Origin: Chelydra serpentina
Taxonomy: Eukaryota > Chordata > Testudines > Chelydridae
Direction of reading: 5' to 3'
DNA: 64,000 nucleotides
NCBI GenBank assembly: GCA_037349315.1
Contig: JBAIAC010000020.1
Span: 2,170,001-2,234,000 of the forward strand
Part shown: piece by piece, positions 1-64,000 of the stretch
How positions within the stretch are numbered: position 1 is the first letter of the stretch
Layout of the letters: every line of letters starts with the position of its first letter
Notes under the pieces: generated by a model
What the model saw: the letters and a program-made list of their open reading frames with translations, nothing else
What the model was told of the DNA's origin: nothing
Databases searched by the model: none
Program-made: the position numbers and the translations under genes

Positions 1-137
1 GGGCAGATTCCATAGCCCTTACTCATACTTTGTAGTATTCACCAAAGTGAGTTGTCCCGTTTATAACTGTTGAGTACAGGGATTCTGTAATTGAGTTCAA
101 ACCTTGCCACTGACTTGCTTTATGGCCTCAGAGAAGT

Positions 138-1057
138 TCATAGAATCATAGAATCATAGAATCTCAGGGTTGGAAGGGACCTCAGGAGGTCATCTAGTCC
201 AACCCCCTGCTCAAAGCAGGACCAACCCCAACTAGATCATCCCAGCCAGGGCTTTGTCAAGCCTGACCTTAAAAACCTCTAAGGAAGGAGATTCCACCAC
301 CTCCCTAGGTAACCCATTCCAGTGCTTCACCACCCTACTAGTGAAAAAGTTTTTCCTAATATCCAACCTAAACCTCCCCCTCTGCAACTTGAGACCATTA
401 CTCCTTGTTCTGTCATCTTCTACCACTGAGAACAGTCTAGAGCCATCCTCTTTGGAACCCCCTTTTAGGTAGTTGAAAGCAGCTATCAAATCCCCCCTCA
501 CTCTTCTCTTCTGCAGGCTAAACAATCTCAGTTCCCTCAGCCTCTCCTCATAAGTCATGTGCTCCAGCCCCCTAATCATTTTTGTTGCCCTCCGTTGGAC
601 TCTTTCCAATTTATCCACATCCTTTTTGTAGTGTGGGGCCCAAAACTGGACACAGTACTCCAAATAAGGCCTCACCAGTGCCGAATAGAGGGGAATAATC
701 ACGTCCCTCGATCTGCTGGAAATGCCCCTACTTATACAGCCCAAAATGCCGTTAGCCTTCTTGGCAACAAGGGCACACTGTTGACTCATATTCAGCTTTT
801 CGTCCACTGTAACCCCTAGGTCCTTTTCTGCAGAACTGCTGCCCAGCCATTCGGTCCCTAGTCTGTAGCAGTGCATGGGATTCTTCCGTCCTAAGTGCAG
901 GACTCTGCACTTGTCCTTGTTGAACCTCATCAGATTTCTTTTGGCCCAATCCTCTAATTTGTCTAGGTCCCTCTGTATCCTATCCCTACCCTCCAGCGTA
1001 TCAACCACTCCTCCCAGTTTAGTGTCATCTGCAAACTTGCTAAGTTGCTTAACTTCT
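138..1057 (-). mobile_element. CR1 LINE, 3' RT portion
   Basis: This is the 3' part of a turtle-type CR1 non-LTR retrotransposon, read on the minus strand. The frame encodes the back half of the reverse transcriptase, from the FADDTKLGG catalytic box through the thumb and C-terminal region. It ends with the repeated ATTCTATG tail, which lies at the left edge here. The copy is 5'-truncated, as is usual for CR1. The plus-strand ORFs in this interval are antisense shadows. It sits upstream of the transmembrane exon of the butyrophilin-like gene, in an intron or 5' flank. Confidence 0.95.
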
Positions 1058-1808
1058 CTCACTTTCCCCACCTCAATAGGGAGGTAAAGGTATTTATCCC
1101 ACTTCACATGGATGTTGATGTTAGTTAATTTTAGTGCATGCAGAGAAATGGTTTATATCATTAACCTGAGAAACTCTACCAAAGACACTACTTTTAGGTT
1201 CTCTACCTCCCTTCCTCAGTAGAGGATCTTTCTGCCTTTCTTTTTATTTTGTACTATTTCTGGTGGGAATGCAATGGTAAAGAGATGCATCTTGCATTTT
1301 CCGTAGTAAGCAGCAGGGTTTGTGCCTATGAGGTAGCTTGGGCATGACTTTCACCATTTCATGGACTGATGGGGAACAAGTTATAATTTAAATATGTGCA
1401 GATTAAAACCTTTTATTAAATATGCATAAATTTCTGTATGAATACTAGCGCTGAAAGGGTATTTGAGGTAAATCCTGAAAACCTTACTCATGTGAGACAT
1501 GGCAATGTCTGAGGTATTTCTATCTGAATGAGTAAGGTGAGCTGGGTGTGGCTGAGGTGTGTGCTTTTCCAGAACACATTAGAGGAGCCCACAGCTCTGT
1601 TCTCCATGGTATCCTTGAAGATATGTAGAATCTTTTGATGTAAATCCATCTAGACTTTGTTCTGCCAGAAAGAAACAGCAGTCTTTAAATTCAAGTGAAA
1701 TCTGATTTCACGAGGTCCTCAGACAGACTCCATTTGGTTGGCCTATAATTTTCATGATGTTTCTTAAGAATTATTGGAATGTAACTGACATTTTCACATA
1801 TTTTTCAG
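1058..1808. other. intronic or flanking sequence, no gene seen
   Basis: This is AT-rich unique-looking sequence between a CR1 and the transmembrane exon. I see no Ig-domain exon and no recognisable repeat. The signal peptide and Ig exons expected upstream of a BTN transmembrane exon are not visible, so they probably lie before the window. Confidence 0.5.
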
Positions 1809-1907
1809 ATGTTTTCTTCCCAACCACCTCCCCTTGGATGGCTGCTTTCCTGGTCATTTTATTTCTTAGTATAGCCCTTATTGCTGCAGTAGGGTATAAA
1901 TTGAAAT
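1809..1907 (+). CDS. BTN-like transmembrane exon
   Basis: The acceptor TTTTTCAG and donor GTAAGT bound a 99-nt phase 1-1 exon. It encodes [16 protein letters not shown] followed by a hydrophobic stretch that ends in YKLK. The FFP..SPWM entry and the single membrane span followed by basic residues are typical of BTN/MOG-type transmembrane exons. Confidence 0.85.
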
Positions 1908-4900
1908 GTAAGTATTTATTTGTATGTTTTTTCAATAAATATGTGAAAACAGATTAAATAGAAAACAGATTAAATAAATAGAATAGAAAATAGAATATGG
2001 AATAGATAATAAATAGAATAGATAAATAAATAGAATAAATTGAATAGAAAATAGAAAACAGATTAAATAAATATGTGAAAACAGATTATATGGAAGTATT
2101 TGACTATAATAAAAAGAAATAAACACTGAAATGTTTTCTAGGGCCAGATTCAGAAAATGAAATATAAGGGTCTGTAAATTATAATTCCTTACCAGATAAG
2201 TCTATTGTTTTGACAAAAGCGGCAAAGAGTCCTGTGGCACCTTATAGACTAACAGACGTATTGGAGCATAAGCTTTCATGGGTACATGCATCTGAAGAAG
2301 TGGGTATTCACCCACAAAAGCTTATGCTCCAATACGTCTGTTAGTCTATAAGGTGCCACAGGACTCTTTGCCACTTTTACAGATCCAGACTAACACGGCT
2401 ACCCCTCTGATACTTGTTTTGACAAGATAGTTTTTAAATTCCTTACATATCAATATATTCAAGGCCAGAATAGACATCAATGGAATAGTTCAGGATTACA
2501 GATTTAACTTTCATTCCAGTGACTGTTTCCATCAAAACTATTGTAGGATGTTATGAAAAGTGTCTCGTTTTATTTTTTTTCAGATAATAATTACACAACA
2601 TCTTGCTCGGGTAAGTAACTAGGCAGATGAATGCAAATTAATATGAACATATTTGTATCTTGGTTTTGACACAGTCCCAGAGAGCCTGTGGAATCCCCAT
2701 CACTGGAGAGTTTTTAGAACAGCTTCGACAAACACTTGTCAAAGATGGTCTAGGTTTCAGTAGCATAGCCAGCGGGGGAGCGGAGGTAGTGGCCGCTCCC
2801 CCTCTGAGCGCCTTAAAAAGAAGTGGCTCCTTTTTTTAAAGGGGGAGTGGAGCTAAAAAAAGGTGCCGCTTCTTTTTAAGGTGCCGCTTCTTGCACTCAC
2901 CTGGCGGTGCTCCAGCTGTTCGGCAGCACTTCGGCGGCGGGTCCTTCACTCCCTGGGTCTTCGGTGGCACTTCGGCGGCAGGTACCACCGATGACCCAGA
3001 GTGAGTGAAGGGACGGGACAGCTGGAGCGCCGTCTGAGCTCCACCGGGTGAGTACAAGGGGAGGCGCCTTTTTTTAGCTCCGCTCCCCCTGTGCTCTGGA
3101 GCTGGCTACGCCACTGCTAGGTTTACTTGGCCCTGCCTCAGCACAGAGTGTGGGACTGGATGACTTCTCAAGGTCCCTTTCAGCCACTACATTTCTCTGA
3201 TTTTAGAACAAAAGTTTAACGTAGCAGTTGCTGTTCTGATCTGAGAAGCTGTTTATAAATTACAGGAGATGGGTGGGTTTGTTCTGTCTTAATTGTGGTC
3301 AACAGCTGGTGCTTTTAACATTTTCAGTATGCATCCAATGATTTCATAGAAGTTGGGGTCTATATTCAGGCATTGAGCAACAGCAACAGCGACTATTGCC
3401 ATTGGTGGCTTATCAGGAAAGTTTGTTTCCTTCTGTTATAAACAGATCTTGTCATTAAAATAGACCACACTCATGCTAGCCTTGTGCCATTCGTTCCAAT
3501 GTGGGCATCCCTTGACATTGTTCCAGAATCATTAACAGTTGTAGAAAGGGGTTGCTCGTGTACATGAAGAAATCACTTATATATATATATATATATATAC
3601 CAAAGTATAAAATTTATGGCCTTTTATAACATAGGAACAGGAAACAGGAGTGATTGCCTCCTGCTGGTTGTCTGCCTGGGAATTATGTTTGGCTATAGTG
3701 GATTTGCTATTGGTCCACAAGATTCATTCAGGACTAGGGCAAGACCTGGCCTTTTTTAACAAGTTGGGTGAGAATCTAGCTCCTCTGATCACTCATTTCC
3801 CTTGTGGGTGTTCATGGGGTATCCTAGAAATTTCAGCATCCCATAATATTTCTCTGGTAAAAAAATCTTCTTCCTCAATTAAAGTTTCACTTTAGTCTTC
3901 TTCAACAGATTGTAGGACTCATGATTGTTCCCATTTATTTCACTTCACCGACACTTAATTGTTTTGGACTCCTTCCTTTATTTTTCAGTTCTTCTAAAAC
4001 TTCAGTCCGGTGCCCCTCTTTTCCCACCCCCAATCATTGTACCAGTTGGTATCTGATCCTGTTCACTGATGGTTTTGTCTGGCTCACTCAGAAGCTGTCC
4101 TGTAAAGTCAGAGGATGTGGGTTGTGGGGATGTGCTGAGGCAAGGGGCCTCTACAAGCATCTTGACATTTTCACAGATGACGGGTCATCCGTTGCTTTAT
4201 GTGGTGAGATTCTCTGCTTAATCAGTGAACTGGCAGAAACCATCTTCCAATACAGTGAATGAGGAGATAATCTTCAAGTGAAACAATCTGTTTCCTGTCT
4301 CCTAAAGCATGTTTTTCCTACATGGAGAGAATCTAGTTCAGTATTTTAAAGTTGTTTTGTGGTTGAAATAAGGCTTTGGGAAACTTATAAGAGTAATTAA
4401 CATCGCAATGTGATTCCATGTATTTGCAGTAAATGAGAAGAAAACAATGGAAGAAGGTAAATATATTTTTGATGTGATATAACATAAGATGTTAGGAGTA
4501 TCTCCATGAGTTAGATTCGTGAAGACAGTATTACATAGCATGCTGAAATTTTCGAAGAAGGGGGAGGGATAGCTCAGTGGTTTGAGCATTGGCCTGCTAA
4601 ACCCAGGGTTGTGAGTTCAATCCTTGAGGGGGCCATTTAGGGATCTGGGGCAAAAATCTGTCAGGGGACAGTACTTGGTCCTGCTAGTGAAGGCAGGGGA
4701 CTGAAGTCAATGACCTTTCAAGGTCGTTCCAGTTCTAGGAGATTGGCATATCTCCATTTAAAAATTAAAAAAAATAAAACCACAGAGATATCAGTCCTTA
4801 CCCAGGTAAAGGAATCACTGAGGACTGGGACTTTTGTTAATATAAGAATCTATGAATCTATCTGTCACTAAGGGATTGCACCAAGGCTATTCACCACTAA

Positions 4901-7900
4901 AGACCCACTTATGCCCTCGAAATAAAGCTTACATGAGATTTAGGCTAGGTACACACTACAGCTTACGTCGGTAAGTTATCATAGAATCATAGAATCTCAG
5001 GGTTGGAAGGGACCTCAGGAGGTCATCTAGTCCAACCCCCTGCTCAAAGCAGGACCAACCCCAAATAAATCAACAAGTTATGTCACTCGGGGTTGAATAA
5101 GCCCCGTCCCCCCAAGTAACGTAAATTACACCAACCTAAGTGCCAGTGTGGACAGTGCTATGTCAGTGAGAGAGCTTCCCCTGCTCACAAAGTTATGGCC
5201 ACTTGTTGTATGAGGATTAATTAAACCAACCGGAGAGCTGACTCCCATCAGCATAGAACGGCTACACTAGAGAACTTACAGTGGTGCAGCTGCACCGATG
5301 CAGCTGCACCACTGTAAGCTTTCTGGTGTGGCCAACACAAGTCTTGTGCACGAGTTATGTACCTCTTAAGTCTTAGTCTGAGGTCTTAAATAGAAATTAA
5401 GATATTCACTCTGCATCAGGGGTAATTTTGCTGTGAGCGAGCTTTGCTATCAAGCATGCCAACTTGTCTCCATAGGGAATGCAACACACATAATAATTAG
5501 AAAGCCAGTAAGTGTGGGTATTTATGAGTAAACCTAGACATGCTTTGTTCAATATCTTCATCAACGATCTGGAGGATGGTGTGGACTGCACCCTTAGCAA
5601 GTTTGCAGATGACACTAAACTGGGAGGAGTGGTTGATACACTGGAGGGTAGGGATAGGATACAGAGGGACCTAGACAAATTAGAGGATTGGGCCAAAAGA
5701 AATCTGATGAGGTTCAACAAGGACAAGTGCAGAGTCCTGCACTTAGGACGGAAGAATCCCATGCACTGCTACAGACTAGGGACCGAATGGCTGGGCAGCA
5801 GTTCTGCAGAAAAGGACTTAGGGGTTACAGTGGACGAAAAGCTGAATATGAGTCAACAGTGTGCCCTTGTTGCCAAGAAGGCTAACGGCATTTTGGGCTG
5901 TATAAGTAGGGGCATTTCCAGCAGATCGAGGGACGTGATTATTCCCCTCTATTCGGCACTGCTGAGGCCTCATTTGGAGTACTGTGTCCAGTTTTGGGCC
6001 CCACACTACAAGAAGGATGCGGATAAATTGGAAAGAGTCCAACGGAGGGCAACAAAAATGATTAGGCTGGAGCACATAACTTATGAGGAGAGGTTGAGGG
6101 AACTGGGATTGTTTAGCCTGCAGAAGAGAAGAGTGAGGGGGGATTTGATAGCTGCTTTCAACTACCTAAAAGGGAGTTCCAAAGAGGCTGGATCTAGACT
6201 GTTCTCAGTGGTAGAAGATGACAGAACAAGGAGTAATGGTCTCGAGTTGCAGAGGGGGAGGTTTAGGTTGGACATTAGGAAAAACTTTTTCACTAGTAGA
6301 GTGGTGAAGAACTGGAATGGGTTACCTAGGGAGGTGGTGGAATCTCCTTCCTTAGAGGTTTTTAAGGTCATGCTTGACAAAGCCCTGGCTGGGATGATCT
6401 AGTTGGGGTTGGTCCTGCTTTGAGCAGGGGGTTGGACTAGATGACCTCCTGAGGTCCCTTCCAACCCTGAGATTCTATGATTCTATGATTCTACCCTGGC
6501 TTTCAGAAGGTAAAAAAAATAAAATAAAATTTCATATTGGGGAAAAAAAGAAAGGAAAGGAATGGAAAGGAAAGAAGAAATTACAGTAAAGTCATTTCCC
6601 AGTCTCAGGAGCTTCCATATTTCAGTCCCCCCAAGTACTCTCAAAAGAAACTTCAAACTACAGAAACATTAATTAGCTCACTGATGCATTTAAGTGAAAC
6701 AAGCCTAGGCTGAAATCCAACATAATACTTAAGCATTTGCTCAATTTTAAACACACAAGTAGTCTCACTGAATTCTAAACTCAGGTGCTAATCTCCTATC
6801 AAATCAAAACTAACATCAGCTTCTGTATGTCACCACAGACAACCGACATACAATCAATCAAAAGTGGATATGAACTATTATGAAAAACTTAAAAAGTGAA
6901 TCTTAATCCACTACAAAAATAAAAAAGAAACAAGCCAACAAAGTAAATCACTCAAAGTATAATTTAAACTAAGTAGAATTTATGTAATGACTCAATAACT
7001 GTATATGATAGATTAAACAAGAGTAATCTTTAGACTGTCATATAACACCAGAAAATCTCCATATGTAAGTACAATCTAAGCATGAAAATGTATTATGTAA
7101 TTTCCTTCAAAAAAGTACTAATAGATATTGATTCATGAAGGATGAAGATCTGTTTGATACTGGTTGGTTATATAGTTTAATTGAGATATAGATAGGCAGA
7201 TAGGGCCATTCATCATACACTCTTCCTGTTCCTGGAAGCTGTCCAGGTTGACTTAAAATATATTTTGTTAATATATTATGTTGGCCAAGATAAACCTTTT
7301 GTCCAAGGCACTACTCCTCTGTCAATGAAATATATTCTAATGTCTAAGGCTGTAAGTGAGCGATATATCAAAGCACGGGAATACCTGCCTTTTTCAACAA
7401 GGGCCAAAGGTTGGCCTGTTCAAAATTCGGGGGGGAGGAGGGGTGTTCACTTTTTTTTCCCAGAAAGTGTTTATGTTCTGTGGAAAACCTACAGCATTAA
7501 TAAAAACGCTGAGTATTTCTAAAACAAAAACTTTTGTTTTTTGCCTGAATATTTAAAAATTTTGACTTTTTGACAAACAAGGCCCATTTTCAGTTGCACC
7601 TAAAAATGTAGTGAACTATACAAATATTCAAATAAAGAAAAAACATTGTAATATGCTCATGGATTAAGTCAGTGATTTGCACCAGTGTAAATGAGAGCAG
7701 AATTTGACCCATAAAGTACGAATGATTGTATTTTAAAATAAATTATAGATATAGGTGTAAAGTTTAATGCATATTTCATAAATGCCATAAACTAGACTAA
7801 ACAACATTTGCCTTCTATCTTACAATGATATTTAAATATCATTTCTTTCAGAAAAAGAACGTCTGCTCTGCTCACTAGGTGAGAATATACATGCTCTTAT

Positions 7901-10900
7901 GGTTCGCCATTTCTCTTGTGTGTGTTCGTGTGCGAGTATAGAAGAAAGGCCTCCATCCCCAAGTATTTTTGTCTAGTTGACAGGCCCAATCAAGTTCTTA
8001 TATTAATTTAGATTTTCAAGATTAAATATGAAAAATTGAATGCAGATAATTTCCAAGTGAAATGCTCTTTCTTGGAAGTGTGTGGAGACATTTAGATTTT
8101 TTTTTAGTTTTATGGGTTATTTATTATTTTAGAAATTGTTTTCATACGTGTTTTGCAAAGACTTGAATCCAGTTTAATAATGGAATAATATGGAATAAAG
8201 TGTCACAGCCCAGCTCACAGCTGTTCACCCAGGACCCCAGGAATTTGGGGGCAGTTTTCTGGCCTATATTATAAAGGAGGTCAGGCTAGATGATCACAAT
8301 TGCCCCTTCTGCCCTGGGAATCAAGGAACTCTCTGTTAAATCCAATCACTACCTCAGTAACATGCATTTGTTCTTGTTTTTTCATTCATTTACTCTGTTA
8401 GAGACCAACAAAAGGACAGATCACATAGGTAAGTCTCATTTTATTAAAATGTTCAGTGTAGACAGACAAAGCTTTGCCATAAATGAAAACAAGCTGCTTT
8501 ATAAAAATGAACAGCAGCATATTTTTTATTTGAATGTCTATTATATGTATTTGATTTTCAATCACTGATCAGAGATTATTAATAAATGTGGCTGAACATT
8601 AGAAAACGCGATCATACATAACTGCCTACTTAACGACACCATAATCATTGCTCCCATAGTAGGGACTGGATAGAGATCTTCACTGGTGTCTCTGTGCCTT
8701 TGACCCTCTCCTATGCTCTCTCTCCCTGTGTGACATGCTTTGGACACACAGCTTGCACTAGCTCTCCTAAAACAAAGACTCATAGATTATCTTCTTCACC
8801 TCTTATCTCTTCCCTCCATACAGTCACACATCTGTGACTGCCTTTCAGATACCACTCCCAGGCTGTCTTGCCATTAGCAACTGCAAAATACATTTATTTT
8901 CCTCAGAATCCCTGTTCTCTTCCTCCCTTCTCTATCGCCCCTGGAATGCAGCTTTGTCATCATTTTCCTCTCCTCTCTCTCCATTTTTCCACAGGTTGAT
9001 GGAATGGGCAGGATTTGACTATTTTGTGTTCCACGATGACATTGGCTCATTCTACTCCATTTCCATCACCAAAAGCCTTCTTCAGCTTGACCACCACAAC
9101 ATCTACCTTTACAACCTGCTAGACCCTCACTACATCCCCTCCCACTTTCCATTGACCCAAATTCTGCTTGACAAGTCACCTAATTTCTTCCCTGATCTAA
9201 GTCCTCCCTTCTCTTAATATTCTATCACTGGCTTTCCCTTGCAATCTATAACAAAGGTGAAATTGTTGTCCTAATTTTCATCTCCTGTCTGACCTCTCCA
9301 ATATAGTTTCTCTTCTCTCCTCCAACACCTTCTTTGCTCCTCCTGCAACTGCAGCTTTCATATCCATTTTTCATCCATGATTTATTCCCATGTGTCCCCT
9401 GCTTTAAACCTCACAGAACAATGATGATCCAAAGTGCCTCCACACTATATAACTGCAAGTCTCTTATTAAAACACATTTCATTTCTAATGCCTATAAACC
9501 CGAGATCCACAAAGTAGAGCTGCTTCAAAAAATCGAAACAATTTTTAGGTTTTTTTTCAATTTATAATTTCTTCACAGTTCTGAAATAAACAAAAGAAAC
9601 TGATCTGCTCCATCATATAATGAGATAAAATAAATATTAAACAAACATTCACGCATTTAAAGACTAATTGTGGAACTAACTAAGAGGAAGCTGCTAAACA
9701 TCTCTGTCAATCACTCTTTTTGCATAGCATCCTTCATCTCTACAGGAAATTCTCAGTGTATATTATGTGATCTTAGTGGCAGGAGCCTCGTTGAGTTAAA
9801 TGTCTTAAAGGACGTAGCATGCTGCTGGCATGCTACAAATAATAAAAATAATGACAGAGATAACTCAAAACCTCGTCAAGTGTTCTGCACTCTATTGTTT
9901 GAAATAAAAGGGCCCCAGAGTGTTCTAAAAACAGATGTCTATTTAATACTGAGTGAGAATTTAGCAGGATACCTGCCATGCATGTGTAATAGCAGAATTC
10001 TCTATGAATAGTTTTCTCAATGTCCTCGATTGATCACTAACTCTTTGCTCACTCTCTCAGTTCTTATTCTCTCTCTCTGCAGTTCATTGCACTAATTTTA
10101 ATTACTATTTTGCAGCAATTCAAGACATACAAGAAAATATTGGTAAGAAAGCCTCTCTGTTTTGTTACTTCCCTTAGAATAAAAGAGGTGAGTGTTCTGG
10201 TGAGTCTGTCTTTGGCACCTTGAAGATGAATCCCAATAAATGTGGTCAAATACCAGCCTGTGAGACTCTGCTTCTACTTCAGGAACTTAAGATCTGCCAC
10301 ACTGGGTCATAGCAAAGGTTCATCTAGCCCACTATCCTGTCTCCAACAGTGGCCAGTACCAGAGCTTCAGGAGGAGTATACAGAGCAGCCAGTTCTGGGG
10401 AGATCCATCCTAACCTTCTCCTCCTGGCTTCTGGCAATGAGAGATTTAGGGTCACCTCCAGCATGAGGTTGCATCACTGACCATCTTGGATAGTAGCCGT
10501 TTATAGACCTATCCCCCATAAATATATCTAATCCTTTTTTGAACCCATTTATACAATTGGCCATCACAACATACCAGGTTGACTGGGTGCTGGGTGAAAA
10601 CAGTACTTCCTCTTCTTTGTATTGAACCTGCCTATTAATTTCACGGTGTGACTCCTGCTTTTTGTATTTCGAAAGCAAATCATGTGGCCCATTATCCCCA
10701 CTCTTTTGGGATTGAGAAATATACTCTTTTGATCATGAGTCTATCTTGGTTAATACATTGTAACAAAGCTGTGGGCACACATTATTATTATTATTACTAT
10801 TACCATAACACCTAGGGGCCATACCCAAACTCCACTGTGCTAGGAGCTGTACAATATGTATTCGATGAATTACAGTAGCATCTAGAAACCCAGTCATGGC

Positions 10901-13900
10901 ACTTGCTAGGTGGTGTATATTATTTGTTAGGTGAATTACAGTAGCACCTAGTATCCGCAGGCATAACCGAAGACCCCCCATAGTGTTAGGTGCTGTACAT
11001 TATTTATTAGGTGTATTATGGTAGTGCCTATGGACCCCAGTCATGGAGCAGGACCCTATTGGGCTAGGTGCTGCACAAACACAGAACAAATACACAGCCC
11101 TTACCTCAAGGGGATTACAGTCTAAGTAGGACTACAGATGTTACTATTCTACACATCATGGCCTCTTGGACCTCCATGATAACAGCACAGATGGAACCCA
11201 GATCTCTCCTATTTCTATAACACAGGCACCTATTGCTTCAGCTAAACAAATATCTTCAGTAGCTGTAAGATGTATAGGGCTGAATAGTTCTGATTCCATC
11301 CAGCAGAAGGCACTGGTGATAAACACACTTGCAAAATCATTAAAATATTCAGTCTCTTTCTTCCTTAGGATTATAGCCTAGATGCTAAGGGTAATGAGAT
11401 CTTTATACTTATACAGATTCAGGTATATAATGATAGCATGTGCACTAACCATAGTGCTGAAATTACGAACATTAGTGCTTGTGAATTTAATTTTATTTTT
11501 TAAACAAATTATCTTTTTTTTTTTACTCTATGGCAGTCATTGGAACTGCAACCGGGATGAATTTGGCTCATTTAGTGTTTGCAACAGTGCTAGGAGGGAG
11601 ACAACAATCATATAAGCTAAAAAGAACAGGAGTACTTGTGGCACCTTAGGACTCATAAGCTGTCGTAGGCTATAGCCCACTTCATCGGATGCATAGAATG
11701 GAACACACAGAAGTAAGATGTATATATACATACAGAAAAGTCGGAAGTTGCCATACAAATTCTAAGAGGCTATTTAATTTAGATGAGCTATTATCAGCAG
11801 GAGAAAAAAATCACTACATAAGCTTATGCTGAAATAAATTTGCTAGTCTCTAAGGTACCACAAGTACTCCTGTTCTTTTTACAGATACAGACAAACACGG
11901 CTGCTAATCTGAAACATCTAAGCTAAGACTTTCTACACTGTACTTCAGTATCACACAAAAAGTGTGAGGCAGGACTCAACAGTGCTAGACAATAGACACT
12001 GATGTTTCAGATAAGAACTCAAAACATTGATTTCTGCTGCCTGTTTGTATGATACAGGTACAATAATTTATGTAACATTTATGAGGCTACAGCTACAAAA
12101 ACAGGCTCTGGTACTAAGTTTTGGCTAGAGGTACTTTGAACGGCTGAGTTAATGGGGGACTGCACTGTAGACAATTGAATATAAAGATGTTGGGGAAATA
12201 TTTATATAATGGAATAAACCAATATTGCTCTCTGCTTTGTGTCTTTGATAGTCACAGTACAGAGATTGTAATATAGCATTGCCGATAATATTTATGCCCA
12301 GGATTTTCAAGGGAGCTTAAGGAAAAAGGTGACCATCTCTCATAAATCTCAGCCTCAGTGGCCATGTTATTGCCACTCTTCCTGGAAACAAGCTCTGAAA
12401 CTAAGAGCCCAGTTCTTACTTAGGTGAGTAGTTCCATTAAGTGTAATGGGACTGTTAGCATGGTTAAAGAACTACTAGCACAAATAAAAATTGTATGACT
12501 GAGCCCCATTGTCTGAGCATTGTTTGTACAGAGTTCTCAGAATTTTAAAAACAGTATCAGAAAAGAACAAGTTAGGGTCAGTGACTGGAGTATTCTTTCA
12601 TTTCAGATCGACTCTCAGGAGAGCTGGGTAAGTTGAGTTCTTTTAAATTATCTGCTTATTCTTTAAATTAAAATTATAATTATTGCTCTTGTATTAACTA
12701 GATTAAAACAGCATGGAGATGAGTGTGCTATAAATGCATGGGTAGGCAGACAGAAGATATTTTAAATTCCATTGTATTTCACTATGCCATAGATTGTCAA
12801 GGCAGTAATTACTTTTTCCCTCTGTAGATTTCAGAAGAGCTCAGAGCTATGCAGGTAAGGTGCAGTGCATACAGTAAACCTGTTATCTATAATTTATGAG
12901 ATATTTTCTTTCACAGATTAAATTGAAAATCATTCCTTGTGCATTGACTGGATATATTTACAGATGATATAAGCATATGTTACATCTCTTAATCCATCTG
13001 TACCTTAAATTCTATTGTATTTCCCTGATTTCTATAGCAATAATTATGTATTGAGCACTAATGATGAGTTCAGTGCTGTACAAACACGTGGAAGGTACGA
13101 TCCCTGTCAGGAACAGTATACAGTTGAAGACCCCAGTCCAGCGCAGTGTTTAAACACAAGCATAACTCTAAACATATGAATAGCACTGTTTCAGTTGTTG
13201 GCTAAGTGTGTGTTTGTCACGGACTCGCAGGTCGTGCCCACTCTTCACCCCGTGCATCCGGGGGGGGTGCCCCTTTCAGTGAGACAGTCCTTCTCGTGGG
13301 TCCACTCTCTCTTGGGTTCAGCCCCTCCACCTCCTGGAGCTGCACCTCTCTGAGCCTTAGCACACCTGTTTCTCGCCATGGGCCCCCTCAGGGAGTCCAT
13401 GCACTCTGGACCCATGGGCCTCCACCCCCGAAGGGGACGATGCAACCCTGTTCTATAGACCAGGGTGACTCTCAGCCAGCGTAAAACAGCACAGGAACTC
13501 TCAGGGCTCTCAGGCCTGGCCTCCCCCCAGCCCAGCACATCCAGCTCTCTCCTGCATCCAGGTGGGCTCTGCTTGCTTCCTCTCTCCTGCCCAAAGCCCC
13601 CCTGCTGCCCCGCTGGGCGGTGGATATCACTGGCCCCAAGCCCCGCCTCTGTCCATTGTCTTCTCTCCAGGTAAACAGCCCTGTAAACAGTCGTCTGGGC
13701 CTCTTCTCTGTCTCTGGACCCTTGTGGCTGGAACCGGTTGGTTAGGCCCCTGGGGCCTATTGCTCTCCCACTGGCCAGAACCAGCTGCAGACTCCTGAGC
13801 TGGCTTTCAGGTCACCTGTTGCTGGGGTCTCCATTCTCCACATCCGTGGCTGGGGTCCTCAGTTCCCTCGCCAGTCCCCTGTAACAACAAACTCCCTCTC

Positions 13901-16900
13901 CCATCACCTCGTTAAACCCGTAACACCCAGGGAAACTGAGTCCCATCCCCTCTGCATGCAATCCCTAGGAAACTAAGAAAACCCCCCCCATAGGCAACAA
14001 GGAAAACAGGAAACTCCCCCATGCTGTCACAGTGTTCTCTCTGTGTGCTATGCTGTCTCTGCACAGATAGCTGATACAGCAGACCTCGATCAAACTGCTC
14101 AATAAGACCACAGACTTGGTTCAGTAATGAAGACACTCAGCCAGGTTAATTGTCAATGAAGCACGGTAATAACACCCAGCAGACTCTATGGGGATATTAA
14201 GACACGTATGCTCACTACAATGGACTCGGCTCAATGAGCAGCAGGACTCCATGCTGCCCCCTAGTCCAGACAGACATCCCCTCTGTGACCCCTCTTTTAT
14301 ACACTGATACAAGCACGTTACATATCAGCCCTCTGACATGGTTAGTTACCACCCTTTACCTTGTACCTGTTGGTTCGCTCAAAACATCTCTAATCATCAC
14401 ACTGTCATCCTGACCTTATCTTCTGGAGGGGTCAGTGTGTCCCAGTACTATCTTTGGGGAGTGTATTTACACTGTAACCTTGTATTGGGGTGTTCTGGTA
14501 CCACCCTTCTGGAATGTGTTTATGTAAATACTTTGTGCCTAGGAGTGCTGGTGTTTTTGCAATGCCACCCCTGTCCTTCCCAAGTTCATGTATTGGATAG
14601 TGAACCTGCAAATAGGCATCTGCTTTGTAACAGGGCCTGACTTTTGCTCATAGTCAGACTTTTGCTAACTTGGCTTTATAGTTCAGGCCTTAGGCCTCAT
14701 ACCAGGCCCTTTATTCCAGGCCTTATGTCTCAGGTTTTCTCTTTCTACTACAAGCCCCATTATTGGTGCCTAATAAATAGAGAAAAATATTTACACGCTA
14801 CATAGACTCATAAACTTTAAGGTCAGAAGGGACCAATATGATCATCTAGTCTGACCTCCTGCAGGCCACAGAATCTCACCCACCCACTCCTGGAATAATC
14901 TTCTCACCTATGTCTCAGCTCTTGAAGTCCTCAAATCATGGTTTAAAGACTTCAAATGCAGAGAATCCTACAGTAAGTGACCCATGCCCCATGCTGCATG
15001 TTATGGATAAAACTTAAATGGTACTTATGTCTTATACCATGATTTTATGTGTGTGTATTTCTGCAACAGCATTTGCTGTTGTGCGTTAATATTAGTGGTG
15101 TTTTACCTAAGAAGAAACTTCAGTGTAGAGAGGATGTGTGCCTTGCATACTAATAGAAGAGGGATCGCCAGGAATAAAAGGAAGCATGGAAAAAGGCATA
15201 TAGATGAGTGGGAGAAGAATAAACAGGGAATGTTGGGGTGAGAATCTGGTGGAGTGAAAGAGGGAATAATGAGAGATGAAGGTGGAGAGGCAGGTGCCCT
15301 GTGCAGAGCCTTGAAAATGTGGATGAAAAGAATGATCCTGATGTGCAGGGTAAGAGGAAGACAATGGAGGGATTAAAGAAGGTGACTGACAGGTGAGGCA
15401 GTAAGACACAGAGCAGGTGAGGAGCCTGACTTGACCTGTTGTGGTTGAAATGGAAATTGGGATGTGAGGTGCAAACTGGGGAGGTGAGAGAGGAGGAGGT
15501 TATGGGAGTTATGGAAGCATGAGATGGCCAAGAACTGGAGACGCATTTTAGGCATAGGGATAGGTAGGGAGAGGTGGATTGTTGAGATGTTGTGAAGAAA
15601 AAACAGACAAGGTTTGTCAGCAGGGAGACAAGGTGAAGATAACACCAAAGTTGTGAATCTGTGCACCAGTTTTAAGACAGAGCTGTCACCAGCAGTGGAG
15701 AAAGGCAGGAGAGTGAAGGGAAGAAGACTGAGTTCAGTTTAAGCCATATGGAGATTAAACTGGCAGCAGGACAGACAGGGGCTGATGTGAGCATTCCCAG
15801 AACTCTCCAGGCAGAGCAGGGGACCCGACTGCACCATCTTAAGTGACTGTGCTGCTTGACGCTCCCCTTCATGCTGGGAGCTCGGGGATGGACCGTGCCT
15901 CTGGAAGATCGATCCTGAAATAAGCCTCCTATTTAAAGACAAATAAACCAATTCCAGAATAGAGCTTCACTCCAGGATTAATTCACCCATTGAGCCCAGG
16001 TTTTAAAGCACTTGTGTTTTGTAACATAACACTAGAATTTCACATCCCTCTGGTCAGTTGTGGTGGCCTTATGATGTGGCAGAGTATTGTGTGATTTTTG
16101 CCTTTAGGGGTGTGTCTGTGTGTGCACACGTGCGTTATACAGCACATAGGACAGGCCTGCACAACTCGTAAAGTGGTGAGGGCCAGATTACTCCAAAGAA
16201 AAAAGCCGAGGGCCGGATGCGAGGAAAGTTGTTGAGCAAAAAAAAAAAATTATTTTTTTATTTTTTTATTTTTTTTTTACCCAGCCCCCCGCGGGCCGCA
16301 CAGAGAGCCGTATGTTGTGCAGGCCTGACATAGGGTTTGGTTCTCTGAGCACTCTGACATGATCCAATGAAGCATTTGCAGTCAATTGAGCTACTCATCT
16401 TCTGATGCACTTTGCTGGGCTGGAGAGCTCAGCACATGTCAGTATCAGACCCCTAGTACTTTTCATAATGATTTTTCCATAACAACACATAGGAAGAATC
16501 CTGCTTCTCTTCACTAAAGGGGTGGGAGCATCTGAGCAGCACGGCCAGGAGCCATCCAGCCACAGCAGGGCAGGATGGGTCAGAGCGATGTGTATGCAAT
16601 ATGCTCCTTATTGCTGCTCACAAAGGAGCAGCTTGTATCTCACCTCCAGAAATTGCTTCCTCCTGGCCCAAAGCCAGCAGATGTCGCTCCCTTGGAGCAA
16701 AAACACAAGAGCAGGGACCTTAGCCAGCTCTTCTGCTGCCTTACTCCAGTACTGGAGTGTAAGAGTGGGAAAAGCTCCCCATGCTCTCCCTGCCCCACGA
16801 CTGGACTTTGCCTGCAGAGTGTATAAATTACTGTCACACAATACCCGTTATGTTGATGTTTATATGGATTTGTCATTTTAAAATTTATTTCTCCCCTGGT

Positions 16901-17550
16901 TTATTCCCTGTCTCTTCTCCTTACACTGAGTGTCCCTGATTCACTCCTTATTAACCAGGGGACTATTCTGGTTTCTCTCCCCAGTTCCCATCACTCTGGA
17001 TCCAGATTGCAAACACCCAGAACTCAAAGTGTCAGAGGATCAGAAAAGAGTCTGGCAAGAACCTGCATCCCCTGAGCTGGATGCAGCCTCCTGGGCCCTG
17101 CTCGTGGTGGGGAAGGAGGGGTTTGTGGCTGGGAGGCAGTACTGGGAGGTGGAGGTGGGGGAGAAACTGGATTGGGAGCTGGGGGTCCTTAGTCAGTCGG
17201 TTAGGGACACAGTGAAAAAAGAGAAGGCAGAGAAAGTCCCTGAGGAGGGATATTGGTCTCTGAAGAGATCCCAGGGAGACTTTTTTTCAAGCATAAAAAA
17301 TGATAAGATTGAAAAGAAGGATATGCCATATAAAGTGATTGGTGTATTTCTGGATCAGGAAGAGGGAAGAATCTCATTTTATGATGCAGGACACATGTTC
17401 CTCATCACAACTATCCCTGCAGAGTTTACTAATAAAATTTTGTATTACCCATTCCTGAGTCCCAGGAACAACACAGGAGAGCAGAAGCCACTAGCAATCC
17501 ACCCCATCAGAGTCCCTATTCCTTTAAAGCCTCTGAGAAAGGAAAAATGA
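1809..17550 (+). CDS. butyrophilin-like gene, 3' half (TM + heptad exons + B30.2)
   Basis: This is a type I membrane protein gene of the butyrophilin/BTN-like family. These proteins sit at the cell surface and use an intracellular B30.2 (PRY-SPRY) domain for ligand sensing or immune modulation. Nine exons can be placed: 1809-1907 (TM), 2584-2610, 4430-4456, 7852-7878, 8402-8428, 10116-10142, 12607-12627, 12828-12854 and 16985-17550. Every junction breaks a codon after its first base, so the exons join in one open frame. The seven tiny exons encode a charged stalk that ends in FRRAQSYA, and the B30.2 exon follows with ITLDPD. Signal peptide and Ig exons are not in the window. The coding part seen is intact, so the gene may be functional. 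The exact BTN subfamily cannot be assigned. Confidence 0.85.
1948..2110. repeat. AT-rich microsatellite (AATAG-type)
   Basis: Irregular iterations of AAATAGAATAG and AAACAGATTAAATA lie directly after the transmembrane exon donor. This is simple-sequence expansion inside the intron. Confidence 0.8.
2213..2378. mobile_element. palindromic Penelope-type repeat (inverted dimer)
   Basis: The left arm, starting about 2219 (CAAAGAGTCCTGTGGCACC), is repeated as its reverse complement at about 2309-2374. A short loop lies between them that contains TCTGAAGAAGTGGG. The same sequence family forms one end of the Penelope-like element at 38428-38904 and of the copy at 11618-11925. The assignment to Penelope-like elements rests on that longer copy. 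Confidence 0.65.
2584..2610 (+). CDS. BTN-like mini-exon 1 (27 nt)
   Basis: A 27-nt phase 1-1 exon with pyrimidine tract plus CAG before it and GTAAGT after it, encoding NNYTTSCS. A paralogous copy at 27778-27804 keeps both splice sites. Confidence 0.7.
2758..3116. mobile_element. non-autonomous hAT element
   Basis: The termini CAGTAGCATAGCCAGC and GCTGGCTACGCCACTG are imperfect inverted repeats. The element is flanked by the 8-bp direct repeat CTAGGTTT (2750-2757 and 3117-3124). The paralogous block at 27945-27952 has the uninterrupted 8-bp site. An 8-bp duplication with CAG...CTG ends is diagnostic of hAT transposition. The interior is GC-rich with no transposase. Confidence 0.93.
3578..3599. 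repeat. (AT)n microsatellite
   Basis: Eleven uninterrupted TA units within an intron of the BTN-like gene. Confidence 0.9.
4430..4456 (+). CDS. BTN-like mini-exon 2 (27 nt)
   Basis: Acceptor TTTGCAG and donor GTAAAT bound a phase 1-1 exon encoding VNEKKTMEE, a charged heptad-like stretch. Confidence 0.72.
4560..4765 (+). mobile_element. Cry I-type tRNA-derived SINE
   Basis: The head GGGGGAGGGATAGCTCAGTG carries a Pol III A box (TAGCTCAGTGG), and the B box GAGTTCAATCC follows about 40 nt later. The body GGGGGCCATTTAGGGATCTG continues into a CR1-like tail (CAATGACCTTTCAAGG). This matches the tortoise Pol III SINE/Cry I family known from cryptodiran turtles. It is not a functional tRNA gene, because no cloverleaf 3' half is present. 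Confidence 0.88.
4944..5333. mobile_element. degenerate MITE with terminal hairpin
   Basis: The ends GCTAGGTACACACTACAGCT and the complement of CTTTCTGGTGTGGCCA form imperfect inverted repeats of the turtle 'GTCTACACTA' MITE type. Near the right end, CTTACAGTGGTGCAGCTGCA (5275-5294) is followed by its reverse complement (5299-5318). A CR1 tail is inserted near the left end. Confidence 0.65.
4980..5066 (-). mobile_element. CR1 3' tail inserted in the MITE
   Basis: About 87 bp of the CR1 3' terminus (tail repeats ATAGAATC, then CTCAGGGTTGGAAGGG) interrupt the MITE at 4944-5333. It is therefore younger than that MITE. Confidence 0.85.
5541..6494 (+). mobile_element. CR1 LINE, 3' RT portion
   Basis: A plus-strand copy that starts in the RT palm ([22 protein letters not shown]) and runs to the C-terminal MI stop and the ATTCTATG tail. 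It interrupts paralogous block A1: the sequence on both sides is contiguous at about 28980-29010 in the other copy. One codon is missing in the MIR-LEH region relative to sister copies, but the frame remains open. Confidence 0.95.
6495..7851. other. intron, no gene seen
   Basis: AT-rich intronic sequence with a GGAAA-type simple repeat at about 6540-6580. The ORFs around 7265-7556 have no start context, family similarity or splice logic. Confidence 0.5.
7852..7878 (+). CDS. BTN-like mini-exon 3 (27 nt)
   Basis: Acceptor TTTCTTTCAG and donor GTGAGA bound a phase 1-1 exon encoding EKERLLCSL. Confidence 0.75.
   Translation, partial: KKNVCSAH
8255..8330 (+). mobile_element. old CR1 3' fragment
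   Basis: AGGAGGTCAGGCTAGATGATC is the diverged 3' end typical of older amniote CR1 families. Confidence 0.6.
8402..8428 (+). CDS. BTN-like mini-exon 4 (27 nt)
   Basis: Acceptor CTCTGTTAG and donor GTAAGT bound a phase 1-1 exon encoding ETNKRTDHI. Confidence 0.72.
   Translation, partial: RPTKGQIT
8429..10115. other. intron, no gene seen
   Basis: Pyrimidine-rich and AT-rich stretches without recognisable exons or repeats. The 127-residue ORF at 8834-9217 is low-complexity (Ser/Leu/Phe-rich) and looks like chance. Confidence 0.5.
10116..10142 (+). CDS. BTN-like mini-exon 5 (27 nt)
   Basis: Acceptor TTTTGCAG and donor GTAAGA bound a phase 1-1 exon encoding AIQDIQENI, compatible with a coiled coil. 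Confidence 0.75.
10265..10730 (-). mobile_element. old CR1 3' fragment
   Basis: CACTGGGTCATAGCAAAGGT and the CATCTAGCCCACTATCCTGT segment match the diverged CR1 3' region, read antisense to the gene. The frame is decayed. Confidence 0.65.
10776..11130. repeat. ancient interspersed repeat, several degenerate units
   Basis: After an ATT microsatellite, units containing TGCTAGG(A/T)GCTGTACAA and ATTACAGTAGC recur about three times. This resembles an old amniote LINE/SINE 3' end. The family is not assigned. Confidence 0.45.
11618..11925. mobile_element. Penelope-type palindromic repeat
   Basis: AACAGGAGTACTTGTGGCAC at the left is matched by its reverse complement near 11848-11880 (GTACCACAAGTACTCCTGTT), followed by AACACGGCTGCTAATCTGAA. 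The arrangement is the same inverted dimer as at 2213-2378, with a longer spacer. Confidence 0.6.
12607..12627 (+). CDS. BTN-like mini-exon 6 (21 nt)
   Basis: Acceptor CATTTCAG and donor GTAAGT bound a 21-nt exon encoding exactly one heptad, DRLSGEL. Heptad exons of 21 nt are a hallmark of BTN cytoplasmic stalks. Confidence 0.78.
12828..12854 (+). CDS. BTN-like mini-exon 7 (27 nt)
   Basis: Acceptor CTCTGTAG and donor GTAAGG bound an exon encoding DFRRAQSYA, the conserved linker placed just before B30.2 in BTN and related proteins. Confidence 0.85.
13214..14800. repeat. GC-rich interspersed repeat, possibly LTR-like
   Basis: A sharp rise in GC begins at TGTCACGGACTCGCAGG, inside an otherwise AT-rich intron. 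It runs to an AATAAATAG segment near 14770. A TGTCAC start is common in turtle ERV LTRs, but no matching end or target-site duplication was found. The ORFs inside are GC-rich and have no recognisable domain. The family and strand are not settled. Confidence 0.4.
14806..14990 (-). mobile_element. old CR1 3' fragment
   Basis: TTTAAGGTCAGAAGGGACCA and GATCATCTAGTCTGACCTCC are the 3' end of an old amniote CR1 in antisense orientation. Confidence 0.75.
15000..16151. other. intron with possible ancient repeat, no gene
   Basis: Purine-rich sequence at 15240-15800 (GTGCCCTGTGCAGAGCCTTG and similar) looks like a degenerate ancient repeat. No exon was identified. Confidence 0.4.
16152..16327. mobile_element. 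short hAT MITE
   Basis: The ends CAGGCCTGCACAAC and GTTGTGCAGGCCTG are perfect inverted repeats. Flanks ACATAGGA and ACATAGGG are a near-perfect 8-bp duplication. The interior contains a T-rich run. It lies in the last intron before the B30.2 exon. Confidence 0.88.
16985..17550 (+). CDS. BTN-like B30.2 (PRY-SPRY) terminal exon
   Basis: The acceptor TCTCCCCAG leads into [18 protein letters not shown] (the PRY/LDP motif). Next come a [13 protein letters not shown] segment (WEV motif), [10 protein letters not shown], the EEGYWSL segment and the [17 protein letters not shown] strand pair. The order and spacing match a complete B30.2 domain of about 170 residues. The stop TGA follows a basic tail. 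The phase-1 acceptor supplies two bases that complete a Val codon with the preceding exon. There are no frameshifts or premature stops. The 16,930 ATG upstream in the same frame is intronic and is not a plausible start. Confidence 0.93.
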
Positions 17551-17731
17551 GATCTAGTTACTTTGGAGAAGTAAAACTCAAAACAGAGAAGAGAAGGGAA
17601 TGTAAACATGTGACACACCAGAAACAGTAAAATAAGCAAAGTAGAAACTGAAGATTAAATAAAACACATAAAACAGAAGAAAAAGAGACAAAAACGCTTG
17701 TTGTAAGCTTGTTGACTCAGAAGTTGAAATC

Positions 17732-17737
17732 AATAAA
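17732..17737 (+). terminator. poly(A) signal of the BTN-like gene
   Basis: AATAAA lies about 180 nt after the B30.2 stop codon. This is consistent with a short 3' UTR for the gene that ends at 17,550. Confidence 0.7.
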
Positions 17738-17750
17738 TTCCGAAAGGAAT

Positions 17751-19483
17751 GAGACTTGTCTCCATATAAATATTTTATTTAACTTTCTGTTGCATTTTTA
17801 AAAAATACTTTAATGACAAAATATTGGGGGCATATGTTGAGATGGAGGGAAAATGAAAGTGTGATATTGCCAAGCAATGTAGCAATAGTCAGAAAAGATA
17901 CCATTATGTATAAAGAGAAGAGGATAAAATCTTGCAATTATTCAATTGCTGGTTAAGAATGATACAGGAATGGTTATGAAGAAAAATTAAATTTCTAACA
18001 CAAACCCTGTACCCCAAAAAGCATATTAGTTCTCCCCTGTGACATCTAAAGCAATAATATTCAGAGAGAGTTTGATTATGCAATATATTTACAAATTAAG
18101 GTTATGAATAGTGTCTAACTTTATGCCCTCTTGGAAGTTCTGGGATGTTTTTTCTGACCTTTTTAATGTGGTTAGACCACAAGGAATGGTGTTGTTATTT
18201 TGATGTATTTTTTATTAAACTGTCCAATATTTCTGTAAACATTGAACTTTTCAAACATTGAACATTTCAAATATTATTCTTCCTCTATAAGGAATCTAAA
18301 GCTGCTTATTTCAACACAACTGAAACAATTCAAAAATATCTGGTGCTTTAAAATCAATTTGAGCATCACCTGTCCAACAAATACAACCTGAAATAATCCA
18401 TTTGGATAATACAGCATCCTCATAGCTGTATATGCTTACCATTTAGATTCCTGAAAGCTGTCTTTTCAATTATACCAACTTCTTTCGGTTCTTTGGTGTA
18501 TCCAAATAAACTGTCCTGAGTAAAATCCATCTTGAAGATTTGGTGCTCTTATATACAGGCTGGGTGGGTCAATGTGCAGAATAACTTTGAGGAGGCAGAT
18601 TTCCTGTGGTGCAGTTGTGCCAGGAACAAATTATGCAATGTAAGTGGAGGATTAATTTCCTATGAGCATATTATGAGGTGTAGTCTTTCCTAAGGGACAG
18701 AATATGGAGTGTAATTCCTCTGCAAAGTAGATTAGGGGAACCTTTCAACCAGAAACACATTATAAAGTGTCATTCCCCCTGGCACAGAGGTTATGGGATA
18801 CAAGTCTGACAGGGTGAAAGATAAAGGGGGGCAGTTCATCTTGGGGGTAGATAATGTTATTCAGCCCATCTTCTCTGGTGCATCTTTTGGGGGTTCTAGC
18901 CAGGCCTATACATCCTGCTATCAGTGGCTGGCTGGGTTGGGCCATCAGTGGGGCGATATGGGGCCCTCATTGTTGGGTGGCCCAAGTTGGGCAGGAGCTG
19001 CTCACCCTCTGAGCCAGGCCCCTACAGAGCCTGGAGCTGCCTCAGGAGTCAGTTGCCAGGACAAGGCACTGACAGAGCAAAAGCCCTGCCTGAGCAGAGC
19101 GATATCTGGATGCCCTGGTGCATGTGGAGAGGGCAGGGAGGGGAGGGGGCACGGTATCATTAAGAGGCATTCCTGGGGCTTGCCCTTATTGAGGACTCAT
19201 CCTCTAAAAGTGAGGGTCAAGCTTCTCAGAGTTCATATGAGGGGTCACCTCCTCCCACAGCCTCATCCCCATCACCTGCAAGTCAGGGCTCTCATGAAAT
19301 CACTAGCACCACCATAGCTTGACAGGAAACAGACTTCCCTTCCTGCAAAAATGATGGAGATTTCCAAACAATGTCATGACCTACACTGGGATGAAATTGA
19401 GATCTGTCCATTTTTTTCCCAAAAGACAGAGACAAAGAGAGATATCAGAGGGAGAAACTCAGCCACCCTTAAAAGTGCACTCA
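17751..19483. other. intergenic, degenerate tandem repeat, no gene
   Basis: After the BTN-like 3' UTR the sequence is AT-rich. At about 18595-18800, degenerate units of roughly 45 nt share the form ATTATGRRGTGTARTYYYYC. The ORFs at 18793-19317 show no recognisable domain. Confidence 0.45.
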
Positions 19484-19491
19484 CCTGGCAT

Positions 19492-20171
19492 CAGGGCCGG
19501 CTCTAACCTTTTTGCAGCCCCAAGCAAAAAAAGATAAATAAATAAACACTGAGCGCCACCCCTCCCCGGAAAAAAAAGCAAATGAGCCCCGCCCCACCGA
19601 AACAACCCCCCCTCCCACGAGCCACCTCGCAGAAACAACCACCCCTCCCCCGAGCCCCACACCGCTGAGCCGAAACAACCCCCCCTTCCACGAGCCCTGC
19701 GCCGCCCTGCTGAAACAACCGCCCCCCCTCCCCAGAGCCCCACGCCATCCCACCGAAACAACCCCCCCTCCACTCCCCAGAGCCCCGCACCGCCGAGCCA
19801 AAACAAGTGCCCCCTCCCCTAAGCCCTGCGCACCCCACCGAAACAACCCCCCCTTCCCTCCCCCGAGCCCCGCGCCACCCTGCTGAAACCCCCCTCCCGT
19901 CTCCCGAGCCACCCCGCTGAAACAACCCCCCTCCCCTCTCCTGAGCCGCCCCGCTGAAACAATCGCCCCTCCCCTCCCCAAAGCCACCCTGCTGAAACAA
20001 CCCCTCCTCCTCTTCCCTTCCCCAAGCCCCGCGCCGCCGCCAAAGTAAAAAAAAAACAACAACCCCGAGCGCCGCCAAAGAAAAAAAACCCAAACAAACC
20101 CCAAGCGCCGCCCCTTGCAAGGTGCCGCCCCAAGCACGTGCTTGGTTGGCTGGTGCCTGGAGCTGGCCCTG
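19492..20171. mobile_element. hAT element carrying a C-rich minisatellite
   Basis: The termini CAGGGCCGGCTCTA and TGGAGCTGGCCCTG are inverted repeats, and CCTGGCAT (19484-19491 and 20172-20179) is a perfect 8-bp duplication. The interior from about 19550 to 20040 consists of roughly 35-45 nt units of the form GAGCC(C)CGC...GAAACAACCCCCCCTCCC. The long minus-strand Gly/Ala/Arg-rich ORFs here are by-products of the repeat. Confidence 0.9.
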
Positions 20172-20365
20172 CCTGGCATGTAGAAAACCTAGATTCAAGC
20201 CCCTTCTTCAACCCATTCACAGGAGGGACTTGAATCTGCTTTGTTCACACCACCCAGTAGTTCCCTAAGTCTGGAGGTGTGATGCTGGCAGACCAGATCA
20301 TGTCAGAGTGTATTCAAGTCAATTCACTTGTGTATTAGTATAGATCAAAATGAGTGCAAATGTAA

Positions 20366-21448
20366 GGGTATGTCTACACTACGAGACTAGTTCGATTTTT
20401 GTAAAACCGAACTTGTGAACCCGATATTTCCAGGTCGATTGTTCGAATCCACACCAGGGATCTTTATTCGAATTTCCGAGTCCACAGTACGGGGGCAAGC
20501 GTCGACATTGCAAGCGGTGCACTGTGGGTAGCTATCCCACAGTTCCCGCAGTCCCCCCTGCCCACTGGAATTCTGGGTGTAGCCCCCAGTGCCTTGTGGG
20601 AACGAAATTGTGTCAAGGGTCGGTATACGTACATTTCGTCACTCGACCCACACTTCCGCCTTCCCTACGTGAAAGTGCCGGCGGGGAATGAATTCGCGCC
20701 CTTTTCCTGTGGCTGATAGCTCGGACGCCACAGGACAGTGAGCATGGAGCCCTCCGCGATTATCGCTGATGTTCTGTCCGTAGCCAACACCTCGCGCCTT
20801 ATAGCGCACCTTTTCCAGACTCAGATGCAGAGAAATCGGGAGAGGAGACAACGGAAGCTCCGGGAGTACTTGAACTCTGAGAGGGGCATGGATCTCTTGC
20901 AAAGCGCTGGACCCCGGCCCCTAGACATCATGGTGGCAATGGGTCATGTTGATCCCGTGGAACGGCGATTCTGGGCAAGGGAAACAAGCACTGACTGGTG
21001 GGACCGCATAGTGCTGCAGGTCTGGGATGAGTCCCAGTGGCTGCGAAACTTTCGGATGCGTAAGTGCACTTTTATGGAACTTTGTGAGTTGCTGTCCCCT
21101 GCCCTGAAGCGCCAGGACACCCGGATGCGAGCGGCCCTCACTATCCAGAAGCGAGTGGCCATAGCCCTGTGGAAGCTTGCAACCCCTGACAGCTACCGGT
21201 CAGTAGCAAACCAATTTGGAGTGGGCAAGTCTACCGTGGGGGTTGCTGTGATGCAGGTAGCCCGTGCAATCGTTGACCTGCTGCTCCACAAAGTAGTGAC
21301 CCTGGGAGACGTGCAGGCGATCATAGATGGCTTCGCTGCAATGGGATTCCCAAACTGCGGTGGGGCCATAGATGGGGGACACATCCCTATCCTGGGACCG
21401 GAGCACCAGGGCAGCCAGTACATTAACCGAAAGGGCTATTTTTCTATG
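20366..21448 (+). mobile_element. PIF/Harbinger DNA transposon, 3'-truncated
   Basis: The 5' terminus GGGTATGTCTACACTACG is preceded by TAA, the 3-bp target typical of Harbinger. The right half was lost where a CR1 joins. The internal leader contains CACTGTGGGTAGCTATCCCA. The terminus resembles those of the MITEs at 42840 and 63429. Confidence 0.85.
20744..21448 (+). pseudogene. Harbinger transposase, truncated
   Basis: The ATG within AGCATGGAG opens a frame with an N-terminal basic stretch (RNRERRQRKLREYL). It continues into a helical region with WKLATPDSYRSVANQFGVGK and STVGVAV, the helix-turn-helix-like part of DDE_Tnp_4 transposases. [11 protein letters not shown] supplies the first catalytic Asp. 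The remaining catalytic residues are absent because the frame runs into CR1 sequence near 21,449. About 235 residues remain of a usual length of roughly 350-400. A GTG 6 nt upstream is a less likely start. Confidence 0.85.
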
Positions 21449-23808
21449 GTTTTTGGAAAGTGTAGGGGACAATGTGCTGGAGGAACCAACTAGGGGAAAA
21501 GCTCTTCTTGACCTGCTGCTCACAAACAGGGAAGAAATAGTAGAGGAAGCAATAGTGGATGGGAACCTGGGAGGCAGTGACCATGAGATGGTCGAGTTCA
21601 GGACCCTGACACAAGGAAGAAAGGAGAGCAGTAGAATACAGAGCCTGGACTTCAGAAAAGCAGACTTTGACTCCCTCAGGGAACTGATGGGCAAGGTCCC
21701 CTGGGAGAATAACATGAGGGGGAAAGGAGTCGAGGAAAGCTGGCTGTATTTTAAAGAAACCTTATTGAGGTTGCAGGAACAAACCATCCTGATGTGTAGA
21801 AAGAAAAGTAAATATGGCAGGCGACTAGCTTGGCTTAACAGTGAAATCCTTGCTCGTCTTAAACACAAAAAAGCAGCTTACAAGAAGTGGAAGATTGGAC
21901 AAATGACCAGGGAGGAGTATAAAAGTATTGCTCAGGCATGCAGGAGTGAAATTAGGAAGGCCAAATCACACTTGGAGTTGCAGCTAGCTGGAGATGTTAG
22001 GAGTAACAAGAAGGGTTTCTTCAGGTATGTTAGCAACAAGAAGAAAGTCAAGGACAGTGTGGGCCCCTTGCTGAATGAGGGAGGGAACCTTGTGACAGAG
22101 GATGTGGAGAAAGCTAGTGTACTCAATGCTTTTTTTGCCTCTGTCTTCACAGACAAGGGCAGCTCCCAGACGGCTGCACTCCGCAGCACGGTATGGGGAG
22201 GAGGTGACCAGCCCTCTGTGGAGAAAGAAGTAGTTCGGGACTATTTAGAAAAGCTGGACGAACACAAGTCCATGGGGCCGGATGCACTGCATCCGAGGGT
22301 GCTAAAGGAGTTGGCCGATGTGATTGCAGAGCCATTGGCCATTATCTTTGACAAATCATGGCAATCGGGGGAGGTCCCGGATGACTGGAAAAAAGCTAAT
22401 GTAGTGCCCATCTTTAAAAAAGGGAAGAAGGAAGATCCGGGGAACTACAGGCCAGTCAGTCTCACCTCAGTCCCTGGAAAAAGCATGGAACAGGTCCTCA
22501 AGGAATCAATTCTGAACCACTTAAAGGAGGGGAAAGTGATCAGGAACAGTCAGCATGGATTCACCAAGGGCAAGTCATGCCTGACTAACCTAATTGCCTT
22601 CTATGATGAGATAACTGGCTCTGTGGATGAGGGGAAAGCAGTGGATGTGCTATTTCTTGACTTTAGCAAAGCTTTTGATACAGTCTCCCACAATGTTCTT
22701 GCCAGCAAGTTAAAGAAGTATGGGCTGGATGAATGGACGGTAAGGTGGATAGAAAACTGGCTGGATGGTCGTGCTCAACGGGTAGTGATCAATGGCTCCA
22801 TGTCTAGTTGGCAGCCGGTATCAAGTGGAGTGCCCCAAGGGTCGGTGCTGGGGCCGGTTTTGTTCAATATCTTCATCAACGACCTGGAGGATGGTGTGGA
22901 CTGCACCCTTAGCAAGTTTGCAGATGACATTAAACTGGGAGGAGTGGTTGATACGCTGGAGGGTAGGGATAGGATACAGAGGGACCTAGACAAATTAGAG
23001 GATTGGGCCAAAAGAAATCTGATGAGGTTCAACAAGGACAAGTGCAGAGTCCTGCACTTAGGACGGAAGAATCCCATGCACTGCTACAGACTAGGGACCG
23101 AATGGCTGGGCAGCAGTTCTGCAGAAAAGGACCTAGGGGTTACAGTGGACGAAAAGCTGAATATGAGTCAACAGTGTGCCCTTGTTGCCAAGAAGGCTAA
23201 CGGCATTTTGGGCTGTATAAGTAGGGGCATTTCCAGCAGATCGAGGGACGTGATTCTTCCCCTCTTTTCGGCACTGGTGAGGCCTCATTTGGAGTACTGT
23301 GTCCAGTTTTGGGCCCCACACTACAAAAAGGATGTGGATAAATTGGAAAGAGTCCAACGGAGGGCAACAAAAATGATTAGGGGGCTGGAGCACATGACTT
23401 ATGAGGAGAGGCTGAGGGAACTGGAATTGTTTAGCCTGCAGAAGAGAAGAGTGAGGGGGGATTTGATAGCTGCTTTCAACTACCTGAAAGGGGGTTCCAA
23501 AGAGGATGGATCGAGACTGTTCTCAGTGGTAGAAGATGACAGAAGAAGGAGTAATGGTCTCAAGTTGCAGAGGGGGAGGTTTAGGTTGGATATTAGGAAA
23601 AACTTTTTCACTAGTAGGGTGGTGAAGCACTGGAATGGGTTACCTAGGGAGGTGGTGGAATCTCCTTCCTTAGAGGTTTTTAAGGTCAGGCTTGACAATG
23701 CCCTCGCTGGGATGATTTAGTTGGGTTTGGTCCTGCTTTGAGCAGGGGGTTGGACTAGATGACCTCCTGAGGTCCCTTCCAACCCTGAGATTCTATGATT
23801 CTATGATT
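21449..23808 (+). mobile_element. CR1 LINE, long 5'-truncated copy with open RT frame
   Basis: The copy starts in the C-terminal part of the endonuclease ([17 protein letters not shown]) and runs through the complete reverse transcriptase to the stop at 23718-23720 and the ATTCTATG tail. Visible RT blocks are [35 protein letters not shown] (motif A), [20 protein letters not shown] (motif B) and FADDIKLGG (motif C). No stop interrupts about 755 codons, so the insertion is young. A 13-bp loss near 21,470 relative to the 38.9-41.4 kb copy shifts the endonuclease remnant. The apparent fusion with Harbinger codons is chance. Confidence 0.95.
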
Positions 23809-23811
23809 CAT

Positions 23812-24272
23812 GTTGTCGTGAAAAGACTGGGTCACGCTCAGCAGCTTCGGTGGGCAGCCATTCTTTGCCAAGATCTTGAACAGCCCATCTCTGTTCACAA
23901 GGTCGAAAGCTTTGGTCAGGTCTATGAAGGCAAGGAGTAGTGGCTTATGCTGTTCTCTGCATTTCTCTTGCTGCTGCCTTAAGGAAAAAACCTTGTCGGT
24001 TGCAGATCTCCCTGCTCGGAACCCGCACTGTGACTCTGGGTAAACTCTGTCAGCAAGCTTCTGTAGTCTGTTCAGGATCACGCGTGCGAAGACTTTACCC
24101 ACAACACTCAGGAGCGATATGCCTCTGTAGTTGTTGCAGTCGCTTCTATCACCCTTGTTCTTGTAGAGGGTCACGATGTTGGCGTCTCTCATATCCTGAG
24201 GTACTGCACCTTCGTCCCAGCGCTGACAGAGGAGGTTGTGGAGGTGTTCTAGGAGGACGTTGATGCAGTTAG
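23812..24272 (-). mobile_element. non-CR1 non-LTR retrotransposon RT fragment
   Basis: The minus-strand frame contains IVTLYKNKGDRSDCNNYRG, ISLLSVVGKVFARVILNRLQ, the PESQCGFRAGRSATDKVFSL block and AFIDLTKAFDLVNRDGLFKI (RT motifs up to motif A). It then runs out at the junction with the CR1 tail. The sequence clearly differs from CR1. The clade is uncertain. Motifs B and C are missing. Confidence 0.8.
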
Positions 24273-24324
24273 GGCTAACACACTCAGATCACATTCGAGC
24301 TTGGCTGCCTGCTTCTTTTTGAAG

Positions 24325-25345
24325 GAAAATTGCTTTAGTTTTTACTGTTCTATTTGGTTAATAAATAGCTACATAAATGTATAAACTGAAAGTACAGACT
24401 TCAACTGCAATGTACAACATCCATGAAGATTAAAAGATTCCTCAAAGCGAAAATCTATGTACAGCACATGGCAGTGCATGGAATCCGGATATGTAGGTAA
24501 GAAATCACAGTTTATTAAAACTGATCATAGATAGGTTTTTGCAAGTCTAGTTGTCTCATGTAATTGGGAGATTACAATCAGATTCTTGGTCTGAAACAAC
24601 ATGGAGGATAATTCACTGCCATTTTCAGATACCTATGAACATACTTTGATCAGTTTTATGTTTACACGCCACAAAATTGAAGACATTCCTCTCTACTGGA
24701 GAGGTTTAGGCAGGTTGGTTATAAGGAAGTTTTTTCCAGACAAGGGTGTTTTTGATAGTCTTTTACACTTAATGGAATGGCTTATTATTTTAATTGTGAT
24801 TGTAATGCTCAGAATATATATATATATAAATATCCAGCCTCTCTATCCTTTGGGAGAAATGGATTTGAATGTGGAGAAAGGGACATGTTCCACCTTCTTT
24901 ACAATTTCCAGCCAGATCCTCAGTTGGTGTAAACTGATGGGGCCCCATTGATCCAAGTTAAGGATCTGACCCATGTAATGTTACTCCATTTTCTTAACTA
25001 CTATTTTTTGCTTTATTCAGCACCTGGACAGAACTCTGAACCTCCAAAGAAAACTGTGAACTGAATGGGTTTAGAGTAATGAACAGAAAGGTCAGTCAAT
25101 AGGAATAAGGATTACAGCATTGCTCACAAATGTATTGCGCTTTCTTGTACAGGAATAACACTGAAACATATAGTGCTTTAATTTCAAGAGCCTGGGAAAT
25201 CCTAATAATACCTGCCCCAGCATGTTGCTTTTTGAGAAGTTTCTTGATGTACTGGTGTTTTGAATGTCTGCCCTGCAATGGATTTGTTATTCCAGTGGAT
25301 GACAGCTAATCAGATACTGACTTTTCTATAGACACCCTACTTGAT
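24325..25345. repeat. paralogous block B1 (copy at 37278-38945)
   Basis: From AAATTGCTTTAGTTTTTACT onward the sequence aligns with 37278 onward, including GGTGTAAACTGATGGGGCCC and the CACCTGG(A/G)CAGAACTCTG segment. B1 lacks the Cry I and Penelope insertions present in B2. No gene is visible within. Confidence 0.8.
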
Positions 25346-26582
25346 AAGAGGTAAAGAAATTATTGCCAGGATGAGAAAAAAATCACAGGCACAGATAATC
25401 TAAGGTTTCATTATTTTTTAAATAATTTAACATTTTCATTTCTCAGTGCAGTGCAGCTCACTTGTTTGCTCACCCCAGTGTGAAGAGAAATGGCTCAACT
25501 CTAATGCCATATGCAATTCCAACACAGAATATTCACTGAACAACGTCATTCATGGGCTGCTCCCAATCTCCCATCACTGTGAAACTTCTAAGTGTATTCA
25601 GAGGCAAAGAAGTTTATTTGCCAACAAGCAAGAACCACGCTGCCTAATAAAAATGTAAGATTCATTTGTATCTATCATGTATTGGCCCACATGGGTGTTG
25701 CAGTGAAACATCTGGTCACTGAACAATGAGAAATTATTTCAGAGGTTAGGGCCTGAAGGTTGCAAGTCCCGTTTCTGTTGGATCTGGTTTATTAGTTAGG
25801 GCACAATATAGAGTGTTAGAAGACCTGGGTTCTATTCTTGACTTGCCCATTGACTCCCTTTGTGACTTCGGGCAGGTCACTTCATCTCTCTCTGCCTTGC
25901 ATTCCTCACTCTACAATTGGGATACTAATATTCACTCACCTTTCTAAACCCTTTGTGCCTGAGAAAATGCAGCCCAAGTCCAAACATCTACACTGCAATT
26001 AAACCGCTCCTTAGCCCAAACCTGCAAGCCCGAGTCAGCTGTTATGGGCCAGCTGCGGGTGTCTAATTGCAGCACTGACATATCCTTAGGAAGCTCTCAG
26101 CCACAAGGCTGCTTTAGGGGCCTTGTCAGCAACTCGCATGGCTAGGAATGTTCATCACCCCAGGAGTACCTGAAGAGGCTGTTTCACCTCTGGGGCACTT
26201 TACAAGGATTGTTGGTTCCTGCACAGAGGAGGGAGGCTCATTCCTGCGTATGGGAATGTGGGATCATAGGTGCTTGGCAGAACTGTAGCTGATCCAGCTG
26301 AACTGGGTAAAGTTCTTCAGAACTCTAGTGAAGTTCACAGGGATAATAAGAGTCCAAGTGGTGCCTAAAATCACAGCCTGAAGCACCAATTAGATTATCC
26401 CATTCAGCATTTAAAAACTGAAAATACAACTGTAAAATTCAGGGCAGGAACCTTATGACTATCTCGTTTCATCTCAGGCTGTTTCTACATCATAAAGTTC
26501 ATTCATTGATTAATTATCTGAAACAGAGAAAATGTATATCCGTATATCCTTAGAAGTGAATAAAAGTAATTCACCCTAAATC
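25346..26582. other. unique-looking sequence, no firm gene
   Basis: A Cys-rich 70-codon ORF at 25446-25658 follows a possible acceptor (TTTCTCAG), but nothing supports its expression. The remainder shows no recognisable exon or repeat. Confidence 0.4.
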
Positions 26583-26898
26583 ACCTGTTATGGATTCCTT
26601 GGAGGAGACGTTACCCTACCTTGCCTGGTGATAGCTACAAGTATCCCTGGGGACATCACTCTCCACTGGAGACTTGTTCGACCCCAGGAAAATATAGATG
26701 TGAGTTCCAGAGGAAACAAAGAAGAAAAACAGGATCAGAGATTTTGGGGCCAAATGGAGTTCTTTCACCATGAAATGAACCCAGGACACATGTCTCTACA
26801 GTTGAAGAATGTCCAGGTCTCTGACACAGGGAATTACACATGCCGAGTGGTTTCTGAGAACTGGTATGATGAGGTGGTGATTGAATTGGATGTGACAG
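26583..26898 (+). pseudogene. BTN-like IgV exon remnant
   Basis: The frame reads GGDVTLPCLV, then ITLHWRLVRP, MSLQLKNVQVSDTGNYTCRV and VVIELDVT. This gives the first Cys, the core Trp, the D.G.Y.C box and the final strand of a butyrophilin/MOG-type IgV domain. The donor GTCAGT sits at the expected phase-1 end. The 5' edge is damaged: an in-frame TAA lies at 26577-26579 and no acceptor is placed correctly. It therefore looks like a dead exon of the duplicated BTN locus. An intact exon with an unusual acceptor cannot be excluded. Confidence 0.72.
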
Positions 26899-27039
26899 GT
26901 CAGTAAAGGTAATATTCAATCTTTTATTACCAGAACATTTATTATTGACAGAAAGAGAGAAGGAGCTCAATTAAGTGTTGGTGAAGCTCTTTTGTAGTCA
27001 ACTGAATTACGTCTGGAATGAGAAGAGCTGTGAGAATGA

Positions 27040-27515
27040 TTTGTGGTTTCAGAGAACAGACACAAAAATATTGAAGCCCTAGAAAGCCTGCCTCACAGTG
27101 AGAGGCTAAAGAAGCTCAGTCTATTTAGTTTAACAAAGAAAAGTTTAAGAGATGGTTTGATCACAATGTATAATTACCTTCATGGGGAAGAGATTTCAGA
27201 TGTTAGAAGACTTTTTCGTCACACAGAAAAAGGCAAAACAAGATCCAGTGCCTTAAATTTAAGGTCAGCAAAGTTCAAATTGGAAATATGACGCAGATTT
27301 TTAACAGTGAGGGTAATTAACTTTTGGAACAGATTACCAAGGTATTTGGTCAATTCTCCATCCCTTTTACATCAAGATTGGATATCTTTCCAAAAGACAC
27401 CACCACAAGCTACTGGTCTCAACCCAGAAACAATCATGTGAAATCTATGTCCTGCATTATACAGGAGATCAGACATAATGGTCCCTTCTGGCCTTAAAAA
27501 CTATAGACTTGGTCT
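27040..27515 (+). mobile_element. old CR1-like LINE 3' portion
   Basis: SERLKKLSLFSLTKKSLRDG, the YNYLHGEE segment and FWNRLPRYLVNSPSL resemble the CR1 RT C-terminus, but with much divergence and a stop after KFKLEI. The end GGTCCCTTCTGGCCTTAAAA is the old CR1 3' terminus. Confidence 0.75.
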
Positions 27516-27533
27516 CAAATGCTTATTAGCAAG

Positions 27534-29090
27534 ATTCAGAAAATAAAATATAAGTGTCTGTAAATTATAAATCCTTACCAGATAAGTCCCTTGTTCTGAG
27601 AAGAGAATTTGTAAATTCCTCACATATAAATATATCCAAGGCCAGAATAGACAACAATGGATGATGGTTCAGCGTTACAGATTATTGGATTCATGCCAAT
27701 CGCTGTTTCCATCAAAAGTATTGTAGGATGCTATGAAAAGTGTCTCATTTTCAAAAAGCATTTTAATCTTTTTCAAGATAATACTGACACAATATCTCAC
27801 TCGGGTAAGTAACTAGGCAGTGAATGCAAATTAATATGAACTTATTTTGTATCTTGGTTTTGGCATAGCTCCAGGGAGCCCATGGAATCCCCATCACTGG
27901 AGGGTTTTTTAGAAAAGATCAGACTAACACTTGTCAGGGGTGGTCTAGGTTTACTTGATCCTGGTCAGCACAGAGGGTGGGACTGGAAGACTTCTCAAGG
28001 TCCCTTTCAGCCCCTATGATTCTAGAAGAAAAGTTTAACGTTGCAGTTGCTGTGCTGATCTGAGATGCTGTTTATGAATTACAGGAGACGAGTGGGTTTG
28101 TTCTGTCTCAATTGTGGTCAACATCCACGTGCTTTTACCTTTTGCAGTATGCATCCAGGTGATGTAATAGGAATTGGGGTCTATATAGGGTATTGACCAA
28201 CAGTGACTATTGCCACTGGTGGTGACTCATTAGGAAAATGTGTTTCCTTCTGTTGTAAACAGATCTTGTCATTAAAATTGATCACATTCAGGCTAGCCTT
28301 CGGCCATTCATTCCTATGTGGGTGTCCCTTGACATTGTTCCAGAATCATTCAGAGTTGTAGAATGGGGTTGGCCATGTACATGAAGAAATAACTTACCTT
28401 GCCCGATGTACACTGGGTAAAGGATAAAATTCAAGGCCTTTTAAAATGCAGGCTCTGTAAACAGGAGTAATTGCCTCCTGCTTGTTGTCTGCTTGGGAAT
28501 TATGTTTGGCCAAAGTGGATTGGCTCTTGGTCCACATGGTCCATCCAGGACTTGGGCAAGACCTTGACTTCTCAATAAGCTGAGTGAGAATCTAGCTCCT
28601 CTAATAACTCATTTCCCTGTGGGTATTTATGGGGTCTCCTAGAAATTTCAGCATCCCAAAATATTTCTCTGGTAAAAAATAATCTTTTTCTGGTAAAGAT
28701 TCACTTCAGTCTTCTTCTGCAGATTTTAGGTCTCATGATTGGTCCCATTTATTTCAGTTCACCTACACTTAATTGTTTTGGACGCCTTTCTTTATTTTTC
28801 ATCTCTCCCTAAACTTCAGTCTGATGCCCCTCTTTTCCCACCCCAATCATTCTACCAGTTAGTATCTGATCCTGTTCACTGATGGTTTTGTCTAACTCAG
28901 ACGTGGCCAGTTCTCTCCATAGGGAATGTAGCACAAATAATAATTAGAAAGTCAGTTAGTATGGGTAATTATCAGTGCACCCAGACCTGCTGCTGCCCTG
29001 TCTTTCAGAAAAACAATTAAAAGAAAATTTCATATTTGAAAAAAAGAAAGAAAAGTAGAAATTACAATAAAGTCATTGCCCAGTCTCATT
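27534..29090. repeat. paralogous block A2 (copy of 2117-6600)
   Basis: This is the second copy of the BTN intron block. It preserves the pre-insertion state for the hAT at 2758-3116 and for the CR1 at 5541-6494, and carries its own deletion corresponding to about 4090-5450. Confidence 0.8.
27778..27804 (+). pseudogene. duplicated BTN mini-exon
   Basis: A 27-nt copy of mini-exon 1 with AAG acceptor and GTAAGT donor, still open (NTDTISHS). No transmembrane exon or further mini-exons lie around it, so it is probably non-functional. Confidence 0.65.
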
Positions 29091-31609
29091 GTTACCCCTA
29101 AAACATGCCCATAGTACCCCGGTAATAGCTTATCTATTACCCCTTCCTGGGTTTACCAGAGTTTCCCTTCAGTTGACTCATTTATCTCTTTTTGTAAGGT
29201 GAAAGTAGGCCTGCCCTAGAGAAATTGCCGGGGTTTAAGAAAAACTTCCCAGTACAGCTTAGATCTGCTACACTTGGGAGGACACTTCCAATATAATTGA
29301 TTGACACCAAGGCAGTATTCTTACAAAACAAAGTATTTTCTTTATTTAGTGTAACCAATCTTCCCTGATCCAATTAATCTAAACATAAATCAAAACATAA
29401 ACATAAATCCTTTAGCACAATTCCTGAGTGGAGTTTAAAAGTACTCAAACCATAAACAAATAGTTAGAGCTTAGCATATTCGATACTAAGTGGCTTAAAT
29501 CTTAAACTTTGTCCTTATAAAACAAGGTAACATTCACAATCCAAACACACATCTTTATTAACCCAGATATACAGACACATACTCATTAATCTTATTTCTC
29601 TCTCTATATATATATTACCCTATGGCTAGCACGCTTACACTCCATAGTCTTCTCTCCCTCTGTTCTATCAAGGTCCTTCTGCTCTGTCCTAGGAGCACTG
29701 CTGCTGCTGCTCACAACTTGCGGTTGCTGTCATGGATGCTGCTTGTGGTGGTTGCTTGTTCTGCCACAAAAACCCAACTCAGAGTTCTAGCCCTGATCTT
29801 CTCTTCTCTGCTTCTTCTCCCAACTGTCTCCTTTTCCTGCTCCTGACCATCTGACCGACTGACTTTTGCTTGCTGACTGTGAGCCTTTTATTCAGTTTTA
29901 CCAGTCTCTAACCCCTTTCAGATTAGCTTGTTTCCCCAATCCTGACATTAGCACACTCTAGTCTCCAATCACCTTTAATCCCTCTGTCACTGTGTCTCAG
30001 AGGGTCACACCTGAGAATACCAGATTCAGGACAAGCTGAAGAGAAATGGGGCAGACTCAGCCCAAAACTGGTGGTTATTCGTCCATAAAATAAACCAAAC
30101 CAAGCAAAAGTAAACTTCTGTCTCACCACACTGGCTAACAAGAAGTCAGAAATGCAGCCTCCTTGGGTATTCCAGTCCTTGTTTCAACACCCAGACCCTA
30201 GACTTAATGATGAGTGATTTAAAGCCAATGTAATCAACCAAAGGGTTTTTCTGATCTCAAAGGACCAGCCACATATCCAGGTCAATATCTAACTCAGATC
30301 TTACCCAATTATCATGCATTTCCCAATCCTTTAGTATCTAATATCTAAATGTTAATTCTAAAATAAAAGAAAGAAAGAGGTGAGAGTTCAATTTGGTTAA
30401 AGGAATCAAATGCATGCCATTGTTCTTGAATCAGGCTTGAAGCAGTGATGGAATAAACTGTTGGCTTGTAAGTCTCTGGTTGCTTCCAAATTATTGGAAC
30501 GTCCTCAGTCCCTTGGTTAGATTGTTCCCACAGTCCATAGTACAGAGATCAGAGCAGGAAAGAGGCAAAATGAGGATGTTTCTAGGGCCTTTTATAGCTT
30601 CTGCCATGTGGAGGGAACTTCATTTTCCCAAAGAAAGCCCCCAGCACAGTTAATAGTAAAGTACAGGCACAAGATGGAGTTAAGTGTCATGCTTCGATGA
30701 ATTATAGCAGGGGCCAGTAGCCATATTCTGGCTAAAACATCCACAGGAAAGTCCATCAGGTGGGAAAACGTTTCTTCCATGGCCCATTATGTTCATTGAT
30801 GGGCCATCAACTTGAATAGGCCATTCCCAATGTGCTGGCTAGACTGGATGTAAATTACCTTGTGGGTGTTACCACAGGAGCAAACACATTTGAAATACAG
30901 GTCCATAGTCAATATTCATAACTTCAGATACAAAAATGATACACACAAATATGATAACCATGTTCAGCAAACCATAACTTTTCCTTTGACACCTTACATG
31001 ACATACTTTGTACAAGATTTGTTGTAATTGTATAACAATGGTACCGACAATGATATACATGGTCATATTTTACTCATATAACATCACACCCTTTCTGATT
31101 GGTCCATACTTATAGTCCAATCACAGCCACTAAATTCAGCTGTTAATCAAAGCTGTTACACAGCTAGTCTTAGTATTATGGTCTGTTTACTATTATGGGG
31201 GTGACCCTTACCTAGTTTTGGACTGAGCATGCCTGACTGACCCCTCCATTCAATGTTGGAGTAACCTTTACTTGACTTCAGTCCACACTTGTTTGCCTGC
31301 CAACATAATAGCCATAGGCTGACCTGAAACTGCTCACTCATTCTCCTTTGCTATATGCCAACATTTTACACAAAGCAAATTACCAAACTACCCTTTCAAT
31401 ACGTATCCCATTGTTAATGTATGTATTTTAATGTTAAGGTCTACTGTTGCCACCCTATTTCTTACCAATGTAGTTAATTTTATTTTAGTTCTTCCCCTAT
31501 TTTCAGTTAATGGTGGCAAAGCGATGTTTTCAGTGCTGTGCTTAGGAAACAGAATAGAGCAGCTCACAAATTTCCAAAAAATCCAAGACGGTCAGGGATG
31601 CATCTCCAG
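29091..31609. other. no gene seen
   Basis: AT-rich sequence. ORFs at 29182-29373, 29622-29846 and 30592-31341 are short and without recognisable domains. A short ATATAT run lies near 29,605. Some of this may be decayed LTR-type repeat, but I cannot assign it. Confidence 0.4.
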
Positions 31610-31760
31610 CTTTGGGCTGTCCCAAAGCCTTCAACTGCCAGAAGCTGAGAGTGGATGACAGTGAATGGATCACTTCATAATTGTCATGGTCTGTTCATTC
31701 CCTCTGAAGCACTTGGCATTGGCCACTGTGAGTATGGCCAGTCCTATGTTCCTAAATATA
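31610..31760 (+). mobile_element. old CR1 3' fragment
   Basis: TGTTCATTCCCTCTGAAGCA and CTTGGCATTGGCCACTGTGA belong to the diverged 3' part of old amniote CR1. Confidence 0.65.
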
Positions 31761-32218
31761 CTGCTTGGCAAATGAGACAGGTCCTGATTTTCATTGTTTT
31801 CTGTCCCACTTTATAGTGAGTGAGAACCTCCAGTGTCCTAAGCTGATCTTTAGTTGCCTACTTTCTGGTTTCCTGGGGCTTAGTCTTGTGAGGTGCCTGG
31901 AAACTGCTGCAAACTATTTAGTGCCCTCAACACCCACTGATGTTAATGAGAGTTCCTGATGCTCATCATCTCCCAGGAATCTTTAGTATTTTACAAGGTT
32001 GGGCCTTAGGAAAAGAGAAAATTAAAAATGGGAGTTCTGAATTCAGTGGGAGATCAATTCACAAGATCAACTCCCTAATCTGTATGTACAAGACTTCAAT
32101 ATTTTGGACCTGATTCAGCAAAGCATTTAAGGCTGTACATTATTTTAAGTATCTGAGTAATCTCATCAACTTCAGTGGCACTTTTCATGTGTTTAATATT
32201 GGAAGTAGTATGAGGAGG

Positions 32219-32466
32219 TTTTGACCAATTAGGGTGACTTCTGGGGTCAAGGTGGCCACCTGACCGGAAGCAGTGTGTATCGTGTGACCCCTCTAAGAAC
32301 TCCCCCCACCGCCCTCTACCAATCAGAAGGGGCTTTGCCCTGGTAGGACCGCCCTGAGAGGAGATTTTGACCAATCAGGGTGACTTCCGGGAGCGGGGTG
32401 ACCCGTCCGGAAGCAGGTCATGTGACCCCTCTAAGAACGCCCCCCACCACCCTCTGCCAATCAGAG
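32219..32466 (+). promoter_or_regulatory. duplicated CCAAT-rich promoter/enhancer region
   Basis: Two units about 146 bp apart (from 32219, and a shorter one from 32365) share TTTTGACCAAT, AGGGTGACTTC, GTGACCCCTCTAAGAAC and CCAATCAG. Each holds two CCAAT boxes and CTTCCGG-like or CCGGAAGC (ETS-type) motifs. GC content jumps compared with the flanks. It precedes the first viral-type ORF by about 90 bp, so an early promoter is the natural reading. It could also be part of an inverted terminal repeat of the invading element. Confidence 0.65.
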
Positions 32467-32554
32467 CACAGCACCATCACCCCATACGTCCCAGGGCCGG
32501 ACAGAGGCGGCCATCTCTTACCAACGACGCGTGGAAAGGCTGCTGAGAGGAAAC

Positions 32555-32869
32555 ATGGACTCCTTCACCACCCCCGTGAGAACTTCGGAGTTTGTTTTAG
32601 CCCCAAGGGTTTTCAACCATCCACGGAGAAAGCGCTACATCAGCGACAGTTCCGAGGAGGAGGAGGGAGCAGCCGAGGGAAGCCCTTTGGCCCAACCGTT
32701 GATGGATACGCCGGAACCCGAACCCGAAACGCAACTGCTCATGAAACACCCCGATGAGCATGACAGTCTCTCGTTGTCCACCCCCTTAGAGGTAGATGGT
32801 GATCGCGGCTCAGGGGAGTCACCGGTGGACAAGGTGAACGGAAAAGTCGTTGCTCAGGTAAATGAATGA
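32555..32869 (+). CDS. unrecognised acidic early-type ORF of the viral segment
   Basis: The first ATG after the promoter repeats lies in AAACATGGACTCC and gives about 104 codons. The product is basic near residue 25 (PRRKRY), then strongly acidic (SDSSEEEEGAAEG, a casein kinase II-like patch), then rich in Glu/Pro/Ser. No transmembrane segment and no LxCxE motif was seen. A donor-like CAG/GTAAAT lies near its end, but the obvious downstream acceptor at 32958 would be out of phase. I do not recognise a homologue. The GTG at 32531 is a less likely start. Confidence 0.6.
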   Translation: MDSFTTPVRTSEFVLAPRVFNHPRRKRYISDSSEEEEGAAEGSPLAQPLMDTPEPEPETQLLMKHPDEHDSLSLSTPLEVDGDRGSGESPVDKVNGKVVAQVNE

Positions 32870-32948
32870 TTAAGAAGGGACGGTCAAATGGGGGAGGGTA
32901 ATGGGGCTAGGAACCAGGGCTTATGTAAATTAAAAAACAAGCCATGGG

Positions 32949-33494
32949 GTGCTTCTAGAGGACCTGAAGGCCCTGGACAGCATTGCATCAAGCAGCGAAG
33001 ATGAACCGGGCCCGCCTTGTTTTTGCTCAACGCCACTACAAATTGTTGAAGAGGACTCTAAGGATGACGGCTATGAGGAGTTTAGGAGGAGGCTTGGCAT
33101 GGAACTCACTGAGCCAGTGCCACGTTGTGAGCGTAAAAAAGTTATGCGTACTATTGTACGCGTTGCTGTTTATGCTGTTCTTAATCACTGTTTTAGGGAA
33201 AAACTTTTTGAAGATTGTGAGGGCTATGTCATAGACGCACCAGGCCAATGGCACCATGACTGTGTGACTTGGACTTCAATGGATATAAACTGCAAGCTCC
33301 GGGGACTGTGTGCTGACCTGTGTTTGGAAAGCTTATTAAACATTGTCATTGCCATAGGTTATGCTATGCAATGTCTGTGCCTAACCCAAGAACATTTAGC
33401 GCAAGGGATGACCTTGATAAATGCTGTGCAATTCAGTGGAGACCCTGACCGTGTTTTAAAGAAAATGACCAAACCGGAAGATGCCTGCTTATAG
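32949..33494 (+). CDS. unrecognised Cys-rich ORF of the viral segment
   Basis: The open frame has no ATG until 33099, so either a spliced upstream exon or the internal start would be used. It begins with an acidic serine stretch (SSSEDEPG) and carries a basic patch (CERKKVMR). It then has a central Cys/His-rich part that includes PGQWHHDCVTW, INCKLRGLCADLCLESL and YAMQCLCL, and ends TKPEDACL. The Cys/His spacing would suit a metal-binding fold. It shares a poly(A) signal at 33754 with the preceding ORF. No family was recognised. Small regulatory proteins of DNA viruses are a loose structural analogy only. Confidence 0.6.
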   Translation: MLLEDLKALDSIASSSEDEPGPPCFCSTPLQIVEEDSKDDGYEEFRRRLGMELTEPVPRCERKKVMRTIVRVAVYAVLNHCFREKLFEDCEGYVIDAPGQWHHDCVTWTSMDINCKLRGLCADLCLESLLNIVIAIGYAMQCLCLTQEHLAQGMTLINAVQFSGDPDRVLKKMTKPEDACL

Positions 33495-33753
33495 CGTTAT
33501 ATTGACCATCTGGTCCCCACAAAAAGTTACAGAACCCTGCTTAAGAAAAAGACTATTTGTAAGAAATCTAAAAAGATAAAGTTAGAAAATGGTGAGGGGA
33601 CAAACATGCGATATAAAACTTGGTAGCTGTACATTTAAAAAAAAATCAATTGAAAAGGACTTTGTGACTATCTGTATTTTTGTTTGAAGGTTTCTGTGAG
33701 CTAAAAGTTTTAATGAAGCATCTTGGTTTGTTTAAGGAGCTGTATGTTTTTTA

Positions 33754-33759
33754 AATAAA
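33754..33759 (+). terminator. poly(A) signal of the early-type unit
   Basis: AATAAA lies 260 nt after the 33,494 stop and is followed by a GTTTGTGAG/TTTTGTGTC G/T-rich stretch. It would end a transcript covering both early-type ORFs. Confidence 0.65.
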
Positions 33760-33779
33760 AAACTAAATTGTTTGTGAGA

Positions 33780-34255
33780 GCCTAGCTTTTGTGTCTTTTG
33801 TGTAAGAGAGACCCATTTACAGCAAAAAGCTGAAATGTATGATGTGGGAGGGGGAAAAATCCTAAAAATGTGCTTACAATAAAACAAACAGGGGTGGTTC
33901 AGACATGTGCTTAAACTGAATAGGTTTAACCACACACACCCCTCACTGAATAGCCAAGGTAACTGTGCTTAAAAAATAAACTCCAAGACATGTATTGATA
34001 TCTGCAAAAGGGGCCACCCCACTTGGAAATGGGTACAGTTACATTAAGAATTGATGATTTACTGTTTAATACTGTAAGAAGGCCCTACAAAAAAAGTGTG
34101 TTTTAACAAAAAGAAAAAAAAAATTAGCCAAAAGCAACCCAGTTGTGCAGACAGTTTAATTTCCCCACCCCAGATCACAAAAGGGAATAGAACTATGGTG
34201 ATTAAATTAACCTGCTAGCTACTCTTTTGAAGCCTGTTTGAAACAATGGGTTAGG
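33780..34255. other. spacer between two viral-type units, no ORF
   Basis: A-rich spacer without open frames. It probably separates the first transcription unit from the next TATA box. Confidence 0.45.
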
Positions 34256-34259
34256 ATGG

Positions 34260-34266
34260 TATAAAA
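34260..34266 (+). promoter_or_regulatory. TATA box of the polymerase-like unit
   Basis: TATAAAA lies about 30 nt before the start of a probable non-coding first exon that ends at a donor (AGAAGAG/GTAAGC, exon end 34337). The next exon begins at 34437. Confidence 0.6.
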
Positions 34267-34436
34267 GTCTTAGGTATTTTTGCAGACTCTCCTTTTCAAC
34301 AGAAAGTTCAAGAAGTACTGCTGGGGCACAAGAAGAGGTAAGCACCCTGTTTTTAAGTTTGAAAATATATATTATATAATATTACTTTTTGGCCCATGCT
34401 GTTTTAGTAAAATAATGGTGCCTATCTTTATTGCAG

Positions 34437-34567
34437 TGTGATCTGTTTAGCATGGAACCAGTAACTTTAAGCTGCATTTTACCACCTGGCCAAGGTAAAA
34501 ACCATTTTTAACTAATCCAAAGGCCCAAGCCCACATTTGACTTTTTAATGCATGTGGAGCTGCTGCC

Positions 34568-34601
<34 letters not shown>

Positions 34602-35149
34602 CGAGGGGGGGTTGTGCAAGACATAGGTGTGTGTTTTTAAAATATTTGGTTGCAAACTGTTTATTTTAAACTAACAGAGGTTTTTTTTTTACTGTGCAAA
34701 ATGTGGTGTTTTTTAAAAGGGGGTTGTTTATAGGGGTTTGATGCTTTTTAGTTTGTTCTTTAACCTGAAGGTCCAAACACACATGGAGGAAAACAGAGCA
34801 ACCATGTGCCAGCAGCCCTTTATCCTGTGATAGAAGGTAACTTTCTGCAAGTGGCTTTTAAATGCATGTGGGTTTATTGAAAAGTATTTGTTTGCAAACT
34901 GTTTCAAACTAACAAGGTTTTCTGTGCAAAATGTGTTTTAAAATGGATTTTAAAAGCAGTTTGGTTTTTATTCTGCAAAATGAGATGTATTTCTACATGT
35001 GTTTTATTATATTGTTGTTTGCTCCACAGTACGGTCCAAACATGAGAGATCCTTAGACATTAGCGTAAACAAACTCAAAAGAAAAAGGAAAGGGACAGCT
35101 GAAAAGGAAAATTCGCCAGCATCAGTGGCTGATGGATGGATGAAGCCCA
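34437..35149 (+). CDS. three small leader exons of the polymerase-like gene
   Basis: Three exons sit between canonical sites: 34437-34494 (ATG at 34452, encoding MEPVTLSCILPPGQ), 34771-34836 and 35030-35149. Each ends after the first base of a codon. The next acceptor at 35281 continues in the same phase into the long frame that follows. The third exon is very basic (KLKRKRKGTAEKE), suggesting a nuclear localisation signal. All lie downstream of the TATA box. The splice sites are seen in sequence. That they belong to one transcript is inference. Confidence 0.55.
34575..34612. repeat. (TG)n(AG)n microsatellite
   Basis: TGTGTGTG followed by AGAGAGAG within an intron of the viral-type unit. Confidence 0.85.
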
Positions 35150-35281
35150 GTAAATATATTTTGCTTATTGGTTTTGGTTGTTTTATGAGGCTTTGTATTT
35201 TAAGTAAATACATAGGTGGGGGTGAGAGAGCTGGCAAAGTTCATTTTTGTAAAATGATTTTTTTCCCCCTCTCCTAATTAG

Positions 35282-37275
35282 GCATGTGCAGCTCTCCTGA
35301 CAATGCTGTAGTCAGAGCTACAAAGACACCTCCACCAGAACCGCCAAAGAACCAGGAATCTGCTTTGAGACCTTTAACAACGCTAACGCAAAACAGCACA
35401 AGAGTGCAAATGAAGCATCCGGGCAGTCCAAACCTCATATAAGTCAAACCCAAGGACAAAACAAAAGACTCTGGTAAAAAACCATGCAACCACAACTCCA
35501 GTTCCTCAGTGGCCACCACCACACTAAGCCCTGAGGAAACTGTGAGCGAAAATGCCCACATTCACAAACCCAGAGCACGCACTCTAGGGGTTCGGCATGT
35601 GCGCAAACCCAGAGCAGGCGCTCTATGGGCTGCATATAAAAAACCACGGACAAAAAGCTTCTGCAATACTGAGGTATTGCAACCACATAACCACAACTCC
35701 AGTTCCTCAGCGGCCACCACCACACCAAGCCCTGAGGAAACTGTGAGCGAAAATGCCCACATTCACAAACCCGGAGCAGGTGCTCTAGGGGTTGTGAATA
35801 AAAAACCAAGGACTGACAAACCATTCTCCCAAAACCATAAGCTTGTGACAGCTCCCCCATATTCTAGTGTATGGGAAGAGTTTGATGCTTCATTCAAAAA
35901 ACTGATGGATGCTGTATCCTTGGGGAGTCTAAAAGAATGGCATTCTAAAAAGATTTGGGAAAAATATGATGCTTTGTTCAGAACAAGGCTGAACTCTGTA
36001 TCCTCAGGGGGTCTAAAAGACAGTAGGGCTGAAAAGGGTGGCTCTGAGCAGGCGTGACTAGTCGTGGAAAGGGGCCTGGGTAAAAGGGGCACCCTCAAGG
36101 GTACACATCAGCTCATCTGTAAACAAAAATGGGGACAACGCTTGAGGGATAAACAGGTGGCTGCCAAAAAGTTCCAGGCCAGGGTCGTTGTAAACATTTT
36201 AAAAAGGGCTAAAGAGGCAATGAGGAAAAAAAACCAAAAAGAGATGCCCCCTACTGGAGGCTCTCAAACTGACTTGTCTGAAAATGGGAAGGTGGAACCC
36301 GACTCTTGCGCAGAGTCTGGCTTAGCAAATTCCCCAGAGGGCTCTCTAGATGGGCCCCGTTCTACTCTCAATGACCCTCATGGAGGCGCCTCAGAGTCTG
36401 ACTCTCAAATAGCATCTGATGTAGAAGATGCCGCTAATGGCGCCATAGAGGAAGCCCCAAGTAACCCTGAAAATGCAGAGGTGTATATGGAGAGAGTGAG
36501 AAGTTGGCAACGTGAATTACCTAGATTTGGGGGATCGGTGTAGTGTGAGGAATTTCGTTTTGTCAATCTTGATAGAATAAATTCAGCTCAGCAGGTTGTT
36601 GAAGCCATACATAGGGGAATACAGTTAGTGCTTGATGACGTTAATGGTAGGGTAGGCCCTGATGATTATGTTCAGTTACGTTTAGAGAGCCGTAATTTAA
36701 CTAACCCTTTGTTTTCGGTCAGAAGAACTAGGGATGAGTTATCTGCTGAGGATTTCTTAAATCAGACCTCAAAGCTGCTACAGAGCAATAGAGAGTTGCA
36801 TGTCAATGGGACATTGCGCCTTGTTGTGACAGTTGTAAGAAACAAGGGTGGGGGCGCTCGTAGAGTTTTAAATTTGATCCTTAGTAGTCAAATTATTCAT
36901 AAAAAGAGACAATGTTTAGTAGACCTGACTTACACCGGTACCAATCTGTGTTTTACGGGTGGGCTCTTGGCCGTCATGTCTGACCGTAAACCTATGGACA
37001 TGGAATTGTTAGCAGAGGCAAGAAAGTTTCATGAGAAACTGGGGTGGTCAGATCAAAAAAAGATTTTGCTCAGTGACGTAGCAAAGTTTGAACAACATTT
37101 AGCAGTTAACATACAGGTGGTGCTGTATAAGGCGAAAGGTGGCTGGGGCTTTTTTAAAACGGGGGAGGGGCTGGTGTACCTCAAGACTTATTTTATCCTG
37201 TTGCACAATGAGCAATGCTATGGGGTTCTGGATGTAAAAAAGTTGTTCGTCGCGAAAAATTATTGTGAGTTTTTG
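35282..37275 (+). pseudogene. Polinton/adintovirus-like pPolB N-terminal region, decayed
   Basis: One continuous frame is interrupted by three stops: TAA at 35440, TGA at 36055 and TAG at 36541. The first third contains an in-frame 201-bp direct repeat (from about 35500 and 35701, PEETVSENAHIHKP). A 27-residue repeat follows (W-E-x-[FY]-D-A-x-F ... S-x-G-x-L-K). A Lys/Arg-rich and then acidic linker comes next. From about 36580 the frame reads DDYVQLRLESRNLTNPLF, KLLQSNRELHVNGTLRL, RQCLVDLTYTGTNLCF and YFILLHNEQCYGVLDVKKLF, ending in YCEF. The order and character of these blocks match the region before the exonuclease domain of protein-primed DNA polymerase B in Polinton/Maverick and adintovirus elements, and more distantly adenovirus. 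The exonuclease and polymerase domains are absent because paralogous block B2 begins at about 37278. Confidence 0.62.
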
Positions 37276-37576
37276 AATGCAAATTGCTTTAGTTTTTACT
37301 CTTGTATTTGGTTAATAAATAACTACATAAATGTGTAAACTGAAAGTACAAACTTCAACTGCATGGAAAAATATCCGTGAAGACTGAAATATTTCTCAAA
37401 GCCACAATCCATGTACAGCACGTAGCAGTGCATAGGACCCTGCTATGCAGGTAAGAAATCAGTTTAGCAAAAACTGATCATAGAGAAAGAGATTATTGTG
37501 CGTCTAGCTGCCTAATTTAATTGGGAAATTACAGTCAGATTCTTGGTCTGAAACAACATGGAGGATAATTGACTAC

Positions 37577-37742
37577 CATAGAATCATATAATATCAGGGT
37601 TGGAAGGGACCTTAGGAAGTCATCTAGTCATTGCTCAAAGCAGGACCAATCCCCAATTTTTGCCCCAGATCCCCAAATGGCCCCCTCAAGGATTGAATTC
37701 ACAACCATGGGTTTAGCACGCCAATGCTCAAACCACTGAGCA
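37577..37742 (-). mobile_element. Cry I-type SINE with CR1 tail
   Basis: On the minus strand the tRNA-type head (GCTCAGTGGTTTGAGCAT...) is followed by GGGGGCCATTTGGGGATCTG and a CR1 3' end (CCAACCCTGATATTATATGA). The first bases of the tRNA head are missing. Absent from block B1. Confidence 0.85.
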
Positions 37743-38427
37743 TACTTTGAACAGTTTTATGTTTACACGCCACAGAATTTAAGGCATTCCTCTCTACTGG
37801 AGAGGTTTAAGCAGGGTGGTTAGAAGGAAGTTATTTCAAGGCAAGGGAATTTTTGACAATCTTTTACACTTAATGGAATGGGCTTATTAATTTAATTGTC
37901 ATTTTGTTGCTCAAAACATGTCAAAAGGTATCCAGCCTCTATCCTTTCGGAGAAATGGATTTGAAGGATGAGACAGAGATATGTTCCACCTTCTTTACAA
38001 TTTGAGGCCAGATCCTCAGTTGGTGTAAACTGATGGGGCCCCATTGATCCAAGTTAAGGATCTGACCCATGTAATGTTACTACATTTTCTAAACAACTAT
38101 GGTTTGCTTTGTTCAGCACCTGGGCAGAACTCTGAACCTCTGTAACAAACTTGATTTGGACATCCTTTATGAGTAACAAACAGAGAGGTCAGTCAATAGC
38201 AATAAGGATTACAGCATTGCTTGCTAATGTATTGCTCTTTCTTGTACAGCAATAACATTGAAACCTATTGTGCTTGCCTTTTAAGGGCCTGGGAGAATCT
38301 CATAATACCTGACCCAGCATGTTGCCTTTTGAGAAGTTTGTTGACATATTGGTGTTTTGAATGTCTTCCCAGCAATGGATTCCTTATTCCCATGGATGAC
38401 AGCTATCCAGATACTGACTTTTCTACA

Positions 38428-38904
38428 AAACGAAAATAAGAAAGAAAAACTTGTAGCACCTTAGAGACTAACAAATTTATTTCAGCATAAGCTTTCGTGG
38501 GTTAATACTCACTTCATCGGATGCATGGAATGAAACACACTGCAGACAGACATTTATACAGTCAGAGAAACATAAGGTCCAGGTGTATAGACCAATCTTA
38601 AGAGGCTAATTAGTTGAGAGGAAACATGACAGCAGGGGAAGAAAAAGCTTTTGAAGTGATAAACAAGATGGTCACACAGGTGTGAATGAGGATCGTTAAC
38701 TTAAGGGAAATAGATTCAATTAACATAATGGCCGAGCCATTCCAAATCTCGATTTAATCCAGAGGCAACGCAATCTAGTTTGCATATCAATTCGAGTTCA
38801 ATAGTTTCTCTTTGAAGTCTGCTTTTGGAGTTAATCTGTCGCAACACTGCTATCCTCAAATCTGTCACTGAGTGATCAGGGAGGTTGAAGTGTTCACCTA
38901 CTGG
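38428..38904 (-). mobile_element. Penelope-like element, 3' part
   Basis: On the minus strand a decayed frame contains VGEHFNLPDHSVTDLRIAVL, which resembles the conserved part around the GIY-YIG endonuclease of Penelope/Neptune-type elements. It runs to the high-copy terminal sequence CTAAGGTGCTACAAGTTTTT. TTTTCTACA flanks both sides (38419-38427 and 38905-38913). Block B1 has the uninterrupted site near 25323. Confidence 0.78.
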
Positions 38905-38944
38905 TTTTCTACAGACACCCTTCTTGATAAGAGGTAAACAAAGT

Positions 38945-41398
38945 TCATAGAATCATAGAATCATAGAATCTCAGGGTTGGAAGGGACCTCAGGAGGTCAT
39001 CTAGTCCAACCCCCTGCTCAAAGCAGGACCAACCCCAACTAGATCATCCCAGCCAGGGCTTTGTCAAGCCTGACCTTAAAAACCTCTAAGGAAGGAGATT
39101 CCACCACCTCCCTAGGTAACCATTCCAGTGCTTCACCACCCTACTTGTGAAAAAGCTTTTCCTAATATCCAACCTAAATCTCCCCCTCTGCAACTTGAGA
39201 CCATTACTCCTTGTTCTGTCATCTTCTACCACTGAGAACAGTCTAGATCCATCCTCTTTGGAACCCCCTTTTAGGTAGTTGAAAGCAGCTATCAAATCCC
39301 CCCTCACTCTTCTCTTCTGCAGGCTAAACAATCCCAGTTCCCTCAGCCTCTCCTCATAAGTCATGTGCTCCAGCCCCCTAATCATTTTTGTTGCCCTCCG
39401 TTGGACTCTTTCCAATTTATCCACATCCTTTTTGTAGTGTGGGGCCCAAAACTGGACACAGTACTCCAAATGAGGCCTCACCAGTGCTGAATAGAGGGGA
39501 AGAATCACGTCCCTCGATCTGCTGGAAATGCCCCTACTTATACAGCCCAAAATGCCGTTAGCCTTCTTGGCAACAAGGGCACACTGTTGACTCATATTCA
39601 GCTTTTCGTCCACTGTAACCCCTAGGTCCTTTTCTGCAGAACTGCTGCCCAGCCATTCGGTCCCTAGTCTGTAGCAGTGCATGGGATTCTTCCGTCCTAA
39701 GTGCAGGACTCTGCACTTGTCCTTGTTGAACCTCATCAGATTTCTTTTGGCCCAATCCTCTAATTTGTCTAGGTCCCTCTGTATCCTATCCCTACCCTCC
39801 AGCGTATCAACCACTCCTCCCAGTTTAGTGTCATCTGCAAACTTGCTAAGGGTGCAGTCCACACCATCCTCCAGGTCGTTGATGAAGATATTGAACAAAA
39901 CTGGCCCCAGCACCGACCCTTGGGGCACTCCACTTGATACCGGTCATCCGGGACCTCCCCCAATTGCCATGATTTGTCAAAGATAATGGCCAACAGCTCT
40001 GCAATCACATCGGCCAACTCCTTTAGCACCCTCGGATGCAGTGCATCCGGCCCCATGGACATGTGTTCGTTCAGCTTTTCTAAATAGTCCCGAACTACTT
40101 CTTTCTCCACAGAGGGCTGGTCACCTCCTCCCCATACCGTGCTGCGGAGTGCAGCCGCCTGGGAGCTGACCTTGTCTGTGAAGACAGAGGCAAAAAAAGC
40201 ATTGAGTACACTAGCTTTCTCCACATCCTCTGTCACTAGGTTCCCTCCCTCATTCAGCAAGGGGCCCACACTTTCCTCGACTTTCTTCTTGTTGCTCACA
40301 TACCTGAAGAAACCCTTCTTGTTACTCCTAACATCTCCGGCTAGCTGCAACTCCAAGTGTGATTTGGCCTTCCTAATTTCACTCCTGCATGCCTGAACAA
40401 TATTTTTATACTCCTCCCTGGTCATTTGTCCAATCTTCCACTTCTTGTAAGCTGCTTTTTTGTGTTTAAGACGAGCAAGGATTTCACTGTTAAGCCAAGC
40501 TGGTCGCCTGACATATTTACTTTTCTTTCTACACATCGGGATGGTTTGTTCCTTCAACCTCAATAAGGATTCTTTAAAATACAGCCAGCTTTCCTCAACT
40601 CCTTTCCCCCTCATGTTATTCTCCCAGGGGACCTTGCCCATCAGTTCCCTGAGGGAGTCAAGGTCTGCTTTTCTGAAGTCCAGGTTCTGTATTCTACTGT
40701 TCTCCTTTCTTCCTTGTGTCAGGATCCTGAACTCAACCATCTCATGGTCACTGCCTCCCAGGTTCCCATCCACTATTGCTTCCTCTACGATTTCCTCCCT
40801 GTTTGTGAGCAGCAGGTCAAGAAGAGCTTTTCCCCTAGTTGGTTCCTCCAGCACTTGCACCAGGAAATTGTCCCCTACACTTTCCAAAAACTTCCTGGAT
40901 TGTCTGTGGACCGCTGTATTGCTCTCCCAGCAGATGTCGGGGTGATTAAACTCACCCATGAGAACCAGGGCCTGTGATCTAGTAACTTCTGTTAGTTGCT
41001 GGAAGAAAGCCTCGTCCACCTCATCCCCCTTGTCTGGTGGTCTGTAGCAGACTCCCACCACGACATTACCCTTGTTGCTCCCACTTCTCAATTTAATCCA
41101 GAGACTCTCAGGTTTTTCTGCAGTTTCATACTGGAGCTCTGAGCAGTCATACTGCTCTCTTACATACAACGCAACTCCCCCACCTTTTCTGCCCTGCCTA
41201 TCCTTCCTGAACAGTGTATATCCACCCATGACAGTACTCCAATCATGTGAGTTATCCCACCAAGTCTCTGTTATTCCAATTACATCATAATTCCTTGACT
41301 GTTCCAGGACTTCCAGTTCTCCCTGCTTGTTCCCCAGGCTTCTTGCATTTGTGTATAGGCATTTACGATAACCCATGTTATCTATCTTTCATTATAGA
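38945..41398 (-). mobile_element. CR1 LINE, long copy with internal RT deletion
   Basis: Minus-strand copy that begins in the endonuclease ([50 protein letters not shown]) and runs through the RT to the ATTCTATG tail. Relative to the 21.4-23.8 kb copy, about 430 bp are missing at 39943. This removes the fingers and catalytic motif A and shifts the frame. The junction has CCGG microhomology. It could not have mobilised itself. Confidence 0.95.
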
Positions 41399-41591
41399 GG
41401 CAAATGCTGAAATTAGCAATGAGATTCTTGTTGTTTTGCCTCTGAGGTGAAGCTGCCAATAAGGGAAGTGTGAGAGAGGACGGTGTTTTCTTCTTTTTAA
41501 AATCTGCATCAAATGCCCAGAAACACTGTGCTAGTCAGATACTGCATTCGACAAAAGTCACAAACAAAAAACAAATAGGAAATGAAAACAT

Positions 41592-41597
41592 TTTATT
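41592..41597 (-). terminator. poly(A) signal for the minus-strand B30.2 gene
   Basis: AATAAA on the minus strand lies about 130 nt beyond the B30.2 stop codon. Confidence 0.65.
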
Positions 41598-41727
41598 GCA
41601 AAACATGTAATGAAGACAGCATGACAAGGTACATTAAAAAACCCCCAGCTTTTTTACATTAAAATACATTCATAAAAACCTTGATTTCGGTTACATCAGT
41701 ATAAAATCAGCATCACTGATGTTACAT

Positions 41728-42254
41728 TTATTCCTCTTTAATTGAACAAATTCTCATTGTTGTTTCTTTGTGTGAATTTTTAAAGAATGGATAAACCTCT
41801 CCTGAGAATGAACAATTGTTAAATGTGAACAACACAGACATGTCAGTTACATTAAAAAAAGTCACCAATCTGTCTTTGTAACAAAGGTAAATTCCAATTT
41901 TCTTGGGCTTTTTCTGCACCATGACCTGGGTCCATGGATCTGTTTTTGCCCAGTAATCTCTCCCATTCAGACCCAGAGCCCAGAAACCCTCTTTAGGGGA
42001 CAGGGAAAGTTTTCCTTTTCTGTGTGTTGATTTTCTGGCCACTCCCAGGTCCCAGTCAGTGCTGCTCGTGACATCCACCTCCCAGTAGTGCTTTCCATCA
42101 GAGAATCCTTCAGAGCCCAACACACAGATGGTCGAATCGAACCTCTCTGGATTTGGTGGAACTTGTTGAGGTTGGGCTTCATGTGTAAAACTCATCTTAT
42201 TGTCAGCAACAGAGAGGATGAGATGGGCAGTGTCTGCATCAAGTGTGATGTTAT
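41728..42254 (-). CDS. B30.2 (PRY-SPRY) terminal exon, TRIM/BTN-type gene
   Basis: On the minus strand the acceptor CTCTTCCTGTAG leads into NITLDADTAHLILSVADN (PRY). CVLGSEGFSDGKHYWEVDV (WEV motif), DWDLGVARKS, LSPKEGFWALGL and KPKKIGIYLCYKDRLVTFFN follow, ending ICSIKEE and a stop. This is a complete B30.2 domain without frameshifts. The VLGSEGF.(D/S)G.HYWEV and RK(S/G)K(L/I).LSP wording is closer to TRIM/A33-type SPRY genes than to the BTN-like exon at 16985. Upstream exons would lie at higher coordinates, but a multiply interrupted retrovirus starts about 500 bp away. The gene is either a long-intron gene or a truncated remnant. The ATG at 42351 in the same frame is intronic. Confidence 0.85.
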
Positions 42255-42754
42255 CTACAGGAAGAGAGTTTTCTTTCTGAGAACCACTCCTATTATGCCA
42301 GTATAAACTGGAATAGGAGGGAAATATACACTTTGAGCCTTCGCCTGCCACCTCTCCTCATGCAAGGGAGAGGACTGCAGGACTTGACCCATGCTGCACT
42401 ATTGCCAATTCAATGTTGTATTGAACTATTTTGGAAATGAGACTTGCTTGGTATTTACACAAAAATAAAAGTGACCCTGATCTGTTTATCACATTAGTGC
42501 TCAAACTGGGCGAGATTCTGAGCTCAGTTACACAAGTGTGAATCCAGAGGAATTTCACTTAAACTAATGGCCAGCAAAGTGCACCATTACCAATATAATT
42601 GAGAGCTGAATCTCATTATGGGATGTTTTGTGTGTAAAGAATGGCAAAACTCTTTCCTATAACAGCTAACTATGATGAGAAGTTCATCATGAAACACAGA
42701 ACTGGATTACTGAGAACTCAAACACTGGTCATGTCAACATACCCCTATTACTAC

Positions 42755-42839
42755 TGTGGAAACAAGGGTTAAAGGATTAGACTATAGGCCCTTCAGTTAT
42801 GTCAAGACAGAGCATAGTCAAGCTAACTCTGACGTCTCA
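42755..42839 (+). repeat. ERV 5' LTR, first piece (U3 start)
   Basis: Begins TGTGGAAACAAGGGTTAAAG and is cut by a MITE whose TCA target duplication lies at 42837-42839 and 43126-43128. LTR sequence resumes after 43125 and again after 48187. Confidence 0.75.
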
Positions 42840-43125
42840 GGGTATGTCTATACTTACCCGTCGCGTCGGAGGCGCAGGATCGATGTTCTGGGTTCGATTT
42901 ATCGCGTCTTGACAAGACGCGATAAATCAAACCAGGAAGTGCTTCGCCGTCGACGCTGGTAATCCAGCTCGACGAGCGGAGTAGGCGGAGTCGACGGGGG
43001 AGCCTGCGCGCCGCGTCTGGACCACAGGTAAGTTCGAACTAAGGTACTTCGACTTCAGCTACGTTATTAACGTAGCTGAAGTTGCGTATCTTAGTTCGAC
43101 AGGGGGGGTTAGTGTAGACCTAGCC
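42840..43125. mobile_element. Harbinger-type MITE, copy 1 (in ERV LTR)
   Basis: The ends GGGTATGTCTATAC and GTGTAGACCTAGCC are inverted repeats, with TCA duplicated on both sides. The interior has two hairpins: TTATCGCGTCTTG/CAAGACGCGATAA, and ACTTCAGCTACGTTA with its complement. The 3-bp duplication and the GTCTAYAC terminus fit PIF/Harbinger. It is a close relative of the copy at 63429. Confidence 0.9.
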
Positions 43126-43269
43126 TCATACTGCGAGACTTGGGAAAGCAGACTCTGTGTCTGATCCAGGGGGGAAATAACACAGAGTTAGTGTGATCTA
43201 ACCTTGAAGATAATGATGTTCTGAGAACAGAAGTGAGACAGAAGTGAGAAAATAATGGAATGGGCAGGA

Positions 43270-43850
43270 CATAACATAAATAAATTGCAGATGTGAGTTT
43301 GAAAGGACCTGCTCAGGCGGTCCGCCAAGGTGTTCTGGGCTCCTGGGAGAAACAAGGCTACCAGGTGAATGGAGCAGACTATGCAAAAGTCCCAGAGCTG
43401 AGTTGCCTCTCGGCAGAGGGGGAGGGAGTGTGCCCCTCCCTGTCTGTTGATGTAATGCATGGCCGTCGTGTTGTCTGTAAGGATGGAGACACAACGGCCC
43501 TGTAAGTGTTGAGCGAAGGCTTGGCAGGCAAGACGTACCGCTCGGAGTTCTCTGACATTGATGTGTAATGTCAGCTCCTGTTCTGACCACAGGCCCTGCG
43601 TTTGGAAGTTCTGCAGGTGAGCCCCCCAGCCGAGGGATGACGCATCCGTAGTCAAGGCACGGGAAGGCTGAGGTGGATGAAAGGGAACACCTGACATCAC
43701 ATGTGCGGGGTCCAGCCACCAGTTGAGGGAGGCTAGGACTTGCGGTGGGACCGTCAGAATCATATCGAGGTTGTCCCTGTGTGGCCGGTATGCGGAGGCC
43801 AGCCATGCTTGGAGGGGCCGTAGTCGTAACCTGGCGTGAGCTGTCACGAA
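43270..43850 (-). pseudogene. DIRS-1 RNase H domain
   Basis: The frame reads ALTTDASSLGWGAHL (first catalytic Asp), LTLHINVRELRAVRLACQAF (Glu), CVSILTDNTTAMHYINRQGG (second Asp) and PGAQNTLADRLSRSF (final Asp). This is the RNase H fold used by DIRS elements. The frame is open across the domain, then the element is truncated. Confidence 0.85.
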
Positions 43851-44883
43851 GGTGCATGATGCCATATGACCCATGAGGCTGAGGCAGCAGCGGGCTGTTG
43901 AAGTTGGGAAGGCTTGGAGGCTGCGTATGGCGGCTGCAAGTGTTTGAAAGCGAGCCTCTGGGAGGAACGCCCTGGCGAGAGTAGAGTCCAGTATTGCCCC
44001 ATGAAGTCTATTCTCTGTGTTGGCACCAAAGTGGACTTTTCTACGTTCAGCAGGAGGCCCAGACGGTTGAACATGTCCATGGCCTTGCGAATGTGAGACT
44101 GGACCTGGTTGGCGGAGTTGCCACGGATAAGCCAGTCGTCGAGGTAGGGGAATACCTGAACTCTTTGACGCCGAAGGGCGGCTGCTACCACTGCCATGCA
44201 CTTCGTAAAGACCCTCGGTGCTGTTGAGAGGCCGAATGGCAGGACCGCGAACTGGAAGTGTCTCTGGCCACTACGATGCGCAGGAAGCGTCTGTGAGATG
44301 GGTAGATGGCAATATGGAAATACGCGTCCTTCATGTCGAGGGCGGCGTACCAGTCTCCCTGATCCATAGAGGGGATAATAGTGCCCAGGGAGAGCATACG
44401 GAATTTCAACTTTACCATAAATTTGTTGAGACCCCGTAAATCCAGGATAGGACGTAGCCCCCCCTTCGCCTTTGGGATTAGGAAATAACGGGAGTAGAAT
44501 CCCTTGCCTCTGAGATCTCTTGGGACCTCCTCCACCGCTCCTACAGTGAGGAGTTCGTGTACCTCCTGGATAAGGAGTTGCTCGTGAGAAGGGTCCCTGA
44601 AGAGGGACGGGGTGGGAGGGTGGGATGAAGGCGGGGAGACGAACTGCAATCGGTATCCCCCTTGGACGGTATGTAAGACCCAGCGGTCCGTGGTGATATG
44701 TGACCACGCCGGGGAGAAGGGGGAGAGGCGGTTCAGGAACAGGAGGGCAGGATCGGTTGGGACTGGTACTCCGGCCTCGAGCGCCCCTTCAAAAATTTTG
44801 TTTGGGCCCCGACGATGGCTTGTGGGGGCCCTGCCTCTGGCCTGTCTGTCGGCCGGGCTGCTGTCTCCGACCCCCTCGACCAC
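43851..44883 (-). pseudogene. DIRS-1 reverse transcriptase, frameshifted
   Basis: KGFYSRYFLIPKAKGGLRPI, ILDLRGLNKFM and ALDMKDAYFHIAIYPSHRRF (motif A) lie in one frame. HFQFAVLPFGLSTAPRVFTK (motif B) and YLDDWLIRG (motif C, catalytic YLDD) lie in another. The switch occurs near 44,270. All RT catalytic blocks are recognisable and of DIRS type. Confidence 0.88.
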
Positions 44884-45718
44884 GCGGCCTCCTGTAGAAG
44901 TCCTGTCGTGGTGCGGGTGGGAAGTAGGTGCGTCGTACGAAAGGCCGGAAGGGCCTGCGCTGCGTCGCAGGGGTATGCATCCCCAGCGTGCGGATGATGG
45001 TACGACCGTCTTTCAGGGTCTGCAGCTTTGGGTCGGTTTTTTCGGAAAACAGACCCTGCCCATCAAAGGGTAGGTCCTGGATCATATGCTGGACCTCTGC
45101 TGGGAGGGTGGAGGATTGCAACCAGGAGATACGCCGCATGGCGACTCCCGAGGCGATAGTCCTGGCAGCGGAGTCGGCGATGTCCAGAGAGGCCCGCAAC
45201 GACGTCCTGGCCAGCTTTTTGCCCTCCTCCATGAAAGCCTTGTACTCCTGCCTGGACTCTGGAGGTATAAGTTCTTTGAATTTCTCCATAGAGACCCAGG
45301 TGTTATAGCCATAGCGGCTCAGGAGTGCCTGTTGGTTCGCCGCACGAAGCTGTAGGCCCCCCCCTGAGTAGATCTTTCTGCCAAACAAGTCTAGGCGCTT
45401 GGCGTCCTTTGACTTTGGGGCTGGGGCCTGTTGGCCATTCCTCTCCCTCTCGTTGACCGATTGGACCACCAGTGAACACGGAGGGGGGTGCGTGTATAGA
45501 TACTGAAAGTCTCTCGGGGGTGCCATGTACTTTCTCTCTACCCCCCTGGCAGTGGGGGGTATTGAGGCTGGCGTCTGCCAGATGGATGTGGCGTTGGCCA
45601 GTATGGTGCGCACAAATGGTAAGGCAACCCTGGTGGGGGCATCGGTCATCAGGATGTCCACCACGGGGTCCTCCAGTTCAGGGACCTCCTCTATCTGGAG
45701 GTCCATGTTGAGGGCCAA
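44789..45718 (-). pseudogene. DIRS-1 gag, C-terminal part
   Basis: The frame carries MDLQIEEVPELEDPVVDILM, LPFVRTILANATSIWQTPAS, GVERKYMAPPRDFQYLYTHP and AFMEEGKKLARTSLRASLDI. It ends in an Arg/Gly-rich tail (RGRGGRRQQPGRQTGQRQG) suited to nucleic acid binding. It is separated from the N-terminal gag frame by the shift caused by the duplication at 45827-46180. Confidence 0.8.
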
Positions 45719-45826
45719 TCTGCGTAGCAGGTCTTGATGGTCCCTGAGATCAATGGGAGGCGGGCCGGATGATCATGCTCCTGCCACTGCCTCGTCAGGA
45801 GAGGAGGAGGAGGACAGGCCTTGGGC

Positions 45827-46180
45827 GAGCGGGTCCTCGACAGGTACCGCTTCGGAGCCCAGGACTGGGGGCTCCGGTTCTGTCTGCTCTACCTCTGGCG
45901 GAGGCCGGGAGACTGTAGCCTCTGGAGGTCGGGAGACTGTAACCTCTGGCGCTCTACGCTCCAAAGTGGTCGAGGTGGGAGCTCTTGGTGGTACCAAGCG
46001 GGTACCACCAAGAGCGGGTCCTCGACAGGTACCGCTTCGGAGCCCAGGACTGGGGGCTCCGGTTCTGTCTGCTCTACCTCTGGCGGAGGCCGGGAGACTG
46101 TAGCCTCTGGAGGTCGGGAGACTGTAACCTCTGGCGCTCTACGCTCCAAAGTGGTCGAGGTGGGAGCTCTTGGTGGTACC
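45827..46180. repeat. 169-bp direct repeat inside DIRS-1 gag
   Basis: The sequence 45827-45995 is repeated at 46012-46180, offset 185 bp, with a 16-bp spacer AAGCGGGTACCACCAA that forms a palindrome with the preceding bases. As 185 is not a multiple of three, the repeat shifts the gag frame. Confidence 0.9.
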
Positions 46181-47730
46181 CTCTGGGCTTCGTAGTAGGC
46201 CATAGGGGTCCAGAATGGCCATCGCTCCTGAACCTGCCCGGTCTCTGGCAGGTGGCCCTGCTCACTGATGGTGCGGTCCTCAGCATAGAGGTCGCTGCCA
46301 GCTCTGGAAGAGCGGGATCCAGAGCGCGAAGGCCAGGGTGGGGCAGAATAGCCATGCAGTGACGTCTGCGTGGCCAGGGTCTGCCTCCTTGGTGGGGACC
46401 GGTGCCGGGATGGTATCTGGTGCCGGGAGCCTGATCGGTACCGGGATGGTGTCCGGTGCCGGGAGCCGGATCGGTACCGGGATGGTGTCCGGTGCCGGGA
46501 GCCGGATCGGCGTCGAGAGCCGGATCGGCGCCGGGATGGAGACCGGTGTCGAGAGCCGGATCGGAGACGAGACCTGGAGCGGTACCGGCGATGATCTCGG
46601 TACCGTGACACAGATCTGGACCTGGAACGTCTCGGCGATCTGCGCGTCGACCGGCCGCGGGACCGGGAGCAGCGTTGAGAGTCAGGGTACCTCCGCGTGG
46701 AGGGGGACCTGGAGCGGTACTGCGAGTACGAACGGCGCCGGGATTGAGATCGGTGCCGGGACTGCGAGCGGTATCTTGGAGACGCCGGTGGCTGCTGGCT
46801 GGTCTCCGCCTGCGGCACCGGGTGGAAGATGGCCGGTTTGCCGCGTGAAGTAATGATCCGCACCAGCGGTACCGTAGACGGGGTCGGTGCCGGAGCGGTC
46901 ATCTGAATCAGGTCCCGTGCCGCTGCGAAGGTGTCCGGCGTGGACGGCAGCGTAAGCTCAACCACGGAGCGTGCCGGGGAGCTGGCGGTTACCGAGCTCA
47001 ACGGCCCTCGCGGGACCGGAGTCGTCGGTACCGGAGCCTGCAGAGGCTGACCTGCACTCAACGGCCTCTCGGGTGCCGGAGTTGGCAGGGCCGGCGCCGG
47101 TGTTGACGGCGGCGCCGGACTCAACGGCCTATGGTGGGCCGGAGTAAGTGGCACGGAGACCACTGGCACCGAACTCAACGGTCCTTGCGGTACCGGAGTT
47201 GGCGGTGCGGGCGCCTCAACAGACCTAGGCAGATCTGGAGCTGGCTGCGCATGCAGCGGCGCCTTAGTCGGTCCTCCCGACTTCTTCGCTCTCGGGGACA
47301 GAGGGCGGCTCTGCGAGGTCCCAGGCAGAGAAGGACGGTGCCGGGGTTCTTTTCCGGAGCTCGGGCGTTCCGGTGCCGCAGACGTTGAGGCTGCCGGGGT
47401 CGGTGCTGGGGTTCGTTGCGGCGCCGACATCGGGCTAAGCGATGCCTCTAAAAGGAGCTGCTTTAAGCGAATGTCCCGCTCCTTTTTGGTCCGCGGCTTG
47501 AAGGACTTACAAATGCGGCACTTGTCCGGAAGGTGAGATTCCCCGAGGCACTTGAGACAGGAGGCGTGCGGATCTCCTGTGGGCATCGGCTTCTGGCATG
47601 CCGAGCAAGGTTTGAATCCCGGAGAGCCAGGCATTGGCCCGGTACCAGGGTGGGGATAAGGGAGGAGCCCCTTATCTCCAGCTACTATTGTCACTAACAA
47701 AGATAACGAACTATCAACAACTATTAACAA
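45889..47730 (-). pseudogene. DIRS-1 gag, N-terminal part
   Basis: Near residue 40 lies a Cys/His cluster (CSACQKPMPTGDPHASCLKC, then CRICKSF) typical of DIRS gag. It is followed by a basic DIRLKQLLLEA segment and Pro/Ala-rich low complexity. A long Ser/Arg repeat region follows (units like SRYRSGSRHRTP). The frame terminates after the out-of-frame internal duplication. The long plus-strand ORFs here are antisense shadows of this biased sequence. Confidence 0.82.
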
Positions 47731-48023
47731 CTAATTAACAGTACTTAAACTATCTAAAAGATAAACGAGTGCTAATGAAGCTAGGGCTGTGGAGGTCAGC
47801 GAGCTGCTCTCCACTGTTCCAACGACCGACACGGGCGGTAAGAAGGAACTGAGAGGGCGATGGGCCGGCTGGGGTATATATCGGGACACCTAACGGCGCC
47901 ACTCCAGGGGGCGCCAGCCGGCCCACCGAGTGTTGCTAGGGTAAAAATCTTCCGACGATCGTGCACGCCGCGTGCGCACACCTAACTGGCTGGAATACAT
48001 ATGAGCAAGCACTCGAAGAAGAA
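47731..48023 (-). repeat. DIRS-1 terminal repeat and leader
   Basis: The stretch with GGCGCCACTCCAGGGGGCGC, GTTGCTAGGGTAAAAATCTT and CACTCGAAGAAGAA matches both ends of DIRS-2 (in inverted orientation at 55421-55706). It is the outer end of this element. Confidence 0.85.
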
Positions 48024-48187
48024 TCATAGAATCTCAGGGTTGGAAGGGACCTTAGGAGGTCATCTAGTCCAACCCCCTGCTCAAATTCCCAATTTTTGCC
48101 CCAGATCCCTAAATGGCCCCATCAAGGATTGAACTCACAACCCTGAGTTTAGCAGGCCAATGCTCAAACCACCTAGCTATCCCTCCC
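48023..48187 (-). mobile_element. Cry I-type SINE with CR1 tail
   Basis: On the minus strand a GGGAGGGATAGCT head (A box region) and GAGTTCAATCC B box lead to a CR1 tail ending CCCTGAGATTCTATGATTCT. It lies exactly at the DIRS-1 outer end. Confidence 0.85.
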
Positions 48188-48528
48188 TATGTCCTTAGAC
48201 AGTTTGTGGTGACCCATCAGGTAAGAACACAGGTCTGTTCAGTCTGGCCAGAAAGATTAAGGGGTTGTGGTGATCCCTAATTAAGGGTGTTGTGGTGATG
48301 CCCTCAGAGAGGTTGTGGTGACCTCTCAGGAATAGGAAATTGATGCATCGTGGTGTGAATGAATGTATAAATAGGGCTTGGGGTGTGTGTGTGTGTCAGT
48401 GAGAGTGATTTGAATAGAGTGGTGGGGTTTTTTGGCTTTGTGAGCCGCTGACTCAACGGACAAGAGAGAGAAGTGTCCTTAGTCTGGGAGCCACTGCAGT
48501 GGGCAGGGAAACCCCCCCTTTTTAGAGA
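48188..48528 (+). promoter_or_regulatory. ERV 5' LTR remainder and leader
   Basis: Four degenerate copies of GTTGTGGTGAYC (48199-48330) look like U3 enhancer repeats. TATAAATAG at 48366-48374 is the probable core promoter, followed by a GT microsatellite. The R/U5 border and primer binding site are not certain. The leader ends at the gag ATG at 48529. Confidence 0.6.
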
Positions 48529-49850
48529 ATGGGTGGAAATCTGTCCAAGACTGTCCCTGCTCCACCGGTTGATTATATGTATGTGCGTTATAGCCCTAGG
48601 ACTTGTAAGTATCTAGAGAGGTGGAATTTTAACACGCGTGATGATTCATCTAAACAATTCCCACAAGAAGGTACCTTCAATTTAATTAGGATTGTCCACC
48701 TCAGAGGCGCTCTTTTTTTCACCGAAAATCCCTCATGGGCAGTGGGAACAGTTTGTTTATTGGTGGGAGGAAGCTACAAAAAGACTCCATGAGTCTCGGG
48801 TGTGGAGTCTAAAAGACTCCCAGGAGAAATTGAAGGCACAAATGCAGGAGTTAAAAACCAAGTGTAGGCTGTTTCCCAGCCCGAGCAGCAACTTCAACTC
48901 CCTCGGCTCCCTTATATCCCCAATTAATTAAGTCTGAGAGCGAGAAAGAGACAGCCGAGGATATTGTGGAATTTTTTTAGTGCTGGTCGACAGCCAGAAG
49001 TGCCTTCTCCCCCCATTTTTCCCCCTCCGCACACTGTGCCGCCTGATTATTTACAGGCAGGCAGCAGTGTTTTACAGAGGCAGCCATCGCCTCCTGCTTC
49101 TCCCCTACAAGTTATTCCCTCATTATCAGTTCAGGATGCAGCATCTTCCTCACTTCTTTCTGGGGGGGTCTTCTGTTTTACTGGGGGAGTTTTCTGCTTC
49201 ACCACCCAACAGTGCTGGGTCAGGGGTTGTTCCCGATTCCACCGGTATCTCACTAGACTCAATTGCCAACCATACCAGGAGTCAATTGAACCAGTCAGCA
49301 CTGTTCCAGGCTCTCTTAAGACAATTGCCTGGAGATGGGAACAATTTGGTTACAGTGCACGCCCCTTGGACACCGGGGGATCTTAGAAATCTGGTTAAGG
49401 AATTTCCTAATATCAGGGAGGATCCAGAAAAATTTAGAGAAGAACTCCAGACAGTAATTCAGTGTTATAATCAATCATGGGCTGACATCAACCAAATTTG
49501 TATCGGCTGGCAAACAAAACCTCTTTCTGAATTGGTAACGGTTGCCAACCACTGTACAGCTTGTCTAGAGCAGAAAAAGGAAAACACAGAGGCGAAACTT
49601 TGGCTTTACAGCTACAAACTTATCAATCCAGAGGTCGTGGGGTAATGAGGGGTGGGCAAGGATGAGGATGGGGAAGAGGAAGAGGAAGAGGGGGAGGTCC
49701 CCCATATCTTCCCCCAGAGAATTCTGTGTGCCACTACTGTGGCCAGGTGGGGCATTTGAAAAATGAATGCTTAAATAGGCTTCCTCAGAACTACTCACTC
49801 CTGGTCCCAAACCTTGATGCGCCTGTCTTTTCTCCACCAGAAAACCCCTA
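48529..49850 (+). pseudogene. ERV gag (matrix, capsid, nucleocapsid), frameshifted
   Basis: The start MGGNLSK has a glycine at position 2 and fits a myristoylated matrix. A Pro-rich segment follows in other frames. The capsid region, about 49260-49640, contains TPGDLRNLVKEFPNIREDPE and KFREELQTVIQCYNQSWADI, close in layout to gamma/epsilon retroviral capsids. After a stop, a Gly/Arg-rich run and a single CCHC knuckle CHYCGQVGHLKNEC (about 49729-49770) mark the nucleocapsid. At least three frame changes (near 48690, 48960 and 49645) make it non-coding today. Confidence 0.8.
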
Positions 49851-49881
49851 TTAGGATAGCCTGAGAGAATTTAGCTGCATC

Positions 49882-50375
49882 ATGAATCCTTTGCTTCCTA
49901 TCAATCAAGAAGGTCCATATGTAAATTGTGATATTGCAGGAAAAACTGTGGCTTGCCTAGTAGATACAGGTGCCAGCAGATCAGCATTACGGTCTGCTGA
50001 ATTTCCCTCTGTTCCCTTATCATCTTCTTCTGTTAATGCAGTTGGCATTTCAAACCAACCAGTTTCTCATCCAGGCACAAAACCCCTTTCTGTTTCCGTG
50101 GGGCCCCTTATGGATCAACATGCCTTTTTGCTTAGCCCTTCCTCCCCGTCAATCTGTTAGGAAAGGATCTTCTATGTAAATTGGGTTGTACCATCTATTG
50201 TACACCAGATGGCGTATTCTTAGAAGTTCCAGATGAGAATACAAATCTGGTCCTGGCAACCCTCCAGACTAAGGAGCCAGCACAAACAAACACAGCCCTC
50301 AACAGTGACCTTGCTAACTTGTTATCACAGGTTCCTGCTTGCCTATGGTCTCAGCATGCAAATGAAGTGGGGTGA
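49882..50375 (+). pseudogene. ERV protease and pol N-terminus, frameshifted
   Basis: GPYVNCDIAGKTVACLVDTG and ASRSAL give the DTGA aspartic protease active site. The frame breaks near 50,160. The continuation GCTIYCTPDGVFLEVPDE resumes in another frame and leads to the RT. Confidence 0.8.
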
Positions 50376-51236
50376 GATTCAAAGTGCAGAACCAGTTAAA
50401 ATCTTGGTGGACCCTTCTAAACCTTTACCTAGGGTTCCCCAATATCCACTATGACCTGATGCAGAAAAGGGCATAGCCCCAGTAATAGATTCTTTGTTAA
50501 AACAAGGTATTGTGGTTCCTGTTATTGGTTCTTGTAATACTCCAATTTTCCCTGTAAAGAAACCAGGAAAGAACATTTATTGCTTTGTTCAAGATCTCCG
50601 TGCGATTAATGCTGTTGTATTGCCATGTTATCCTGTGGTTCCAAATCCGGCAACTATTTTGTCTTGTATTCCTTCTACAGCCACTTATTTTACTGTTGTG
50701 GATCTTTGTTCCATCTTCTTTTCTATTCCCATTCACCCTGAGAGCCAATATTTGTTTGCCTTTACCTATAAGGGACGCCAACACACTTAGACTCGCTTAC
50801 CCCAAGGGTATACAGAATCGCCCTCCCTGTTTTCTCAGATCTTAAAGAAGGATCTGGATGATGTGGCTTTTCCAAGAAAATCTACACTTATCCAGCATGT
50901 GGATGACCTTTCGCTTGCTTCTCCTTCCTATGATTCTTGTAAAACTGATACTATGATTCTTTTGACTGCTCTTGCTCTAAAAGGTCATAAGGCCTCCCGA
51001 GAAAAGCTTCAGTTGTGCCAATCTAGAGTGCATTACTTGGGTCATGATATTTCATCTGGCTCTCGTCATTTGTCAGATTCTCGTATTACAGCCATTCTAA
51101 GATTGCCTAGGCCTGTTACTGTCTCTCAGATGCGAACCTTTCTTGGGATGACTGGATATTGCAGACCGTGGATTTTAGGTTATGCAACAATAATCAAACC
51201 GCTTCAAGAGTTAACCAAATTGGATACCCCTGAGCC
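50376..51236 (+). pseudogene. ERV reverse transcriptase
   Basis: LLKQGIVVPVIGSCNTPIFP, VKKPGKNIYCFVQDLRAINA, FTVVDLCSIFFSIPIHPESQ (motif A) and LFAFTYKGRQ are followed by a stop. The frame then continues to the catalytic box, which reads HVDDLSLAS: the usual Tyr of YVDD is replaced by His. The thumb segment RTFLGMTGYCRPWILGYATI and PLQELTK follows. The order and wording match the gamma/epsilon retrovirus group. It is interrupted by a CR1 tail immediately downstream. Confidence 0.88.
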
Positions 51237-51242
51237 ACTCTT

Positions 51243-51329
51243 CATAGAATCATAGAATCTCAGGGTTGGAAGGGACCTCAGGATCTAGTCCAACCCCCTG
51301 CTCAAAGCAGGACCAACCCCAACTAATTA
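51243..51329 (-). mobile_element. CR1 3' tail inserted in ERV pol
   Basis: About 87 bp of CR1 3' end is flanked by ACTCTT on both sides (51237-51242 and 51330-51335). Removing it rejoins the RT connection domain. Confidence 0.9.
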
Positions 51330-51335
51330 ACTCTT

Positions 51336-52289
51336 GTGATCCCAGGAGGCGGAACAAGCCTTTGTAACTATTAAACAAGCTCTTTCTAGTGCCCCTGCCC
51401 TTGGACTTCCTGATTATGCTAAACTCTTTATTCTTTTCTGTCATGAGTGGAATGGATTTGCTTTGGCTGTGTTAACACAGAAACATGGAGATAAACACCG
51501 TCCACTTGCTTACTATAGCACTGCGTTGGATCCGGTAGCAACTGGTTTTCCGCCCTGCCTTAAGGTTGTCATGGTGGCAGTTTTATCTGTGCAGTTATCT
51601 GAAAATATCATTTTGGGCTCACCATTAACCATTTCTGTCCCTCATGCTGTAGCAGCCCTTCTGTTAAAATCAAGGATGCAGCATTTGTCTACTTCTCGAC
51701 TTACCAAGTATGAGCTTGTCCTGTTATCTTCGTCTCATATTATCTTGGCTCGTTGCCCCATTCTGAATCCTGCTTCCCTGTTACCTGGACTTCAAGACGG
51801 GGAGGCTCATGATTGCAGATCTATTACTTCTCTTCTTGCCCGCCCTAGGGAAGATCTTACTGATGTGCCTTTGCAGAATCCTGACCTTATTTATTTTGTA
51901 GATGGTTCCTGTTTGCGAAACTCTGAGGGAAAATTGGTTGCTGGTTATGCTGTCTGTTCTTCCTATTCTGTTACTGAAAGCGCTTCAGGTGGCTGAGCTC
52001 ATAGCCTTGACTAGGGCATGCATTTTGGCACAAGATCAAACTGTTACTATTTATACTGACTCTCGTTATGCTTTTGGAGTGGCTCATGATTATGGTGTGC
52101 TTTGGAAATATAGAGGTTTTCTTACATCCTTTGGTTCTCCTATAAAGAATAGTTGGTATATTTCAGCTCTTTTGGATGCCCTTTTGTTAGCCAAAGCTAT
52201 TGCTTTTGTGAAATGCATTGCTCATCAGACCCCTCATGATGAAGTTACTTGTGGAAATGCTTTGGCTGATTGAACAGCCAAGGATGCTG
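51336..52289 (+). pseudogene. ERV RT connection and RNase H
   Basis: The connection domain contains SSAPALGLPDYAKLFILFCH and RPLAYYSTALDPVATGFPPC. The RNase H part has DLIYFVDGSCLRNSEG (first Asp), AELIALTRA (Glu), TVTIYTDSRYAFGVAHDYG (second Asp) and GNALAD before a stop in the usual linker. One frame change lies near 51,990. The gypsy fragment begins right after AAKDAA-type linker codons. Confidence 0.87.
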
Positions 52290-52818
52290 CCCATTCCCAG
52301 TTCGATGCATACCCCATACCACACATCGACGAACTGGTGGACTGACTGGGTAGTGCTCGATTCTTGACTACACTGGATCTGACAAAAGGGTACTGGCAGA
52401 TTCCCCTGACCAAAGAAGCTAAAGAAAAGACAGTTTTCTCCACCCCGGACGGGCTATTGCAGTACACCGTCCTCCCTTTTGGGCTACATGGGGCCCCGGC
52501 CACATTCCAGCACCGCATACCTAGATGATGTCATCATCCATATGCCAGACTGGGGAACCCACTTGGAGAAAGTTGAGGCAGTACTGTGCACCTTAAGGCG
52601 GGCTGGCCTCACTGCTAATCCCACTAAATGTGCCATAGGGCTAGCAGAGGCTAGGTACCTGGGATATATTGTAGGAAGGGGCATAGTGAAGCCCCAAATG
52701 AATAAACTAGAGGCGATTCAAAACTGGCCCTGGCCGACCCGAATGAAGCAGCTCCACACGTTCCTAGGTGTGGTAGGCTACTACCGACGTTTTATTCCCC
52801 ACTTTGCCACTAGGGCAA
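52290..52818 (+). pseudogene. gypsy reverse transcriptase fragment
   Basis: PIPHIDELVD then a stop, FLTTLDLTKGYWQIPLTKEA (motif A), VLPFGLHGAPATFQH (motif B) and YLDDVIIHMPDW (motif C) are of Ty3/gypsy type. About 15 codons between motifs B and C are missing. The thumb FLGVVGYYRRFIPHFA follows, and the SINE then cuts the frame. Confidence 0.87.
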
Positions 52819-53002
52819 GTCATAGAATCATAGAATATCAGGGTTGGAAGGGACCTTAGGAGGTCATCTAGTCCAACCCCCTGCTCAAAGCAGGACCAAT
52901 CCCCAATTTTTGCCCCAGATCCCCAAATGGCCCCCTCAAGGATTGAACTCACAACCCTGGGTTTAGCAGGCCAATGCTCAAACCACTGAGCTATCCCTCC
53001 CC
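52819..53002 (-). mobile_element. Cry I-type SINE in gypsy
   Basis: A near-complete SINE on the minus strand, from GGGGAGGGATAGCTCAGTGG to the CR1 tail ATTCTATGATTCTATGAC. It divides the gypsy RT from RNase H and is younger than the gypsy fragment. Confidence 0.9.
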
Positions 53003-53507
53003 TAACGGACCTGGTGAAAGCCCGAGGTCCAGACATGGCCCTTTGTAATGACCCCGTACTCATAGCCCCAGACTTTAACAAGGAATTTATTTTACAAACA
53101 GATGCTTCCGAGGTGGGGTTGGGGGCGGTTCTGTTGCAAATGGTGGGAGAAGAGGAACACCTGATCCTCTACCTAAGTAGAAAGCTTCTCCCAAGAGAAC
53201 AGAAATACGCAGTAGTTTAGAGAGAATGCCTTGCTGTCAAATGGACTATGGAGACCCTGCGTTATTACCTCTTAGGCTGGCGATTTACTCTTGTGATGGA
53301 CCATGCACCCTTCCAGTGGATGCAGCGGAATAAGGAAAAGAATGCAAGGGTCACCAGATCATTCTTATCCCTCCAACCATTCCAGTTCCGCATACGGTAC
53401 AGGGCTGGATGCCACCATGGCAATGCTGATGGTTTGTCACGAGCGCACTGCCTGGTGTCCCAAGTTGCCCAACTCTATGGTGTTGAGCAGAGGGGGTGGG
53501 ATGGATA
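53003..53507 (+). pseudogene. gypsy RNase H region
   Basis: LTDLVKARGPD, FILQTDASEVGLGAVLLQMV (catalytic Asp), ILYLSRKLLPREQKYAVV, a TAG stop, then RECLAVKW, FTLVMDHAPFQWM and HHGNADGLSRAH. This is typical of vertebrate Ty3/gypsy elements and is disabled by the stop. Confidence 0.85.
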
Positions 53508-54231
53508 TGTGACGGGGCAAGGCCAGATGGCTATGGGAGAGTAGTGGGAGATAGATATATTGGCCCCAGGCTAAACAAATCCCTGGTACCAGGATAAGTA
53601 AATGGAAGCTGCTCCAGGTCAATTAAGACACCTGGGGCCAATTAAGAACTTTCCAGAAGGCAGGGAGGATGCTAGGTTGATTGAGACACCTGCAGCCAAT
53701 CAGGGGCTGGCTGAAACTAGTTGAAAGCCTCCCAGTGAGTCAGTGAGGCGCGCATGTCAGGAGCTGTGAGAGGAAAGTTGCATTGTTGGAGAGACTGAGC
53801 TGTACACACCATATTAGGCACAAGGAAGGAGGCCCTGAGGTAAGGGTGAAGTGGAGTTTGAGGAAGTGGGGCTGCTGTGGGGAAGTAGCCCAGGGAATTG
53901 TACGTGTCCTGTTTTTTAAAAGGTCAGCTACCATAGCTGATACTATTAGGGTCCCTGGGCTGGAGCCCGGAGTAGAGGGTGGGCCCGGGCTCCCCCCTTT
54001 TGGCCCCCCACCAATTAATCACCAAGACTGGGAGACAACAGAGACTGTGCAAGGGAGGATAGCTTCTCCTCACCTCCCTCGCTGGCTTATGATGAAAATG
54101 GCTCAGTAGGCTGTGACCCTTGCGTCCGGAGAGAGAAGGGCTACAAGGAGGGTCACAGTGAGCCTCTGAGGCTAGCACCAATCCACCAGGAAATGCAGGA
54201 TCCACACAGACAAGGACAAAGCTTTGTCACA
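53508..54231 (+). repeat. gypsy 3' LTR
   Basis: Starts TGTGACGGGGCAAGG and ends GCTTTGTCACA, with TGTGAC/GTCACA inverted ends. The last bases coincide with the point where ERV integrase codons resume, so the exact right edge may be a few bases off. Confidence 0.65.
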
Positions 54232-55010
54232 ATATGTATTAGTGTTAGTTGATGTTTTTTCAAGCTGGATCAAAGCCTTCCCTTGCAGGAGGGCAGATGC
54301 CAAGTCTGTTGTGAAAATTTTGCTTAAAGGCTTTGTACCAAGGTTTGGTATATCTATTTGTATCAACAGTGACCACGGCACTCATTTTACTGGACAGATT
54401 GCAAAAGAATTATGGGCATCCTTGCATATTCAACACAACCTTCACTGCTCTTACCATCCACAATCTGCTTGGACAGTGGAACGTCACAATGGCCAGATGC
54501 CTTGCCATTAGCATTGATGAACATGAGGGCCACTCCCAACTAAAAGACTGGACTGAGTCCACATGAGATTTTGACAGGGTGCCCGATGCGACTTCCGGTA
54601 GCGCCCCCACTTGCCCTTGCTCAGATGGACATTCATTTAGTGGATGATATAATGCTTAGGCTGCCAGGCACTAATTAAATGTGTTAAGTCTTTTCACTCA
54701 TAGGTAAAAGAATCGTTACCCAAGAATCCTGAATAGCCCTGCCACTCCCTGGAACCAGGTGATTGGGTCTACGTAAATGTCCACCAGTGAAAGACTGCTC
54801 TGGCTCCACTCTGGAAAGGCCCTTACCAAGTTTTGCTGAACACCAACACCTCTGTGAAATGCCAAGGACTGACTGCATGGACCCATGCTTCTCATTGCAA
54901 GAAGACCCCTCCACCTCGAGATGATTCTACACCAACTACAGATCAGCCTACTTCTCCTTCTGATGCTTCTATTTCTCCTCCTGAATGGCAGAAGAAAAGG
55001 ACACGGTGAA
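54232..55010 (+). pseudogene. ERV integrase
   Basis: VLVLVDVFSSWIKAFPCRRA supplies the first catalytic Asp, ICINSDHGTHFTGQIAKELW the second, and SAWTVERHNGQM the Glu of the D,D-E triad. A C-terminal GPY/F-type module ([28 protein letters not shown]) is typical of gamma/epsilon pol. The zinc-binding N-terminus is missing, lost at or beside the gypsy insertion. Several stops are present. Confidence 0.87.
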
Positions 55011-55149
55011 GTGCTAGTAACCTCTCCCTTGTCCACTGATGAGTTTATTGTGTCTTTAGCATTTGCTACAGAAACCAAAGCACTACAGGGTGATGTCCTG
55101 GTAACCTCTCCCCGTATGATGCTGGACCATGACTGTTTCAGGAAAGAAG

Positions 55150-55357
55150 AAAAATAAATGCTCGCTCTGCCGAACCTGCCAAGGCCCAGGAGTTCTTAAC
55201 CACAAAAGATATTGAGAACTGGCCCTGGTGGAAGAGATGGAATATTATACACTGGCAAGGAGGAAGTTGTGGACTCTTTGCTTGGGAATGTGGTACTACT
55301 TGGTATTTGGGGTTTCTCCTGGGGGTTGCACCATGTGCTGTTGGACAAGTGCCCTGG
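55150..55357 (+). pseudogene. ERV env, leader and N-terminus
   Basis: A frame with IENWPWWKRWNIIHW followed by a hydrophobic Gly/Leu-rich segment (TTWYLGFLLGVAPCAVG) looks like a signal or leader peptide. It is cut by DIRS-2 and resumes at 61531. No clear start codon was fixed. Confidence 0.6.
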
Positions 55358-55669
55358 GAAAAGACGGTTACTCACCGTAGTAACTGTTGTTCTTCGAGAT
55401 GTGTTGCTCATATCTATTCCAATTAGGTGTACGCGCCGCGCGTGCATGATCGTCGGAAGATTTTTACCCTAGCAACACTCGGTGGGCCGGCTGGCGCCCC
55501 CTGGAGTGGCGCCGTTGCGGCACCTGATATCTACCTCAGCCGGCCCAGCGCCCTCTCAGTTCCTTCTTGCCGGCTACTCCGACAGTGGGGAAGGAGGGCG
55601 GGTTTGGAATAGATATGAGCAACACATCTCGAAGAACAACAGTTACTACGGTGAGTAACCGTCTTTTCT
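55358..55669. repeat. 63-bp inverted repeat at the DIRS-2 left end
   Basis: Positions 55358-55420 are repeated as an apparently perfect reverse complement at 55607-55669, around a 186-bp spacer. The spacer holds the TTTTTACCCTAGCAACACTC and GGCGCC-rich segment found inverted at the other end. Such complex ends are characteristic of DIRS elements. Confidence 0.88.
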
Positions 55670-55721
55670 TCTTCGAGTGCTTGCTCATATGTATTCCAAT
55701 TAGGTGACTCCCAAGCCTTGC

Positions 55722-56402
55722 CTAGGCGGTGGGGTCGGAGTGAGATACTGCAGACTGCAGGACTGGTGAACCAAACGCAGCGTCCCCTCTGGGATGCTGG
55801 ACTATGGCATAATGAATGGCAAAGGTGTGCACCGATGACCAGGTTGTTGCCCTACATATGTACTGTATAGGTACATGTGCCAGGAAGGCGGAGGACGAGG
55901 CTTGAGCTCGGGTGGAGTGGGCAGCAAGGTGCGTGGTGGGAACACCAGCCAAGTCATAACACACCCGGATACACGACGTGATCCAGGACGAGATGCGTTG
56001 GGAGGAGACCGGGAGGCCCTTCATCCGGTCTGCCATAGTAACGCACAGTTGAGTCGTTCTGCAAAAGGGCTTTGTCCGCTGGACGTAGAAGGCGAGGGCC
56101 CTATGGATGGCCAGGGAGCGAAGATGTTGATCCCTTGAAGAAGCATACGGCTTCCGGTAGAAGACCAGCAGAAAATGTCTTGGTTGACATGAAAGGCCGA
56201 CCCCCTTCAGGGAGGGAGGCCAGGTGTGGTCGCAGCTGTACCTCGTCCTTATGGAACACCGTGTAAGGAGTACCGAAGTGAGCGCTCTGAGCTCAGATAC
56301 GTGCCTCGCCGGGGCTACAAGGAAGGCAGTCTTCCAGGAGAGGTACAGGATCGAGCAGGTGATCATAGGCTCGAATGGGGCCCCCATGAGCCTGGTTATC
56401 AC
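55722..56402 (-). pseudogene. DIRS-2 tyrosine recombinase
   Basis: The minus-strand frame contains LRSLAIHRALAFYVQRTKPF, VTMADRMKGLPVSSQRISSW, TTHLAAHSTRAQASSSAFLA (HxxR box) and WSSVHTFAIHYAI (box with the nucleophilic Tyr). These are conserved blocks of the phage-integrase-like recombinase of DIRS elements, which inserts a circular intermediate without target duplication. The frame is open over about 220 codons. Confidence 0.88.
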
Positions 56403-56484
56403 AAGGTTGAGGTCCCCATGCAGGGGCCGGATGCTGGACTAGTGGGTACAGCTGTTCCAACCCCTTGAGGAAGCTAGTGGCCAT

Positions 56485-57200
56485 GGGGTTGGGAAAAATC
56501 GAGTGCCCACTCTCGCCAGAGTGAAAAGGCCGAGATCGCCGCCAGCGAGGGGCGATACCCCGAGGGGCGCACCAGCAGGAAAACGTTTCCCTATTGGCTC
56601 AGTAGGTGGACCTGGTAGAGGGCTTCCCGCTACTCAAAAGAACCTGTTGAACCGGGTCGGAACAACAAAACTCGGACTGGTTCAGCCATGCCGCAGCCAC
56701 CCCGTGAGGTGGAGAGGTTGCAGGTCAGGGTGCGAGACCGTGCCGTGCTGCTGAGTAATCAGGTCCGGCCACAAAGGGAGAGTGATCTGGGCGGCCATCG
56801 AGAGCTCTAGGAGAGCAGTGTACCAGTACTGCCTGGGCCACGCCGGGGCGATTAGGAGTAGGCGGGCCCTGTCCCTGCGCAGCTTGAGCGGGACCCTGCA
56901 GATCAGTGGAAATGGGGGAAAGGCATAGGACAGGTGATCCGTCCAAGGCCCGAGAAAGGCGTCCATCAGGGAGCCTGGGGAGCGTCCCGGATGGAGCAGA
57001 ACACGTGGCACTTGCGATTCTCGTGAGTCGCGAACAGGTGTATGTGGGAAAATCCCAGCCCCGGAAGACAGAGTGAGTAACATCCGGGCAAATGGGCCGC
57101 TCTGGAGCCTGGAAGGGTCTGCTGAGGCGGTCCACCAAGGTGTTCTGAACCTTGAGGAGAAAGGAGGTTACCAGGTGGATGGAGTGGGCTATGCAGAACT
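56485..57200 (-). pseudogene. DIRS-2 linker region between RNase H and recombinase
   Basis: A Pro/Arg-rich stretch (DGRLSRALDGSPVLCLSPIS, VLVHCSPRALDGRPDHSPFV) joins the RNase H to the recombinase. Two overlapping frames share the signal. No methyltransferase motif was seen. Confidence 0.5.
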
Positions 57201-58198
57201 CCCACGATCATATGACTTCTCGGCAGAGCAGGAACGAACGTGCCCCTGCTTGCCTATTGATATAAAAGCATGGCCGTTGTGTAGCCTGTGAGGACTATAG
57301 CACAACGATCCTGAAGGTGTTTGGAGAAGGCTTGACAGGCAAGACGCACTGCCCGCAGCTCCCTTACGTTGATGTGGAGGGATAACTCTTGCGCTGGCTA
57401 CAGGCCCTGCGTCTAAAGATCTTACAGATGGGTCCCCCAACCGAGGGATGACGCGTCTGTGGTCAGGACCAGGGAGGGCTGTGGGGTATGGAATGGCACC
57501 CCTTATGGCACCTTCTTGGGGTCCAGCCACCAGTCTAGGGAGGCTAGGACCTGCGATGGTACCCTCAGTCCCACAACCATGTTGTCTCTGTGTGGGTGAC
57601 ACGCTGGCGAGAGCCAGGCCGGGAACGAGCAGAGCCGTAAGTGGCGTGTCTGGTCACGAACGTGCAGGACGCCATGAGACCCAGTAGACCCAGGCAGCTT
57701 CATGCTGGTAAGCTGGGAAGCTCTGCAGGAACGCTCGAGTGAGAGTCGAGCTCATGGAAATCTGAACCTGCGACTGGACCTGGCTGTTGGCGCTGCCGCA
57801 GATGAGCCAGTCGTCGAGACATGGGAATACTTGGGTTCACCGTTGACGAAGAGAAGCCGTTACGACGGCCATGTACTTCGTGAAAACCCCTCGGAGCCGT
57901 GGAGAGGCCGAAGGGAAAGACGGTGGATTGAAAGTGCCTTTGGTCGACTACAGAGCGAAGAAAACGTCTGTGTGTCGGTAAGTAGGTAAGTGGCTATGTG
58001 GAAGTACGCATCCTTCATGTCGAGGGCAGCGTACCAGCCTCCAGGATCCCATGAAGGTATAATAGAACCCAGGGAAAAAACATGAGGAACTTCAACTTGC
58101 CATGAATTAGTTGAGTTCGCGAAGGTCCAGGATAGGACATAACCCCCGTTTTGATTTGGGGATTAGGAATAACGGGAGTAATACTCCCACCCCCACCC

Positions 58199-58233
<35 letters not shown>

Positions 58234-58360
58234 TGAACTCCCCTGGAGCCTCCTCTATTGCCCCTATATTGAGGAGCGTTTGCGCTTCCTGAATTAGGAG
58301 TTGCTCATGAGAAGGGTCCCTGAAGAGGGACAGGGAGTGATGCTGCACCTTCAAGCATTT
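57200..58360 (-). pseudogene. DIRS-2 RT and RNase H, heavily decayed
   Basis: DRLSRPFQ, LLVHTR-like and VLASLDWWLDPKKVP pieces match the DIRS-1 RNase H region in several frames. The RT remnants at 57700-58350 hold SLFRDPSHEQLLIQEAQTLL. A pure poly-T run at 58201-58232 (poly-A on the coding strand) interrupts the RT, and motif C is not recoverable in one frame. Confidence 0.7.
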
Positions 58361-58361
58361 T

Positions 58362-60930
58362 GTTCGGGCCCCATCGATGGCTTAGGGGGGGGGCCCTGGT
58401 TCTGGCCAGCCCGATGACAGGGTGCCTCCTTGTAGCACCTGGCCTGGTCTTCTAATGAAGTCCTGCCTAGGCCTGGGCGTAGGGTAGGGGCGATGCTCGA
58501 GGGCCCGGAAGGGCCAGCGCTGCGTGGCACGGGTATGCAGCCCCAGCGACCTTATTATAGTGCGGTCGTCCTTCAGGGTGTGAAGTCTCGAGTCTGTTTT
58601 TCAGAGAAGACAAGGGCCTTGCCCATCGAAGGGCAAGACCTGAATCGTGAATTGTACCCCCGCCGGGAGGTTGGAGGACTGCAGCCACGAGATACGCCAT
58701 ATGGCAACACCCAATGCCGGGGTCCCAGTCGCCGATTCGGTGACGTCCAAGGAGGCCTGCAAAGATGTTCTGGCCACCTTTTTGCCTTCCTCAATCAGGG
58801 TTGAGTGCTTCTGCCTGGATTTCTGGGGGAAATCCCTTTTCCTTAGACTTAGGTGCAGGGGCTGCTGGCTGTGCCTCTCCTTCACAAATTGAACAAGCAA
58901 GGAGCACGGTTGGGGGTGAGTGTATACGTACTCACAGGACCTTGAGGACGCCATATATCTTTTCTCAACCCCCCCGGCAGTGGGGGGAATCGAGCTGGAG
59001 ATCATCAGATTGAAGTGGCGTTGGTCTGGAACGTACGTGCGAAAGGCAGGGTTAGCCTGGCAAGGGTGTCAGCCAAGAGGATGACCACCACGTGACCCTG
59101 GAGCTCCACTATCTCCTGCACCTCCTCTAGGGAAGGGCGGGATACTGTGGCCCCTGTCACTCGGGGTTCCGAGTGGGCCGATTGAGAGGCTGTGGAAGGA
59201 ACCCCTTGGTCCTGGTAATAAGACCGCAGTGTCCAGGAATACCACTGATGTGGTCTCTGGGCAGAATTCTGTGCGTTCTGCAGCCAGCGTCTAGGACAAT
59301 CCATCCCGTGGATTTGGTCCATATGGTAACCACTCCCTGTCTGGGGCGGGAGGGGATCTAAATGCGGAGCGGAAGGTCCAGGGTGGAGCAGAATGCTCCT
59401 GCCGGCGGTGCCCTTGACACATGTCTCGGCGCCGAGAGCCCGACCTGGACCCTGAAGGGGGCCATCTCATCGATCGGCTGCGGGACCGGCTTCCCAGGGA
59501 CCTGCGCTTCGACCGGCACCGGGATCGGGGGCGGTGCCGGGAGTCGTAATAGTGACGGCTGTATATAGAGGCCGATCTCGAATGGCACCGCGAGTGCAAC
59601 CGGCGCCGAGATGGGGATCGGGGGCTGGGACTGCAAGCGGTGCCGAGACTGGGGGTCCGCCTGGAGCTGGATCGGTGTCGGCCAGCTCCGGTGTGCGGTA
59701 GCGGGCACATCATGGAAGACGTACCTCGCGGCAGCATTAGCTCTACCTCGGTACGTACTGGGGAGCTCACGGCCCCCGAGCTCAACGGACCTTGCGGTGC
59801 ATCAGTGCCGGGTCTGTTCGCCTGTGGTGAGAATCTCAACGGACCTTGCGGTACCAGAGTGGGTCGGTGCCGATGCAGGCAGCGGCATTAGCTCTACCTC
59901 AGTGCGAACCGGGGAGCTCAGTGCCACCGAGCTCGACGGACCTCGCGGTGCCGGAGTCGCCGGTGCCGGATCTTCGTGCACGGCCACTGAGCTCGACGGC
60001 CCTCTTGCGGTGCCGGAGCCGCCGGTGCCGGTGCCTCAGTCGGGCACGGAACTCAACGGCCCTGGCGGTGCCGGAGTCGAGGCTGCCGGTGCCGATGCGG
60101 GCGCCAGCGTTGGCTCTACCTCGGTGTATACCGGGGAGCTGACGGCTACCGAGCTCAACGGCCCTCCTGCGGTGCCGGAGGTGACGGTGCCGGTGCCTCC
60201 GTCGGGCGCGGAACTCGACGGCACCGGCGGTGCCGGAGCTGAGGCTGCTGGTGCCGATGCGGGTGCCAGCGTTGGCTCTACCTCGGTGTATACCGGGGAG
60301 CTGACGGCTACCGAGCTCAACGGCCCTCCTGCGGTGCCGGAGGTGACGGTGACGGTGCCTCAGTCGGGCACGGAACTCAACGGCCCTGGCGGTGCCGGAG
60401 TTGAGGCTGCCGGTGCCGATGCAGGCGCCAGCGTTGGCTCTACCTCAGTGTATACCGGGGAGCTGACGGCTACCAAGCTCAACGGCCCTCGTACGGTGCC
60501 AGAGGTGACGGTGACGGTGCCTCAGTCGGGCACGGAACTCAACGGCCCTGGCGGTACCGGAGTTGGCGGGTGCTGGTGCTGATGCAGCCGGCCGCATTAG
60601 CTCTACCTCGGTGCATACCGGGGAGCGCACGGGCACCGAGGTCGACGGCCCTTAGGGTGCAGGAGTCGTCTGTGCCGGAGTCTTCGCCGGGGGCGTAGAG
60701 CTCAACAGACTTTGCGGTACCGGAGTCGCTGGGGCCGGTGCCGGTCTGGACGGTAGTATTAGCTCTACCTCGGGTTGTACCGGGTAGCTCACGGCCACCA
60801 AGTTCGACGGACCTTGCGGTACCGGGAGCCGATGGTGCTGGCGCCGGGCCAAAAGTCTGGGCCGGGCGGGCTTGTACTTGCAGCTGCAGCGGTGTCCGGC
60901 GGTGCCAGCCCCGGGGTCTGTTGCTGAGTC
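58362..60930 (-). pseudogene. DIRS-2 gag with internal 162-bp repeats
   Basis: The C-terminal part (58601-59322) keeps GVEKRYMASSRSCEYVYTHP, EGKKVARTSLQASLDVTESA and TLPFARTFQTNATSI, matching DIRS-1 gag. Upstream lie Ser/Arg-rich codons and then a Pro/Ala/Val repeat region. The long plus-strand ORF at 59611-60582 is the antisense of this repeat region and is not a gene. Confidence 0.75.
60064..60549. repeat. 162-bp minisatellite in DIRS-2 gag
   Basis: GGCGGTGCCGGAG recurs at 60064, 60226 and 60388, and as GGCGGTACCGGAG at 60550: three full units of exactly 162 bp plus the start of a fourth. Because 162 equals 54 codons, the repeat keeps frame on the coding (minus) strand. Confidence 0.92.
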
Positions 60931-61198
60931 ACAGCGGGGCCGGCATCGGGCCAAGTGTCGGTTCTACTAGGAGCTGCTTTAAGCGAAAGCCCCGCTCCTT
61001 CTTGGCTCTAGGCTTAAAAGCCTTGGAGACCTGACACTTATCTGCGAGATGGGATCCCCCAGGCGCCTCAAACGGGAGTCGTGGGGGGGTCCCCCGTAGG
61101 CATTGGCCTGGAGCCAGCCGACGGGCTTGAATCCTGGTGAACCAGGCATGAGCCCGGTACCAGAGGCGAGAGAAGGGGAAAAACCCCTTATCTCGCAC
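60931..61198 (-). pseudogene. DIRS-2 gag N-terminus
   Basis: The minus-strand codons include SHLADKCQVSKAFKPRAKKE and FRLKQLLVEPTLGPM, matching the DIRS-1 gag N-terminus after its Cys/His cluster. The cluster itself is disrupted. Confidence 0.7.
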
Positions 61199-61301
61199 TA
61201 GTATTTACACTAAACTTCTTACAAGACTATCAAAACTATTAACAACTACTTAAAGTACTTAAAACATTAACAATGCTAATCGAGTGCTAACTAAGCTAGG
61301 G

Positions 61302-61530
61302 AGGTGGAGATCAGCAACGCTGCTCCACAGATCCGACCATCACGGGCGGTAAGAAGCAACTGAGAGGGCGCTGGGCCGGCTGAGGTAGATATCAGGTGCC
61401 GCAACGGCGCCACTCCAGGGGGCGCCAGCCGGCCCACCGAGTGTTGCTAGGGTAAAAATCTTCCGACGATCATGCACGCGCGGCGCGTACACCTAATTGG
61501 AATACATATGAGCAAGCACTCGAAGAAGAA
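61302..61530 (-). repeat. DIRS-2 right terminal repeat
   Basis: GGCGCCACTCCAGGGGGCGC and CACTCGAAGAAGAA are the inverted counterparts of the left end. ERV env codons resume at 61531. Confidence 0.85.
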
Positions 61531-63428
61531 TGTACTACTCTCCCTAATTGGCTTTCAGATGAGGAATATAAAAAACGCCTTATTGCTACAACCATTACCT
61601 CCATTACAACTACCATTATCACCCCTGTCACATACCCAGATACAGACAAAGCTATCTATTCTGATGAAACCCAATGGCCAAGACCATCACATGTTAGCAA
61701 TCTATTTAAGTATTATCTGGAAAATTTATTTTTTAAGGTTCAGGACAGATCATATGAGCGAACCATACAATGGAAATCACGGGGTTTAGTAAAAATAGAC
61801 ATATTTAACATTTCTACAAGTGAGCCTCAGGAATCAAAGCTTGAAATACATGGGTTACAAGAAAGGATTGATAAATTGGGGATTGAGATGCTAGCCATTC
61901 CAGGGATTTGTAGTGTAGTAGGAGAAAGGGGTCCTTTTTTTTATTTAGTTACCCGATTAATAAGTAATCAGACTCATACCCAGAGAGTTTGCTCTATCAC
62001 TGGAAACTTTATTTGTATTGAAATGATCCCAGTAACTAACAATTTAACCTGTAGCATATTACAATATACCCTTTCCTATGCTATTAATGTTAATGTCTCT
62101 CGCAAGAATCTGAGAATATTGAATCAACAGATGTGGTATTATGCTATTCCCGAGAGAGATGTATTAGGACATCAAATAACTATAGTTAATGCCACATTAG
62201 GGACTGTGAAATTTACCCTGCCCCTATCCAGCTTCCAAGTTACTTCTATATATCCAAATTGCTCCAAGGGGGCTGCTATTCGGCTAGCACAGCAAAGAGC
62301 ATGGGTCTCCTCTAGGAAGAAAAGAGTTTTAACTGGACATTTATGGGATGGTGCAAAGAGTGCAGCAGCAATTTGGAATATTCTTAAAAGCCAACAGCAT
62401 GATGAGAAATTAGGACAATTGGAAAAAGCCACTGGTCTTATCACTGGAGCACCGCTGACCCAGGTACAGGCTGGAGTGGGTGAATTGTATGTTATTTCTG
62501 CCCTTAGTTTGATGACCCAGGAGCTGTTGACAGAGATGGTATTAAAATTCACTGAGGCAGGAAAGGAATTGCAGTGGGATCTAGCATGTTTGGAGATTCA
62601 GGACTTCCTGAATGACCAGCTGATGGCCATTTGGAGTGATCTTGAACATCAGGCTTGGCCCATTGCCCTTACTAGTGCTTCAGGAGTACCATCTGATTTG
62701 TGGCCATGGAGACATACTTGGAGATGTTCAGGATGGATGTGTAAGTACTTATAGTACTCCTTCCAAGCATATGGTTGGTCGGAGGGGTGTGGGCTCCCAC
62801 ATACCAAATCCTCCTAGGTCCATGGGGAGGATGCCTGTGGGACTGAATTATTCACTCTGACATCTGGGAAATTAGGCCACCTGGTAAGCCTAGCCGACTT
62901 ATTGTTAGTGCCTGGAATAACACCCGATATTTGGATTGAGATAGGGACTTAGTGGACGTTTTGGCCTTTGGAACACCTGCAGCTTCAGTGTATAAGGAAA
63001 CTAGAGCAAGGAGAAGTTGTCACAGTTTTTGACAAAGTTTGTTGGGAAGGTATAGGACAAGGAACTACCCTGACAGGACAGTTACTATTCCAAGCTAATG
63101 ATAGCTGTGTGTATATGAAGGCCACCACTTTGCTAGACATGCACTTTAGTCTCACCACGACCATGGGAAATTACATTCTTTACTGGCCAGCAGATAAGAC
63201 CCTACAGTTACACCTTTGGTATCAAATTTATTTTAATTGGACCAGTTTAATACCTGATCAATTCCAAAATTTGTGTTCACTTCTACCAGAGGTTCAAAAG
63301 ATTTCTGACTTACAGGGTCAAATCCATTTGTTAGAGAATATATATCAGATTGAAAAACATGCTTTTCATACAGCCCATACAGTGTCTGATTTGTGTACTA
63401 GTTATGATGTAATGTGCTATGTAACTAA
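61531..63428 (+). pseudogene. ERV env, surface and transmembrane subunits
   Basis: The first ~800 bp give a surface-subunit-like region with several N-glycosylation sites and Cys residues. A basic SSRKKR furin-type site lies near 62320. The next part is Ala-rich and helical (WDGAKSAAAIWNILKSQQHD, LGQLEKATGLITGAPLTQVQ), plausibly the fusion and heptad region. A stop falls at about 62,752, after which codons continue in another frame (about 62900-63427: LLFQANDSCVYMKATTLLDM, LLPEVQKISDLQGQIHLLEN). I did not find the CX6CC signature of gamma-type transmembrane subunits, and the part after the cleavage site is long. Which Env class this is remains open. Confidence 0.7.
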
Positions 63429-63713
63429 GGGTACGTCTATACTTACGCGTCCGGTCGGAGGCGCGGGATCGATGTTCTGGGTTCGATTTATCGCGTCTTG
63501 TCTAGACACGATAAATCGAACCAGGAAGTGCTCCGCTGTCGACGCTGGTAATCCAGCTCGACGAACGGAGTAGGCGGAGTCGACGGGAGAGCCTGCGCGC
63601 CGCGTGTGGACCACGGGTAAGTTCGAACTAAGATACTTCGACTTCAGCTACGTTATTAACATAGCTGAAGTTGCGTATCTTAGTTCGACGGGGGGGTTAG
63701 TGTAGACCTAGCC
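63429..63713. mobile_element. Harbinger-type MITE, copy 2 (in ERV env)
   Basis: The ends GGGTACGTCTATAC and GTGTAGACCTAGCC are inverted repeats, flanked by TAA at 63426-63428 and 63714-63716. It has the same internal hairpins as copy 1. It is one base shorter than copy 1 and differs at scattered positions. Confidence 0.92.
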
Positions 63714-63948
63714 TAAGGCAATGAATCAACCCCAGCATATTGTTACAATGGGGACAGTAATGCTTATTTTGCTTTTGTTTAGTATAGGGATATGTTGTTG
63801 TTGTTGTAAGAAGTGCAATAACAAAAATGCCTTTCATGTTCATACTAATCATGCATTGTTGCTATATCCAGCTAAGATGTATAGAGATAGTCCTGATCCT
63901 TTTGAGCTAGAAACCGAAATACAACACATAATGCAATTGGAAGTTTAA
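63714..63948 (+). pseudogene. ERV env, membrane anchor and tail
   Basis: QHIVTMGTVMLILLLFSIGI followed by a CCCCC cluster gives a membrane span with probable palmitoylation sites. A ~45-residue cytoplasmic tail ends HIMQLEV and a stop 40 bp before the LTR. This piece is open, and its frame was separated from the ectodomain by the MITE. Confidence 0.8.
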
Positions 63949-63975
63949 GAGTGTTGGTTGTGCTGGGGACACCAC

Positions 63976-64000
63976 AAAAGGGGGGAAATGTGGAAACAAG
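63976..64000 (+). promoter_or_regulatory. polypurine tract and start of 3' LTR
   Basis: AAAAGGGGGGAAA (63976-63988) is the plus-strand primer site. TGTGGAAACAAG begins the 3' LTR and is identical to 42755-42766. The rest of the LTR lies beyond the window. Confidence 0.85.

What the first reader, a model, noticed from the sequence alone, without database searches (positions are those of the whole stretch)
32219..37275. Endogenous DNA-virus segment with a Polinton/adintovirus-like polymerase N-terminus
A 5-kb block that is neither host-like nor a standard retroelement has two promoter/poly(A)-defined units. The second ends in a frame whose block order matches the N-terminal region of protein-primed DNA polymerase B, and is cut exactly where a duplicated host block begins. 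The first unit encodes two proteins I cannot place. This is the best candidate for an undescribed system in the window.
Basis: partly seen in the sequence, partly recalled or inferred. Interest (0 to 1): 0.88.

Follow-up and report, generated by a model that had tools for sequence, protein, structure and literature searches.

The report
Truncated Maverick/adintovirus in a turtle genome
The block is the broken left part of a Maverick/adintovirus, a known kind of DNA virus that inserts itself into animal genomes and is present in many copies in this turtle; longer copies carry the same gene beginning at both ends, an arrangement worth a closer look.

Summary
In detail: window 32204-37272 is an endogenous viral segment. 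It is the left part of a Maverick (Polinton)/beta-adintovirus-type provirus. It starts at the (AGT)2 terminal motif, keeps two 146-bp terminal repeats, then carries a two-exon accessory gene and the N-terminal part of the protein-primed DNA polymerase gene, and stops where host DNA resumes. [quoted passage not shown] The other end carries an rve+chromodomain integrase and an adenovirus-type protease. A Trachemys relative of the polymerase piece runs on into Pfam DNA_pol_B_2.

The copy is dead: truncated polymerase, in-frame stops, lost splice acceptor. What may be new is in longer copies: their inverted terminal repeats contain promoter region, coding first exon, intron and splice acceptor, so two terminal genes would share one N-terminus. 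Expression was not tested.

The parts
32204..32211 (+). Element terminus AGTAGTAT, the (AGT)2 Maverick end motif; the host flank just before it reads ATTGGA
   Evidence: Same motif starts 6 of the 7 first-fetched other loci; C44 duplicate L053 has the same host flank and the full terminus
32212..32465 (+). Remains of the terminal repeat array: two copies of a 146-bp repeat with CCAAT and ETS-like CCGGAAG sites; the outer part of the terminus is deleted in this copy
32555..32857 (+). Exon 1 of the accessory gene (unit 1), starts MDSFTTPV; acidic/serine stretch and RRKR
   Evidence: tblastn with P0008 residues 1-102, 87% over 32555-32866; GT donor at 32858 read
32955..33623 (+). Exon 2 of the accessory gene; interrupted by an in-frame stop at 33492-33494; the intron's splice-acceptor stretch is missing from this copy
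33754..33759 (+). First AATAAA after unit 1
34260..34267 (+). TATAAAAG, putative promoter of the polymerase unit; 34230-34300 is 96% identical in the 3 copies compared
34452..34494 (+). Predicted small upstream exon MEPVTL.. of the polymerase unit
   Evidence: Weak match to P0005 1-18 (E 0.77); 93-95% in the 3 copies compared
34771..34836 (+). Predicted second small exon
   Evidence: Match to P0005 9-35 over 34755-34835, E 6.7e-5; 98% in the 3 copies compared
35031..35149 (+). Predicted third small exon
   Evidence: P0005 and P0058 matches from 35029; 96% in the 3 copies compared
35283..36543 (+). N-terminal extension preceding the polymerase domain, interrupted by three in-frame stops; the frame also ends at the middle one in L010, L011 and L013 (247 codons in each), not in L012, which diverges before it
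36544..37272 (+). N-terminal domain of the protein-primed DNA polymerase B; continues in other copies, cut here
37273..38425 (.). Host DNA after the truncation; paralogous to window 24316-25328 (84-85%)

Best explanation
This is a dead, truncated provirus of the turtle Maverick/beta-adintovirus lineage. Shown: it begins at the element's terminus, carries the left accessory (early) gene and the start of the pPolB gene, and has lost the rest; polymerase sequence is joined to host DNA at a short T-rich overlap, which suggests a deletion. The truncation is older than the duplication that made the C44 copy, because C44 shares the insertion site and the right-hand junction. How intact relatives work, inferred from family knowledge: a chromodomain integrase inserts linear DNA with 6-bp target duplications; pPolB copies the genome from protein-primed termini; terminal CCAAT/ETS repeats drive an early spliced gene beside each end. 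In this lineage the terminal inverted repeat includes the early gene's first exon, intron and splice acceptor, so the left end would make a roughly 300-aa protein and the right end a short protein with the same N-terminus. That both are transcribed and spliced is inferred.
For: PolB: P0006 (Trachemys) is 68% identical over the overlap and carries PF03175 (E 4.3e-7, 29.6 bits, cut-off 25.8) at its residues 270-347. The newt protein P0059 matches at 39% over 91% of the query. Copies L011 and L013 continue past 37273 with matches to P0006, L013 up to its residue 233 where the fetched stretch ends. Termini and TSD: (AGT)2 ends; 6-bp TSD in 6 of 8 copies tested, 4 of 5 independent insertions. Inverted terminal pairs 17.0-18.2 kb apart. 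At the other end of C48: rve E 1.5e-13, chromo E 1.1e-6, Peptidase_C5 E 2e-5. Shared insertion site and right junction in C44. Shared exon: 45 rows from 42 of 47 held loci fall into two end types after the same acceptor (rows were picked by an exact 13-base string at the start of exon 2). Coding constraint: exon 2 dN/dS at most 0.41 in the 20 defined pairs among seven other loci; polymerase N-terminus dN 0.0018, dS 0.0386 between L011 and L013.
Against: The window's polymerase piece has no Pfam or PHROG match of its own and no PDB sequence match, alone or as a profile, so the assignment rests on relatives; no fetched copy was read as far as the PF03175 region. The OTU-like fold was not confirmed: model pLDDT 50.7, and no OTU protein among the 50 PDB rows listed. 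The three capsid-region ORFs gave no Pfam match. The window's own TSD cannot be tested because the right end is gone. No RNA evidence was examined. The palindromic C42 copy lacks a 6-bp TSD and C132's right end was not recognised. L012, one of four copies fetched for the polymerase unit, has other sequence from 35785 on.
Confidence: 0.95

Rival explanations
1. A non-viral DNA transposon or host gene family that only resembles a viral polymerase.
For: Relatives are annotated only as uncharacterized or hypothetical host proteins in nearly all names shown, and the window piece matches no Pfam family itself.
Against: A longer copy carries integrase with chromodomain and adenovirus-type protease, and a relative runs into DNA_pol_B_2.
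Confidence: 0.02
2. An exapted host gene: unit 1 has been domesticated in turtles and the viral remnant is retained for it.
For: Unit 1 is annotated as a gene in many turtles: 49 of 50 hits are named turtle proteins, 1 has no name. Low dN/dS between copies.
Against: This copy has an in-frame stop and no splice acceptor. There are many similar copies at different sites, so the constraint fits viral or element function rather than one host locus.
Confidence: 0.05
3. The truncation is the end of a natural short (non-autonomous) element rather than a deletion.
For: A 3,055-bp element with both termini and a perfect TSD exists (C8).
Against: The window copy has no terminal inverted repeat at its right edge; it stops inside the polymerase frame and host DNA follows.
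Confidence: 0.03

Closest known systems
Vertebrate Mavericks/Polintons (PMC8097293; section 7 read whole, other parts as passages)
   Same: (AGT)2 termini, 6-bp TSD, 17-18 kb, pPolB side and integrase side at opposite ends, accessory regions beside the ends; turtles listed as hosts, 101 elements in Terrapene carolina
   Different: The paper describes intronless core ORFs in intact elements; here predicted small spliced exons precede the polymerase, and the terminal repeats include a coding exon. The window copy is only the left part.
Beta adintoviruses, reference Terrapene box turtle adintovirus (PMC11071296 and PMC10812802, passages read)
   Same: PolB, rve integrase with C-terminal chromodomain, adenovirus-type protease, turtle host
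   Different: The reference sequence and its paper (PMC8502044) are not held here, so identity to it and its early-gene annotation were not compared; placement in the Beta clade is inferred from the turtle host
Densovirus-type DNA polymerase (A0A8A4XCR8, Phylloscopus inornatus densovirus)
   Same: Top structural match in BFVD for the polymerase N-terminal model (E 1.1e-3); PMC11071296 says bidnavirus-type parvovirus relatives carry an adintovirus-class PolB (passage)
   Different: 10% identity, TM-score 0.20 by query, low-confidence model; only a hint

Membership tests
Maverick/Polinton | Protein-primed DNA polymerase B | tested here: met
   Via relatives: P0006 with PF03175, P0059, and continuation in L011 and L013; the window holds the N-terminal part only, and protein priming itself was not tested
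Maverick/Polinton | (AGT)2 // (ACT)2 termini | tested here: met
   Window left end 32204-32209; of the 8 copies both ends were read in 7, all AGTAGT except the C152 right end (one base changed); in C42 the left AGTAGT is followed by altered sequence
Maverick/Polinton | 6-bp target-site duplication | tested here: met
   6 of 8 sibling copies, 4 of 5 independent insertions; C132 right end not recognised, C42 fails. Not testable in the window copy
Maverick/Polinton | Retrovirus-like integrase | tested here: met
   PF00665 at the other end of sibling C48, the only copy scanned; similar frames in C152 (split) and C245; absent from the window copy
Maverick/Polinton | Adenovirus-like protease | tested here: met
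   PF00770 in sibling C48
Maverick/Polinton | Major and minor capsid proteins | tested here: inconclusive
   Three ORFs in the expected place between integrase and protease, no Pfam match
Maverick/Polinton | Packaging ATPase | not tested
   The middle of the elements was not fetched
Adintovirus | PolB with N-terminal OTU-like domain | tested here: inconclusive
   Model pLDDT 50.7; no OTU among 50 listed PDB rows
Adintovirus | rve integrase with C-terminal chromodomain | tested here: met
   PF00665 and PF00385 in one protein of sibling C48
Adintovirus | Hexon recognisable by BLASTp against reference adintoviruses | not testable with these tools
   Reference proteins not held

The most novel reading that the evidence does not exclude
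In this turtle Maverick lineage the terminal inverted repeat is itself part of a gene: it carries enhancer-like repeats, a coding first exon of about 100 residues, an intron, the splice acceptor and the first seven codons of exon 2. The two ends therefore make two different early proteins with an identical N-terminus. Replication-driven homogenisation of the termini keeps both copies alike, and a palindromic derivative (C42) and a short one (C8, with a broken frame) keep this terminal gene region.
Probability: 0.6. Interest if true: 0.5.

Novelty: new member of a known kind. Interest (0 to 1): 0.36.

Why it matters
It shows that a large family of turtle 'uncharacterized' gene models (unit 1) belongs to an endogenous virus, which should be flagged in annotation. 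It also gives insertions with clean target duplications for dating activity in turtles. If the shared-exon terminal repeats are expressed, they offer a concrete case of terminal repeats coding for paired early proteins in a virus group whose biology is little known.

Tried and rejected
Scans of viral contigs with the polymerase piece and unit 1 gave 9 and 3 pattern matches but no relatives. An alignment scan was not possible because too few columns are conserved. A degenerate DNA pattern for the unit-1 Cys/His stretch found nothing in viral contigs; the idea that this stretch resembles other viral early proteins is recalled, from no call, and is not supported here. PDB sequence searches gave nothing for the polymerase piece or for either profile, and three chance-level rows for unit 1 (E 0.19-0.78). 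Both structure models are too weak to interpret; fold searches gave no match at E 0.001 or better. I looked for LXCXE in unit 1 by eye only and saw none. The coincidence of the cut with a duplicated block was considered and dropped. Genome-wide counts of the polymerase piece were never obtained, because the tool stayed busy. Papers: PMC8502044 not held. The listings showed no title that describes a coding exon inside adintovirus or Maverick terminal repeats, but these listings were partly capped and I read only the passages and the one section named, so this is not a claim of absence.
Full report
What is there. The window comes from a 2.28-Gb genome (G000, contig C20:2170001-2234000). Relatives of its viral proteins are turtle proteins, and the window also holds SPRY-domain and reverse-transcriptase frames. 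The block's proteins match turtle loci mostly annotated as uncharacterized or hypothetical and, for the polymerase, one newt protein.

Polymerase. The frame 36544-37338 finds four proteins at E up to 1: Gopherus 89% identity, Carettochelys 75%, Trachemys 68%, Emydura 73%, the last two over less than half of the query. A profile search adds a second Emydura protein and a newt (Pleurodeles) protein at 39%. The Trachemys protein overlaps the end of the window's frame and continues into Pfam PF03175, DNA_pol_B_2 (residues 270-347, E 4.3e-7, above its cut-off), and into a PHROG DNA polymerase family (E 6.7e-5). The window piece itself has no Pfam, PHROG or PDB match. Of four copies fetched for this unit, L011 and L013 align to the window up to 37273 and then continue with matches to the Trachemys protein; L013, with a change of frame, reaches its residue 233, where the fetched stretch ends. 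L010's stretch ended before this point and L012 diverges at 35785. [quoted passage not shown] I could not confirm that fold. The model has mean pLDDT 50.7. Its best viral structural match is a densovirus DNA polymerase at E 1.1e-3. The best PDB rows are Y-family polymerases at E 0.007 or worse, which I do not interpret.

Unit 1. The two open pieces around 32555-32869 and 32934-33494 align in order to single NCBI protein models: P0008 from Macrochelys with residues 1-102 and 105-294, P0009 from Gopherus with 1-90 and 101-323. They are two exons of one protein of about 300 residues. Exon 2 finds 50 proteins, 49 named from turtles and one unnamed. The window's pieces match no Pfam family; of six relatives scanned, none reached a family cut-off. 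The structure model is weak (pLDDT 47.7). Its function is inferred only: a nuclear early or accessory protein, from its position beside the terminus, its spliced structure, an RRKR stretch, acidic serine-rich stretches and conserved cysteines. In the window copy the gene is broken: the intron's acceptor stretch is absent and an in-frame stop interrupts exon 2.

Termini and family. Unit 1 has 150 matches among the 150 candidates scored (of 289) in the genome; 21 places besides the window match nearly the whole query at 88-94%. Two of these are the arms of one palindrome, and some of the 150 are fragments of one copy. Six of the first seven other loci begin AGTAGTATAAGGGCCC, the (AGT)2 terminus reported for vertebrate Mavericks (PMC8097293, section 7 read). 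The window starts with AGTAGTAT at 32204, followed at once by the internal 146-bp repeat; the C44 duplicate has the same host flank and the complete terminus. A search with the terminal 204 bases gave 142 matches (40 of 283 candidates scored), among them inverted pairs 17.0 to 18.2 kb apart (C10, C48, C211, C245, C152), one pair 3,055 bp apart (C8) and one 4.3 kb apart (C42). I tested eight copies for target duplications: C10, C48, C245, C211, C152 and C8 have perfect 6-bp duplications; C132's right end was not recognised in the stretch fetched; the C42 palindrome has none and is instead flanked by a host direct repeat of about 86 bp. C245, C211, C152 and C132 share one flank and count as a single insertion, so 4 of 5 independent insertions pass.

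The other end. In C152, C245 and C48 the end without unit 1 carries, after the terminal repeat, an integrase frame (split in C152), further frames and a protease frame. Only C48 was scanned with Pfam: rve E 1.5e-13, chromo E 1.1e-6, adenovirus endoprotease E 2e-5; three other frames gave nothing. These are Maverick/adintovirus genes, so the window copy is the left part of such an element.

Shared terminal exon. The two ends of the C152 element match each other over up to 1,272 alignment columns at 94%. The C152 and C10 left ends match the right ends of C245 and C48 over about 0.9 kb at 95-99%. The match runs through the repeat array, exon 1, the intron, the acceptor and the first seven codons of exon 2. 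The left end then continues into unit 1, the right end into a 38-codon tail with a stop, followed by AATAAA. One search lists 45 rows from 42 of the 47 loci then held (L001, the window's own copy, and L010-L013 gave none); 14 rows are of the right type and 31 of the left. Rows were picked by an exact 13-base string at the start of exon 2, and many are overlapping loci or duplicated copies, so they are neither unbiased nor independent. The acceptor ends in CAG in all 45, and the 38-codon tail is uninterrupted in all 14 right-type rows. C42 consists of two left-type ends facing each other. C8 keeps the unit-1 region between two terminal repeats, with a break of frame early in exon 2. That two proteins are made is inference.

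Constraint and decay. Exon 2 dN/dS is at most 0.41 in the 20 defined pairs of the seven other loci (21 pairs, one without changes), but the numbers of changes are small (1-5 synonymous); window comparisons give 0.24-0.32. For the polymerase piece, L011-L013 gives dN 0.0018 and dS 0.0386, while window-L011 gives dN 0.031 and dS 0.059, as expected for a copy that decayed after insertion. In the polymerase's N-terminal extension the frame ends at the same place in L010, L011, L013 and the window. Either the polymerase starts downstream of it, as the Gopherus model does, or these copies were spread by the enzymes of others.

Right edge. The first 300 bases of the host block after 37273 have four other copies in the genome, at 99, 91, 84 and 84%; one of them is window 24.3 kb. 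C44 (99% there) shares the insertion site and the virus-host junction with the window, so the truncation is older than that duplication (or C44 is an unmerged haplotype). The overlap at the junction is a short T run, which suggests end joining after a deletion (inference). Between the window and C44, divergence is about 6% over 32212-34998 but about 2.4% over 35060-38427; gene conversion from another copy is possible and untested.

Judgement. This is a known kind of element in turtles: PMC8097293 reports 101 Mavericks in Terrapene carolina, one intact (passage), and PMC10812802 reports adintovirus sequences in a tortoise (passages). The window copy is one more, truncated. The terminal shared-exon arrangement is the only feature I would call possibly new, and the key paper on turtle adintoviruses was not available to check.

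Noticed in passing
L009 (G000:C42:72969840-72974689): A palindromic derivative: two left-type ends head to head, each with a unit-1 gene, flanked by a direct host repeat of about 86 bp instead of a 6-bp target duplication.
   Followed up: partly
G000:C8:24410796-24413850 (L036, L037): A 3,055-bp element with both termini, a perfect 6-bp target duplication and only the unit-1 region inside (its frame is broken early in exon 2): a short non-autonomous derivative.
   Followed up: partly
G000 contigs C444, C132, C232, C109, C92, C211, C245, C152: Copies recur at regular spacing (about 48 kb in C444) or with identical flanks in several contigs, so part of the copy number comes from large host duplications or arrays, not from new insertions.
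   Followed up: no
L053 versus window 32212-38427: The C44 duplicate is about 6% diverged over the left viral part but about 2.4% over the rest, as if one copy's left part had been replaced by gene conversion.
   Followed up: partly
P0034 (Chelonia mydas) and L008 left flank: P0034 is a gene model that joins a Myb/SANT-like domain (PF13837, E 6e-5, below the family cut-off) to unit-1 exon 2; the L008 copy seems to lie beside a similar reading frame (by eye). Possible exon trapping.
   Followed up: no
window 16930-17547 (+) and 41731-42357 (-): SPRY/PRY domain exons, as in butyrophilin or TRIM-type host genes.
   Followed up: no
window 21372-23717 (+), 23758-24288 (-), 51340-51993 (+), 43191-44270 (-): Reverse-transcriptase and RNase H frames of several retroelements (the last is just below its family cut-off).
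   Followed up: no
window 43.2-48.0 kb and 57.1-61.5 kb: Two related retroelement-like blocks, 68-78% alike in the matching pieces.
   Followed up: no
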